DNA of 45,342 bases from an uncultured Roseburia sp. (GTDB lineage Bacteria; Bacillota; Clostridia; Lachnospirales; Lachnospiraceae), in contig CANDCP010000020.1 in NCBI GenBank assembly GCA_947383215.1, forward strand, positions 1-45,342. The letters are read 5' to 3'. The position numbers and the translations under genes were made by a program. The stretch's first letter is position 1. Each line of letters opens with the position of its first letter. Below the pieces are notes generated by a model that made no database searches, was not told where the DNA came from, and was given only the letters and a program-made list of their open reading frames with translations. This document shows, one piece after another, positions 1 through 45,342 of the stretch.

Positions 1-165
1 CGTAAGGAAAGTGGCTGCGTAAGCAGCCCGCGCCCCGCGCGTCGAGCAGAGAAAAACATCTCTGCTCGATTGAAAAAGAGGCGCGTAAGGAAAGTGGCTG
101 CGTAAGCAGCCCGCGCCCCGCGCGTCGAGCAGAGAAAAGCATCCCTGCTCGATTGAAAAGAGGCG
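1..165. repeat. Two-copy tandem repeat, 83 and 82 bp units, with internal hairpins
   Basis: Positions 1-83 are repeated almost exactly at 84-165; the second copy lacks one A in an A-run and has two base changes in a hairpin. Each unit holds two inverted repeats: GGCTGC-GTAA-GCAGCC, then TCGAGCAGAG and CTCTGCTCGA around an 8-base loop. The second stem is damaged by one mismatch in copy 2. A degenerate third start (AGCAAGGAAAGT) follows at 166. The array begins at the window edge, so more copies may lie upstream. No coding potential was seen. It lies just ahead of the MATE gene and could be a dispersed intergenic repeat or part of an upstream terminator region. Confidence 0.85.
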
Positions 166-269
166 AGCAAGGAAAGTCTTCCCTATTCGATTCATAAATG
201 TTATGAAAAGTGGAAAACTTATTAGAGAATTTGATGTTATGAAGCTATTTCGAATAGAGGAAAGGAATT

Positions 270-1643
270 ATGGGACAAAAAAATGATGCTCAATATCGGA
301 AAATGACACAGACGCCGGTTGGCAGACTTGTGTTGACGATGGCAGTTCCGACGATGATAGCAATGCTTGTTACGGCAGTCTATAATATGGTGGATACGTT
401 CTTTGTATCCAAGCTTGGGACAAGCGCCTCCGGTGCGGTAGGGATTTTATTCTCGATGATGGCTCTGATTCAGGCGGTCGGGTTTACGATTGGAATGGGC
501 GCCGGCGCTCAGATTTCAAGGCTGCTTGGCAAAAAGAAGGCCGAGGAGGCAAATGAGGTGGCGGCAAGCGCCGTAATAAGCGGCCTTGTAATGGGGGGAG
601 TGATAGCGGCGCTGGGCGTTTGTTTTACAAATCCGATTGTAGAAATGCTTGGAGCGACAGAGACGATCCTTCCTTATGCCTGTGAATACGGACGCTATAT
701 TTTTCTGGCGGCGCCGGTAATGATTACCTGTTTTATTTTAAATAATCTGCTTCGCGCGGAGGGGAAAGCAAAGTATTCGATGTTTGGTATTATTTCCGGC
801 GGTCTTCTGAATATAGCTCTGGATCCCTTATTTTTATTTGTGTTTCGTATGGGACTTGGGGGAGCGGCGATCGCGACCGCTGTCAGTCAGCTGGTCGGAA
901 TGGGATTTCTGTTCCTTCCGTATCTAAGAAAAAAAACGGTTTTGAGTTTACATTTCAAAAATATTTCCCGAAGCGCGGCTGTTTACGGGAGAATATTAAA
1001 GTTTGGTACGCCGTCGTTATTTCGCCAGGGATTCGCCAGCGTCGCGTCTGTTCTGTTAAATCGGAGCGCTGCCTTATACGGCGACTTTGCGGTTGCGGCG
1101 ATGTCGATTGTGGCAAAAGTGTTTATGGTATTATTTTCCGTGTTGATCGGATTCGGACAGGGATATCAGCCGGTGGCGGGCTACAACTACGGGGCGAAGG
1201 AATATTCGCGTGTCAGGGACGCTTTCTGGTTTACGCTAAAGGTTGCGACGGCGGGGATGGTTGTCTTTGCGGTTGCGGCATACTTTTTTGCGCCGGAATT
1301 AATAGCGGTATTTTTGAAAGAAGACCGGCAGGTTGTAACAATCGGAACGCAGGCGCTTCGCATGCAGAGCGTGGCGATGCCGTTTATGGCGCTTGGGATT
1401 GTATGCAATATGACGTTTCAGGCAATCGGCAGAAGCGTCGCCGCGACCTTTTTGACGTCGATGCGCCAGGGAATATTCTTCGTCCCGCTTATCTGGCTGC
1501 TGCCGAAATTCTTTGGGCTGATCGGGCTTCAAGCCGCGCAGCCGGCTGCGGATATAATTACGTTCGTCTTCTGTATACCGTACGCCGTCGTTTTTCTGAA
1601 AAATATGAAAAAAGCGCAAGAAAACCCTCAGGCGAAGGCCTGA
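270..1643 (+). CDS. MATE family multidrug/Na+ antiporter
   Basis: The 457-residue protein has the length and hydrophobic pattern of a 12-helix MATE exporter, which uses a Na+ or H+ gradient to expel drugs or metabolites across the cytoplasmic membrane. The N-terminus (PVGRLVLTMAVPTMIAMLV) and the segment around residues 30-60 (YNMVDTFFVSKLG) are typical of the NorM/DinF-like group common in Clostridia. The second half repeats the fold, with the usual GQGYQPVAGYNYGA motif near residue 300. The ATG at 270 has an AGGAAAGG site 5 bases upstream. The gene stands alone, with a repeat-rich region upstream and convergent tyrS downstream. The substrate cannot be read from sequence. Confidence 0.93.
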   Translation: MGQKNDAQYRKMTQTPVGRLVLTMAVPTMIAMLVTAVYNMVDTFFVSKLGTSASGAVGILFSMMALIQAVGFTIGMGAGAQISRLLGKKKAEEANEVAASAVISGLVMGGVIAALGVCFTNPIVEMLGATETILPYACEYGRYIFLAAPVMITCFILNNLLRAEGKAKYSMFGIISGGLLNIALDPLFLFVFRMGLGGAAIATAVSQLVGMGFLFLPYLRKKTVLSLHFKNISRSAAVYGRILKFGTPSLFRQGFASVASVLLNRSAALYGDFAVAAMSIVAKVFMVLFSVLIGFGQGYQPVAGYNYGAKEYSRVRDAFWFTLKVATAGMVVFAVAAYFFAPELIAVFLKEDRQVVTIGTQALRMQSVAMPFMALGIVCNMTFQAIGRSVAATFLTSMRQGIFFVPLIWLLPKFFGLIGLQAAQPAADIITFVFCIPYAVVFLKNMKKAQENPQAKA

Positions 1644-1646
1644 GGG
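1625..1646. terminator. Bidirectional terminator shared by the MATE gene and tyrS
   Basis: A perfect 9-bp stem (CCCTCAGGC / GCCTGAGGG) encloses a GAAG loop. The stop codon of the MATE gene (1641-1643) lies inside the 3' arm. Read on the minus strand the stem is followed by GTTTTCTT, a good T-tract for tyrS. Read on the plus strand it is followed by a weaker AATATTTTACTTT. Confidence 0.8.
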
Positions 1647-1652
1647 AATATT

Positions 1653-2879
1653 TTACTTTAATACGATTTTGCGGAAATTCTTTTTGCCGCGTTTTAAGAT
1701 AAATTCTTCGGCGGACAGCTCGTCTTTGGCGTAAGCTTGCCGGATATCGGTTACTTTTGTGCCGTTTACGGTAACGCCGCCCTGTTCAACCGCACGCCGC
1801 GCTTCAGAGCGGGAAGCCGTTAACCCAGAGGCTACCAGCAGGCCGAGGATATCAATCTGGCCGTCGGTAAAATGTGCGTCCGTAATTTCGGCGGACGGCA
1901 TATCCGTATGGCTTCCACCGCCGGAGAAGAGAGCACGCGCGCTTTCCTGGGCTTTTTTTGCTTCTTGTTCGCCATGAACGAGATTTGTCAGTTCATAGGC
2001 AAGAATTTCTTTTGCACGGTTGAGCTGACTGCCCTCCCAGGTATCCATCTCATCAATTTGTTCAAGCGGTAAAAACGTCAGCATACGCATACATTTTAAG
2101 ACGTCGCTGTCGGCAACATTTCTCCAATATTGATAAAATTCAAACGGAGACGTCTTGTCCGGATCCAGCCAGACGGCGCCGGACTGTGTCTTCCCCATTT
2201 TTTTGCCCTCGGAATTCAACAGAAGATTAATCGTCATGGCGTAGGCGTCCTTGCCGAGCTTACGGCGGATTAATTCTGTGCCGCCTAACATATTACTCCA
2301 CTGATCGTCGCCGCCGAACTGCATGTTGCAGCCGTACTTCTGAAATAAGGTATAGAAGTCGAAGCTCTGCATAATCATATAGTTAAATTCCAGAAAGCTC
2401 AGGCCCTTTTCCATGCGCTGTTTGTAGCACTCCGCAGATAACATGCGGTTTACGGAAAAGTGAGCGCCGACTTCGCGCAATACGTCAATATAATTTAGAT
2501 CCATCAACCAGTCGGCATTGTTGACCATAAGCGCTTTGTCGTCTGAAAAATCTATGAATCGGCTCATCTGTGTCCGGAAACAGTCGCAGTTGTGCGCGAT
2601 CGTCTCCGGCGTCATCATCTGGCGCATATCGGTGCGGCCGGAGGGATCTCCGACCATGGCGGTACCGCCTCCGATTAAGGCGATTGGCCGGTTGCCCGCC
2701 ATCTGAAGTCGTTTCATCAGACACAACGCCATAAAATGTCCCACGTGAAGACTGTCGGCTGTCGGGTCAAAGCCGATATAAAAGGTAGCCTTGCCATTGT
2801 TAATCAAATCCTTGATTTCTTTTTCGTCTGTTACCTGGGCGATTAAGCCTCTGGCAACCAATTCGTCGTATAAAGTCAT
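1653..2879 (-). CDS. tyrS: Tyrosyl-tRNA synthetase
   Basis: This 408-residue class I aminoacyl-tRNA synthetase charges tRNA-Tyr with tyrosine in the cytoplasm. The HIGH signature is HVGH at residues 45-48, and the KMSKS loop appears as KMGKT at 227-231. The tyrosine-pocket region FYIGFDPTADSLHVGH is intact. The C-terminal 60 residues form an S4 RNA-binding domain (EARRAVEQGGVTVNG). The length is normal for bacterial TyrRS. The start has GGAG about 6 bases upstream and a consensus promoter at 2904-2932. The leader is only about 20 nt, so there is no room for the T-box that often controls this gene in Firmicutes. Confidence 0.98.
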   Translation of the reverse strand: MTLYDELVARGLIAQVTDEKEIKDLINNGKATFYIGFDPTADSLHVGHFMALCLMKRLQMAGNRPIALIGGGTAMVGDPSGRTDMRQMMTPETIAHNCDCFRTQMSRFIDFSDDKALMVNNADWLMDLNYIDVLREVGAHFSVNRMLSAECYKQRMEKGLSFLEFNYMIMQSFDFYTLFQKYGCNMQFGGDDQWSNMLGGTELIRRKLGKDAYAMTINLLLNSEGKKMGKTQSGAVWLDPDKTSPFEFYQYWRNVADSDVLKCMRMLTFLPLEQIDEMDTWEGSQLNRAKEILAYELTNLVHGEQEAKKAQESARALFSGGGSHTDMPSAEITDAHFTDGQIDILGLLVASGLTASRSEARRAVEQGGVTVNGTKVTDIRQAYAKDELSAEEFILKRGKKNFRKIVLK

Positions 2880-2903
2880 AATGTCTCTCCTTTTTCTATC
2901 GTC

Positions 2904-2932
2904 ATTATAATTTCCGGCAGAATTTCTGTCAA
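2904..2932 (-). promoter_or_regulatory. Sigma-A promoter of tyrS
   Basis: On the minus strand TTGACA (2927-2932) and TATAAT (2904-2909) are separated by exactly 17 bases, a perfect consensus. Transcription would start about 17-20 bases before the tyrS start codon. Confidence 0.85.
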
Positions 2933-2970
2933 GATTTTGTTGATTATAAGAAAAATTAAGAAATCCTTTA

Positions 2971-2999
2971 TTGACTTTATTGTATCTGTGTACTATTCT
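2971..2999 (+). promoter_or_regulatory. Sigma-A promoter of the glycosyltransferase run
   Basis: TTGACT (2971-2976) and TATTCT (2994-2999) are separated by 17 bases. It points toward the gene at 3176 and is divergent from the tyrS promoter. The predicted leader is about 170 nt and contains the short reading frame at 3042. Confidence 0.65.
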
Positions 3000-3041
3000 A
3001 ATAATACAATTAAAGCTTTCAATGTGAAAGAAAGAGGAAAA

Positions 3042-3089
3042 ATGAAAAAAATGAAGATTTACAAAAAGCAGGCTCGTTATATAGAATAG
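3042..3089 (+). CDS. Possible 15-residue leader peptide
   Basis: A short frame reads MKKMKIYKKQARYIE and is preceded by AGAGGAA at a usable distance. It lies in the leader of the glycosyltransferase run, just after the predicted promoter. The peptide is strongly basic. No clear attenuator hairpin was found between it and the gene at 3176, so it may be chance. Confidence 0.25.
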   Translation: MKKMKIYKKQARYIE

Positions 3090-3175
3090 AGCAGGCTAAT
3101 CATACATATATATGCGGATAAAACATCCACATGAATTTGGCAGTCATGTGGGAGAGGAAAAGAGGAGGAGCTGCA

Positions 3176-4198
3176 ATGAAGAAAATAACATTCACCGTAC
3201 CTTGTTACAATTCGGCAGAATATATGGAGCGCTGTATCGATTCGCTGCTGTCCGCCGGGTGGGACGCAGAGATTATTATTGTCAACGACGGATCAACAGA
3301 TGAGACGGCTCAGATTGCCGACAGCTATGCGAAGCGATATCCAAAGATCGTCAGAGTGATACATAAGGAAAACGGTGGGCACGGTTCGGCGGTGAACGCC
3401 GGGCTGAAAGCGGCTAACGGGAGATACTTTAAGGTTGTGGATTCCGACGACTGGCTTTCAAAAGAGGCGTTAGAGGCGCTTATGATCCGAATCAGCGACT
3501 GGGAATGGGAAGAAAAGGAGATCGATCTGATCATCTGCAATTACATATACGACCATCTGTATGAGAATAAGAAGAAGGTTGTCTCTTACAGGAATGTATT
3601 TCCGGAGGGAGAAATCTGCGATTGGAACGGCATCGGTCGTTTTCGCCCTTCACAGTATCTTGTCATGCATGCGCTGGTTTACCGGACGGAGATTTTGCGC
3701 GAGAGCCATGTAGAGCTGCCGCTCCATACCTTTTATGTAGATAATATTTTTGCCTATCAGCCTCTCCCGTACGTGAAAAGTATCTGCTATCTGGATTTGA
3801 ATTTATACCATTATTTTCTTGGAAGAGACGATCAGTCGGTCAATGAAAAGGTTTTGATGTCCAGAATTGATCAGCAGATTAAGGTGACGAAGATTGTGTC
3901 CAGAAGCGTCGATTTGGAGGCTGTGAGAGCGCGGTATCCGAAGCTTGCGGGATATATGACGAGAAATGTGTCCATTATGATGGCAATTTCTTCCATCCAT
4001 CTGCTGCTTATAGGGACGAAGGACGCGTTTTTAAAACGAAGGGAGCTGTGGCGCGGGGTTAAGGCGGAAAATCCCAGGCTGTACCGGAAGCTTAAGTATG
4101 GAACGCTGAGCGGCTTCACATATCTGCCGGGGCGCGCCGGCGGCTTTCTGACAGTCTCCGGTTACAGGGTGGCCAAGAAGATTTACCAGTTTCAGTAG
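3176..4198 (+). CDS. Family 2 glycosyltransferase
   Basis: This is a 340-residue GT-A fold glycosyltransferase, which moves a sugar from a nucleotide donor to a lipid, glycan or protein acceptor at the inner face of the membrane. The N-terminus has the GT2 pattern VPCYNSAEYMERCIDSLL and IIIVNDGSTDET (residues 33-44), the H-GSAVNAGL segment, and the DXD-type metal site VVDSDDW at 87-93. No membrane span is evident. The start is set at 3176, where GAGGAGG precedes the ATG; an in-frame ATG at 3131 has no ribosome site. The next genes encode a permuted papain-like enzyme and an MprF/YbhN-type membrane protein, which suggests surface glycan or glycolipid work. Donor and acceptor are unknown. Confidence 0.88.
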   Translation: MKKITFTVPCYNSAEYMERCIDSLLSAGWDAEIIIVNDGSTDETAQIADSYAKRYPKIVRVIHKENGGHGSAVNAGLKAANGRYFKVVDSDDWLSKEALEALMIRISDWEWEEKEIDLIICNYIYDHLYENKKKVVSYRNVFPEGEICDWNGIGRFRPSQYLVMHALVYRTEILRESHVELPLHTFYVDNIFAYQPLPYVKSICYLDLNLYHYFLGRDDQSVNEKVLMSRIDQQIKVTKIVSRSVDLEAVRARYPKLAGYMTRNVSIMMAISSIHLLLIGTKDAFLKRRELWRGVKAENPRLYRKLKYGTLSGFTYLPGRAGGFLTVSGYRVAKKIYQFQ

Positions 4199-4236
4199 AA
4201 GCCTGTTCAAAAGAACAAAGGAAAAGGGATGATTAA

Positions 4237-4791
4237 ATGGAAAAATTGTATATTGGTCTGGTGGATACCCCAGGTCTTTTTGCGGCGATTATACGGAGAG
4301 TGATTAAGCAGAATTATATCCACGTCGTGCTTGGACTGGACGAGAGGCTGGATGAATGTTATAGTGTAGGAAGGCGGTTTCCTTCCATACCGCTGATCGC
4401 AGGGTTTGAGAGGGAGGAGAAGCATAAGGTCGCGCGGGCGTTTCCGACCGCCAGATATATGATTTACAGCATTGAATGTACAAAGGCGCAGAAGGACGCG
4501 ATAAGACGAGAGCTGGAAGAGTGCTATCGCAGCCGTTACCGGTATCACTATTGTGTGCTCGGACTGCCGTTTATCCTGTTAAATAAAGAATTTTATCAGG
4601 AGCGCCATTATACGTGCTCCTCTTTTATAGCAAGAATCCTGGAGCGTCATGGAATAAAGCTGTTTTCCAAGCACTTTTCGCTCGTAACGCCGAAGGATTT
4701 TTATGAGCTGGAACAAAAAGAGATCCTTTATGAGGGACGGTTGACAGAGATTTGCGAGGAAGAGAGCTATGGCGTCTTTAAAACTGCATAG
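4237..4791 (+). CDS. Permuted papain-like (YiiX/YaeF, NlpC/P60-related) hydrolase
   Basis: The protein has 184 residues. A His in a hydrophobic strand near the N-terminus (NYIHVVLGLDE, H29) and a Cys at the start of a helix in the C-terminal half (YTCSSFIARIL, C127) match the circularly permuted papain fold of YiiX/YaeF-type NlpC/P60 relatives. There His precedes Cys in sequence. Members act on amide or ester bonds of lipids or peptidoglycan, or are uncharacterised. No signal peptide is visible, so it is probably cytoplasmic. The start at 4237 is 38 bases after the glycosyltransferase, and the gene overlaps the next by 23 bases, implying co-translation. The family call is inference from the two motifs. 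Confidence 0.6.
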   Translation: MEKLYIGLVDTPGLFAAIIRRVIKQNYIHVVLGLDERLDECYSVGRRFPSIPLIAGFEREEKHKVARAFPTARYMIYSIECTKAQKDAIRRELEECYRSRYRYHYCVLGLPFILLNKEFYQERHYTCSSFIARILERHGIKLFSKHFSLVTPKDFYELEQKEILYEGRLTEICEEESYGVFKTA

Positions 4792-5863
4792 GCACGGGAA
4801 GCATATGATAAGCGGGATTTTTTTTATCCTGCTTGCCGCGCTTACCTTTTACGCGGTGTTTCATGGAAATGACATGGATGAAGTAATCCGGGCCATAGAG
4901 AAGATACGGCCGTGGTACTTGTTTGCCGCCGCGTTACTTGGACTATTTTTTGTGGGAGCCGAGGGAATTATGATCTGGTATCTGCTGCGGGCGCTGAACC
5001 GTACGGTGGGAATGCTGCGGTGCGTGAGATATTCTTTTGTCGGATTTTTCTTTTCGGGAATAACGCCTTCCGCCACGGGAGGGCAGCCGATGCAGCTGTA
5101 CTATATGAAAAAAGACGGTCTGAAAATGTCGGAGAGCACCGTAGTGCTTATGACGGTGGCCGTCGTCTACAAGTTTGTTTTAGTTTTGATGGGAGCAGGA
5201 ATGCTGCTGTTTTTTTACAGAGACCTTTGCTCTTATCTTGGCGGCTATCTCGGCCTATATTTTCTGGGCCTGTTTTTAAATATAGCGGTCGTCGCGGTTC
5301 TGCTTTTGGTTATGGTCAGTCCGGGAGTGTTTGAGGGGCTTGTATTGCGTGCGGAGAGGTTTTTGGTTCGTCTGCATATTTTAAAGGCTTCCGAAAGCCG
5401 GATAAACAGTTTGAAGGGGTTTGTGGAGCGTTACCGGGAGGCGGTTCGTTTCTTTTTGGCGCATAAGCGCAAAATCGCGGCTGTAATAGCGTTTACCGTG
5501 CTCCAGCGGCTGAGCGTATTTTTCCTGACCTATGTAATTTACCGTGGATTTGCGCTTGAGGGGACGGGAGCGCTGACGGTGGTTGTGCTTCAGGCTTCGG
5601 TGTACGTTGCGGTAGATATGCTTCCGCTGCCCGGGGCGCAGGGGATTACGGAGTTGATGTATAAGCAGGTGTTTTTGGGGATTTTCCCGGGAAGCGTTCT
5701 GACAGCCTCGATGTGCGTGACAAGAGGAATTAATTTTTATTTCCTGCTGCTTGTGAGCCTGCTTGTAACACTGTGGAGTTATCTGTCAGACAAAAGAAAA
5801 AATTGTATTATTTTGGAAAATAAGAATCTGTCGTATAAAAGTTCCTCCGGCTTCAAAGAATAG
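4769..5863 (+). CDS. Lysylphosphatidylglycerol synthase TM-region / UPF0104 membrane protein
   Basis: The 364-residue protein has seven or eight hydrophobic helices and no large soluble domain. The pattern FFFSGITPSATGGQPMQLYYM near residue 100 is the hallmark of the YbhN/AglD/MprF-N-terminal membrane family (UPF0104). A late DMLPLPGAQGITE segment also fits. In MprF this region moves the modified lipid across the membrane, and free-standing versions accompany glycosyltransferases and are thought to move or hold lipids. There is no C-terminal aminoacyl-transfer domain, so it is not MprF. GAGGAAG precedes the ATG, which lies inside the previous gene. Together with the glycosyltransferase it may act on a glycolipid; this is inference. 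Confidence 0.82.
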   Translation: MASLKLHRHGKHMISGIFFILLAALTFYAVFHGNDMDEVIRAIEKIRPWYLFAAALLGLFFVGAEGIMIWYLLRALNRTVGMLRCVRYSFVGFFFSGITPSATGGQPMQLYYMKKDGLKMSESTVVLMTVAVVYKFVLVLMGAGMLLFFYRDLCSYLGGYLGLYFLGLFLNIAVVAVLLLVMVSPGVFEGLVLRAERFLVRLHILKASESRINSLKGFVERYREAVRFFLAHKRKIAAVIAFTVLQRLSVFFLTYVIYRGFALEGTGALTVVVLQASVYVAVDMLPLPGAQGITELMYKQVFLGIFPGSVLTASMCVTRGINFYFLLLVSLLVTLWSYLSDKRKNCIILENKNLSYKSSSGFKE

Positions 5864-5893
5864 ATTTGGATGGCTGTGAGCGCCGTCCGAAAT
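5864..5893 (+). other. Stem-loop between the membrane-protein gene and the CotF-like genes
   Basis: ATTTGGATGG pairs with CCGTCCGAAAT (one bulged G and one G-T pair) around a 9-base loop. It begins directly after the upstream stop codon and ends 7 bases before a GGAGG site. There is no T-tract, so it may be an RNA stability or processing element rather than a terminator. Confidence 0.4.
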
Positions 5894-5912
5894 CGTGCAG
5901 GGAGGAATTATC

Positions 5913-6098
5913 ATGAATCAGATATCAGAAAAAGAATTGTCGGCGTTAAACGATCTGCTTTCCGATGAAGAGCTTTTGGTAAAGAAATTCAAAATGCTTG
6001 CGGAGCATGCCCAGGATACGGAAATAAAAAGTAAATTTGAGGAAATCTCGAATAAGCATCAGGCACACTTTAATTCACTGTATGAGCAGCTGAGATAG
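5913..6098 (+). CDS. Small helical protein, possibly CotF/ferritin-like
   Basis: The 61-residue protein is almost entirely helical and charged (SEKELSALNDLLSDEELLVKKFKMLAEHAQD). The spacing of acidic and His residues resembles half of a four-helix ferritin-like or spore-coat CotF bundle. The start at 5913 has GGAGG 7 bases upstream and is preferred over an in-frame GTG at 5895. It lies 10 bases before a second, longer CotF-like gene and probably forms a unit with it. The role is not known; a coat or cortex-associated role in the spore is the best guess. Confidence 0.6.
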   Translation: MNQISEKELSALNDLLSDEELLVKKFKMLAEHAQDTEIKSKFEEISNKHQAHFNSLYEQLR

Positions 6099-6108
6099 GA
6101 GGCAGATT

Positions 6109-6378
6109 ATGGAACAGTTATATACCGATAAAGAAGTTTTGGCGGACGCGTTGTCCGCGGAGAAGACGGCTACGACACATTACAATACGTTTGCGAACGA
6201 GTGTGTTCATCAGAGCGTCAGAAGCGCAATTCTGCACTGTTTAGAGCAGGAGCATGAGATTCAGCGGGATGTATTTGAAGTGATGCATCAGAAGGGCTTT
6301 TATCCGACGCCGGCGGCGGAGGAGAAGAAGGTCGCCGAGGCAAAACAGAAATACGGACAGTCTATGAAGACTTTTTAA
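6109..6378 (+). CDS. CotF family spore coat-like protein
   Basis: The protein has 89 residues. The segment LADALSAEKTATTHYNTFANEC followed by ILHCLEQEHEIQRDVFEVMHQKGFYPTP is the typical CotF-family pattern: two helices with a conserved E...H pattern, then a GFYP turn. B. subtilis CotF is an inner-coat protein, and the short clostridial members are generally uncharacterised. An AGGAGGC site precedes the ATG. It follows the 61-residue relative by 10 bases. A 13-bp hairpin follows at 6406. Confidence 0.75.
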   Translation: MEQLYTDKEVLADALSAEKTATTHYNTFANECVHQSVRSAILHCLEQEHEIQRDVFEVMHQKGFYPTPAAEEKKVAEAKQKYGQSMKTF

Positions 6379-6405
6379 GCACATTAGCGCCGTTTAATCG
6401 GCTGT

Positions 6406-6440
6406 ATCCGCGGCGGACGATGGAATTGTCTGCCGCGGAT
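6406..6440 (+). other. 13-bp GC-rich stem-loop upstream of the Na/Pi symporter gene
   Basis: ATCCGCGGCGGAC pairs with GTCTGCCGCGGAT (one G-T pair) around a 9-base loop. No T-run follows, so it is a poor intrinsic terminator as it stands. It lies 28 bases after the CotF-like stop codon and 60 bases before the next start. It may protect the upstream mRNA end or regulate the downstream gene. Confidence 0.55.
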
Positions 6441-6500
6441 ATGGCGGGGCGCGATTATTACTCAAGCGTTTTTTACATACTACTCTTAAAGGAGCGAAAA

Positions 6501-8258
6501 ATGGACATATTTGCGATTCTGACATTGATTGGCGGGCTGGCGTTATTTTTGTACGGGATGAGCGTAATGGGAGCGGGGCTGGAGAAGATATCGGGCGGAA
6601 GGTTAGAGCGGATTTTAGAAAAGCTGACTTCGAATCCGCTAAAGGCCGTGCTGCTCGGCGCGGGCGTCACCGCGGTGATACAGTCGTCTTCCGCGACGAC
6701 CGTGATGGTAGTCGGGTTTGTAAATTCAGGGATTATGAAGCTCTCCCAGGCAATCGGAATTATCATGGGCGCGAATGTGGGAACAACCGTTACGTCCTGG
6801 TTGTTAAGCCTGACGGGAATCGAGGGCGACAGCGTCTTGATTCGGCTTTTAAAACCGTCGTCCTTTTCGCCGGCGCTTGCGCTGATCGGCATTATTTTAT
6901 TTATGTCAGGTAAAAACGGCAGAAAAAGGGATGTAGGGGAAATCTTTCTGGGATTTGCGGTGCTGATGTTCGGAATGGAATCTATGAGCGGCGCGGTAAA
7001 GCCGCTTGCGCAGGTTCCGGAGTTTACCAATATATTGATCATGTTCCAAAATCCGCTTTTGGGTGTTTTCGCCGGCGCCGTTTTGACTGCGGTGATTCAG
7101 AGCTCTTCCGCGTCGGTCGGTATTTTGCAGGCGCTTTCCGTGACAGGGGCGTTTACTTACGGCACGGTAATTCCGATTATTATGGGGCAGAATATCGGAA
7201 CGTGCGTGACGGCGATGCTCTCTTCTGTCGGAGCGGCTAAAAACGCAAAGAGAACCGCGTTTGTGCATTTATATTTTAATGTGATCGGAACCGTTTTGTT
7301 TTTGATATGTTATTATGTGCTGAATGCCGCCTTCCGGTTTGATTTTGCCGACGATACTGTGGGAGCGGCGGGGATTGCGGTGATTCACAGTGTATTTAAT
7401 ATTTTTACTACGCTTGTACTGCTGCCGGCGACGGGGCTTTTGGAGCGGCTTGCGTATCTGACGATTCCGCCTTCGAAGGACGAAGAGGGCACGGATGATT
7501 TTCCGCTGCTTGACGAGCGTTTTCTGGCCACGCCTTCGTTTGCGATCGAGCAGTGTCATACGGTGGCAAGGCAGATGGCGAAGCTGTCGGAGGAATGTTT
7601 TTTTCGCGCGATGGAACTTTTGAAAGGATATTCCAAGGAAGGATCAAGACAGGTGCTCGAGCTGGAGGGTGCGATTGACCGCTATGAAGATAAGCTTCGG
7701 GCGTATCTGACAAGGCTAAACAGTGAAAATCTGGCATATGCTGACAGTCAGAATGTTTCCACACTCCTGCACTGTATTACCGATTTTGAGCGTATTTCCG
7801 ACCATGCGGTGAATGTGGCGGAGGCTGTGCGGGAGATGAATAAGCGGGAGCTTACGTTTTCGAAAAAGGCGATGGAAGAGATGGAGATTTTCGGGAGCGC
7901 GGTTTCGGAAATTCTGAATCGATCGATCGGAGCGTTTCTCACCGGCGACGAATCGTTGGCGAGGAGCGTGGAACCGCTCGAGGAAGTAATTGACGAGTTG
8001 AACAAAAGTGTAAAGAAGCGTCATGTTAAGCGTCTTAGGAAAGGGAAATGTACGATTGAGGTGGGACTTGCGCTTTCCGATATTTCGACGAGTTATGAGC
8101 GGGTGGCCGATCATTGTTCCAATATAGCGGTGTATATGATCCAGGTGCAGGATGGGCAGCTGGAAGAACATGGATATTTGAATCTGTTGCGGGAAGATAG
8201 CGGCAAGGAGTTTGAACGTCAGGTTGCCGAATTAAGACAAAAATATATGCTGCCGTAA
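6501..8258 (+). CDS. Na+/phosphate symporter with PhoU-like C-terminal domain
   Basis: This 585-residue protein is of the NptA/PNaS (YjbB-like) type. The membrane half contains the two inverted repeats of the family, each with a QSSS motif (residues 61-64 and 200-203) that forms the Na+/phosphate site. About eight to ten helices extend to residue 320. The C-terminal 200 residues are helical and PhoU-like, with two E/D-rich repeats (FERISDHAVNVAEAV and YERVADHCSNIAVYM). Such proteins move phosphate with Na+. The start at 6501 (AAAGGAG upstream) is preferred because the upstream frame extension lacks family-like sequence. A strong bidirectional terminator follows. Confidence 0.93.
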   Translation: MDIFAILTLIGGLALFLYGMSVMGAGLEKISGGRLERILEKLTSNPLKAVLLGAGVTAVIQSSSATTVMVVGFVNSGIMKLSQAIGIIMGANVGTTVTSWLLSLTGIEGDSVLIRLLKPSSFSPALALIGIILFMSGKNGRKRDVGEIFLGFAVLMFGMESMSGAVKPLAQVPEFTNILIMFQNPLLGVFAGAVLTAVIQSSSASVGILQALSVTGAFTYGTVIPIIMGQNIGTCVTAMLSSVGAAKNAKRTAFVHLYFNVIGTVLFLICYYVLNAAFRFDFADDTVGAAGIAVIHSVFNIFTTLVLLPATGLLERLAYLTIPPSKDEEGTDDFPLLDERFLATPSFAIEQCHTVARQMAKLSEECFFRAMELLKGYSKEGSRQVLELEGAIDRYEDKLRAYLTRLNSENLAYADSQNVSTLLHCITDFERISDHAVNVAEAVREMNKRELTFSKKAMEEMEIFGSAVSEILNRSIGAFLTGDESLARSVEPLEEVIDELNKSVKKRHVKRLRKGKCTIEVGLALSDISTSYERVADHCSNIAVYMIQVQDGQLEEHGYLNLLREDSGKEFERQVAELRQKYMLP

Positions 8259-8294
8259 CATGCGCGCATTGCTCTGAATGCGGAACGGAAAAGT

Positions 8295-8350
8295 AAAAAA
8301 AGAGACGCCGTCTCATCATCTGCTTTGATGTAGAAACGGTATCTCTTTTT
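8295..8350. terminator. Bidirectional terminator between the symporter and lipoprotein genes
   Basis: AAAAAGAGA plus CCGT pair with ACGG plus TCTCTTTTT, and a smaller CATCA/TGATG hairpin sits inside. T-tracts lie at the 3' side on both strands. It separates two convergent genes. Confidence 0.85.
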
Positions 8351-8373
8351 ATTTCCGTAAACATGTTTTGTTT

Positions 8374-8979
8374 TTAGTATGCCGCAAATCCGTCTAATAT
8401 CTTATCGCGCTCTGCGTCGTCGTCGTACCAGGTTACAGTCAGAGCCATCATGCGGTCGCCGACTTTTCTTAAGTAATATTCCTGATTGACCGTGATGCCG
8501 GACATGTCAACGCTTCCCTTTAATTTTGTGTATGTAGCGCCCGCGAGAGTAACCTCTTCCTCTGAATCCTCAAGGGTAACGTCCATACCGGAAAGCTCGG
8601 AAGCCTGCGTTTTGAATGTGTCGACGTATGTGGACAATTTCGCGTTTGTCTTCTCTAATGTGATGTTTGCGTTTGCCGTGCCGGTGTCGCTGGAAACCAT
8701 CATCTCGTAGATTACAGCGATTTCCGCATATTTTTTCTGGATTTCGCTCATGTCGTCGCCGATTACGTCAAGTGTGGTTCCCATCAAATCTTTCAGTGTA
8801 TCTTCGTCTGAAAGCATGTATCCTTCCGGCGTCGTGTAACGGAATCCTAAAAATTCCGATTCGTAACCGTTATCTGTAAATTTGCCGGGGGTGTAGGCCT
8901 TTTCGCTGCCGCCGCAGGCCGTCAAAAAGGCAGTTGCCGCGACGAGAACCAGAGCAAGCAATTTCTTTCTGAGTTTCAT
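8374..8979 (-). CDS. Small secreted lipoprotein of unknown function
   Basis: The 201-residue protein starts with a basic, hydrophobic signal peptide ending in a lipobox (FLTAC, Cys22), so it should be lipid-anchored outside the membrane. The rest is one soluble domain with no motif I recognise (segments such as SEFLGFRYTTPEGYML and TWYDDDAERDKILDGFAAY). It resembles small surface lipoproteins common in Lachnospiraceae. The ATG at 8979 is chosen because GGAG is 8 bases away. An ATG two codons earlier is nearly on top of the ribosome site. It has its own promoter at 9033-9061 and is followed by a terminator. Confidence 0.8.
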   Translation of the reverse strand: MKLRKKLLALVLVAATAFLTACGGSEKAYTPGKFTDNGYESEFLGFRYTTPEGYMLSDEDTLKDLMGTTLDVIGDDMSEIQKKYAEIAVIYEMMVSSDTGTANANITLEKTNAKLSTYVDTFKTQASELSGMDVTLEDSEEEVTLAGATYTKLKGSVDMSGITVNQEYYLRKVGDRMMALTVTWYDDDAERDKILDGFAAY

Positions 8980-9032
8980 TTTCATCTCTCCTTTTTCTCA
9001 AAAAATGTTGATAGTATTAAATTCACAAAATA

Positions 9033-9061
9033 ATATATCATAATAAATGCAAGATATCAAG
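9033..9061 (-). promoter_or_regulatory. Promoter of the small lipoprotein gene
   Basis: On the minus strand TTGATA (9056-9061) and TATATT (9033-9038) are separated by 17 bases. The -35 lies only 5 bases past the stop codon of the upstream lipoprotein gene. The predicted leader is about 45 nt. Confidence 0.6.
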
Positions 9062-9065
9062 AAAA

Positions 9066-10673
9066 TTATCCGGCGATCAGAAGATTTTCGAATACATCCG
9101 AGACAGGCTGTCCCGATTCCAGCGTAAAGAAATCCTCCAGATAGAGATAATAAGTGCGTTTATCCGTTGTCTTTAACATAAACCAGTGCTCATTGTCCGT
9201 GGCCGGAAAGACGACGGAGCCGTCGTCCGGCGTCAGGGTGACGGTACCGGAATCGCGGTCCCGTTCTCTGTAAACCGTCACGTCATCGAGGATGCGGTGA
9301 ACCTTATAGCGCTCAGCAAAGTCGGATTCGTCTACATAGTACCAGTCTTGCGGGACGAGATTAAGCGCGCCGCCATCTTCAAGTTGAAATGCGGCGAAGG
9401 CTTTTGCCGTCTCCAAAAGATTCAGATCTATCTGCGTGTGGATCGTTCCGTCGCCGTTTATGCGCAGGTTCGGATTGCCGATACAGGCGGGTACGCTGCC
9501 GAGTAAAGAAAGATTTCCTCTGTCGTATCGGAAAAAGTAGGTGGCCTGCTGATCGTTGGCGCCGTATTCCGTGATGGCGATTTCTAAAAATTCATCGTCT
9601 GTATCGAGATCGGTAATATAATATTCCGCCTCCGCTTCGTAAGCGACCCAGTCAGAAATATAGCAGTCCTCGGACTGCAGGCGGGAAGAAAAATCCGTTC
9701 CGTTTATGGTAAAGGAGATTGAGATTCCTTCCGATTCATTGTCATAGCAGCAGTCGAAGAAAACGGCGTCCATATTTTCGTTGCCGTCTAGGTCGACAGT
9801 CAGGGCGGTTCCCACGGGGGCCGTCATTTCAAAAGGGCCCGTATACTGATATTCCGGCTTCAGTTCGCTTAACTGTTGGTATGGGATCGTGAAAAAATAT
9901 GCGCCTGCCGCATACGGCCCTAATATATTAATATTTGATACAAAAGTAATCCCGGAATTTGTAAAGTACCAGGTTTCGTTTGTTAAAATATCAGAGTATA
10001 TCGCAGTTTGAAGCTCCTCTCTCCCGAGCGTCAGATTTTGATAGCGCGGCAGCTCCAACTGGGAAAGTATATAGTTTTTGGCGTTTTCTAAGAGGCTTTG
10101 TTTATTTGTTGAAATATCGTCAAGGTTTAGAAGCTTTCCCGTCATTGTGTCAAAGTTCAGGCCGCTGTAACGATAATCTCCGTGCGCGCCCCCAAGCGAG
10201 AGGTCGTTCCTGCACTGGAAGGAGAGAATACGGCTGTCGCAGCGCTTGGTATCATAAATTAAGGAAAGATAAAAGGTTGTAAAGATATCCGCGTTTTGTT
10301 CATAGCTGTCCTTGGCTTTTTTGGTATAGTTTTTTGAGGCTTCCGTAAACCGCTTTTCCCGATCGGAGAGCTCATTCATAATGGCGTTCGCCGCGCCGGC
10401 GTTATCGCGGATGGAGATCTGCGGCCTCGTATAATTACTGTATAGCAGATCGGTTTCGTCGTCGTCGTTTTGATATGTATTGGAAATATTGTCAAAGATA
10501 ATGGCGACCGCCTCGTCTGTCTGCTGCGGCAGTCCGGTATTTTGCGCGTCGTTTTCAGTCTCCGAGGAAACGGGCGCTTCGCTTGGGTCTGACGGGGGCG
10601 TATCGGAAAGAAAGCTGCAGCCGCCAAGCAAAAAGGTTAACGCACATAAAAGTGCGGCGCTTTTTCTCTTCAT
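9066..10673 (-). CDS. Lipoprotein with DUF3298/DUF4163-like domain
   Basis: The 535-residue lipoprotein has signal MKRKSAALLCALTFLLGGC with lipid-modified Cys19, then a Pro/Ser/Glu-rich linker. Residues about 85-270 follow the pattern of the DUF4163 plus DUF3298 pair found in RsiV and PdaC: SFQCRNDLSLGGAHGDYRYSG, then a FDTMTGKLLNLDDI turn, and ending in PYAAGAYFFTIPY. In RsiV that fold binds lysozyme. The C-terminal part has Asp-rich repeats such as VDLDGNENMDAVFFD and ITDLDTDDEFLEIAI, resembling calcium-binding beta-propeller segments. The start at 10673 has AAAGGAG upstream; the longer frame to 10736 lacks one. Function is unknown; sensing or binding at the cell surface is inferred. Confidence 0.75.
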   Translation of the reverse strand: MKRKSAALLCALTFLLGGCSFLSDTPPSDPSEAPVSSETENDAQNTGLPQQTDEAVAIIFDNISNTYQNDDDETDLLYSNYTRPQISIRDNAGAANAIMNELSDREKRFTEASKNYTKKAKDSYEQNADIFTTFYLSLIYDTKRCDSRILSFQCRNDLSLGGAHGDYRYSGLNFDTMTGKLLNLDDISTNKQSLLENAKNYILSQLELPRYQNLTLGREELQTAIYSDILTNETWYFTNSGITFVSNINILGPYAAGAYFFTIPYQQLSELKPEYQYTGPFEMTAPVGTALTVDLDGNENMDAVFFDCCYDNESEGISISFTINGTDFSSRLQSEDCYISDWVAYEAEAEYYITDLDTDDEFLEIAITEYGANDQQATYFFRYDRGNLSLLGSVPACIGNPNLRINGDGTIHTQIDLNLLETAKAFAAFQLEDGGALNLVPQDWYYVDESDFAERYKVHRILDDVTVYRERDRDSGTVTLTPDDGSVVFPATDNEHWFMLKTTDKRTYYLYLEDFFTLESGQPVSDVFENLLIAG

Positions 10674-10760
10674 ATACAGTTCTCCTTTAAAGTAACTCAA
10701 CAGGCATAAATCCACGTTGTTGAGGCGAATTAACATTAAATTAAACTTACTGTCAAATTA

Positions 10761-10766
10761 ATTATA
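10761..10766 (-). promoter_or_regulatory. Possible -10 element for the DUF3298 lipoprotein gene
   Basis: TATAAT on the minus strand lies about 88 bases ahead of the start at 10673, but its -35 is poor. An alternative TTGACA (10751-10756 on the minus strand) has only TTAATT at 17 bases. The region is AT-rich and either could serve. Confidence 0.3.
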
Positions 10767-10836
10767 ACATACCTTAATACAGAAAAAATCTTAAGATTAT
10801 CGAAAGGTAACGGGGAAATCTAAATTTTAAAATAAA

Positions 10837-10865
10837 TTGCAAACAGATGTATAGGAGTATATAAT
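10837..10865 (+). promoter_or_regulatory. Sigma-A promoter of the zinc-ribbon gene
   Basis: TTGCAA (10837-10842) and TATAAT (10860-10865) have a 17-base spacer. The start codon lies about 42 bases after the predicted transcription start. Confidence 0.75.
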
Positions 10866-10912
10866 CAGAAGTAAATTATAAATAACAGGTCTGATGTTAG
10901 GAGGACATGACA

Positions 10913-11278
10913 ATGGATGTATGGAATAAGCTGGGGGAGACGATTGCGACTGCAGGAAGAGACGTATCTCAGATGGCAAAGGATTTGTCAGGGACAGCCA
11001 AACTGAATTTCGATATCAGGGCAAAGGAGGACTTTATACAGAGACAATATAGAGAAATCGGAAAAATGTATTACGAGGCGCACAGGGACGACCCGGAGAC
11101 GCCGTATGAGCAGATTTTGGAGATCAATAAGGCGTTTGAGGCGATCGCGCAGATGAAAAAAGAGCTTCTTGAGATAAAGGGGGCGAAGCAATGTCCGAAG
11201 TGCGGCGCGAAAATGTCGGAGGAAGCGGGGTTTTGCAGCAGCTGCGGGGCAAAACTGGATATCTTTGAAGAAGAATAG
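10913..11278 (+). CDS. Helical protein with C-terminal zinc ribbon
   Basis: The 121-residue protein has an N-terminal helical region of about 88 residues, largely charged and coiled-coil-like. It ends in a four-cysteine zinc ribbon: CPKC (C94, C97) and CSSC (C108, C111), each followed by GAKL/M. No catalytic motif is visible. Similar short zinc-ribbon proteins are widespread and mostly uncharacterised. The ATG at 10913 is chosen because AGGAGG lies 8 bases upstream; an ATG two codons earlier is too close. It has its own promoter, and the metG promoter begins 3 bases after its stop codon. Confidence 0.8.
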   Translation: MDVWNKLGETIATAGRDVSQMAKDLSGTAKLNFDIRAKEDFIQRQYREIGKMYYEAHRDDPETPYEQILEINKAFEAIAQMKKELLEIKGAKQCPKCGAKMSEEAGFCSSCGAKLDIFEEE

Positions 11279-11280
11279 AA

Positions 11281-11309
11281 TTGACAATTTAAAGAAAGCG
11301 TGGTAATTT
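11281..11309 (+). promoter_or_regulatory. Promoter of the metG T-box leader
   Basis: TTGACA (11281-11286) and TAATTT (11304-11309) have a 17-base spacer. The transcript would begin about 11316, just before the first T-box helix. Confidence 0.7.
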
Positions 11310-11324
11310 TAGACATATGGAAAT

Positions 11325-11620
11325 GCGTTGAGAAAGAGAGTACGTTTATCGGAAATTTACAGAGAAGTTCCTGTGCCGGATAGGCAGGCTGAGAGGGGAC
11401 GGTGGAGGATGAGCGGAAGATGGCTTTTGAGCGGCATGGCCGAACTGCTTTTTTGGCGGCTAGGTTATGACAGGTCCGCCTGTTACAGCGGCGGGTATTT
11501 TGGGTGCGGTTGTATTATGCGGCAAGATACCGGATGAGGTTCATATTGCGAGGTATGGATGAAATTAGAAGTGGTAACACGGGTACTGCCCCGTCTTCTT
11601 AGGAAGGCGGGCTTTTTTTA
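11325..11620 (+). promoter_or_regulatory. T-box leader RNA controlling metG
   Basis: The leader has the order expected of a T-box. A stem I 5' side carries AGTA (11340) and AGAGAAG motifs, and a long middle part holds several helices. The conserved antiterminator sequence GTGGTAACACGGGT lies at 11571-11584, and a terminator follows. The TGGT in this element would pair with the ACCA end of an uncharged tRNA, and A is the discriminator base of tRNA-Met. In-frame candidates for the methionine specifier codon are ATG at 11420-11422 (after GGAAG) or 11409-11411. Uncharged tRNA-Met should favour readthrough into metG. The fold was not computed. Confidence 0.85.
11590..11619 (+). terminator. T-box terminator hairpin
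   Basis: CCCGTCTTC pairs with GAAGGCGGG (one T-G pair) around TTAG, followed by C and seven Ts. The 5' arm overlaps sequence needed for the antiterminator just upstream. Confidence 0.88.
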
Positions 11621-11649
11621 TTTGGATGAGAGGAAGGAGAGGAAAAGAG

Positions 11650-13644
11650 ATGGAAAACAAAGGAAAATTTTATATGACGACCGCCATAGCGTATACGTCC
11701 GGCAAGCCGCATATCGGGAATACGTATGAGATTGTACTTGCGGATGCGATTGCGAGGTTTAAGAGACAGGAGGGATACGACGTTTATTTCCAGACGGGGA
11801 CGGACGAGCATGGACTGAAAATCGAGCAGAAAGCGGCGGAAGCAGGGGTGACGCCTAAGGAGTATGTAGATAAGGTTGCAGCGGAAGTAAAGCGTATATG
11901 GGATTTGATGAACACTTCTTATGATAATTTTGTCCGCACGACGGACGAAGACCATGAGAGACAGGTCGCAAAAATTTTCAGAAAGCTATATGACAAGGGA
12001 GATATCTATAAGGGGGCGTATGAAGGGTTATATTGTACGCCGTGCGAGTCTTTCTGGACAGAATCTCAGCTTGTGGACGGGAAGTGCCCGGACTGCGGCA
12101 GGGAAGTTTCCCCGGCCAAGGAGGAGGCGTATTTCTTCCGGATGAGCAAATATGCAGATCGCCTGATCGAGCATATTAACAGCCATCCGCAGTTTATTCA
12201 GCCCGTGTCCCGCAAAAACGAGATGATGAATAATTTCCTTTTGCCGGGGCTTCAGGATCTGTGTGTGTCGCGGACGTCGGTAAAGTGGGGCGTGCCGGTA
12301 GATTTTGATCCGAAGCATGTGGTATATATTTGGCTGGATGCGCTCTCGAACTATATTACGAAGATCGGATATGATGCAAACGGGGACGGCGGCGAGCTGT
12401 TTGCCAAAAATTGGCCTGCCGATTTACACTTGATCGGGAAAGATATTGTGCGCTTTCATACGATCTACTGGCCGATTTTTCTGATGGCGCTCGATTTGCC
12501 GCTGCCTAAGCAGGTGTTCGGACATCCATGGCTTTTGCAGGGCGGGGAAAAGATGAGCAAGTCCAAGGGAAATGTTATTTATGCGGACGATTTGGCCAAT
12601 CTGTTTGGCGTGGACGCAACGCGCTATTTTGTGCTGCACGAGATGCCGTTTGACAATGACGGAATCATTACCTGGGAATTAGTGATAGAGCGCTTTAATT
12701 CCGACCTTGCCAATGTGCTGGGCAATCTTGTAAACCGCACGATATCTATGAGCAATAAATATTTTGGCGGCATTGTGGAAAAAACCGGCGTCGCAGAGCC
12801 GGTCGATGAAGATTTGAAGGCCGTTGTGACGGGAACAAGAGATTTGGTGACCGGAAAAATGGACGAGCTGCGCGTAGCCGACGCGATTTCTGCAATCTTC
12901 GCATTGTTTAAGCGCTGTAATAAGTATATTGACGAGACAACGCCGTGGATTCTTGCGAAAGACGAGGCGTCAAAGCCGCGGTTGAGCGAGGTGTTATATA
13001 ATCTGACAGAGTCCCTGACAATCGGAGCGACGTTGCTGCACAGTTTCCTCCCGGAGACGGCGGAGAAAATAATACGGCAGTTGAATACAAAGATGCGTTC
13101 TTTTGACGAGTTGGATAAATTCGGGTTCTATGAGAGCGGGAATCAGGTGACTGACAAACCGGAAATTCTCTTTGCGCGTCTTGATGCAAAGGAGATTATG
13201 CCAAAGGTCGAAAAAATTCAGGCTGACCAGAGAGCGGAATTTGAGGCGGGGCAGCGGGCGGCGGGCCTGACGCAGGAAAAGAGTGAGAGTGAGCCGGCGA
13301 TTGATATTGAGGCAAAAGAAGAAATTACCTATGACGATTTTATGAAAATGCAGTTTCAGGTAGGCGAGATCATCTCCTGCGAGGAGGTGCCAAAATCAAA
13401 AAAGCTTCTCTGTTCTCAGGTTCGCATCGGAAGTCAGACAAAGCAGATCGTATCGGGAATTAAACAGTATTATTCCGCCGGGGAGATGGTAGGAAAGAAG
13501 GTTATGGTGCTTGTGAACTTAAAGCCCGCAAAGCTGGCAGGCGTAATGTCTGAGGGGATGCTTCTTTGCGCCGAGGATGAGAACGGCGGGCTGGCGTTAA
13601 TGACGCCGGAGAAAGAAATGCCGTCGGGCGCGGAAATTTGTTAG
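11650..13644 (+). CDS. metG: Methionyl-tRNA synthetase
   Basis: The 664-residue class I synthetase loads methionine on tRNA-Met. Motifs are HIGN at residues 21-24 (the HIGH box), a zinc knuckle with CTPC (C129, C132) and CPDC (C146, C149), and KMSKS at 301-305. After the anticodon-binding helical domain, residues from about 560 form the Trbp111/EMAP-type tRNA-binding domain (FMKMQFQVGEIISCEEVPKSKKLL) used for dimerisation. The start at 11650 follows GGAGAGG; an upstream ATG at 11626 has no ribosome site. The gene is under the T-box at 11325-11620 and is followed by tatD 29 bases later, probably on the same transcript. Confidence 0.98.
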   Translation: MENKGKFYMTTAIAYTSGKPHIGNTYEIVLADAIARFKRQEGYDVYFQTGTDEHGLKIEQKAAEAGVTPKEYVDKVAAEVKRIWDLMNTSYDNFVRTTDEDHERQVAKIFRKLYDKGDIYKGAYEGLYCTPCESFWTESQLVDGKCPDCGREVSPAKEEAYFFRMSKYADRLIEHINSHPQFIQPVSRKNEMMNNFLLPGLQDLCVSRTSVKWGVPVDFDPKHVVYIWLDALSNYITKIGYDANGDGGELFAKNWPADLHLIGKDIVRFHTIYWPIFLMALDLPLPKQVFGHPWLLQGGEKMSKSKGNVIYADDLANLFGVDATRYFVLHEMPFDNDGIITWELVIERFNSDLANVLGNLVNRTISMSNKYFGGIVEKTGVAEPVDEDLKAVVTGTRDLVTGKMDELRVADAISAIFALFKRCNKYIDETTPWILAKDEASKPRLSEVLYNLTESLTIGATLLHSFLPETAEKIIRQLNTKMRSFDELDKFGFYESGNQVTDKPEILFARLDAKEIMPKVEKIQADQRAEFEAGQRAAGLTQEKSESEPAIDIEAKEEITYDDFMKMQFQVGEIISCEEVPKSKKLLCSQVRIGSQTKQIVSGIKQYYSAGEMVGKKVMVLVNLKPAKLAGVMSEGMLLCAEDENGGLALMTPEKEMPSGAEIC

Positions 13645-13673
13645 AAGGTTGTTAGAAGGTGTAAAGGGTCAGA

Positions 13674-14450
13674 ATGGAAATGATATTTGAAACACATGCG
13701 CATTACGATGATGAAAAATTTGATGCGGACAGGGAGGAATTGCTTGCGCGGTTGCCGCAGGAGGGAATCGGAGTTGTAATCAATGTGGCGGCGTCTATCG
13801 AGAGCACAAAGACAACGCTTGCCCTTGCGGAAAAATATGACTATATCTATGCGGCGGCCGGCGTGCATCCGAGCGACATCGGAGGATTGAATGAAGAAAC
13901 GTTCCGCTGGTTGGAGAAGGCGGTAAAGAGCGAGAAGGTAGTGGCCGTCGGAGAAATCGGGTTGGATTATTATTGGGAGAAGGATTCTTATGTGCGCCGG
14001 CAGCAGCAGGAGTGGTTTGAGCGCCAGCTGCTGCTGGCAAGAGAGAGTTCCCTTCCGGTCATTATTCACTCCAGGGACGCGGCTTTCGATACGGTCAAGG
14101 TTATGGAGCGCGTGCACGCCGAGGAAATACAGGGAGTGATACATTGTTATTCCTATTCGCCGGAGCTTGCCCGGGAATTTGTAAAAATGGGCTATTATAT
14201 CGGCGTCGGCGGCGTGGTGACGTTTAAAAACGCAAAAAAACTAAAAGAGACCGTTCAGAAAATTCCCCTCGAGCGGATCCTTCTGGAGACGGATTGTCCG
14301 TATATGGCGCCGGAACCGCACAGAGGGGAGCGGAATGATTCCACAAATTTGCCGTATATTGCGGCCGAGATTGCAGCGCTTAGGGGGATCACCGAGCGGG
14401 AAGTGATTGAGACGACGAGGAAAAACGCCGCGAGTCTGTTTCGAATATAG
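13674..14450 (+). CDS. tatD: TatD family metal-dependent DNase
   Basis: The 258-residue TIM-barrel hydrolase has all TatD metal-site motifs: THAHYDD near residues 7-13, GEIGLDYYW near 97, IHSRDA near 130, IHCYSY near 155 and LETDCPYMAP near 204. TatD enzymes are Mg2+-dependent 3'-5' exonucleases on DNA and RNA with a role in repair of oxidative damage or RNA quality control. It follows metG by 29 bases, the arrangement seen in many Firmicutes (metG-tatD-rnmV-ksgA). Here the next gene is instead a convergent DNA-repair gene, and rnmV is absent from the window. An ATG two codons later (13680) is an alternative start. Confidence 0.95.
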   Translation: MEMIFETHAHYDDEKFDADREELLARLPQEGIGVVINVAASIESTKTTLALAEKYDYIYAAAGVHPSDIGGLNEETFRWLEKAVKSEKVVAVGEIGLDYYWEKDSYVRRQQQEWFERQLLLARESSLPVIIHSRDAAFDTVKVMERVHAEEIQGVIHCYSYSPELAREFVKMGYYIGVGGVVTFKNAKKLKETVQKIPLERILLETDCPYMAPEPHRGERNDSTNLPYIAAEIAALRGITEREVIETTRKNAASLFRI

Positions 14451-14466
14451 ATGATAAGGTTTTCCG

Positions 14467-15258
14467 TCATGTTCTCTCATTAAATTCTACGATATCCCTC
14501 CGGAAGCGTTTTGGAATGTTCTGTTGCTGCAGGCGGGGATTTTTTCGGGCGTCGATCGCGATGCTTTCAAAAAACGCGCACCAGAGTCTGCGGAAGGTTT
14601 GTTCATTCTGAGAATATTGTGTTATTATATTCTGGTTCAGTGAAGAAGCGTCTGCGATCAGATAATTTTTGCCGGCTTTGTGGACGACGGCAAGTCTGCG
14701 GATCTCATCGTATATTAAAAAATTTTCCAACGGCAGGCGGTCCGTAAAATGTTCTCCGAGAACCGGCAGCACGTTGTTTTTCGGATGAATTGCGGCGAAT
14801 AGTACGCCGTTTTCAAGCTCACAGAAGCGCAGAAATCCAAGGAGATGGTGAGATTCTGCTTCCGTGGCGCGGCTTAATTCAAAAACGCGGTGGACGTAAG
14901 GCTCGCCCAGCGCTTCCAAAACCCTGGAGCCGTTTTTCATCGCGAGTCCCAGGACAATGGTGCGGTAAACGCAGTCGGCTTTATCGGGACCGCCTTTGCG
15001 TGTCGTAAGTTCATTGGCGAGGATCGCCTGACAGATCAGATAATGAACTTCTTCACCGAGGCGGTTTTTTAATGTAGCCGCTACTTTTTCGCTCTTTTGG
15101 CTGTCGGGGGCAACCGCAATATATTCCTGAAAGAGCTCGTAGTTTTCGGGCGGGTGTGAGATCAGGCGTACATTTTGGTGTCCATGCCCGCTTGCCCAGG
15201 CGTCGTAGACGCCTGTGAAAATACCGTCAATACTGTTTTCACATATAAAAGTGTACAT
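14467..15258 (-). CDS. DUF4130-type putative DNA repair protein (TIGR03915-like)
   Basis: The 263-residue protein starts MYTFICENSIDGIFTGVYDAW, the typical opening of the DUF4130/TIGR03915 group. It ends in a region containing WCAFFESIAIDARKNPRLQQQNIPKRFR, also typical. Family members are uncharacterised, but some are fused to a uracil-DNA-glycosylase-like domain, and they travel with a radical SAM partner. That partner lies 7 bases upstream here. This one has no glycosylase domain. It is translated from GTGAGG followed by ATG at 15258. It probably works with the radical SAM protein on damaged or modified DNA; the reaction is unknown. No clear terminator separates it from convergent tatD. Confidence 0.82.
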   Translation of the reverse strand: MYTFICENSIDGIFTGVYDAWASGHGHQNVRLISHPPENYELFQEYIAVAPDSQKSEKVAATLKNRLGEEVHYLICQAILANELTTRKGGPDKADCVYRTIVLGLAMKNGSRVLEALGEPYVHRVFELSRATEAESHHLLGFLRFCELENGVLFAAIHPKNNVLPVLGEHFTDRLPLENFLIYDEIRRLAVVHKAGKNYLIADASSLNQNIITQYSQNEQTFRRLWCAFFESIAIDARKNPRLQQQNIPKRFRRDIVEFNERT

Positions 15259-15265
15259 AAGAACC

Positions 15266-16600
15266 TCACAATAGAGAACTGCATGCGTTTGCGTTTATTC
15301 CAAAGTCGGCGAGATGTTCGGCGTCGAACAGAGAGAGCTGTTCATAGCCGCTGTTTTGAAGCTCCTTTGGGATCTGGGTTTTGTCGCGCATCAGATTCTG
15401 ACAGATGTAGTTTTCGTCCAGTTTCGTGTGGTACATCATTTTTCCGGAACAGGTGATAAAATACAGGGCGCGTTTCAGAACGACGCCGATTTTTTTCAGG
15501 TCGGTAAAGTCCAGGCGGTTCATGCGTCTCGCTTTGACAATACGTCTGGCCGATTTTGCGCCGATGCCGGGCACGCGCAGCAGCGTCGTATAATCCGCGC
15601 GGTTGATTTCAACCGGAAAGTATTCCAGATGGCGCAGCGCCCAATCGCATTTGGGGTCTAAAAAGACGTTAAAGTCCGGACGTTCTTCGCAGAGCAGCTC
15701 GTCCGCCCGAAAATGGTAATAGCGCAAAAGCCAGTCCGCCTGATAAAGCCGATGTTCCCGCAAAAGCGGAGGGCCGCCGGGCAATGCGGGGAGCAGCCGG
15801 TTGTGAGTGACGTTGATAAAGGCGGAATAAAAGACACGTTTTAGTTCAAAGTTTTGATAGAGGCTTTCCGCAACCTTTATGACCTGATAATCCGTCTCCG
15901 GCGTCGCGCCAATAATCATCTGTGTGCTCTGGCCGGCAGGAACAAACCGGGGAGCCTGCCGGTAAAGCGCAACGTCGTATCGGTTTTGCGTGATGCCGGA
16001 CTGAATCATTCGCATCGGTTTGAGGATCGCCGCGCGGGATTTGTTCGGGGCAAGCGCCCGAAGGCTTTGGGCGGTCGGCAGCTCCATATTAATGCTCATG
16101 CGGTCGGCAAGGAAGCCTGTTTTTTCTATGAGAAGCGGGTCGGCGCCCGGAATCGCTTTTACATGAATATATCCGTTAAAATGGTGAATTTCGCGCAGCT
16201 TGCGGATCGTCTCATAGATCAGCTCCATAGTGTGATTGGGGCTTATTAAAATGCCGGAGCTTAGAAATAACCCTTCAATATAATTTCTGCGGTAAAATTC
16301 CATTGTAAGCGTGCAGATTTCATCCGGTGTGAAGGAAGCGCGCGCGGCATCTGTATTGCAGTTGTTCTGGCAGTAAGCGCAGCGAAAGATACACTCGTTT
16401 GTAAAAAGGATTTTAAGCAGGGAAATACATCTCCCGTCGGCAGAAAACGTGTGGCAGATGCCGGGTGCGAGCGTATTGCCCATACCTCTGCCGTTGCCGC
16501 TTCGGTCGATACCGCTTGAAGTACAGGCGACATCATATTTTGCGGCGTCTGAAAGAATCTTTAGTTTCTCCGTCAGGGACAGATTTTCGGTTATATACAT
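15266..16600 (-). CDS. Radical SAM putative DNA modification/repair protein (TIGR03916-like)
   Basis: The 444-residue protein carries the radical SAM cluster motif CIFRCAYC (C70, C74, C77), followed by a TIM-barrel-like segment. A helix-hairpin-helix (LLRVPGIGAKSARRIVKAR, around residue 350) suggests DNA binding. This domain order fits the TIGR03916 family, described as linked to uracil-DNA glycosylase-like proteins. The enzyme would use SAM and a 4Fe-4S cluster to make a radical on a DNA base or adduct; the substrate is unknown. AAGGAG precedes the ATG. The partner gene at 15258 begins 7 bases after its stop. The promoter is flanked by two LexA-type boxes (see 16732 and 16792), so damage induction is likely. 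Confidence 0.88.
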   Translation of the reverse strand: MYITENLSLTEKLKILSDAAKYDVACTSSGIDRSGNGRGMGNTLAPGICHTFSADGRCISLLKILFTNECIFRCAYCQNNCNTDAARASFTPDEICTLTMEFYRRNYIEGLFLSSGILISPNHTMELIYETIRKLREIHHFNGYIHVKAIPGADPLLIEKTGFLADRMSINMELPTAQSLRALAPNKSRAAILKPMRMIQSGITQNRYDVALYRQAPRFVPAGQSTQMIIGATPETDYQVIKVAESLYQNFELKRVFYSAFINVTHNRLLPALPGGPPLLREHRLYQADWLLRYYHFRADELLCEERPDFNVFLDPKCDWALRHLEYFPVEINRADYTTLLRVPGIGAKSARRIVKARRMNRLDFTDLKKIGVVLKRALYFITCSGKMMYHTKLDENYICQNLMRDKTQIPKELQNSGYEQLSLFDAEHLADFGINANACSSLL

Positions 16601-16679
16601 AGGAACTCCTTTTAAACCGGCGCCGTTGACCGGGGAGGCGTCTCAAACAGAAACGCGCCGGGATAAGAAGATAAAGTAC

Positions 16680-16708
16680 TTTTCACCGGCAGATTTATCT
16701 GTTATGAT
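16680..16708 (+). promoter_or_regulatory. Possible ksgA promoter
   Basis: TTTTCA (16680-16685) and TATGAT (16703-16708) are 17 bases apart on the plus strand. If used, the first LexA-type box lies about 20 bases into the transcript. The -35 is weak. Confidence 0.4.
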
Positions 16709-16731
16709 AATAACATAGTGGCAAGGAAATA

Positions 16732-16745
16732 AGAACGTTTGTTCT
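16732..16745. promoter_or_regulatory. LexA (SOS) box 1
   Basis: AGAAC-GTTT-GTTCT is a perfect 5+5 palindrome containing GAAC-N4-GTTC, the core of the Firmicute LexA/DinR operator. It matches GAACRNRYGTTY at 11 of 12 positions. It lies just downstream of the minus-strand -10 (16755-16760), at about +3 to +16 of the repair-pair transcript, where bound repressor would block initiation. Confidence 0.75.
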
Positions 16746-16754
16746 GATAAGCAT

Positions 16755-16783
16755 ATTATACGACAGCGCAGAAAAAAATGCAA
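16755..16783 (-). promoter_or_regulatory. Promoter of the radical SAM/DUF4130 repair pair
   Basis: On the minus strand TTGCAT (16778-16783) and TATAAT (16755-16760) are separated by exactly 17 bases. It lies between two LexA-type boxes. The leader to the start at 16600 is about 150 nt. Confidence 0.75.
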
Positions 16784-16791
16784 GAGAAAAT

Positions 16792-16805
16792 AGAACAGAT
16801 GTTTG
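16792..16805. promoter_or_regulatory. LexA (SOS) box 2
   Basis: AGAAC-AGAT-GTTTG matches the Firmicute consensus core GAACRNRYGTTY at all 12 positions, though its dyad symmetry is less perfect than box 1. It lies 8 bases upstream of the minus-strand -35 and 60 bp centre to centre from box 1. Confidence 0.6.
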
Positions 16806-16831
16806 AAAAAATTGACAGAAAAGAGGCAGAC

Positions 16832-17695
16832 ATGGCGACACTGGCAATTCCGGCGAATACGATTGCCGTTTTACAGAAGTATAAGTTTCATTTTCAGAAA
16901 AGGTTTGGGCAGAATTTCCTGATTGATCCGCATGTGCTTGAAAAAATTATTGATGCGGCGGGGGTGACGGATGAAGATTTTGTGCTGGAGATCGGACCGG
17001 GAATCGGGACTATGACCCAATATCTGTGCGAATCGGCGCGCCATGTGACCGCGGTGGAGATTGACCGGAATTTGATTCCGATTTTAGAGGATACGTTAAA
17101 AGAATATGAAAATGTGGACGTGGTAAATGAGGATATTTTAAAGCTGGATCTTGCGGCTTTTGTGAAAGAAAGAAACGCGGGGCAGCCGATACGGGTTGTG
17201 GCAAACCTTCCATATTATATTACAACTCCGATTATAATGGGTCTTTTTGAGAGCCACGCGCCGCTTAAAAGTATTACGGTTATGGTACAGAGAGAGGTTG
17301 CCGACCGGATGCAGGCAAATCCGGGGACAAAGGATTACGGCGCGCTGTCTCTTGCGATCCGGTATTATGCCAGACCGGAGATTGCCGCAAATGTACCGCC
17401 GAATTGTTTTATGCCGCGCCCGAAGGTGGGAAGCGCGGTAATTCATCTTGTGCGCCATGAAAAGCCGCCTGTTTGGGTGGAGGATGAGGCGCAGATGTTC
17501 GGCATCATACGGGCCTCCTTTAACCAGCGGAGGAAAACGCTCGCAAACGGATTGAGCAATTCGCCGCAGATACATTTCGGAAAAGAAACGATTTTGGAGG
17601 GCATACGGGAGCTTGGCGTTCCGGTCACGGTCAGAGGAGAAGAGCTGACGCTGGAACAGTTTGCGAGGCTTAGCAATATTCTGGGGTCAAAATGA
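16832..17695 (+). CDS. ksgA: 16S rRNA dimethyladenosine transferase
   Basis: The 287-residue enzyme dimethylates two adjacent adenines near the 3' end of 16S rRNA during small-subunit assembly, using SAM. Motifs are GQNFL at residues 26-30, the SAM-binding VLEIGPGIGTMT at 51-62, and the catalytic NLPYY segment near 122. A C-terminal helical domain carries SFNQRRKTLANGL. The ATG at 16832 with AGAGGC upstream gives the normal N-terminus. A longer frame from 16778 would add 18 residues unlike the family and would overlap the divergent promoter. In many Firmicutes ksgA follows tatD and rnmV; here the divergent repair pair lies between. Confidence 0.96.
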   Translation: MATLAIPANTIAVLQKYKFHFQKRFGQNFLIDPHVLEKIIDAAGVTDEDFVLEIGPGIGTMTQYLCESARHVTAVEIDRNLIPILEDTLKEYENVDVVNEDILKLDLAAFVKERNAGQPIRVVANLPYYITTPIIMGLFESHAPLKSITVMVQREVADRMQANPGTKDYGALSLAIRYYARPEIAANVPPNCFMPRPKVGSAVIHLVRHEKPPVWVEDEAQMFGIIRASFNQRRKTLANGLSNSPQIHFGKETILEGIRELGVPVTVRGEELTLEQFARLSNILGSK

Positions 17696-17725
17696 GTGAG
17701 CAGGTTCTTATCTTATTTTTATTCG

Positions 17726-17733
17726 CATATACT
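17726..17733 (+). promoter_or_regulatory. Possible sigma-E type -10 for spoIID
   Basis: CATATACT matches the sigma-E -10 consensus CATACAnT at 7 of 8 positions and lies 22 bases before the spoIID start. No good sigma-E -35 was seen at the right distance, so the call is tentative. Confidence 0.3.
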
Positions 17734-17754
17734 TAGCTAGGAGTGGACAGGTAT

Positions 17755-18690
17755 ATGAGAGAAAAGATAAGAACTTTTTTTTATGGAGCGATCGTGCTTG
17801 TTTTATTACCGTTCGTAATTACGCTTCTGTTTCAGGGGGAAGAATTTTTTCCCGAACTTTTGCAGGGAGTTTCCGCGGAGCCGGAAACGGAGACAGAGGG
17901 GACGTATTTTGCGGGAATCGACGTCGAGGGAAAAGTCGTGGCGGTTCTCGCGAAGGAAATTTCCGTCAACAGCGAGCGGGAAGCAATTAAGGCGCAGGCG
18001 GTAATTGCGCGGACGAATTTAATCGGGGCGAGACTGACGGGGGAGGAAGAGCCGGAGGGCCTTACTACGGATCAGATGATGAAGCAGTTCGGAGAGGACC
18101 GGTTTAAGCGCTGTTACGAAAAGCTGGCAGACTGTGTGGAGGAGACAAAGGGGCTTGTGCTGACATGTCGGAATAAAATTATAGAGGCCCCGTATTTTTC
18201 CGTGAGCAACGGCTATACGAGAAGCGCGGGGGAGGCGTTTGCGGGGGAGGAGATTGAATATTTAAAAGGCGTGGAGGCAAAAGAAGATATTTTGTCTGAA
18301 AATTTTCTGCGGGTAGAATTTTTAGAAGTTTCGGAATTTGTAGAGAAATGTAATCAGAATTATCCGGACGCCGCGCTTACAGCGGAGAATATCGCGGAGC
18401 AGGTGGAGGTGATTTCCCGCGACGACGGCGAATTTGTAAAAGAGCTGCGTATCGGAGGCGTTACGGTAAACGGAGAAGAGTTCCGTAAGGCGATGGATTT
18501 TCATTCGGCCTGTTTTTCCATAAAGGAGGTGGAGGGGAAAATAAGAGTTGTGACAGAGGGGTACGGGCACTGTGTCGGATTGAGCCAGTACGGCGCGAAT
18601 GTGCTTGCCGGCGAGGGAAAGACGTACGAAGAAATTTTAAAAAAATATTATACAAACATAAAAATCACAGAATATAAAAATGCCGAATAA
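17755..18690 (+). CDS. spoIID: Stage II sporulation protein D, peptidoglycan lytic transglycosylase
   Basis: The 311-residue protein has one N-terminal membrane helix (residues 7-26) and an extracellular SpoIID/LytB domain. The catalytic-Glu region is visible as VAVLAKEISVNSEREAIKAQAVIART (Glu68), and the conserved end is GYGHCVGLSQYGANVLAGEG. SpoIID cleaves the glycan strands of peptidoglycan in the mother cell so that the membrane can engulf the forespore. The start is set at ATG 17755, with AGGAG 11 bases upstream; a GTG at 17743 overlaps that site. The next gene is a SpoIIQ-like protein, a neighbour pair common in Clostridia. Confidence 0.94.
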   Translation: MREKIRTFFYGAIVLVLLPFVITLLFQGEEFFPELLQGVSAEPETETEGTYFAGIDVEGKVVAVLAKEISVNSEREAIKAQAVIARTNLIGARLTGEEEPEGLTTDQMMKQFGEDRFKRCYEKLADCVEETKGLVLTCRNKIIEAPYFSVSNGYTRSAGEAFAGEEIEYLKGVEAKEDILSENFLRVEFLEVSEFVEKCNQNYPDAALTAENIAEQVEVISRDDGEFVKELRIGGVTVNGEEFRKAMDFHSACFSIKEVEGKIRVVTEGYGHCVGLSQYGANVLAGEGKTYEEILKKYYTNIKITEYKNAE

Positions 18691-18746
18691 AAGAAAATGA
18701 TTCCGTCAACACTATGAGTAAAATAAAATTTATGGATGGTGATGGA

Positions 18747-19535
18747 ATGAAAAGAAGAGGGCATAAGTCCTTTTGGGGACAAAAGCAGATTTTGATTGCA
18801 GGCGCGGTGATGCTGATTGCCGCTGCGGCAATGACATTTGTATATGTTGCAAACAGCGCAAAAGACAATAAAGAGGAAATTGCCAAGGTGGAGGAGACCG
18901 AGAAGCAGGAAAAAAAAGTGCAGGTAGCTAAAAAAGAGGACGAAAAAAAAGAGACGAAAGAGCCTGCCAAAAGCGTTACAAAGGTAGTTAAGCCGAAAGA
19001 AAAAAAGAAGGATGAGACCGCGGAGGTAAAAGAGGAACCGGAGAGCGAACAAGAGCAAAGCGATACGCAGCAGGCTGCCGATGAGGCGGTTGCGACATCG
19101 ACGCCGGCGGCGCAGCTGCATTTCGATGAAGGAGCGGGACTGAACTGGCCGCTGCAGGGAGACGTAATTCTAAATTACAGTATGGATCAAACGATATATT
19201 TTGCCACGCTGGATCAGTATAAATACAATCCCGCCGTTGTGATTGCGGGGAAGGTCAGCGATCCGGTCAGCAGTGCGGCCGCCGGAAAAATTACGGACAT
19301 TTCGATGAACGAAGTGACGGGGTGCACCGTGAGCATGGATCTTGGGGACGGCTTTACGGCAATTTACGGACAGCTAAAAGATGTGCCGTATCAGGTCGGA
19401 GATTACGTGGAGAGCGGAAGCACAATCGGATTTATCAACGAACAGACAAAGTATTATTCTCTGGAGGGCAGCAACCTGTATTTCGAGCTGCAAAAGGACG
19501 GACAGCCGGTGAATCCGGTGAGCTACTTTCAATAG
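18747..19535 (+). CDS. SpoIIQ-like membrane protein with degenerate LytM/M23 domain
   Basis: The 262-residue protein has a short basic N-terminus, one membrane helix (about 15-34), a Lys/Glu-rich linker of about 75 residues and a C-terminal LytM fold. SpoIIQ, made in the forespore, normally binds SpoIIIAH across the septum during engulfment. The three spots that carry zinc ligands in active M23 peptidases read YNPAVVI, YGQLKDV and NLYFELQ, with no His or Asp ligands where HxGxD, H and HxH are expected. It should therefore be inactive and act as a scaffold. GGTGAT lies just before ATG 18747; an ATG at 18714 has no ribosome site. Position after spoIID supports the assignment. Confidence 0.72.
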   Translation: MKRRGHKSFWGQKQILIAGAVMLIAAAAMTFVYVANSAKDNKEEIAKVEETEKQEKKVQVAKKEDEKKETKEPAKSVTKVVKPKEKKKDETAEVKEEPESEQEQSDTQQAADEAVATSTPAAQLHFDEGAGLNWPLQGDVILNYSMDQTIYFATLDQYKYNPAVVIAGKVSDPVSSAAAGKITDISMNEVTGCTVSMDLGDGFTAIYGQLKDVPYQVGDYVESGSTIGFINEQTKYYSLEGSNLYFELQKDGQPVNPVSYFQ

Positions 19536-19848
19536 AAGATCATAGGAGATTTGCGGAATTTCTGTTTGTAATATGTTCCGTGATTTATTATAATAGGATT
19601 CGGGTATCAAAGCGTTTTTTGATACCCGATAAGTGCGTCACCGATTTGCGATACCGGCATATATTATTAATGTAACGACCAAAATTCGCAATCGAAATTT
19701 CACGGTGCGCTTTATACGGTAATAGAATGATCCGGGTTAACGGATTTTGGGTGATATACTTTTTCTGGTCGATTGCTTGACATAAATGGCCGGGTTTCCG
19801 GCCTTTACATATTTGTGCCGCCGGCCTGACAGCGGAATGGAGTCTGGT
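19536..19848 (+). other. Gene-free region with four small dyads
   Basis: No convincing reading frame lies here. Inverted repeats occur at 19601-19628 (CGGGTATCAAA / TTTGATACCCG, 11 bp, loop GCGTTT), 19682-19700 (AATTCG / CGAAATT, with a bulge), 19730-19745 (ATCCG / CGGAT) and 19788-19803 (GGCCGG / CCGGCC). The first may end the spoIIQ-like transcript although it lacks a T-tract. A lone TTGACA at 19777-19782 has no -10 at the right distance. Confidence 0.5.
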
Positions 19849-20127
19849 ATGGAAGAAAAAAAGAATTATACTTATATTGTGAGATGCGCGGACGGGACAT
19901 ACTATACCGGGTGGACAAACTGTATCGAGAAGAGGATCGCTGCGCATGACAGCGGAAAAGGCGCGAAATATACGAAGTCCAGAGGTCCGGTGGAATTGGT
20001 GTACCTAGAAACATTTCCGACAAAGGAGATGGCAATGAGCCGTGAGGCGAGGATCAAAGCATTGACGCGGAAAGAGAAGGAGGCGTTGATTGGGGAGTGC
20101 GGGTTGAGGGATAAAATGGAAAATTAA
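19849..20127 (+). CDS. GIY-YIG nuclease domain protein (UPF0213)
   Basis: The 92-residue protein is almost all GIY-YIG fold: YTYIVRCADGTYYTGWTN (residues 7-24) is the GIY...YIG pair in its UPF0213 form. It is followed by the conserved Arg in CIEKRIAAHDSGKGAKYTKSR and by YLETFPTKEMAMSREARIKAL with the metal-binding Glu. Small members (YhbQ/YazA type) are thought to cut or bind DNA, but their job in the cell is unclear. The start at 19849 has GGAG about 8 bases upstream. The stop is adjacent to the promoter of the helicase gene. Confidence 0.9.
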   Translation: MEEKKNYTYIVRCADGTYYTGWTNCIEKRIAAHDSGKGAKYTKSRGPVELVYLETFPTKEMAMSREARIKALTRKEKEALIGECGLRDKMEN

Positions 20128-20128
20128 T

Positions 20129-20157
20129 TTGACAGAAATGTTTCAATCTGCTATGAT
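20129..20157 (+). promoter_or_regulatory. Sigma-A promoter of the DEAD-box helicase gene
   Basis: TTGACA (20129-20134) and TATGAT (20152-20157) have a 17-base spacer. The transcript would start about 20164, leaving a leader of about 184 nt. Confidence 0.8.
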
Positions 20158-20179
20158 ACAACGGTATTTGAAAGTGTGG

Positions 20180-20246
20180 GCTTATGCGCCGTTTACAGCA
20201 GGACGCCGGGGCGTTCTTGGCTGTGGATGCGCAGAGGCTTTTTTTT
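20180..20246 (+). terminator. Leader terminator (attenuator candidate) ahead of the helicase gene
   Basis: GCTTATGCGC (20180-20189) can pair with GCGCAGAGGC (20229-20238) in 9 of 10 positions. The enclosed bases form an inner stem (CAGC/GCTG and ACGC/GCGT), and eight Ts follow at 20239-20246. This is an intrinsic terminator layout about 100 nt before the start codon. The fold was judged by eye. Confidence 0.55.
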
Positions 20247-20347
20247 CTGCCGCAGCAAATATGCCGGGGCAGCGCGCCGCGGGCCACAAATCGGGCAAAG
20301 GCGGCAATGATAGAACAGTTTGTCTCATTATTAAGAAAGAGGTATAT

Positions 20348-21934
20348 ATGGAAGCAATCAGATTTGACGAGTTAGATTTGTATCCGCAGATTCTGCGTGG
20401 AATTAAAGAAATGGGGTTTGAGGAGGCTACGCCGATACAGAGCAAGGCGATTCCGGTTGTGCTCAGCGGCGCGGACGTGATCGGGCAGGCGCAGACAGGA
20501 ACGGGAAAGACCGCTGCGTTTGGCGTTCCGGTGTTGCAGAAGGTAGATCCGTCCAATAAAAAAACGCAGGTGATTATTCTCTCTCCGACGAGGGAGCTTG
20601 CGATACAGGTCGCGGACGAGCTGCGCAAGTTAAGCAAGTATATGCACGGAGTAAAGGTTCTTCCGGTGTACGGCGGCCAGGAGATTACGAAACAGATACG
20701 TTCCTTAAAAGGCGGCGCGCAGATTATCATCGGGACGCCGGGGCGCGTGATGGATCATCTTAGGAGAAAGACAATCCGCTGTGATTACGTGGATACGATC
20801 GTATTAGACGAGGCGGACGAGATGTTAAATATGGGATTTCGCGAGGATATCGAAACGATTTTGGAGTATATTCCTGAGGAGAGGCAGACGATCCTGTTTT
20901 CCGCGACAATGCCAAAGCCGATTCTCGATATTACAAAGAAATATCAACATGACGCGGTGACGATCAAGGTGGTAAAAAAAGAACTGACCGTGCCGAGTAT
21001 CGACCAGTATTACTATGATGTAAAGCGTAAGGACAAAGTAGACGTTCTGACACGTCTTTTGGATTATTACGATCCGAAGCTTTCTCTGGTTTTCTGTAAT
21101 ACAAAAAGGATGGTAGACGAGCTTGCACAGGAGCTTCAGGGAAGAGGTTATTTTGCGGAAGGGCTTCACGGCGATATGAAGCAGACGCAGCGCGACCGCG
21201 TGATGAAGAGCTTTCGAAACGGAAAAACGGATATTTTGATTGCCACGGATGTGGCGGCGCGCGGTATCGATGTGGATGATGTGGAGGCGGTGTTTAACTA
21301 TGACATACCGCAGGATGATGAATATTATGTACACCGGATCGGACGGACGGGCCGTGCGGGCAGATGCGGACGCGCGTTTACTTTTGTAAAGGGAAAAGAA
21401 GTTTATAAGCTGAAAGATATTCAGCGCTACTGCAAGACAAAGATTTTGGCGCAGCCGATTCCAAGCAGCGACGACGTGGCGCAAATCAAGGCGGAAAAAG
21501 TGATGGACAGAATTGCGACCATTATCGAAGAAGAAGATTTGCGGGAAATGATAGACATTATCGACAAACAGGTCAATGAATCGGATTTTACGGCCATGGA
21601 TATTGCGGCGGCCTTTTTAAAGCAGGCGCTTGGAACCGGGGTGGAAAACGAGACCAACGCGGAGTACGATTTTGAGAATACGGGGGCCGAAGAGGGCATG
21701 GTACGCCTGTTTATCAATATCGGAAAAAAGCAGAATGTAAAGCCGGGCGACGTGCTTGGAGCCATAGCCGGCGAGTCGGGAATGCCGGGAAGGCTCGTCG
21801 GAGCCATCGACATGTTCGATAAGTATACGTTTGTGGAAGTTCCGAGAGAATACGGACGCGAAGTGCTCGACGCGATGAAGAGTGCAAAAATAAAAGGGAA
21901 GTCTGTGAGCGTAGAGCCGGCAAACCAGAAATAA
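20348..21934 (+). CDS. DEAD-box ATP-dependent RNA helicase (CshA/DbpA-like)
   Basis: The 528-residue helicase unwinds RNA in ribosome assembly, mRNA decay or cold adaptation. Motifs run in order: Q motif (GFEEATPIQ, residues 23-31), Walker A AQTGTGKT (48-55), PTRELA, DEAD (154-157), SAT (FSATMP), and HRIGRTGRAGR near 330. The last 80 residues (GMVRLFINIGKKQNVKPGDVLG onward) form a DbpA-type RNA-binding domain. The start at 20348 has AAGAGG upstream; a longer frame to 20129 runs through the promoter and leader and is rejected. The long leader holds a possible attenuator (20180-20246). Confidence 0.95.
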   Translation: MEAIRFDELDLYPQILRGIKEMGFEEATPIQSKAIPVVLSGADVIGQAQTGTGKTAAFGVPVLQKVDPSNKKTQVIILSPTRELAIQVADELRKLSKYMHGVKVLPVYGGQEITKQIRSLKGGAQIIIGTPGRVMDHLRRKTIRCDYVDTIVLDEADEMLNMGFREDIETILEYIPEERQTILFSATMPKPILDITKKYQHDAVTIKVVKKELTVPSIDQYYYDVKRKDKVDVLTRLLDYYDPKLSLVFCNTKRMVDELAQELQGRGYFAEGLHGDMKQTQRDRVMKSFRNGKTDILIATDVAARGIDVDDVEAVFNYDIPQDDEYYVHRIGRTGRAGRCGRAFTFVKGKEVYKLKDIQRYCKTKILAQPIPSSDDVAQIKAEKVMDRIATIIEEEDLREMIDIIDKQVNESDFTAMDIAAAFLKQALGTGVENETNAEYDFENTGAEEGMVRLFINIGKKQNVKPGDVLGAIAGESGMPGRLVGAIDMFDKYTFVEVPREYGREVLDAMKSAKIKGKSVSVEPANQK

Positions 21935-21969
21935 TATTTTCTGCCGTTGCAAATGTGAGAATAAAACCG

Positions 21970-21998
21970 TGGACAAATAATATTTGGTATGCTATATT
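21970..21998 (+). promoter_or_regulatory. Promoter of the PurM-like gene
   Basis: TGGACA (21970-21975) and TATATT (21993-21998) have a 17-base spacer. The predicted transcript start (about 22005) is close to the reading frame at 22038, so the leader is short. Confidence 0.6.
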
Positions 21999-22037
21999 TT
22001 CTATTAAAGAAAGCGTCTGAATATCTATCACAAACGC

Positions 22038-23000
22038 TTGGAAAGAAGTAAAAAATTGCGGGAAGAATTGGGACTTAAGGAATTGGAGAATGAGATACCG
22101 GTTTCGCATTTTAAGGATATGGATGATCCGGTGTTGGTGACGACGACGACGAGCGTCAGCGATAAGCTGTATTTGGCGGCGCAGATGCAGCGGTTTGATA
22201 CAATTGGAATAGACGTAACAGCGTCCGCGGTAAATGATTTGCTGGCAATGCGTGCGAAGCCGCTTATGATAGCCGATACCATATCGTGCGCAAAGGCAAA
22301 GCCGGAAAAAATTGAAGAGATGGAAGCGGGCATACAGTCTGCCTGTGTGACAAGCGGTATTCGTTTTGCGGACAGCCAGGTCAAGGAGCTGCCGGATGTT
22401 TTTTCGTATGACCAGTACGATCTTGTAGGGTTTGCGGTCGGCGTCTGTGAATGCCAAGAGAAAGTGCGCTCGTCGCACTTTCGCGACGGGGACGTGATTA
22501 TAGGCCTTCCGTCCAACGGCCTGCACAACGACGGTTACGTGACTGCGCGAAAAAAATTATACTTAAGCAAGGCTTCTATGGAGATTTACTATGAAACGCT
22601 GGGGGCGACGCTTGGAGATTTGCTCATGCAGCCGACGAAGTTGTATAAGCGGCCGCTGGAGGCGGCGTTTGCGTCGGGAATCGAGATCAAATCCTGCGTG
22701 CAGGTGGCGCGCGGCGGTTTTGACGCGGCGGTCCGCAGACTGCTGTACAATCGGGCGGGGGCTGTGATTAAGCAGGGAAAGGGAAAGATGACGCCGCTTT
22801 ACGATATGCTGCACAAGGATGGCAATATCAGCAGAGAACAGATGCGCTGTACCTTTAATATGGGAGTCGGAATGCTGCTCCTGGTGGCGGAGGAGAATGC
22901 GGACGCGATGATGGAGCTGCTTGAAAATGAGGGGGAGGAGCCGCTGCTGTTGGGGTTGATGGAGCGCGATTCTTATACAATACGTTACATAAAAAGCTGA
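22038..23000 (+). CDS. Divergent PurM/AIR synthase-like protein with unusual start
   Basis: About 320 residues follow the AIR synthase (PurM/HypE/SelD) two-domain fold: FDTIGIDVTASAVNDLLAMRAKPLMIADTISCAKAKPEK, then YDLVGFAVGVCECQ and VIIGLPSNGLHNDGYVTARK. The key PurM motifs are lost. GTDGVGTK reads TTTTSVSDK, and GGETAEMPG is replaced by FADSQVKELPD. It is therefore unlikely to make aminoimidazole ribotide in the usual way. No ATG with a ribosome site opens the frame. The TTG at 22038 is taken from the reading frame, with TTG 22056 (after GGAAAG) as an alternative, so the start is uncertain. It is followed by a coiled-coil gene. A new role is possible; the family is clear, the function is not. 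Confidence 0.7.
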   Translation: MERSKKLREELGLKELENEIPVSHFKDMDDPVLVTTTTSVSDKLYLAAQMQRFDTIGIDVTASAVNDLLAMRAKPLMIADTISCAKAKPEKIEEMEAGIQSACVTSGIRFADSQVKELPDVFSYDQYDLVGFAVGVCECQEKVRSSHFRDGDVIIGLPSNGLHNDGYVTARKKLYLSKASMEIYYETLGATLGDLLMQPTKLYKRPLEAAFASGIEIKSCVQVARGGFDAAVRRLLYNRAGAVIKQGKGKMTPLYDMLHKDGNISREQMRCTFNMGVGMLLLVAEENADAMMELLENEGEEPLLLGLMERDSYTIRYIKS

Positions 23001-23055
23001 TATCCGGTATAGACATGAAGTAAGATGCATTGAAGAGAGAAAAGGAGCATGTATC

Positions 23056-23808
23056 ATGAGTACGCAGGACAAACTGGAAAGAGTATTGCGGGATATCCAT
23101 GTCATGATATCCAGAAGTGAGCTGTACGATAAGACCGGGGATCGGATTGTTGTAGAAAAGAAATTAATGTTCGAGCATCTCAACCATCTGAACGCATGTA
23201 TCTATGAGATGATGGATGAGTATGAGGCGACGAAGCAGAGCAGGGACAGGGCGGAGCGCGAGGCAAAAAAGCAGGGGGATCAAATCCTGTGGAACGCAAG
23301 CCGCAGCGCGGAGGACGTCTATGCGGCGGCCGTATTGTATACGGACGAGGCGTTGGTCAGGGCGCAGAGCATTATGAAAACGGCGGAGGATGCGGTAAAA
23401 GAGCTGCTCGAGAAGACGGGCGAGGAATTAAAGCAGCGCAGGGAAATTTTGCGTGAAAATCAGTCAGAGCTGAAAAGCCAGCTGCAGGACATGGTAGACA
23501 CGGAGAAGTATTTAAAGATAATAGACGACAGGAATAAAGAGCTGGAGAAAGAAAAACGGGAAAAAGAGGCCGGAGCGGATTCGCACGCGGAGGAAGTACG
23601 GCGTGAAAAATCCATATACGAGGACCGCAAGACAGAAATAAAAATAAATCCGGCATATTTTGAGCGGATGGGGCTGGCGCTGGAGGAGGCTGCGGACAGA
23701 GAGGCAAACGAGGCTGCCGGGAAAATGGAAAAAGGCCCGCAGATTACTGTGGACCTGGATTCCGAATATTTTAAGAGGAAACGCGGCGCGCGCAAAAGAC
23801 AGGGCTGA
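23056..23808 (+). CDS. Coiled-coil protein of unknown function
   Basis: The 250-residue protein is dominated by heptad-like charged helices from about residue 30 to 190 (for example ELLEKTGEELKQRREIL). Short C-terminal segments contain NPAYFERMGLALEEAAD and VDLDSEYFKRKRGARKRQG. The end is very basic. No membrane span or nucleotide site was seen. Related proteins are annotated in Lachnospiraceae as hypothetical; a cell-division or envelope-scaffold role would be a guess. AAAGGAG is 8 bases before the ATG. The stop codon ends 1 base before the stop of the convergent gene. Confidence 0.75.
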   Translation: MSTQDKLERVLRDIHVMISRSELYDKTGDRIVVEKKLMFEHLNHLNACIYEMMDEYEATKQSRDRAEREAKKQGDQILWNASRSAEDVYAAAVLYTDEALVRAQSIMKTAEDAVKELLEKTGEELKQRREILRENQSELKSQLQDMVDTEKYLKIIDDRNKELEKEKREKEAGADSHAEEVRREKSIYEDRKTEIKINPAYFERMGLALEEAADREANEAAGKMEKGPQITVDLDSEYFKRKRGARKRQG

Positions 23809-23809
23809 G

Positions 23810-24400
23810 CTAATACAGTTCCCCTTTGAAATTTTTCAGCTTATCATAGGTAGCAAGGATATCCTTGTTACCTTTTTCTAGTTGGTCGCGTATAATTTCC
23901 ACATAAATTACGGCCTTGTTAATCAGATGGTCGTCCTTGCTGTCCATACAGGAGCGCAGGTATGAGGCGAGCCGGGAGCTTTCGGTAAATCTGTTGACAA
24001 TATCGGAAAGGATACCGCGGGACGCGGAAACGTCCGTAAGATTTACAGGCTCAATCTGAACGATAAAACCGTTCTCGACTTCTTCCATGTAATAGGAATC
24101 GTCCGAGCCCCTTACACGGATAAAAGGAAGAAGGCTGGATTTGTGGATTTTTCCTACAATAAATATTTTTTGTATTTCCATAAAAAGCAAATAAAAAATT
24201 ATGGCGGAGGCCAGCGAAAAAATAAAAAGGGACGATTGGCTTTCCGTCAGGAGCTCCTGATTCGTATATCCGATAAAGCCGAGGATGCAGAGCATAAGGA
24301 ATGCAAAAACCGGACGGAAAGACAGACTTGTGATAAGCGATTTCCGGAATGTGGACAGATCCTTGTCTTGTAACGGAATAAAGGCATAATGTTTTTTCAT
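23810..24400 (-). CDS. Two-helix membrane protein of unknown function
   Basis: The 196-residue protein has two hydrophobic helices near the N-terminus (FRPVFAFLMLCILGFIGY and LFIFSLASAIIFYLLFM) and a soluble C-terminal domain of about 120 residues with no motif I can name. It is probably anchored with the C-terminal domain in the cytoplasm. The ATG at 24400 is chosen over an upstream frame extension, which lacks a ribosome site; a GGAAAGG lies farther than usual (about 13 bases) upstream. A consensus promoter lies at 24432-24460. It converges on the coiled-coil gene with one base between stops, leaving no space for a terminator. Confidence 0.7.
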   Translation of the reverse strand: MKKHYAFIPLQDKDLSTFRKSLITSLSFRPVFAFLMLCILGFIGYTNQELLTESQSSLFIFSLASAIIFYLLFMEIQKIFIVGKIHKSSLLPFIRVRGSDDSYYMEEVENGFIVQIEPVNLTDVSASRGILSDIVNRFTESSRLASYLRSCMDSKDDHLINKAVIYVEIIRDQLEKGNKDILATYDKLKNFKGELY

Positions 24401-24431
24401 GATATTAATAAACCATCCTTTCCTATATAGT

Positions 24432-24460
24432 ATTGTATGGTGAGATGGAAATAATGTCAA
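24432..24460 (-). promoter_or_regulatory. Promoter of the two-helix membrane protein gene
   Basis: On the minus strand TTGACA (24455-24460) and TACAAT (24432-24437) have a 17-base spacer. Confidence 0.75.
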
Positions 24461-24538
24461 CCGGACTGTTTATTCTGTGCCGGGAGAATCTGTAATCGAA
24501 GAAAGGGCAAGAATTAAAAAAAATTTAAGAAACTGAAC

Positions 24539-24567
24539 TTATCAAGTTAAAATTCACTTGTTATACT
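24539..24567 (+). promoter_or_regulatory. Promoter of the two-component genes, with overlapping palindrome
   Basis: TTATCA (24539-24544) and TATACT (24562-24567) have a 17-base spacer. The palindrome AACTT-ATC-AAGTT (24536-24548) covers the -35 and could be an operator. Confidence 0.5.
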
Positions 24568-24629
24568 ATTTGAAATTTGTACTCTTCGGCGCAAGAGGCA
24601 TAAAATAAACAAAAAAGAGGGGACGGATC

Positions 24630-25322
24630 ATGAACATACTGGTGTGCGACGACGACAAGGAGATTGTTGAGGCAATTGAAATATATCTGCAGCAGGAGGG
24701 ATACAGTATCCTGAAGGCGTACGACGGCGAGCAGGCGCTTGCCATGCTGAAAGAAAATGAGGTGCATCTGCTGATTATAGACGTGATGATGCCGAAGCTG
24801 GACGGAATTCGGGCGACGCTTAAAATACGCGAGGAGAGCAGTATACCGATTATTATTTTGTCGGCGAAATCCGAAGATTCGGACAAGATTCTGGGATTAA
24901 ATATCGGTGCGGACGATTATATCACAAAACCGTTTAATCCGCTCGAACTGGTGGCGCGCGTAAAGTCACAGCTACGCCGTTATACGAAGCTGGGCAATGC
25001 GGCGGAAAGTTCGCAGGCAGTCTACACAGTGGGCGGATTGATGATTAACGACGATTTAAAGGAGGTCAGCGTAGACGGAGAGGTGGTTAAGCTGACGCCG
25101 ATTGAGTATAATATTTTGCTTTTGCTCGTGAAGAATCAGGGGAAGGTATTTTCAATCGATCAGATTTATGAAAATATCTGGAACGAGGACGCAATCGGAG
25201 CGGATAACACGGTGGCTGTTCATATCCGCCACATCCGCGAAAAGATTGAGATAAATCCAAAGGAGCCGAGATATCTGAAGGTGGTATGGGGCGTCGGTTA
25301 CAAGATTGAAAAGAACGGATAA
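24630..25322 (+). CDS. OmpR/VanR-type response regulator
   Basis: The 230-residue protein has an N-terminal receiver domain with the acidic pocket DDD (7-9), phosphoacceptor Asp51 in LLIIDVMMPKLDG, a conserved Thr/Ser region and Lys in TKPFNPLEL. A C-terminal winged-helix DNA-binding domain follows (TPIEYNILLLLVKNQGKVFS and VAVHIRHIREKIE). It should be phosphorylated by the kinase encoded 21 bases downstream and bind promoter DNA. GAGGGGAC precedes the ATG. The sequence is closest in style to VanR-like regulators of Clostridia, which often control cell-envelope genes; the target is unknown. Confidence 0.95.
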   Translation: MNILVCDDDKEIVEAIEIYLQQEGYSILKAYDGEQALAMLKENEVHLLIIDVMMPKLDGIRATLKIREESSIPIIILSAKSEDSDKILGLNIGADDYITKPFNPLELVARVKSQLRRYTKLGNAAESSQAVYTVGGLMINDDLKEVSVDGEVVKLTPIEYNILLLLVKNQGKVFSIDQIYENIWNEDAIGADNTVAVHIRHIREKIEINPKEPRYLKVVWGVGYKIEKNG

Positions 25323-25343
25323 CAGTGGGAAAGGCGGTTCTCT

Positions 25344-27722
25344 ATGAAAAAAAGGCAGTATGCCCCGTTGTGGAAAAACATTGGGATTGCCGTGCAGATG
25401 ATACTGACGGTGATATTTGTCGTTTCGGTATGCTTGCTGAGCGCCTTGATTCATAAGAAGGTATTGGACAGCCGGGATGTCAGCAATGCAAATTTTGTGG
25501 ATTCGGGGTGCTACTCCGATTTGTTTCGGGAAAAGACGGATGAGCTGATTAATTTTTTAAAACTGCGGAGTAAATTTGAGACAAACGGAGAGTATGATCC
25601 GAAAAAGATCGTCAATACGCTTCGCTATGCGAAAGACGGAACGATTCTGGAGGATACCGGAAACAGTCATATATATATTGTGTCCCAGGACTCGGAGGGC
25701 AACTATGAGTACAGCGAGAGGTACACCGGCGATCTGTTCTCAGAGGAAGGCGAAAATGTGCAGGAAAAGGCGCAGGTGCGTCTTTCAAATTATACGATCG
25801 GAGATTTGATAAACTGGTCAAAGAAGGGATATACAAAGACCAACGGAAAACTGGATGAAGAATACCGCTCGATTACGGGGGACAGCATTGCGGAATCGCT
25901 TGACGCGGAGCTTATCACGCAGGTGCAGGCGGACAATTTATACAGCGCGCTGGAGGCGACGCTCTCTACGATTGGCCAGGAGGGGAGCGCGTATAAAAAG
26001 GGGCTGAATGAATTTCAGGTCGACGAGACAAATTTGACATACAGCTACGGGGAAAACGGCCGACAGCTGTATTCCAATATGGACAGACAGGAGGACTATC
26101 TCGGCTATGCGAGGTCGCAGGGGAGCTATCTTTATTACGACGGCATCAATCTGAAATTTCGGACAAACATAGGAGAGATGGAAGAGTATTTTTATAGCAC
26201 TTTGGACGGGGCGCTCTCAAACCTCGGGTCGCAGGCGGAGTTTATGGTGGCGGTTAACACGAATTTTTCGTATCCGGATGATTTTTCCAAGGCGAGGGCA
26301 GAGTACGCCACGCTGCATCCCTGGGTGATCATCAGCATTATAGCGCTTGTCGTGAGCCTTTTTGGGTGGATTATTTCGCTGGTGTATCTGACGACTGCGG
26401 CGGGGCGCAGCGAGGAGGACGAGGGGACGCACCTGAATATATTTGACCGTATTAAGACGGAAATCTTTTTCGCGTCTTTTGTGGTAGTAGTTGTGCTTTT
26501 AATTGGGATGACGCTCTCGGTGTCCCAGAGCAGCTGGGGGATTCCGGGGATGCTTGTTATGGCGGGCGTCGGCGCGTTTATCTACGACGGCGTATTTCTG
26601 CTGTTTTATCTGAGCATGGTAAGACGGATAAAGGCGGGGGTTTTATGGGAACACAGCCTGCTCTTGTGGTTTGTGAAAGGTATCCGCCGCGTGATGTCCA
26701 CATGGAAGAGCTCCGTGCGGATTCTTGTTCTGTACGGTATGGGGATATTTCTGCTTCTGCTGCTTGCCTACGGAAGTTTTGCGATGAACAGTGTGCTGGC
26801 GATCGCAGGCTTGCTGTTGCTTGTCTGCGGCGAGGGAATTATTTACCTTCGGGATGTGGTAGGGCAGCAGGAAATTATGAAGGGAATCGAGAAAATAACG
26901 GACGGCGATCTCTCATACAAGCTTCCGCTCGATAATTTGCACAGCGATAACCGGGAGCTTGCGCAGGCGGTCAACAGTATCGGCGACGGGCTGCGCCACG
27001 CGGTAAATGAGAGTACGAAAAACGAGCGCATGAAAGCCGATCTGATTACAAATGTATCCCATGATATAAAAACGCCGCTCACCTCAATTATCAACTATGT
27101 CAATCTTTTAAAGATGGAGCCGATTGAGAATGAGCGGATAAGGGAATATATTCATATATTGGATGAGAAGTCCCAGAGGCTCAAGCAGCTGACCGAGGAT
27201 CTGGTAGAGGCGTCCCGCATCAGCTCCGGCAATATTACGCTTCAGATGACGAAGATTAATCTGGTAGAGCTGATTTATCAGACCGGAGGAGAATTTAACG
27301 AGAAGTTTGAGGCGAAGGATCTGACGACGATTACAAAGCTGCCGAAAGACGCGGCATATATTATGGCGGACGGCAGGCGGATTTGGCGCGTGGTGGAGAA
27401 TCTCTATAATAATGTTGCGAAATATGCGATGGCGCATACGCGCGTCTATGTGACAATGGAGAAAAACGAGGACGAGGTAAAGTTTTCGATAAAGAATATT
27501 TCGGAGCAGCTGATCGCGGTCGATTCCTCCGAGCTGACCGAGCGTTTCATCCGGGGGGAGGAGGCGCGCTCGACGGAGGGAAGCGGTTTGGGGCTTTCCA
27601 TCGCGCAAAACCTTACCATGCTGATGGGGGGGCAGTTCGACATACAGCTTGACGGAGACGTATTTACGGCGGCCTTTACATTTCCTCTCGTGAAAGAATC
27701 GGAACAAAAACCTATTGACTAA
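25344..27722 (+). CDS. Sensor histidine kinase with multi-helix membrane region
   Basis: The 792-residue kinase has a first membrane helix (about 12-36), a long extracellular part of about 290 residues without a recognised domain, and then a bundle of about five hydrophobic segments between residues 326 and 496. A linker leads to the HisKA dimerisation helix with the phosphoacceptor His573 (NVSHDIKTPLTSIINY). The HATPase_c N box (VENLYNNVAKYA, near 685) and the GSGLGLSIA G box near 748 follow. The membrane bundle is unusual beside the common two-helix plan and may sense a lipid or a transporter partner. It pairs with the regulator just upstream. Its last codons overlap the cysK promoter. Confidence 0.93.
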   Translation: MKKRQYAPLWKNIGIAVQMILTVIFVVSVCLLSALIHKKVLDSRDVSNANFVDSGCYSDLFREKTDELINFLKLRSKFETNGEYDPKKIVNTLRYAKDGTILEDTGNSHIYIVSQDSEGNYEYSERYTGDLFSEEGENVQEKAQVRLSNYTIGDLINWSKKGYTKTNGKLDEEYRSITGDSIAESLDAELITQVQADNLYSALEATLSTIGQEGSAYKKGLNEFQVDETNLTYSYGENGRQLYSNMDRQEDYLGYARSQGSYLYYDGINLKFRTNIGEMEEYFYSTLDGALSNLGSQAEFMVAVNTNFSYPDDFSKARAEYATLHPWVIISIIALVVSLFGWIISLVYLTTAAGRSEEDEGTHLNIFDRIKTEIFFASFVVVVVLLIGMTLSVSQSSWGIPGMLVMAGVGAFIYDGVFLLFYLSMVRRIKAGVLWEHSLLLWFVKGIRRVMSTWKSSVRILVLYGMGIFLLLLLAYGSFAMNSVLAIAGLLLLVCGEGIIYLRDVVGQQEIMKGIEKITDGDLSYKLPLDNLHSDNRELAQAVNSIGDGLRHAVNESTKNERMKADLITNVSHDIKTPLTSIINYVNLLKMEPIENERIREYIHILDEKSQRLKQLTEDLVEASRISSGNITLQMTKINLVELIYQTGGEFNEKFEAKDLTTITKLPKDAAYIMADGRRIWRVVENLYNNVAKYAMAHTRVYVTMEKNEDEVKFSIKNISEQLIAVDSSELTERFIRGEEARSTEGSGLGLSIAQNLTMLMGGQFDIQLDGDVFTAAFTFPLVKESEQKPID

Positions 27723-27743
27723 CTATGAATAAAGGGATATAAT
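27715..27743 (+). promoter_or_regulatory. Sigma-A promoter of cysK and the hem genes
   Basis: TTGACT (27715-27720) and TATAAT (27738-27743) have a 17-base spacer. The -35 overlaps the last codons and stop of the histidine kinase gene. No riboswitch-like structure was recognised in the short leader. Confidence 0.8.
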
Positions 27744-27799
27744 TGGTCCATGGAAAAACAAGCATATAAAACCGAAAAAACAGGAGAGAGGGACAGGAT

Positions 27800-28729
27800 A
27801 TGGCAAAGATTGCAAAGAAGTTGACAGATTTGATAGGAAATACACCGCTTTTGGAGCTTGGCAATTATGGAGAAAAAAACGGGCTGGAGGCAAGGCTGGT
27901 CGCGAAGGTGGAATCTTTTAATCCGCTTGGAAGCGTGAAGGACAGGGTTGCGTTTGCGATGATCGAGAAGGGGATTGAGGAGGGGAAGATTAACCGGGAT
28001 ACGGTTATTATTGAACCGACCAGCGGAAATACCGGAATCGGACTTGCGTTTGTCGCGGCGTCCAAAGGATTGAAGCTGATTCTTACAATGCCGGATACCA
28101 TGAGTATTGAGAGAAGAAGGATTGTATCGGCGCTGGGAGCGACGGTCGTTCTGACGCCGGGAGCCGAAGGGATGAAGGGCGCGATTGCGAAGGCGGAGGA
28201 GCTTGTCGAGGAATACGGGAACGCGATTATCCCGCAGCAATTTGAAAATGCGGCAAATCCGGCGGCGCACAGGGCGACGACTGCTATGGAAATTTTGAGG
28301 GATACCGACGGGAATGTAGACATTTTTGTCGCGGGCGTGGGCACGGGCGGAACCGTGACGGGCACGGGCGAAGTCTTAAAGGAGAACAATCCCGACGTAA
28401 AAATTGTCGCAGTTGAGCCGGCCGGCTCGCCGGTTTTGTCGGGCGGCAAGCCGGGCCCGCATAAGATTCAGGGGATCGGCGCCGGTTTCGTTCCGGGCGT
28501 GTTGAATCTTGACGTTATAGACGAGATTATAAAGGTGGAAAATGACGACGCGTTTGCGGCCGCCAGAGACGCGGCGAAGTCGGAGGGGCTGTTAGTCGGC
28601 ATTTCTTCCGGCGCGGCACTGTTTGCGGCGACGCAGCTTGCAAAGAGACCGGAGAACAGAGGGAAAACGATTGTGGTGCTGCTGCCGGATACGGGGGAGA
28701 GATATTTGTCGACGGCGTTATTTGAGTAA
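27800..28729 (+). CDS. cysK: Cysteine synthase A (O-acetylserine sulfhydrylase)
   Basis: The 309-residue PLP enzyme joins O-acetylserine and sulfide to make cysteine. Lys47 in [10 protein letters not shown] binds [12 protein letters not shown] (from about 73) is the substrate loop, and [10 protein letters not shown] near 177-186 holds the PLP phosphate. The C-terminal [10 protein letters not shown] is also typical. The length is normal. AGGAGAG precedes the ATG. The gene is 25 bases upstream of hemA, so it may share a transcript with the tetrapyrrole genes; siroheme is the cofactor of sulfite reductases that supply sulfide. The functional link is inferred from position. Confidence 0.96.
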
Positions 28730-28754
28730 GACGCGCCGTGTTGGAGCCAGAAAT

Positions 28755-29903
28755 ATGAACTGTATCAGTATCAGTTTTAAAAATGCGCATATTGATTTTA
28801 GAGAGCGGTTTTCATTTTCCGAGGAGGAGAAGCGCCGATTTGAAGAGAAGGCGATTTCGGCCGGAGCCAAAAGCTGCGTCGTCGTTTCGACCTGCAACAG
28901 ATCAGAGATTTATTTTACCGGGGACGAGCGAGTCCTTGATGGGATGCAGACCCTTTTGACACAAGAAAAGCGCGTAAAAGAAGAGGATTTCAAAAAAGCG
29001 GTTGGTATTTACAGCGGGGATATGGCGGCGTATCATCTGTTTAAGGTGGCCTGCGGTATGGATTCGATGGTGCTGGGGGAAGACGAAATTTTGCGCCAGG
29101 TGAAAGAGGCTTATCAGTGCGCGCTTGCCCGGGGGCGCTGCGATTATGAGTGCAATATCTTCTTTCAGGAAGCGCTGCATGTGGCAAAGGCGGTGAAAAC
29201 GGATACAAAAATTTCAAAGACGCCCGTTTCCATCGCGACGCTGACGGCGCATAGCGTATTTGAATTTTTAGAGGGAAAAGAAGGCGGCGCAGTTCTTTTA
29301 GTGGGGGCGTACGGAAAAATCGGAGCCGCGGTCGGGCGGAATATAATGGAAAATCAGAGGATACGCCTGCTGGCGACCAGCAGGAGCCACCGCGGCCGGG
29401 AAGAAATTTTTGGAAGCAGGCCGAATGTGGCATGCGTTCCCTATGAAAGACGGTATGATTATCTGGATGAGGCCGACGTCATTATCAGCGCAACCGCAAG
29501 TCCCCATTATACATTTACCGGGGACGAGACAATGAAATTTTTGAAGCGAAAAAAGAGCCGTCTGTTTGTCGATCTGGCGGTGCCAAGAGATATTGACGGG
29601 AAGATCGGCGGGATTGGCGGGATAAAGCTTCTTCAGATCGACGATTTCAGGGAATTGTCGAGAGCAAATAACGCGGTAAAAATAAGGGAAATGGAAAAAG
29701 CGCAGGGATATATACAAGAGGGGATGGAGGAAGCGAAAAAATCGCTTGCCTACCACAGGTTTTCGAGGGAGAAAGAGAGGCTGGAGGCGCTTGCGGCAAA
29801 AAAAGGCGTGCCGTATCTGTTTTATCAGCTCCGCGACAGAATGAGCGGCGACGAGTTAATTTCTCTTGTGGAAGGACTGGAAGAAATTATGGGAGAACAG
29901 TGA
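28755..29903 (+). CDS. hemA: Glutamyl-tRNA reductase
   Basis: The 382-residue enzyme reduces glutamyl-tRNA to glutamate-1-semialdehyde, the first step of C5 tetrapyrrole synthesis. The catalytic Cys47 lies in VVVSTCNRSEIY. The GEDEILRQVKEAY region (tRNA/substrate binding) and the NADPH fold (VLLVGAYGKIGAAVGRN) follow. It is somewhat shorter than typical family members of about 420 residues, mostly at the C-terminal dimerisation end. The start at 28755 has GGAG upstream; the longer frame from 28623 is a shadow of cysK and is rejected. It leads the run hemA-sirC-hemC-cobA/hemD-hemB-hemL. Confidence 0.93.
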   Translation: MNCISISFKNAHIDFRERFSFSEEEKRRFEEKAISAGAKSCVVVSTCNRSEIYFTGDERVLDGMQTLLTQEKRVKEEDFKKAVGIYSGDMAAYHLFKVACGMDSMVLGEDEILRQVKEAYQCALARGRCDYECNIFFQEALHVAKAVKTDTKISKTPVSIATLTAHSVFEFLEGKEGGAVLLVGAYGKIGAAVGRNIMENQRIRLLATSRSHRGREEIFGSRPNVACVPYERRYDYLDEADVIISATASPHYTFTGDETMKFLKRKKSRLFVDLAVPRDIDGKIGGIGGIKLLQIDDFRELSRANNAVKIREMEKAQGYIQEGMEEAKKSLAYHRFSREKERLEALAAKKGVPYLFYQLRDRMSGDELISLVEGLEEIMGEQ

Positions 29904-29904
29904 T

Positions 29905-30543
29905 ATGGCGTATTTTCCGTTTTTGGTCGATATAGAGGGAAAAAATATACGGATTGTGGGCGGCGGAAAGGTGGCGGCGAGAAAGGTTCGCATAATGGCC
30001 GAATATGGCGCGCATCTTTTTGTGACGGCGCCGGCGGTGGAGGAGACGATCCGCCTGTTGGCCTCAGATATTGAGAATCAGATTGTAATAGACGAGAGGG
30101 ATTTTGCGGAATCGGACCTAGACGATATGGATTTTGTGATCGCCGCGACTGCGTCCGAGGCGTTGAACTGCGAGGTCGGCCGGCTTTGCGGGCAGAGGAA
30201 AATACCGGTTAACGTGGTGGATATGGAGCAGGAGTGTGATTTCATTTTCCCGGCGATTATAAAAGAACAGGATTTGCTGGTGGCAATTTCCACCGGAGGG
30301 AAAAGCCCGCTGTTTGCGGCGTGGTTGAAAAAGGAGCTGCGCAGGCACATTCCGGCGTTTTACGGGAAGCTTGTGGAAGGACTCGGAAGCTGTCGCGAGA
30401 ACATCTTACAAAACGTTTTGCAGCCGGCGCAGAGAAAGCGGATTTTCGGAGATCTGATCGAGAGAGGGATTTCGCGCGGCGGAGAGCTTACGGACGAGGA
30501 TGTGAGAGCCGTGACAGAGAAAAATGTCAGAGGGAACAGGTAG
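29905..30543 (+). CDS. Precorrin-2 dehydrogenase / sirohydrochlorin ferrochelatase (CysG-N/Met8 type)
   Basis: The 212-residue protein oxidises precorrin-2 to sirohydrochlorin with NAD+ and may insert iron to form siroheme. The NAD-binding motif is IRIVGGGKVAARKV near residues 15-28. NVVDMEQECDFIFPAI (about 107-122) carries the conserved Asp, and the STGGKSPLFAAWL segment is typical of the Met8/SirC/CysG-N group. The ATG at 29905 lies 1 base after the hemA stop, with GGGAG upstream. Whether it also chelates iron cannot be read from sequence. With the CobA domain two genes on, it completes the branch toward siroheme or cobalt-precorrin. Confidence 0.9.
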   Translation: MAYFPFLVDIEGKNIRIVGGGKVAARKVRIMAEYGAHLFVTAPAVEETIRLLASDIENQIVIDERDFAESDLDDMDFVIAATASEALNCEVGRLCGQRKIPVNVVDMEQECDFIFPAIIKEQDLLVAISTGGKSPLFAAWLKKELRRHIPAFYGKLVEGLGSCRENILQNVLQPAQRKRIFGDLIERGISRGGELTDEDVRAVTEKNVRGNR

Positions 30544-30544
30544 T

Positions 30545-31417
30545 ATGAAACGGTTGGTATTTGGAACGAGGGGAAGCGAACTGGCGCTGGCGCAGACAAG
30601 GTCTGTGATTGCCGCTGTCGCCAGGCAGTTTCCGGACATCGTCTGCGAGACGAAAGTTATAACGACAAAAGGGGACCGGCTCCTGGATAAGCCGCTTGTG
30701 GAATTTGGCGGAAAAGGCGCGTTTATATCGGAAATCGAAGAAAAGATAAAAAACGGAGAAATTCATGCGGCTGTCCACAGCGCGAAGGATATGCCGGCAA
30801 AGCTGGAAGACGGTCTATACATCGCAGGCGCGTTAGAGCGGGAGAATCCGACGGATGTATTAGTTACGACAGACTGGAAAGGCTTTTTGAGAAAGGAACA
30901 TCCCGTCGTCGGGACATCCAGCCTGAGGCGTCGGGAGCAGATATCGCGTCATTTTCCGGGCTGCGAGTGTTCTTTGCTGCGGGGCAATGTAAACACAAGG
31001 CTGAAAAAATTAAAGGACGGGCTTTATGACGGGATCATTCTGGCGTCGGCAGGGTTAAAGCGTCTCGGATTGTCAGACAAAGCGGAATTTCAATATCATG
31101 AGTTTACGGCAGACGAGATGGTGCCGGCAGGCGGACAGGGGATCATAGTGATCGAGACAAAACGCGGCAGTGAATTTGCCGATGTTTTTTCTGCGATTAG
31201 CGATGAGCGTGCGCAGATAGAGCTAAAGCTTGAGCGGCGCGCGTTAGAGCTGTTGGGAGCGGGGTGTCATGAGCCGGTGGGAGTATTTACCGAGGCGGAT
31301 TTATCGGCCCGCAGCGTGCGCATTTTTCTGTTTCGCGGAAAGGGAGAGCCGCAGCGCGCGGTAGTTTCGCTGAAAGATGCGGAAAAATATATAGAGGAAA
31401 TGGCGCGACATGAGTAA
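30545..31417 (+). CDS. hemC: Porphobilinogen deaminase (hydroxymethylbilane synthase)
   Basis: The 290-residue enzyme joins four porphobilinogen units to hydroxymethylbilane on a dipyrromethane cofactor bound to Cys241 (LLGAGCHEPVGVF). Other markers are GTRGSELALAQT near the N-terminus, VHSAKDMPAKL, and the Arg-rich GTSSLRRREQISR that binds substrate carboxylates. The start at 30545 lies 1 base after the previous stop. The last 8 bases overlap the next gene, which suggests coupled translation. Confidence 0.97.
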   Translation: MKRLVFGTRGSELALAQTRSVIAAVARQFPDIVCETKVITTKGDRLLDKPLVEFGGKGAFISEIEEKIKNGEIHAAVHSAKDMPAKLEDGLYIAGALERENPTDVLVTTDWKGFLRKEHPVVGTSSLRRREQISRHFPGCECSLLRGNVNTRLKKLKDGLYDGIILASAGLKRLGLSDKAEFQYHEFTADEMVPAGGQGIIVIETKRGSEFADVFSAISDERAQIELKLERRALELLGAGCHEPVGVFTEADLSARSVRIFLFRGKGEPQRAVVSLKDAEKYIEEMARHE

Positions 31418-32894
31418 GGTTTATCTGGTCGGTGCAGGTCCGGGAGACGCGGAGCTGATCACCGTAAAAGGAAAGAGACTTTTGGAAGAATGCGACGCGG
31501 TGATTTATGACAGATTGGCGTCTTCGGAACTGTTAAAGTACACAAGGGCAGAGTGTGTGAAGATATACGTCGGCAAGGAGGCCGGACATCACTCGAAAAC
31601 GCAGGAGCAGATCCACGAAATTATGCGAAAGGCGGCGCAAAGATATCAGAAAATCGTGCGGTTAAAAGGGGGGGATCCGTTCGTTTTCGGGAGAGGCGGG
31701 GAGGAAGCGCTCTTTTTGCAGGAGCAGGGGATTCCATTTGAAGCGGTTCCGGGAGTTACCTCTGCGGTGGCCGTGCCGGAAGCGGCCGGGATTCCGGTGA
31801 CGCACCGGGGGATTTGCCAGAGCTTTCACGTGATTACCGGACATACCGGGGACGGGGGGCTGACGGAAAATTACGGGCTGCTTGCACAGCTTGGCGGCAC
31901 GCTTGTTTTTTTGATGGGGCGGTCCCGACTGGGCGAAATCTGCGGGCAGTTAATGCATTATGGTATGGATCAAAATACGGCGGCGGCGGTGATTTCAGAG
32001 GGGACGACACCGCGGCAGCAGACGGTTCGCGGGACACTTAAAGATATAGAGGAAAAGGCGCGAAAAGCCGGGATAAAGTCTCCGGCTCTTATTGTCGTGG
32101 GGAGCGTGTGCGCGCTGCCGATTCGAAGCGGCGGCAAAAGGCTCGGCGTGACCGCGACAGCGCATACGGCGGCAAAGCTGAGGACGCTGCTGGAGGAGAA
32201 GGGTTTTACCGTCGTGGAGACTTGTAATATGGAGGTTATAGAGACAAGAGAGGCGGAAAACGTTTTGAAAAAGGCTGTGCAGCCGGACGTTCGCTGGATT
32301 ATGTTTACAAGTCCGAACGGCGTTCGCGTATTTTTCCGGAAGCTTAAGGAAGGCGGCGCGGCTTTGGAGCGCTTGTCCGAAAAGAAATTTGCCGTAATCG
32401 GGGCCGGAAGCCGGGAGGAACTGAGAAAGTACGGGATAGAGGCGCATTTTATGCCCGGGCAGTATACCTCGAAGGCGTTGGGGACGGAGTTTGTCCGCTC
32501 GGTCAGAAATCCCGGTAAAATTTTGATTCCGCGGGCGGCCGCGGGCAGTGTGGAATTGACGTCTGTCTTAGCGGCAGCGGGATGTGACTACGAGGATCTT
32601 CCGATTTATGACGTAAAGGGAAAATTGGCCGTGGGAAGCGAAGAAATGGAGCGGATTCAGTGTCATGTGTTTGTCAGCGCTTCCGGCGTCAACGCGTTTT
32701 TTGACGAGGTGGAGCGCAAACTTTCGGATTATCGTTTCGGGGGAGAAATCGCGTGTATCGGGGAAGCGACAAAGGAGGCGCTAGCAAAGCGCGGATACAG
32801 AGCCGATCTCGTATCTGAGGTACACGACGCCGAAGGTCTTGCAGGGAGTCTGGAAAAATATTATGCGGAAGGCGAGAAGGAGCAGAAGGCATGA
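31410..32894 (+). CDS. CobA-HemD fusion: uroporphyrinogen-III methyltransferase and synthase
   Basis: The 494-residue protein has two domains. Residues about 1-240 are a SAM-dependent uroporphyrinogen-III C-methyltransferase (CobA/SirA): [12 protein letters not shown] near 6-17, [14 protein letters not shown] near 86-99, and [21 protein letters not shown]. It makes precorrin-2. Residues about 245-494 are uroporphyrinogen-III synthase (HemD), with markers such as [13 protein letters not shown] and [14 protein letters not shown]. The fusion lets one protein close the ring of hydroxymethylbilane and then methylate it. It overlaps hemC by 8 bases and hemB by 4 bases. This domain order is common in Clostridia. 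Confidence 0.95.
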
Positions 32895-33877
32895 AAAAAA
32901 GAATGAGGAGACTGCGCGTGAACGCGCAGATGAGAAACCTTGTCAGGGAGACATATCTTAATAAGAGCGATCTTGTCTATCCCGTCTTTGTGATAGAGGG
33001 GGAAAATATCAAAAATCCGGTGGATTCCATGCCGGGGATTTATCAGTATTCCATCGACCGGCTGGGGGAGGAGATCGACCGTGTGCTCTCGGTGGGAATC
33101 GAGGCGGTTTTGCTGTTTGGGATTCCGGCAAAAAAGGATGAGCGCGCAAGCGGGGCTTACGACAGAGACGGCGTTACGCAGCGGGCGATACGTTTTTTAA
33201 AGGAAAAGGCGCCGCGGCTTTTGGTGGCGGCCGACGTCTGTCTGTGCGAATATACGTCGCACGGACACTGCGGACTTATCTGCGGAGAAGAAATATTAAA
33301 CGACGAGACGCTGCCGCTGCTCGCAGAGATGGCGGTCAGCCTTGCCGACGCGGGCGCGGACATCATCGCGCCGTCTGATATGATGGACGGGCGCGTCGCA
33401 TATATCCGGGAGGCGCTGGATCAGGCCGGACATCAAAATACAATGATAATGGCGTACAGCGCGAAATTTGCATCGGGTTATTATTCTCCGTTTCGGGAAG
33501 CGGCGCAGTCCGCGCCGCAGTTTGGCGACCGTAAGACGTATCAGATGGATCCGGCGAACAGACGGGAGGCGATAAGAGAGTGGAAGGAAGATATCGAAGA
33601 GGGCGCGGACGTAATTATGATTAAGCCTGCGCTTGCGTATCTGGATATTGTCAGGGAGGCGGCGGACCGGACAGATTACCCGATTGCGGTTTATAATGTC
33701 AGCGGGGAGTATGCGATGGTGAAGGCGGCCGCGGCGCAGGGCTTTATCGATGAGAAACGTATTGTTATGGAGAATATGACGGCTATGAAGCGGGCCGGAG
33801 CGAAGATCATTATTACATATCATGCGCCGGACGTGGCAAAGTGGTTGACAGAGGCGGATGGGGACACGCCATTTTAA
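32891..33877 (+). CDS. hemB: Delta-aminolevulinic acid dehydratase (porphobilinogen synthase)
   Basis: The 328-residue enzyme condenses two 5-aminolevulinate molecules to porphobilinogen. The two Schiff-base lysines are Lys192 (MAYSAKFAS) and Lys245 (VIMIKPALAYLD). The zinc-type cysteine cluster is present in DVCLCEYTSHGHCG, so it is the Zn-dependent form. The SDMMDGRVAYIREALD segment is also typical. It overlaps the previous gene by ATGA (32891-32894) and is followed 12 bases later by hemL. Confidence 0.97.
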   Translation: MKKRMRRLRVNAQMRNLVRETYLNKSDLVYPVFVIEGENIKNPVDSMPGIYQYSIDRLGEEIDRVLSVGIEAVLLFGIPAKKDERASGAYDRDGVTQRAIRFLKEKAPRLLVAADVCLCEYTSHGHCGLICGEEILNDETLPLLAEMAVSLADAGADIIAPSDMMDGRVAYIREALDQAGHQNTMIMAYSAKFASGYYSPFREAAQSAPQFGDRKTYQMDPANRREAIREWKEDIEEGADVIMIKPALAYLDIVREAADRTDYPIAVYNVSGEYAMVKAAAAQGFIDEKRIVMENMTAMKRAGAKIIITYHAPDVAKWLTEADGDTPF

Positions 33878-33889
33878 GGGAGAAAGGAC

Positions 33890-35170
33890 ATGAACCATAC
33901 AAAATCAGAACAGTTATTTGAACGGTCAAAAAGATGCATTCCGGGCGGAGTAAACAGTCCGGTCCGCGCGTATCGGGCGGTGGGAAGGAATCCAGTCTTT
34001 ATTGAGCGCGCCTGCGGCTCGAAAATTTATGACGTGGACGGAAATGGATATATCGACTATGTGTGTTCCTGGGGGCCTTGTATTTTGGGACACTGCGACA
34101 AAGAAATCATCGATGCGGTAAAAGACGCCTGCGACAGGGGATTAACCTTCGGCGCTCCGACGGAGGCGGAGTGCGCGCTGGCCGAGCTTATCCGCGGCTG
34201 TATTCCGTCGATGGAGATGAGCCGTCTGGTAAGTTCCGGGACAGAGGCCGTTATGAGCGCGGTCCGCGTGGCAAGGGGATATACAAGACGTGATAAAATT
34301 ATAAAATTTGAGGGCTGTTATCACGGCCATTCCGACGGACTTTTGGTAAAAGCCGGATCGGGGGCGCTGACGCAGTCGGCGCCGGACAGCGCCGGCGTTC
34401 CGGCGGATTACGCAAAGAATACTCTGGTGGCGCGCTATAACGACGAAGCGTCTGTTCGAAGTCTGTTCGAGGCGAATAGAGGGCAGATCGCGGCGGTGCT
34501 TGTGGAGCCGGTTGCGGCCAATATGGGCGTGGTTTTGCCGAAGGACGGTTTTTTGGAATTTTTAAGGGACGTAACGAAGACAAACGGAGCGCTTTTGATT
34601 TTCGACGAGGTAATAACGGGATTTCGCCTGGGCCTTGGCGGGGCGCAGGAATACTTCGGGGTTACGCCGGATTTGACGACGCTAGGAAAGATTGTGGGCG
34701 GCGGGATGCCGGTAGGCGCGTACGGGGGAAGAAAAGAGATAATGGAAACGGTAGCGCCGAGGGGATGCGTCTATCAGGCGGGGACGCTTTCCGGAAATCC
34801 GCTTACGACAGCGGCCGGGATTGCGGCAATCAGGCGGCTTTGCGCCGGTGGAAAAGCGTTATATCAGGAGCTTGACCGGAAAGGAAGGTACCTTGCGGAT
34901 ACCGTGAAAACGGCGTTTGGGGAGAAGGCGCAGGTCAACCGGGCGGGATCGCTCCTTAGCGTTTTTTTTGCGGCAAATCCGGTGACAGACTATGAGACCG
35001 CGGTGCGCAGCGATACACGGGAATATGCCCGCTATTTTAATTATCTGCTGGATCATGGGATCTACACGGCTCCGTCGCAGTTTGAAGCGATGTTTGTCTC
35101 GGCGGCGCACACGCAGGAGGACCTGGAGAAGACGGCGGAAATAATTCGTCAATTTGTAAGGGAATCTTAA
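33890..35170 (+). CDS. hemL: Glutamate-1-semialdehyde 2,1-aminomutase
   Basis: The 426-residue PLP enzyme turns glutamate-1-semialdehyde into 5-aminolevulinate, following HemA in the C5 route. PLP binds Lys267 in TLGKIVGGGMPVGAYGG. PGGVNSPVRAYRAVG opens the protein, and LVSSGTEAVMSAVRVARGYT and LIFDEVITGFR are class III aminotransferase marks. GGGAGAAAGG precedes the ATG. It is the last gene of the run; the promoter of the aconitase-like gene follows within 25 bases, and a hairpin at 35241 may end the transcript. Confidence 0.97.
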   Translation: MNHTKSEQLFERSKRCIPGGVNSPVRAYRAVGRNPVFIERACGSKIYDVDGNGYIDYVCSWGPCILGHCDKEIIDAVKDACDRGLTFGAPTEAECALAELIRGCIPSMEMSRLVSSGTEAVMSAVRVARGYTRRDKIIKFEGCYHGHSDGLLVKAGSGALTQSAPDSAGVPADYAKNTLVARYNDEASVRSLFEANRGQIAAVLVEPVAANMGVVLPKDGFLEFLRDVTKTNGALLIFDEVITGFRLGLGGAQEYFGVTPDLTTLGKIVGGGMPVGAYGGRKEIMETVAPRGCVYQAGTLSGNPLTTAAGIAAIRRLCAGGKALYQELDRKGRYLADTVKTAFGEKAQVNRAGSLLSVFFAANPVTDYETAVRSDTREYARYFNYLLDHGIYTAPSQFEAMFVSAAHTQEDLEKTAEIIRQFVRES

Positions 35171-35191
35171 GGAATATCTTTCGGCTTCCCC

Positions 35192-35220
35192 TTGATTTTT
35201 TGGAGCACTATCTATATAAT
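35192..35220 (+). promoter_or_regulatory. Sigma-A promoter of the aconitase-family gene
   Basis: TTGATT (35192-35197) and TATAAT (35215-35220) have a 17-base spacer. The predicted start is about 35227, some 15 bases before the terminator hairpin at 35241. Confidence 0.75.
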
Positions 35221-35240
35221 AGACAATTAGAAAACCAAAG

Positions 35241-35269
35241 GCGGCGGAACATAGATACCGCCGCTTTTT
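35241..35269 (+). terminator. Intrinsic terminator just after the aconitase-family promoter
   Basis: GCGGCGG pairs with CCGCCGC around a 10-base loop, followed by TTTTT. It sits between a promoter and the ribosome site of the next gene, so it may end hem transcripts or attenuate the hydratase gene, or both. Confidence 0.75.
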
Positions 35270-35300
35270 ATATCATAGGAAAAGGCAGGAGGATATAAGA

Positions 35301-37586
35301 ATGAAACTGTATAAAGGCGGCGCATACCTTGTAAACGGCAGTCAGCTGGTGGAGGAAGCGCCTGAGGCGGCCGACGTTATAAAAAGCATGACGGGAGAAA
35401 CCGTGACAAAAGAAGAAGCGGCAAAAAATACGATAGCGTACGGTATTTTAAAAGAGCATAATACATCCGGCAATATGGAGAAGCTGAAGATAAAGTTTGA
35501 TAAGCTGACCTCCCATGACATTACGTTTGTGGGAATTATCCAGACGGCGCGGGCTTCCGGACTGGAAAAATTTCCGATCCCGTATGTCTTGACAAACTGT
35601 CATAACAGTCTTTGCGCGGTCGGCGGGACGATCAATGAAGATGATCACATGTTTGGGCTTTCCTGTGCGAAAAAGTACGGCGGAATGTACGTGCCGCCTC
35701 ACCAGGCGGTAATCCATCAGTTTGCGAGGGAGATGCTGTCGGGCTGCGGCAGGATGATTCTCGGTTCCGACTCCCACACGCGTTACGGCGCGCTCGGAAC
35801 GATGGCGATGGGCGAGGGCGGACCGGAGCTTGTAAAACAGCTTTTGGAGCAGACGTATGATATCCAGATGCCGGGCGTAGTTGGGATTTATCTGACCGGA
35901 ACCCCGGCAAAAGGCGTGGGACCGCAGGATATTGCGCTCGCAATCATCGGCGAGGTGTTTGCGAACGGTTATGTGAAAAATAAGGTGATGGAGTTTGTAG
36001 GTCCCGGAGTTTCCAATCTGAGCGTAGATTACCGGATCGGCGTGGATGTGATGACGACAGAGACAACCTGTCTGTCGTCCATCTGGAGAACGGACGATAA
36101 GGTCCGCGAATTTTATGATATTCACGGAAGAGTAGAAGAATACGCAGAGCTGAATCCGGGGAAGGTAGCGTACTATGACGGCATGATAGAGATTGATTTA
36201 AGCGAGATTAAGCCGATGATCGCGATGCCGTTCCATCCGAGCAATACCTACACAATTGAGGAGCTGAACGCAAATCTTCTGGATATTTTAGACGACTGTG
36301 AGAAGAAAGCGCAGGTAAGCTTTGACGGCAAGGTGGATTTAAATTTAAAATCAAAAGTAAGAAACGGAAGACTTTATGTTGACCAGGGAATTATCGCGGG
36401 CTGCGCGGGCGGCGGTTTTGAGAATATCTGCGATGCGGCGGATATTTTAGACGGAGCGAGCATCGGGCCGGATGAATTTACGCTGAGCGTATATCCGGCG
36501 AGCACGCCGGTTTATATGGAGCTGGTAAGAAACGGAGCGGTGGCAAAGCTGATGCAGACGGGCGCGATCGTGAAAACGGCTTTCTGCGGACCGTGCTTCG
36601 GCGCGGGGGATACGCCTGCCAACCATGCGTTTTCTATCAGACATTCGACAAGAAACTTCCCGAACCGCGAGGGCTCTAAGATTCAAAGCGGACAGATTTC
36701 TTCCGTTGCGCTTATGGACGCGCGTTCGATTGCGGCGACGGCGGCGAATAAGGGGTATCTGACCGCGGCGACGGATATAGATGCAAATTACACAAAACCA
36801 AAGTATTTCTTTGACAAAACAATTTATGAGAACCGTGTCTTTGACAGCAAGGGCGTGGCGGATCCGTCGGCGGAGATTCACTTCGGGCCAAATATCAAGG
36901 ACTGGCCGAAGATGAGCGCGCTGACCGAAAATCTGATTCTAAAGGTGGTTTCGGAGATTCACGACCCGGTAACGACGACCGACGAGCTGATTCCGTCCGG
37001 CGAGACGTCCTCTTACCGCTCGAATCCGCTTGGTCTGGCGGAATTTACACTGTCCAGGAAGGATCCGGAATATGTCGGCCGTGCGAAAGAAGTGCAGAGA
37101 GCCGAATATGCGAGAATTGAAGGCGGACAGCCGTATGAGGCGCTCCCGGAGCTTGAAGGGGCCGTTCGCGCGATTAAGACAAAGTTTGCGGATATCAACG
37201 AGGCAAATACGGGAATCGGAAGTACAATATTCGCGGTAAAGCCGGGAGACGGTTCGGCGAGGGAGCAGGCGGCTTCCTGTCAGAAGGTGCTCGGAGGCTG
37301 GGCGAATATTGCCAACGAGTATGCGACAAAGCGTTACCGTTCCAATCTGATTAACTGGGGAATGCTGCCGTTTCTCATTGAGGAAGGTAAGCTGCCGTTT
37401 GCCAACGGCGATTATTTGTTCCTTCCGGATATTCGAAAGGCGGTAGAAGAAAAGGCGGAAACGATAACGGCGTATGCAGTCGGGGATGGCGGTCTGAAGG
37501 AATTTACAATGACATTGGGAGATCTGACGGACGAAGAACGTGAAATTATTTTAAAAGGCTGCCTGATTAATTACAACAGAAAGTAG
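35301..37586 (+). CDS. Aconitase-family hydratase (YbhJ-like)
   Basis: The 761-residue protein belongs to the aconitase/isopropylmalate dehydratase superfamily. The three 4Fe-4S cysteine positions are C368 (IIAGCAGGG), C429 and C432 (AFCGPCFG). [19 protein letters not shown] is the substrate-site loop. The general form resembles E. coli YbhJ and the many Lachnospiraceae proteins named only hydratase, rather than AcnA or AcnB, so the substrate is not certain. GGAGG lies 8 bases before the ATG. Its leader carries a terminator (35241). No other citrate-cycle gene is in the window. Confidence 0.85.
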
Positions 37587-37600
37587 AGGGGAGGCGGGGC

Positions 37601-37649
37601 CGCCGGGGAAGAATACCGGCGCCCGCCTGCTTTGCATTCGCCCGGCGGG
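37601..37649 (+). other. GC-rich hairpins after the aconitase-family gene
   Basis: CGCCGG / CCGGCG (37601-37621) and CCCGCC / GGCGGG (37622-37649) form two consecutive stems; the second is followed by TTTCGGTT. The spacer to the AI-2E gene is much richer in G and C than its surroundings. The second stem may be a weak terminator. Confidence 0.45.
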
Positions 37650-37716
37650 TTTCGGTTCGCCTTGCCGCGCGCACAGAAATCCGGCGGGATACTTTATTGG
37701 GTTCAGGAGGAAATTC

Positions 37717-39015
37717 ATGGGTGAAAAGAAGAGCGATTCTTATGATTTTTTGATCGGGAATAAGAAAAAGGAAAAAGCAAACTGGAATATTAAACCGTAT
37801 CTTGCGCTTGCGCTTCTCGCGTTTATCGTATTTTGTCTGTGTATTACGGTGTTTTTTATTATATACCGGTTTGAGGGCGTGAAAGCCGCGTGGGCGAAGT
37901 TGACGGGCGTGCTCCAGCCGATCATTTTCGGGATGGTGATTGCGTACCTGATCAATCCGGTGATGAAGTTTATTGAGCGAAACATGGAGAAAGCGTTGAG
38001 GAAGCGGGTTCCCGATGCCGGAAAACGGGCGAAGGCGAGCCGGGTTGTGGGAACCTTCGGGGCGCTAGTGTTCTTTATTCTGATTATTTTTCTGCTGTTT
38101 GCGATGATGATGCCGCAGCTGATAAAAAGCGTTAGCGGGTTTGTGGCGAATCTGCCGGCTCAGATGGACAGTTTTTTAGACTGGTTTGAAAGCTTTGTCA
38201 GCGGGGACAATAAGAGCGCGCTTATGCTGGAGGAGGCAATCCGCCAGGGTTCCGAATTTTTTGAAAACTGGGTCAAGACGTCTTTGCTGCCGGATCTGCA
38301 GACGTATGTCGCGGAATTTACGAGCGGCGTGATCAATGTGGTCAAGATGCTTTTAAATATTGTGGTGGGGTTGATTGTCGCGGTTTACGTGCTGCTCAGC
38401 AAGGAAAAGTTTGTAGGGCAGTTTAAAAAGCTTACCTATGCGTTTCTTCCGGCGCGTCCGGCGAATGTGATAATCGATACCGTCCGTAAGAGTAATCAGA
38501 TATTCGGAGGATTTATTTCCGGTAAAATATTGGATTCCGCAATTATCGGGGTGCTCTGTTATATTGTGCTCTGCATTATGCGTATGCCATATACGCTGCT
38601 TGTGTCGGTGATTGTCGGCGTGACAAATGTGATTCCTTTTTTTGGACCGTTTATCGGGGCGATACCGGGGACGATTATCATTATGCTGGCAAATCCGATT
38701 CAGGGATTGTATTTTGTGATTTTTGTGTTTTTATTGCAGCAGCTTGACGGGAATATTATCGGGCCGAAAATTCTGGGCGATTCCACGGGGCTTTCTTCTT
38801 TTTGGGTCGTGTTTGCGATTTTGGTAGGCGGAGGCCTGTTCGGGTTTGCCGGTATGCTGCTCGGAGTGCCGGTGTTTGCGGTAATCTATTATATTGTGGG
38901 GAAGGTCGTGAAATACATTTTGCGCAAAAAGAAGATGCCGGAGGATACAGATTCGTATATCCAGGCCTCGGGCGTAAACGCTTCGACAAATAACATAGAA
39001 TACAAGAAAAATTAA
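37717..39015 (+). CDS. AI-2E family transporter (PerM/YdbI-like)
   Basis: The 432-residue membrane protein has about seven or eight hydrophobic helices and the conserved AI-2E/UPF0118 motifs: IIFGMVIAYLINPVM near residues 68-82, VNVVKMLLNIVVGLIVAVYVL, and LQQLDGNIIGPKILGDSTGLSSFWVVFAI near 345-373. Members export autoinducer-2 or act as Na+/H+ antiporters; the substrate cannot be chosen from sequence. AGGAGG lies 7 bases before the ATG. The gene stands alone, with GC-rich hairpins before it and a promoter for the next gene after it. Confidence 0.93.
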   Translation: MGEKKSDSYDFLIGNKKKEKANWNIKPYLALALLAFIVFCLCITVFFIIYRFEGVKAAWAKLTGVLQPIIFGMVIAYLINPVMKFIERNMEKALRKRVPDAGKRAKASRVVGTFGALVFFILIIFLLFAMMMPQLIKSVSGFVANLPAQMDSFLDWFESFVSGDNKSALMLEEAIRQGSEFFENWVKTSLLPDLQTYVAEFTSGVINVVKMLLNIVVGLIVAVYVLLSKEKFVGQFKKLTYAFLPARPANVIIDTVRKSNQIFGGFISGKILDSAIIGVLCYIVLCIMRMPYTLLVSVIVGVTNVIPFFGPFIGAIPGTIIIMLANPIQGLYFVIFVFLLQQLDGNIIGPKILGDSTGLSSFWVVFAILVGGGLFGFAGMLLGVPVFAVIYYIVGKVVKYILRKKKMPEDTDSYIQASGVNASTNNIEYKKN

Positions 39016-39069
39016 CATGGATGGCATATATGCACAGGCGGGCGGCGCGCTGTGGTTTCGTGTATTTTT

Positions 39070-39098
39070 TTGACAGAAACAGACGTTTATGGTAAACT
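39070..39098 (+). promoter_or_regulatory. Promoter of the TPR/ATPase gene and glgB
   Basis: TTGACA (39070-39075) and TAAACT (39093-39098) have a 17-base spacer, about 50 bases before the TTG start. Confidence 0.7.
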
Positions 39099-39151
39099 TA
39101 AGACAATAATTGGGGGAGTTATGCCAGACAGGGTTTTTGAGGTGACATATT

Positions 39152-41548
39152 TTGGATAAATATGAATACAAATTAAAGTTAGACGAGATAAAGAGCCTCG
39201 CGAGTGAAAAGAAATATGAAGAAGCCTCGGCGATTGTGGATACCATTAATTGGCGGAAGGTGAGAAATGTAAATTCACTTGTGAAGGCCGGCGAGATTTA
39301 CGCTCAGGTGGGGAGATATGAGGAAGGAAAAGAGATTCTTCTTATGGCGTACGACCGTTCCCCAATTGGACGGATGATTATTTATCGGCTTGCGGAGATT
39401 GCCATTAAGACAGGCAGTTTTGAAGAGGCGCAGGAGTATTATGATGAGTTTGTGGAGATTGCGCCGCATGATAATTTAAAATATGTTTTGCGGTATGAAA
39501 TGAGCAAGGCGCAGAATGCGGGAATTGATATTTTGATTGGCATTCTCGAGGAATTGAAGGAGCAGGAATATACGGAGCGCTGGTCGTTTGAGCTGGCGTA
39601 TCTGTATCACAAGGCGGGGAAGAGCGAGCAGTGTATCAGTGCGTGCGACGAATTGATTTTGTGGTTCGGGGACGGACCGTATGTGGAGCGGGCGCTGGAG
39701 CTTAAAATGCTTTATCAGCCGTTAAGCAAAGCGCAGGAAGATAAGTACCGAAGTTTTAAACAGCGAAGGGACGGGATTGTCGAGGTCCGCCCGACCGACG
39801 CGTTGGAGTCGGGGGAGATTATCAAAGAGACGGTGACGATTCCGCCGGTTACGACGAACGCCAGCCGGTTTAATACTATGAACCTTCAGGAAGAGCTCGC
39901 AAAGAGCATGCAGCAGATTATGGACGCGACAGAGAAAGAGACTGTCAGCGATACCATGGACAATATCAAGAAAATTGTGGAGGAGATACCGTATCTGCAG
40001 ATTCCCAAGGAGGAAGAGACTGAAGAGGCGCTGGATGAAAAATACGGATATATTGAGACGGACCAGGAGATCGACGATTCCCTGAAGACAAATTTTCAGG
40101 AGCTTTTGGGGGAGGAATACGACGGACAGCTCAGTCTTGTGATTCCGGACAGAGGGGTCCTTGAAAAACAGATTACCGGTCAGATGAATATACAGGACGT
40201 TCTCGAGGAGTGGGAGCGCACAAGGCGCGCGGCGGAGGCGGCGCTTATGGAGGCCAAGCAGCGTAAGCTGGAGTCGGCGAAAGCCAAGGCGCTGGCGCAG
40301 GCGGGCGATATTATGGACAGACTTGCCACGGTAATACCGCAGCTGGACGCGGGGATGACGCCGAAAGACCTTCTGGAACAGGAATATCTCGGTAAGGCGG
40401 CCGCAATGGACAGCGAGGAGATTGCCGGAATGATGACGCAGCACAGGCCGAAGGAAGAGGCGGGCGCGCTGATGGCGGATGTAAATGATATTCTGCAGCA
40501 GCAGATCGACGAGCTTTCCAGGGTAAATGAGGGGATTGAAGATTTTTTGCATGGCGGCGGAGCGCTGCAGGAGACGCCGCAGCAGGAGGAAGCGGGCGCG
40601 CTCCCGCAGATTCAGATCCCCGAGGATGTGGAGGCGGAGCTGTCCGAAATTCAGCGGGAGGAAGAGGTTTTAGCGCAGGATACCAAGGAAATTCCGGAAA
40701 TTGCAGTGACGCAGGACACCAAGGAGATTCCGGAGGTCGCAATGCCGCAGACGAAGGAGGAGGAGCCGGAAGAGCTGCCGGCGACAAAGCTTACGTCAAG
40801 ACAGCGGGAGATCTTTACATATTTCACTCCGGTAACCGGGATGGAAGAACAATTGTGCCGGGCACTCGCCGGCGCGAAAAAGCATTTGCGCTCAACGAAA
40901 AGCTGTACGGTGGGAAATATTATTATTCAGGGGATCAGAGGCAGCGGCAAGACCGTGCTGGCGACGAACATAATCAAAGCGCTGCAGGAGGAGATCGGCC
41001 GTCCCGGACAAAGGGTCGGAAAGATTGACGCTTCCTCTTTGAACCAGAAGGATATTCCGCAGCTTTTAAAAAAGATAGCGGGCGGCTGTCTGATTATTGA
41101 AAAGGCCGGAAACTTATCGAGGGAGACGGCGGTAAAGCTTTCTCTTGCGATGGAGGTGGATACCAGCGGCCTTCTGGTGATCATGGAAGATACAAAAGCG
41201 GGAATTGCGAAGGCTCTGGGAAGGGACGAGTCGTTTGCAAAAAAATTTACCGAAAAAATTATGCTGCCGGTATTTACCAGCGATGAACTGGTCGCATTTG
41301 CGAAATCCTATGCAAAGGAGCTGTATTATGAGATTGACGATATGGCGGTGCTTGCGCTGTATAACCGGATCAGCAATATTCAGAAAGTTGACCGCGCCAC
41401 GACTCTGACAGAGGTAAAAGAGATTGTGGACGAGGCAATTGTCAATGCGGAGAAGTTCAGTATGAAGAAGGCGTTTGGAGCGTTGACGTCCAGGAAAAAT
41501 AAAGACAATGATTATGCGATCCTGCATGAAAAGGATTTTGAAGAATAA
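39152..41548 (+). CDS. TPR protein with C-terminal P-loop ATPase domain
   Basis: The 798-residue protein starts at TTG with GAGGTG upstream. Residues 1 to about 200 are TPR-like helix pairs (VKAGEIYAQVGRYEEGKEILLMAYDRSP). The middle 350 residues are acidic and low in complexity, with a short imperfect repeat (QDTKEIPE, twice, then QTKEEEPE). From about residue 560 there is an AAA-like domain with Walker A GIRGSGKT (594-601) and an acidic strand CLIIEKAG where Walker B would sit, Glu in place of the usual Asp-Glu pair. The fusion is found in Lachnospiraceae without a known role. glgB starts 18 bases later, so they are probably co-transcribed. Confidence 0.78.
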   Translation: MDKYEYKLKLDEIKSLASEKKYEEASAIVDTINWRKVRNVNSLVKAGEIYAQVGRYEEGKEILLMAYDRSPIGRMIIYRLAEIAIKTGSFEEAQEYYDEFVEIAPHDNLKYVLRYEMSKAQNAGIDILIGILEELKEQEYTERWSFELAYLYHKAGKSEQCISACDELILWFGDGPYVERALELKMLYQPLSKAQEDKYRSFKQRRDGIVEVRPTDALESGEIIKETVTIPPVTTNASRFNTMNLQEELAKSMQQIMDATEKETVSDTMDNIKKIVEEIPYLQIPKEEETEEALDEKYGYIETDQEIDDSLKTNFQELLGEEYDGQLSLVIPDRGVLEKQITGQMNIQDVLEEWERTRRAAEAALMEAKQRKLESAKAKALAQAGDIMDRLATVIPQLDAGMTPKDLLEQEYLGKAAAMDSEEIAGMMTQHRPKEEAGALMADVNDILQQQIDELSRVNEGIEDFLHGGGALQETPQQEEAGALPQIQIPEDVEAELSEIQREEEVLAQDTKEIPEIAVTQDTKEIPEVAMPQTKEEEPEELPATKLTSRQREIFTYFTPVTGMEEQLCRALAGAKKHLRSTKSCTVGNIIIQGIRGSGKTVLATNIIKALQEEIGRPGQRVGKIDASSLNQKDIPQLLKKIAGGCLIIEKAGNLSRETAVKLSLAMEVDTSGLLVIMEDTKAGIAKALGRDESFAKKFTEKIMLPVFTSDELVAFAKSYAKELYYEIDDMAVLALYNRISNIQKVDRATTLTEVKEIVDEAIVNAEKFSMKKAFGALTSRKNKDNDYAILHEKDFEE

Positions 41549-41566
41549 ATTAAGGGGGTTTTTCTT

Positions 41567-43465
41567 ATGGGGAACTTTACAGAGTTGGACATGTACCTGT
41601 TCGGACAGGGAACGCACTATGATATTTACAAAAAGCTGGGTGCGCATCCGACGGTAATCAAAGGGAAAAAGGGTGTCATGTTCGACGTATGGGCGCCGCA
41701 TGCCGATCGGGTGTGGGTAATTGGAACTTTTAACGGTTGGGACGAGACGGCAGACGAGATGGAGCGCTTAGAGCCGACGGAGGGCGGGATCTTTGAGTTG
41801 TTTATTCCGGATGCCAAAGAGGGCGATCTGTATAAATATCTGATAGAGACGCCGGAGGGAGAGCTTTTATATAAAGCGGATCCTTACGCCAATTATGCCG
41901 AGCTTCGTCCGGGTACCGCGTCGCGGATCTACGATATTACAAAATATAAATGGACAGATAAGCAGTGGATGAAAAAGCGGGAAGAGACTGCGGACATGTA
42001 TGCGCAGCCGATGTCGATTTATGAGGTGCATATCGGTTCCTGGATGCGTCATCCGGGAAGAGAGGACGAGGGATTTTATACTTACCGCCAGGCTGCGGAG
42101 GCTTTGGTAAAATACGTAAAAGAAATGGGATATACGCATGTAGAGCTGATGGGGATTTCGGAATACCCGTTCGACGGTTCCTGGGGATATCAGGTGACGG
42201 GATATTATGCGCCGACGTCGAGGTATGGGACGCCGGAGGATTTTGCGTATTTTGTAGATTATCTGCATAAGAATAATATCGGAGTAATTTTGGACTGGGT
42301 TCCGGCGCATTTTCCGAGGGACGCGCACGGTCTTGCCGACTTCGACGGCGAGGCGCTCTATGAGTACGCAGACCCGAGAAAGGGCGAGCATCCGGACTGG
42401 GGGACAAAGATTTTTGACTATGGGCGTTCCGAGGTTAAGAACTTTTTGATCGGAAGCGCGCTTATGTGGATCGAGCATTATCACATCGACGGGCTTCGCG
42501 TAGATGCGGTGGCCTCGATGCTTTATCTGGACTACGGTAAAAATGACGGTCAGTGGGTGGCCAACAAATACGGTGAAAATAAGAATCTTGAGGCGATTGA
42601 GTTTTTCCGCCATATCAATACGGTAATTACCGGGCGCAACCACGGGACGGTTATGATTGCCGAGGAGTCTACGGCGTGGCCGATGGTGACGGGCGAGGCG
42701 AAAGACGGCGGGCTGAATTTCAGCTTTAAGTGGAATATGGGCTGGATGCACGATTTTCTTGACTATATGAAGCTGGATCCGTATTTCCGCAAAAATAATC
42801 ATCATAAAATGACGTTTGCGATGAGCTACAATGCGAGCGAGAGATATATTCTTGTGCTCTCCCATGACGAGGTCGTACATTTGAAATGCTCGATGATCAA
42901 TAAGATGCCGGGGCTTGGAAGAGATAAGTTCCGGAATCTGATGGTCGGTTACGCGTTTATGATGGGACATCCGGGCAAGAAGCTTTTGTTTATGGGGCAG
43001 GATTTTGCGCAGGAGCGCGAGTGGAGCGAGGAGCGCGAGCTGGACTGGTTTTTGCTCGATCAGCCGGAGCATAGGCAGATGAAGGAATACATGAAGACGC
43101 TTCTCCATATTTACCGCAAATATCCGTGTATGTATGAGCTGGATCACAGCTGGGAAGGCTTTGAGTGGATTAATGCGAACGACGGCGACCGCAGCATTTT
43201 CAGCTTTATTCGAAAGGCAGAGTCCGGAAAAAATAATCTGCTCTTTGTCTGCAACTTTACTCCGGTCGAGAGAGAGGATTACCGTGTCGGCGTTCCGAAA
43301 AAGAAGAAATATAAATTGATTTTCAACAGCGATGATGTCAAGTTCGGAGGAAGCGGGGCGTCGCGTCCCGTACAATATACGGCCGAAAAGTCTGAGTGCG
43401 ACGGCAGAGAATTTTCGTTTGAATATCCGCTGCCGGCGTATGGCGTGGCAATTTTTCAGTTTTAA
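41567..43465 (+). CDS. glgB: 1,4-alpha-glucan branching enzyme
   Basis: The 632-residue enzyme makes alpha-1,6 branches in glycogen. Residues about 30-110 are a CBM48 domain (FDVWAPHADRVWVIGTFNGW). The GH13 barrel follows, with the nucleophile Asp313 (DGLRVDAVASML), acid Glu366 (MIAEESTAWP) and LSHDEVVH near 430. The C-terminal beta domain is complete, and the length is usual for this short GlgB type. AGGGGG lies about 10 bases before the ATG. No other glycogen gene (glgC, glgA, glgP) is in the window. A strong terminator follows. Confidence 0.97.
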   Translation: MGNFTELDMYLFGQGTHYDIYKKLGAHPTVIKGKKGVMFDVWAPHADRVWVIGTFNGWDETADEMERLEPTEGGIFELFIPDAKEGDLYKYLIETPEGELLYKADPYANYAELRPGTASRIYDITKYKWTDKQWMKKREETADMYAQPMSIYEVHIGSWMRHPGREDEGFYTYRQAAEALVKYVKEMGYTHVELMGISEYPFDGSWGYQVTGYYAPTSRYGTPEDFAYFVDYLHKNNIGVILDWVPAHFPRDAHGLADFDGEALYEYADPRKGEHPDWGTKIFDYGRSEVKNFLIGSALMWIEHYHIDGLRVDAVASMLYLDYGKNDGQWVANKYGENKNLEAIEFFRHINTVITGRNHGTVMIAEESTAWPMVTGEAKDGGLNFSFKWNMGWMHDFLDYMKLDPYFRKNNHHKMTFAMSYNASERYILVLSHDEVVHLKCSMINKMPGLGRDKFRNLMVGYAFMMGHPGKKLLFMGQDFAQEREWSEERELDWFLLDQPEHRQMKEYMKTLLHIYRKYPCMYELDHSWEGFEWINANDGDRSIFSFIRKAESGKNNLLFVCNFTPVEREDYRVGVPKKKKYKLIFNSDDVKFGGSGASRPVQYTAEKSECDGREFSFEYPLPAYGVAIFQF

Positions 43466-43485
43466 GCGGTGCGGTAACGGCGCGG

Positions 43486-43520
43486 CAGGGGGCGTCGGTT
43501 AATTTTAATTTTTCCCCCTG
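43486..43520. other. Hairpin after glgB
   Basis: CAGGGGG (43486-43492) and CCCCCTG (43514-43520) pair around a 21-base AT-rich loop containing AATTTTAATT. No T-tract follows. It sits just before the strong terminator at 43529. Confidence 0.4.
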
Positions 43521-43528
43521 AATTCTTG

Positions 43529-43592
43529 AAAAAAGAGAATTTCATGGAATTACGGCTTTCTTAGCCATGACATTCCATGGGATTCTCTTTTT
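43529..43592. terminator. Strong bidirectional terminator after glgB
   Basis: AAAAAAGAGAAT and CATGGAAT pair with ATTCCATG and ATTCTCTTTTT, with a small GGCT/AGCC hairpin at the tip. T-tracts lie on both sides. It insulates the conserved run from the AT-rich GNAT segment. Confidence 0.9.
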
Positions 43593-43614
43593 CCTTCTCT
43601 GTTATAAATATTTC

Positions 43615-43643
43615 TTGACATATAAATAGGATTATGATAGGGT
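43615..43643 (+). promoter_or_regulatory. Promoter of the GNAT leader region
   Basis: TTGACA (43615-43620) has TAGGGT at 17 bases (43638-43643), which is weak. TATGAT at 43633 is closer to consensus but only 12 bases away. A promoter here is likely, but its exact -10 is not settled. Confidence 0.5.
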
Positions 43644-43663
43644 ATAAAAAAATTTAGGAGAAC

Positions 43664-43726
43664 ATGAAGATGCAGAGCTTACATTTTACAATGAACGATA
43701 TGTACATGTATAACGGACGTACTTAG
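43664..43726 (+). CDS. 20-residue leader peptide
   Basis: The frame MKMQSLHFTMNDMYMYNGRT starts 5 bases after an AGGAG site and ends at TAG 43724-43726. It is Met- and Tyr-rich. A large RNA hairpin begins 15 bases after its stop, and an intrinsic terminator lies further on, before the first GNAT gene. This order (promoter, leader peptide, hairpins, terminator, gene) is that of a ribosome-sensing attenuator as seen ahead of many antibiotic-resistance genes. No gene name is known to me. Confidence 0.65.
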   Translation: MKMQSLHFTMNDMYMYNGRT

Positions 43727-43740
43727 AGGTAATTGTGTTT

Positions 43741-43794
43741 CGGTTAGATGCACAGTTACGCGAGTAGGTCTGATATGTCTGTGCATAGTAATCG
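43741..43794 (+). promoter_or_regulatory. Leader hairpin between leader peptide and terminator
   Basis: CGGTTA pairs with TAATCG (one G-T), then ATGCACAG (43748-43755) pairs with CTGTGCAT (43779-43786), around a 23-base loop. The 3' arm holds GTGCA, which could instead pair with TGCAC in the terminator 5' arm. ATCGG (43791-43795) could also pair with CCGAT (43833-43837). Such alternatives fit an antiterminator switch. Confidence 0.55.
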
Positions 43795-43846
43795 GTAGGT
43801 GTAAGTCGTATTTATATAGAATGCTTGTATAGCCGATCGTTTTAGG

Positions 43847-43884
43847 AGTGCACTGGACATATTGTATGTTTAGTGTATTTTTTT
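43847..43884 (+). terminator. Attenuator terminator upstream of the GNAT genes
   Basis: AGTGCACTGGACAT pairs with ATGTTTAGTGTATT over 14 positions (four G-T pairs) around the ATTGT loop. A run of seven Ts (43878-43884) overlaps the end of the stem. It ends 7 bases before the AAAGGAGG site of the first GNAT gene, so it lies in the leader rather than after a gene. Confidence 0.75.
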
Positions 43885-43903
43885 GTTTGAAAAGGAGGTT
43901 TTT

Positions 43904-44407
43904 ATGAGATTATCAAATGGAGCAGAGGTTATTATCAAGCCCTGTCGGCAAGAAGATGCGGAAGAAATACACGCTATGCAGACGGAAGCGTTCAAAGAAT
44001 TGTTAGAGAAGTATCAGGATTATGATACGAATCCCGGAAATGAAAGCATCGAAAAAGTAGAAGCACGCTTGAAACAGGATTTTACATTTTACTATTTTAT
44101 CTGTATTGGACAACAAAAAGCCGGAGCGGTTCGTATTGTTGACAAAAAGGAGAGCGGAAAAAACAAAAGGATTTCTCCGATTTTTGTATTGCCGGAATTT
44201 CAGGGAAAAGGCATTGCGCAGAAAGCAATCCGCTTATGCGAAGAAATACACGGAAACGATGATTGGGAATTGGACACAATTTTGCAGGAACGGGGAAACT
44301 GTCATTTGTATGAGAAAATGGGGTATCGGCAGACCGGCAAGACGAAGGTCATTAACGATAGGCTTACATTAACATTTTATGAGAAAAGGGGGACTGACAG
44401 GACATGA
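43904..44407 (+). CDS. GNAT family N-acetyltransferase
   Basis: The 167-residue acetyl-CoA-dependent acetyltransferase has the GNAT motif A in FVLPEFQGKGIAQKAIRLCEE, with the QGKGIA pyrophosphate loop at residues 100-105. A helix-strand end with HLYEKMGYRQTGKT (motif B) follows. The acceptor could be a small molecule, antibiotic, peptide or amino group; no aminoglycoside- or streptothricin-specific motif is recognisable. The start at 43904 has AAAGGAGG. The 7-residue upstream extension lies in the terminator and is rejected. It overlaps the next gene by 4 bases. Base composition is clearly AT-richer than the genes before glgB, suggesting recent acquisition. Confidence 0.9.
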   Translation: MRLSNGAEVIIKPCRQEDAEEIHAMQTEAFKELLEKYQDYDTNPGNESIEKVEARLKQDFTFYYFICIGQQKAGAVRIVDKKESGKNKRISPIFVLPEFQGKGIAQKAIRLCEEIHGNDDWELDTILQERGNCHLYEKMGYRQTGKTKVINDRLTLTFYEKRGTDRT

Positions 44408-45153
44408 ATGTAATGATGAAAAGTAAAGTGGAAGAATTATTGTCGAAGGAATTTTATTGCAGTTCAAAAGATTTAAATGGGAAAGCAACTGTGTATTCTG
44501 TTAATTCTGATGCGAAACGACCGTACATTAAAATATTGGCATACCGAAATTGCGTTGTAGTTTGTACGTCAGAAGATTTGCATTACAAGGTGCAGGAGCT
44601 TTTACGAGATAAGAATAGAGATGAAATTTTTGAACTTCCGTTGGTTTACGGACAGACGATTCATTATATTCCCGATGATAGCTGCAAAGATGGCGCATTG
44701 GTATCATTAAATTATAAGTGCGAATATCTTTTTTACAGAGAGGTGTTATCGCTTCATGGATTGACCGGTTTTGAAAACTCTTTAGCATTTGATGAAAGTG
44801 GTTCTACATCAACAAGAGCCGTTTACATTGCAAGGGATCGGGATAGAATTATTGGGGTGGCAGGCGCCGCGGAATCATTTGTAAACGGAGTTTGGGAAAT
44901 GGGGGTAGATGTAATGGAGGAATATAGAAAAGCCGGATTAGGGACATATTTAGTGAGGGGGTTGACGAAGAAATTGCTGGCACAGGATATCATCCCATTC
45001 TATTCCGCTTCTGTAACGAATATTGGTTCACAGATGGCGGCGGCCAGGAGCGGCTACATACCGTGCTGGATTGATACATTTGGAACCATACTTGACGGAA
45101 GTTCCGTATACAATGATATTGTTGGAGGTTTATCAGCAAAGTTTGCCGGATGA
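44404..45153 (+). CDS. Second GNAT family acetyltransferase
   Basis: The 249-residue protein has an N-terminal domain of about 120 residues without a recognised motif and a C-terminal GNAT domain. Motif A reads MGVDVMEEYRKAGLGTYLVRGLTKKL (RKAGLG is the acetyl-CoA loop, from about residue 178), then YSASVTNIGSQMAAARSGYIPC as the motif-B-like end. It starts within the first GNAT gene (ATGA overlap), so the two are translated together and may act in sequence or as partners. It is AT-rich like its neighbour. The substrate is unknown. Confidence 0.82.
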   Translation: MNVMMKSKVEELLSKEFYCSSKDLNGKATVYSVNSDAKRPYIKILAYRNCVVVCTSEDLHYKVQELLRDKNRDEIFELPLVYGQTIHYIPDDSCKDGALVSLNYKCEYLFYREVLSLHGLTGFENSLAFDESGSTSTRAVYIARDRDRIIGVAGAAESFVNGVWEMGVDVMEEYRKAGLGTYLVRGLTKKLLAQDIIPFYSASVTNIGSQMAAARSGYIPCWIDTFGTILDGSSVYNDIVGGLSAKFAG

Positions 45154-45253
45154 GAGTTGAATTTTCACAGCTGCAGGCAGCCCTTTTTACATTATATTTA
45201 TACAGGCAGCGGGCCGTATTTCGTTTCATACAAATTCTCCAACCGAAAGGTAT

Positions 45254-45281
45254 TTGACATGCTGGAAAAATGTGTTATACT
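45254..45281 (+). promoter_or_regulatory. Promoter near the right edge
   Basis: TTGACA (45254-45259) and TATACT (45276-45281) have a 16-base spacer. It leads toward a reading frame at 45303 that runs off the window. Confidence 0.7.
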
Positions 45282-45302
45282 GGATTATGTAATGGGCGAG
45301 AG

Positions 45303-45342
45303 ATGAAAAATATGTTTGGCTGTGGGCTGGTGCGATCGTATG
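45303..45342 (+). CDS. Possible start of a gene cut by the window edge
   Basis: An ATG at 45303 opens a frame (MKNMFGCGLVRSY) with no stop before the window ends. It lies about 15-20 bases after the predicted transcript start of the promoter at 45254 and has only a weak GGGCGAGAG before it. Too short to identify. Confidence 0.3.
   Translation, partial: MKNMFGCGLVRSY

What the first reader, a model, noticed from the sequence alone, without database searches (positions are those of the whole stretch)
14467..16805. DNA-repair pair (radical SAM + DUF4130) with two LexA-type boxes at its promoter
Two LexA-type operators flank a consensus minus-strand promoter (TTGCAT-17-TATAAT). Box 1 (16732-16745) is a perfect palindrome overlapping the expected transcription start. 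Box 2 (16792-16805) lies just upstream of the -35, 60 bp away. The genes downstream are a radical SAM protein with a helix-hairpin-helix and its DUF4130 partner, families linked to uracil-DNA-glycosylase-like proteins but with no known reaction. SOS control would be direct support for a damage-response role.
Basis: partly seen in the sequence, partly recalled or inferred. Interest (0 to 1): 0.78.

Follow-up and report, generated by a model that had tools for sequence, protein, structure and literature searches.

The report
SOS-controlled radical-SAM DNA-repair gene pair
A two-gene unit of unknown chemistry appears to be switched on by the bacterial DNA-damage alarm in this bacterium and in most of its relatives that were examined, and in some relatives the unit seems to carry its own version of the alarm switch, which ties these genes to repairing damaged DNA.

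Summary
Confirmed. Both boxes, the TTGCAT-17-TATAAT promoter and the pair TIGR03916 radical SAM/HHH + TIGR03915/DUF4130 are present. The boxes go with the pair, not with divergent rsmA. Firmicutes-type LexA boxes lie upstream of rSAM in 161 of 197 same-phylum loci at a 1% per-region false-positive rate, and in 66 of 80 named loci against 2 of 424 other upstream regions. Proteobacterial loci fetched carry their own LexA boxes: alpha 12 of 12, beta 2 of 2. SOS control is already in print for C. acetobutylicum (PMC3828012) and, as a uracil-DNA-glycosylase operon, for Bacteroidetes, citing Verrucomicrobia and Alphaproteobacteria (PMC8565304). New here: 80 pair-bearing same-phylum genomes have no UdgX over cut-off, so the conserved SOS core is rSAM + DUF4130. 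In 8 loci (Gemmiger, Faecalibacterium, Ruthenibacterium, Subdoligranulum and two unnamed), 7 without strict boxes, a LexA-like HTH-S24 repressor gene precedes rSAM. A different palindrome near it recurs before recA, uvrB, rmuC and a Y-family polymerase in some of these genomes: apparently a replacement LexA in the same operon.

The parts
16732..16745 (.). LexA box 1 (AGAACGTTTGTTCT), just downstream of the -10
   Evidence: GAAC and GTT columns invariant in the window and 5 close relatives; matrix score 17.6, threshold 10.1
16792..16805 (.). LexA box 2 (AGAACAGATGTTTG), upstream of the -35
   Evidence: matrix score 16.8; 60-bp spacing lies in one of two frequent spacing ranges
16778..16783 (-). 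-35 TTGCAT
16755..16760 (-). -10 TATAAT
15266..16600 (-). radical SAM protein with C-terminal helix-hairpin-helix, TIGR03916 (678.6 bits, cut-off 343.5)
16370..16393 (-). CxxxCxxC radical-SAM cluster motif (C70, C74, C77)
   Evidence: invariant in alignments A1 (15 sequences) and A3 (51 sequences); cluster function inferred
15491..15613 (-). helix-hairpin-helix motif (HHH_3)
14467..15258 (-). partner protein TIGR03915/DUF4130 (213.4 bits, cut-off 112.25), no UDG domain
16835..17695 (+). divergent neighbour rsmA (ksgA), not part of the unit
   Evidence: a ksgA match within the about 1.5-kb flanks in only 2 of 66 same-family loci

Best explanation
The pair is a core SOS unit. LexA bound to box 1 (just past the -10) and box 2 (above the -35) shuts the promoter; RecA filaments on damaged DNA trigger LexA self-cleavage, and both proteins are then made. 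Shown by sequence: promoter, boxes, gene pair and conservation of the boxes. Inferred: binding, induction and function. I think the two proteins act together on a damaged base in DNA: the HHH region of the rSAM protein holds DNA and its [4Fe-4S]/SAM centre starts radical chemistry, most likely direct reversal or chemical editing of a lesion (about 0.35 for that chemistry), with DUF4130 as the lesion-handling or protein-partner subunit. UdgX, fused to DUF4130 in Proteobacteria, would be an add-on that captures uracil/abasic sites, not the essential part.
For: Strict boxes in 61 of 66 same-family upstream regions (window included) against a mean of 1.7 of 66 in shuffles. Matrix hits in 161 of 197 same-phylum loci (training family 65 of 65, order 35 of 46, phylum 61 of 86). 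66 of 80 named loci against 2 of 424 upstream regions of other genes, one of those two being lexA itself. Footprint of box 1. Alpha LexA box in 12 of 12 and beta box in 2 of 2 proteobacterial loci fetched. LexA over cut-off in 37 of 37 tested box-bearing genomes and in 33 of 43 without a strict box (p=0.0014, but see against). S24 LexA-like repressor gene upstream of rSAM in 8 loci. UdgX over cut-off in 0 of 80 pair-bearing same-phylum genomes. In-silico and array support in C. acetobutylicum (PMC3828012, passages).
Against: No expression, binding or biochemical data. 36 of 197 loci have no site over threshold, although several carry near-consensus sites, and 33 of 43 tested genomes without a strict box still have a LexA over cut-off. 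Of the 10 without it, 8 are under 90% complete, so LexA may simply be missing from the assembly. Gemmatirosa, Phocaeicola and Acinetobacter loci show none of the boxes looked for. The main text of a 2025 Caulobacter SOS paper has no hit for radical SAM, uracil or UdgX. The chemistry is untested and both structure predictions did not finish. C26, C49 and C58 are lost in the divergent Gemmatirosa homologue.
Confidence: 0.9

Rival explanations
1. The boxes regulate the divergent rsmA (ksgA) gene and the pair is only a neighbour.
For: Both genes share the intergenic region; box 2 ends about 30 bp before the rsmA start.
Against: Boxes accompany the rSAM gene where no ksgA match is near: ksgA in 2 of 66 same-family loci within about 1.5 kb, strict boxes in 61 of 66 regions including the window. 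The promoter faces the pair.
Confidence: 0.03
2. The operon is a uracil-DNA-glycosylase base-excision system, as described for Bacteroidetes and other phyla.
For: In the annotated alpha- and betaproteobacterial loci with a partner shown, that partner is a UdgX family protein, and the one scanned is a DUF4130-UdgX fusion. PMC8565304 describes COG1573-COG4277 that way.
Against: UdgX over cut-off in 0 of 80 pair-bearing same-phylum genomes; of the 28 that are own, same-genus, same-family or same-order only 1 has even a below-cut-off UDG-like hit. The Acinetobacter partner also lacks UDG. Below-cut-off hits, probably ordinary family-4 UDGs encoded elsewhere, exist in 35 of 80 and could still cooperate.
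Confidence: 0.15
3. The pair modifies DNA or another substrate, as a defence or regulatory mark, rather than repairing damage; SOS control is for other reasons such as phage attack.
For: Reaction unknown; the family name is 'putative DNA modification/repair'.
Against: SOS-type wiring in several lineages and the association with UdgX and with LexA-like genes fit repair better. Not tested directly.
Confidence: 0.2
4. The box matches are chance.
For: The window alone has no excess of the one-mismatch motif.
Against: 66 of 80 against 2 of 424 control upstream regions; Fisher p about 1e-65 if loci were independent, which they are not.
Confidence: 0.005

Closest known systems
CAC3343-CAC3344 of Clostridium acetobutylicum (PMC3828012, 2013; passages)
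   Different: One species, prediction only; that CAC3344 is the DUF4130 partner was not checked here; no UDG-less core argument, no cross-family test
COG1573-COG4277 SOS operon of Bacteroidetes, with reports cited for Verrucomicrobia and Alphaproteobacteria (PMC8565304; passages)
   Same: Two-gene SOS operon with an HHH/radical-SAM gene (that COG4277 is this rSAM family is recalled)
   Different: Partner is a uracil-DNA glycosylase; here it is DUF4130 alone and the operator is GAAC-N4-GTTY
UdgX (UDG that cross-links to abasic DNA; PMC10359453, passages)
   Same: Fused C-terminal to DUF4130 next to the rSAM gene in Proteobacteria
   Different: No match over cut-off in 80 pair-bearing same-phylum genomes
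Spore photoproduct lyase SplB
   Same: Radical-SAM protein of DNA repair; [quoted passage not shown]
   Different: No SPL model among the matches of the window protein; here a two-gene unit with HHH and DUF4130
HdiR of Lactococcus and the non-canonical LexA of Bacteroidetes (PMC8565304, passages)
   Same: HTH + S24 repressor controlling SOS genes in place of, or beside, LexA, as proposed here for the Gemmiger/Faecalibacterium group
   Different: Here the repressor gene lies upstream of rSAM, the lineage differs, and the candidate operator is ACAAC-N5-GTTGT

Membership tests
Firmicutes LexA regulon | GAAC-N4-GTTY operator at the promoter | tested here: met
Firmicutes LexA regulon | Operator conserved upstream of orthologues | tested here: met
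Firmicutes LexA regulon | LexA present, own lexA and recA with the same motif class | tested here: met
Firmicutes LexA regulon | LexA binding and induction by DNA damage | not testable with these tools
   needs gel shift and transcript measurement
TIGR03916 rSAM_link_UDG | Score over curated cut-off, CxxxCxxC, HHH | tested here: met
TIGR03915/DUF4130 | Score over curated cut-off | tested here: met
UDG-based base-excision system (COG1573-COG4277) | UDG/UdgX domain in the partner | tested here: not met
   TIGR03914 over cut-off in 0 of 80 genomes, G000 among them
Spore photoproduct lyase | Match to SPL family model | tested here: not met
   none among hits at E <= 0.001
LexA-replacing HTH-S24 repressor (relatives only, not the window) | HTH + S24 domains with cleavage site and Ser/Lys residues | tested here: met
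   domains in the 2 repressors scanned, L161 and L224; A-G, Ser and Lys columns shared by 7 repressors and the own LexA; that these residues do the cleavage is recalled
LexA-replacing HTH-S24 repressor (relatives only, not the window) | No canonical LexA in the genome | tested here: inconclusive
   6 of 7 genomes have no match over cut-off; G674 has a 110.8-bit match that passes only with its neighbours; G131 is 77% complete, and completeness of G703-G707 is not told
LexA-replacing HTH-S24 repressor (relatives only, not the window) | Own operator in front of SOS genes | tested here: inconclusive
   18 exact sites in 7 genomes, no more than the 18 of the reversed control; clear SOS targets in G707 and G705, G703 recA site lies in a hairpin, no recA site in G704, G706, G131

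The most novel reading that the evidence does not exclude
It uses its own ACAAC-N5-GTTGT operator and, at least in Gemmiger and Faecalibacterium, commands recA, uvrB, a type II topoisomerase, rmuC and a Y-family polymerase. The pair would then be so central to the damage response that it travels with the master switch itself. (Lowered from 0.65 to 0.6 after noting that genome completeness limits the LexA-absence test.)
Probability: 0.6. Interest if true: 0.72.

Novelty: new variant of a known kind. Interest (0 to 1): 0.62.

Why it matters
The radical-SAM/DUF4130 pair is common (rSAM over cut-off in 67 of 120 sampled genomes of this family) and I found no known reaction for it. That its SOS wiring persists across LexA operator classes, and without the uracil glycosylase that named it, moves the search for a substrate from uracil to the lesions that induce SOS, and fixes the minimal unit to purify. 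The apparent LexA replacement in Faecalibacterium relatives would give these gut bacteria a SOS regulator that I did not find described.

Tried and rejected
Chance and rsmA regulation: rejected. By my reading of the ORFs most lay in coding sequence and only a few at promoters. Solved structures: nothing near for DUF4130; for rSAM only a ComEA-related and a radical-SAM fragment. Phage collection: 10 records, 8 unannotated human-fecal 'Bacteriophage sp.' contigs and 2 Acinetobacter entries; not used as evidence. The structure jobs were still unfinished at their last polls (for DUF4130, for rSAM), so no fold search was made.

Papers: PMC3828012, PMC3765255, PMC4234289, PMC8565304, PMC12700426 and PMC10359453 were seen as passages; PMC10776899 gave no passages for my terms, start of abstract seen in a listing. 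Erill 2016 (Verrucomicrobia) is not held; it and da Rocha 2008 (Caulobacter) were seen only as cited. Statements on what is in print rest on searches only; the last listed 12 of 84 papers and none of those 12 has the word Faecalibacterium.

Rows dropped and limits: one search examined 200 loci; L088, L202 and L203 gave no usable upstream, so n=197 (window not counted). One of the 86 'phylum' rows, L204, is a divergent paralogue from an order genome (strict hit, matrix miss). The matrix was trained on family loci, so 65 of 65 there is not independent. Some named loci and G-handle loci are the same genomes (for example L306 and G348), so 197 and 80 must not be added; L313 is named as an Endomicrobium, so the 80 are not all Bacillota. 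controls are ORFs of 120 aa or more at least 700 bp from the rSAM start. The LexA and UdgX tests used 80 pair-bearing genomes each, picked by me; 'without a strict box' means no RAACN4GTTY, and some of those 43 pass the matrix. The 12 alpha and 2 beta loci were picked by me from 40 listed of 158 plasmid records; several are related. recA upstream was read in 6 of 7 genomes (L397 gave no output).
Full report
What is there. On the minus strand, 16600-15266 encodes a radical-SAM protein with a helix-hairpin-helix (TIGR03916, 678.6 bits) and 15258-14467 its partner (TIGR03915/DUF4130, 213.4 bits). The promoter TTGCAT-17-TATAAT lies at 16783-16755, box 1 at 16732-16745 and box 2 at 16792-16805. The divergent neighbour is rsmA (ksgA); on the other side a convergent TatD-type nuclease gene.

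Is it more than chance? The window as a whole has no excess of one-mismatch GAACN4GTTC (12 against a mean of 17), so the case rests on position and conservation. In the family sample 67 of 120 genomes carry the rSAM over cut-off; I read 66 loci, 65 with a usable upstream, plus the window. Strict RAACN4GTTY within 300 bp upstream occurs in 61 of these 66 regions, against a mean of 1.7 in 100 shuffles and 1 of 66 inside the gene. Over 197 same-phylum loci strict sites occur in 154 (family 60 of 65, order 33 of 46, phylum 61 of 86). A matrix trained on the family sites, at a threshold that 1% of shuffled regions reach, finds 161 of 197 (65 of 65, 35 of 46, 61 of 86). In 80 named genome contigs, among them Paenibacillus, Desulfosporosinus, Heliobacterium, Enterococcus, Blautia and Roseburia, strict sites occur in 57 of 80 and matrix hits in 66 of 80, against 2 of 424 upstream regions of other genes in the same loci. 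In an alignment of the promoters of the window and five close relatives, the GAAC and GTT of box 1 are among the few invariant columns.

Architecture. 71 intervals between neighbouring boxes were measured: 24 fall in 24-32 bp and 23 in 54-61 bp, with 11 in the wider 33-53 range between. The window's 60 bp is in the second class. Box 1 just past the -10 and box 2 above the -35 would let one or two LexA dimers block polymerase; cooperative binding is inference.

Not rsmA. A ksgA match lies within about 1.5 kb in only 2 of the 66 same-family loci, and in 3 of the 80 named ones, yet the boxes stay with the pair.

LexA link. LexA over the curated cut-off is present in 37 of 37 tested box-bearing genomes and in 33 of 43 tested without a strict box (p=0.0014). 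This test is weak: 8 of the 10 genomes without LexA are under 90% complete. The own recA and lexA promoters carry the same motif class. Loci without a strict box often have near-consensus sites. Against my reading, most such genomes do have LexA, so the wiring is not universal.

Other operator classes. On alphaproteobacterial replicons the direct-repeat box GAACN7GAAC (GTTC-N7-GTTC in PMC8565304) lies within 300 bp upstream of rSAM in 12 of 12 loci fetched, and in none of the 1.1-kb CDS stretches examined in each. Two Caballeronia loci carry CTGTATAAAYATACAG, the CTGT-N8-ACAG form of E. coli. Gemmatirosa, Phocaeicola and Acinetobacter loci had none of the motifs searched; Acinetobacter is reported to lack LexA (abstract in a listing). 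So in the loci read, the regulation follows each lineage's LexA.

UDG is not the core. In ten annotated alpha- and betaproteobacterial loci the gene after rSAM is called UdgX family, and the Leisingera one scores 312.6 bits for UdgX and 195.8 for TIGR03915. None of 80 pair-bearing same-phylum genomes has UdgX over cut-off; UDG-like hits below it occur in 35 of 80, and in 1 of the 28 that are own, same-genus, same-family or same-order. Residues R144, F171, R174, R238 and E258 of DUF4130 are kept in every sequence of an alignment that includes five proteobacterial fusions and the Acinetobacter partner. The rSAM protein keeps C70, C74 and C77 in A1 and A3, and C26, C49 and C58 in the 51 sequences of A3.

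A replacement LexA in the same operon. In loci without a box I found HTH_3 + Peptidase_S24 proteins directly upstream of rSAM. Related genes occur in 8 loci: L161, L224 (both unnamed), L276 (Gemmiger sp. An194), L281 and L294 (Ruthenibacterium), L283 (Faecalibacterium), L296 (Gemmiger formicilis) and L401 (Subdoligranulum variabile). In L276 and L401 a phosphoglycerate-mutase-like ORF (named by eye) lies between; L224 has no detected DUF4130. Seven have no strict LexA box before rSAM; L401 has one weak match, AAACACGTGTTT, 76 nt upstream. Seven of the repressors align with the own LexA at the Ala-Gly site and at the Ser and Lys positions. Six of the seven genomes tested have no LexA match over cut-off; the seventh, G674, has one that passes only with its neighbours in the frame; G131 is only 77% complete. 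A palindrome ACAAC-N5-GTTGT, or a one-base relative, sits near the start of the repressor gene in most of these loci. Exact copies number 18 in 7 genomes, no more than the reversed control (18), but their places are telling. Seven lie upstream of the repressor gene (in G703 with a transposase-like ORF between; in G704, G706 and G707 on the side of a divergent small ORF). In G707 others precede recA, uvrB, a type II topoisomerase B-like subunit (below the curated cut-offs), rmuC and a promoter next to prophage genes; in G705 one precedes a Y-family polymerase. Limits: the G703 recA copy lies in a terminator-like hairpin; G704, G706 and G131 recA have no copy; the G705 recA copy has one mismatch; the G705 repressor lacks an exact copy; four copies have no clear target. 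This kind of replacement is known from HdiR and from Bacteroidetes (PMC8565304, passages).

What is known. C. acetobutylicum CAC3343-CAC3344 was predicted LexA-controlled in 2013 (PMC3828012). PMC8565304 reports a COG1573-COG4277 operon in SOS networks of Bacteroidetes and cites Verrucomicrobia and Alphaproteobacteria for a UDG-based repair system. That COG4277 is this rSAM family is recalled. PMC3765255 calls DUF4130 a predicted mutagenesis-related enzyme tied to SplB-like rSAM proteins and UDGs. So SOS control as such is not new. The breadth in this phylum, the UDG-less core and the repressor-headed operon are what I add.

How it probably works. Damage, RecA filament, LexA self-cleavage, release of both boxes, synthesis of the pair, then radical-SAM-initiated chemistry on a damaged base with DUF4130 as partner. 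The first steps rest on the conserved operators and general SOS knowledge; the last step is inference, and rivals such as UDG-dependent excision or a modification role remain open.

Noticed in passing
L001 (own genome G000:C10): Own lexA is divergent from a small LysM-like ORF (named by eye), the lexA-yneA arrangement recalled from Bacillus, with several LexA-like boxes between.
   Followed up: partly
L046/L205 (G000:C30:37655-37666): Box CGAACATATGTTTG between a TTGACA and a TATAAT in the own genome; a SprT-like ORF lies about 700 bp further on and an HTH gene on the other strand.
   Followed up: partly
L039 (G000:C11:38175-38186): AGAACGAATGTTCT between a ParB-like ORF (by eye) and a small membrane-protein-like ORF in the own genome.
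   Followed up: no
L203, L204 (G227, G138): Second, divergent rSAM paralogues (about 340 bits) that match the family model only from about position 55 and have no detected DUF4130 nearby.
   Followed up: no
L306 / G348: Canonical lexA lies about 2.3 kb downstream of the DUF4130 gene in a Thermoanaerobacteraceae genome, again linking pair and SOS regulator.
   Followed up: partly
L281:371-649, L294:2783-3058, L401:1083-1403: Small membrane-protein-like ORFs divergent from the S24 repressor and sharing its operator region (no Pfam or NCBIfam hit for those scanned); possibly an SOS division inhibitor.
   Followed up: partly
L249:5445-6743: DUF4130 protein of 433 aa with a large internal insertion.
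   Followed up: partly
L242:5532-6337: Two extra ORFs between rSAM and DUF4130 (no Pfam hit for the first, the second not scanned).
   Followed up: partly
L234 (Acinetobacter baumannii record): Pair with a DUF4130 that lacks UDG; an inverted repeat AAACGA...TCGTTT lies upstream of rSAM in a genus reported to lack LexA.
   Followed up: no
L276: A transposase-like ORF (by eye) separates the ACAAC-N5-GTTGT promoter region from the repressor gene.
   Followed up: partly
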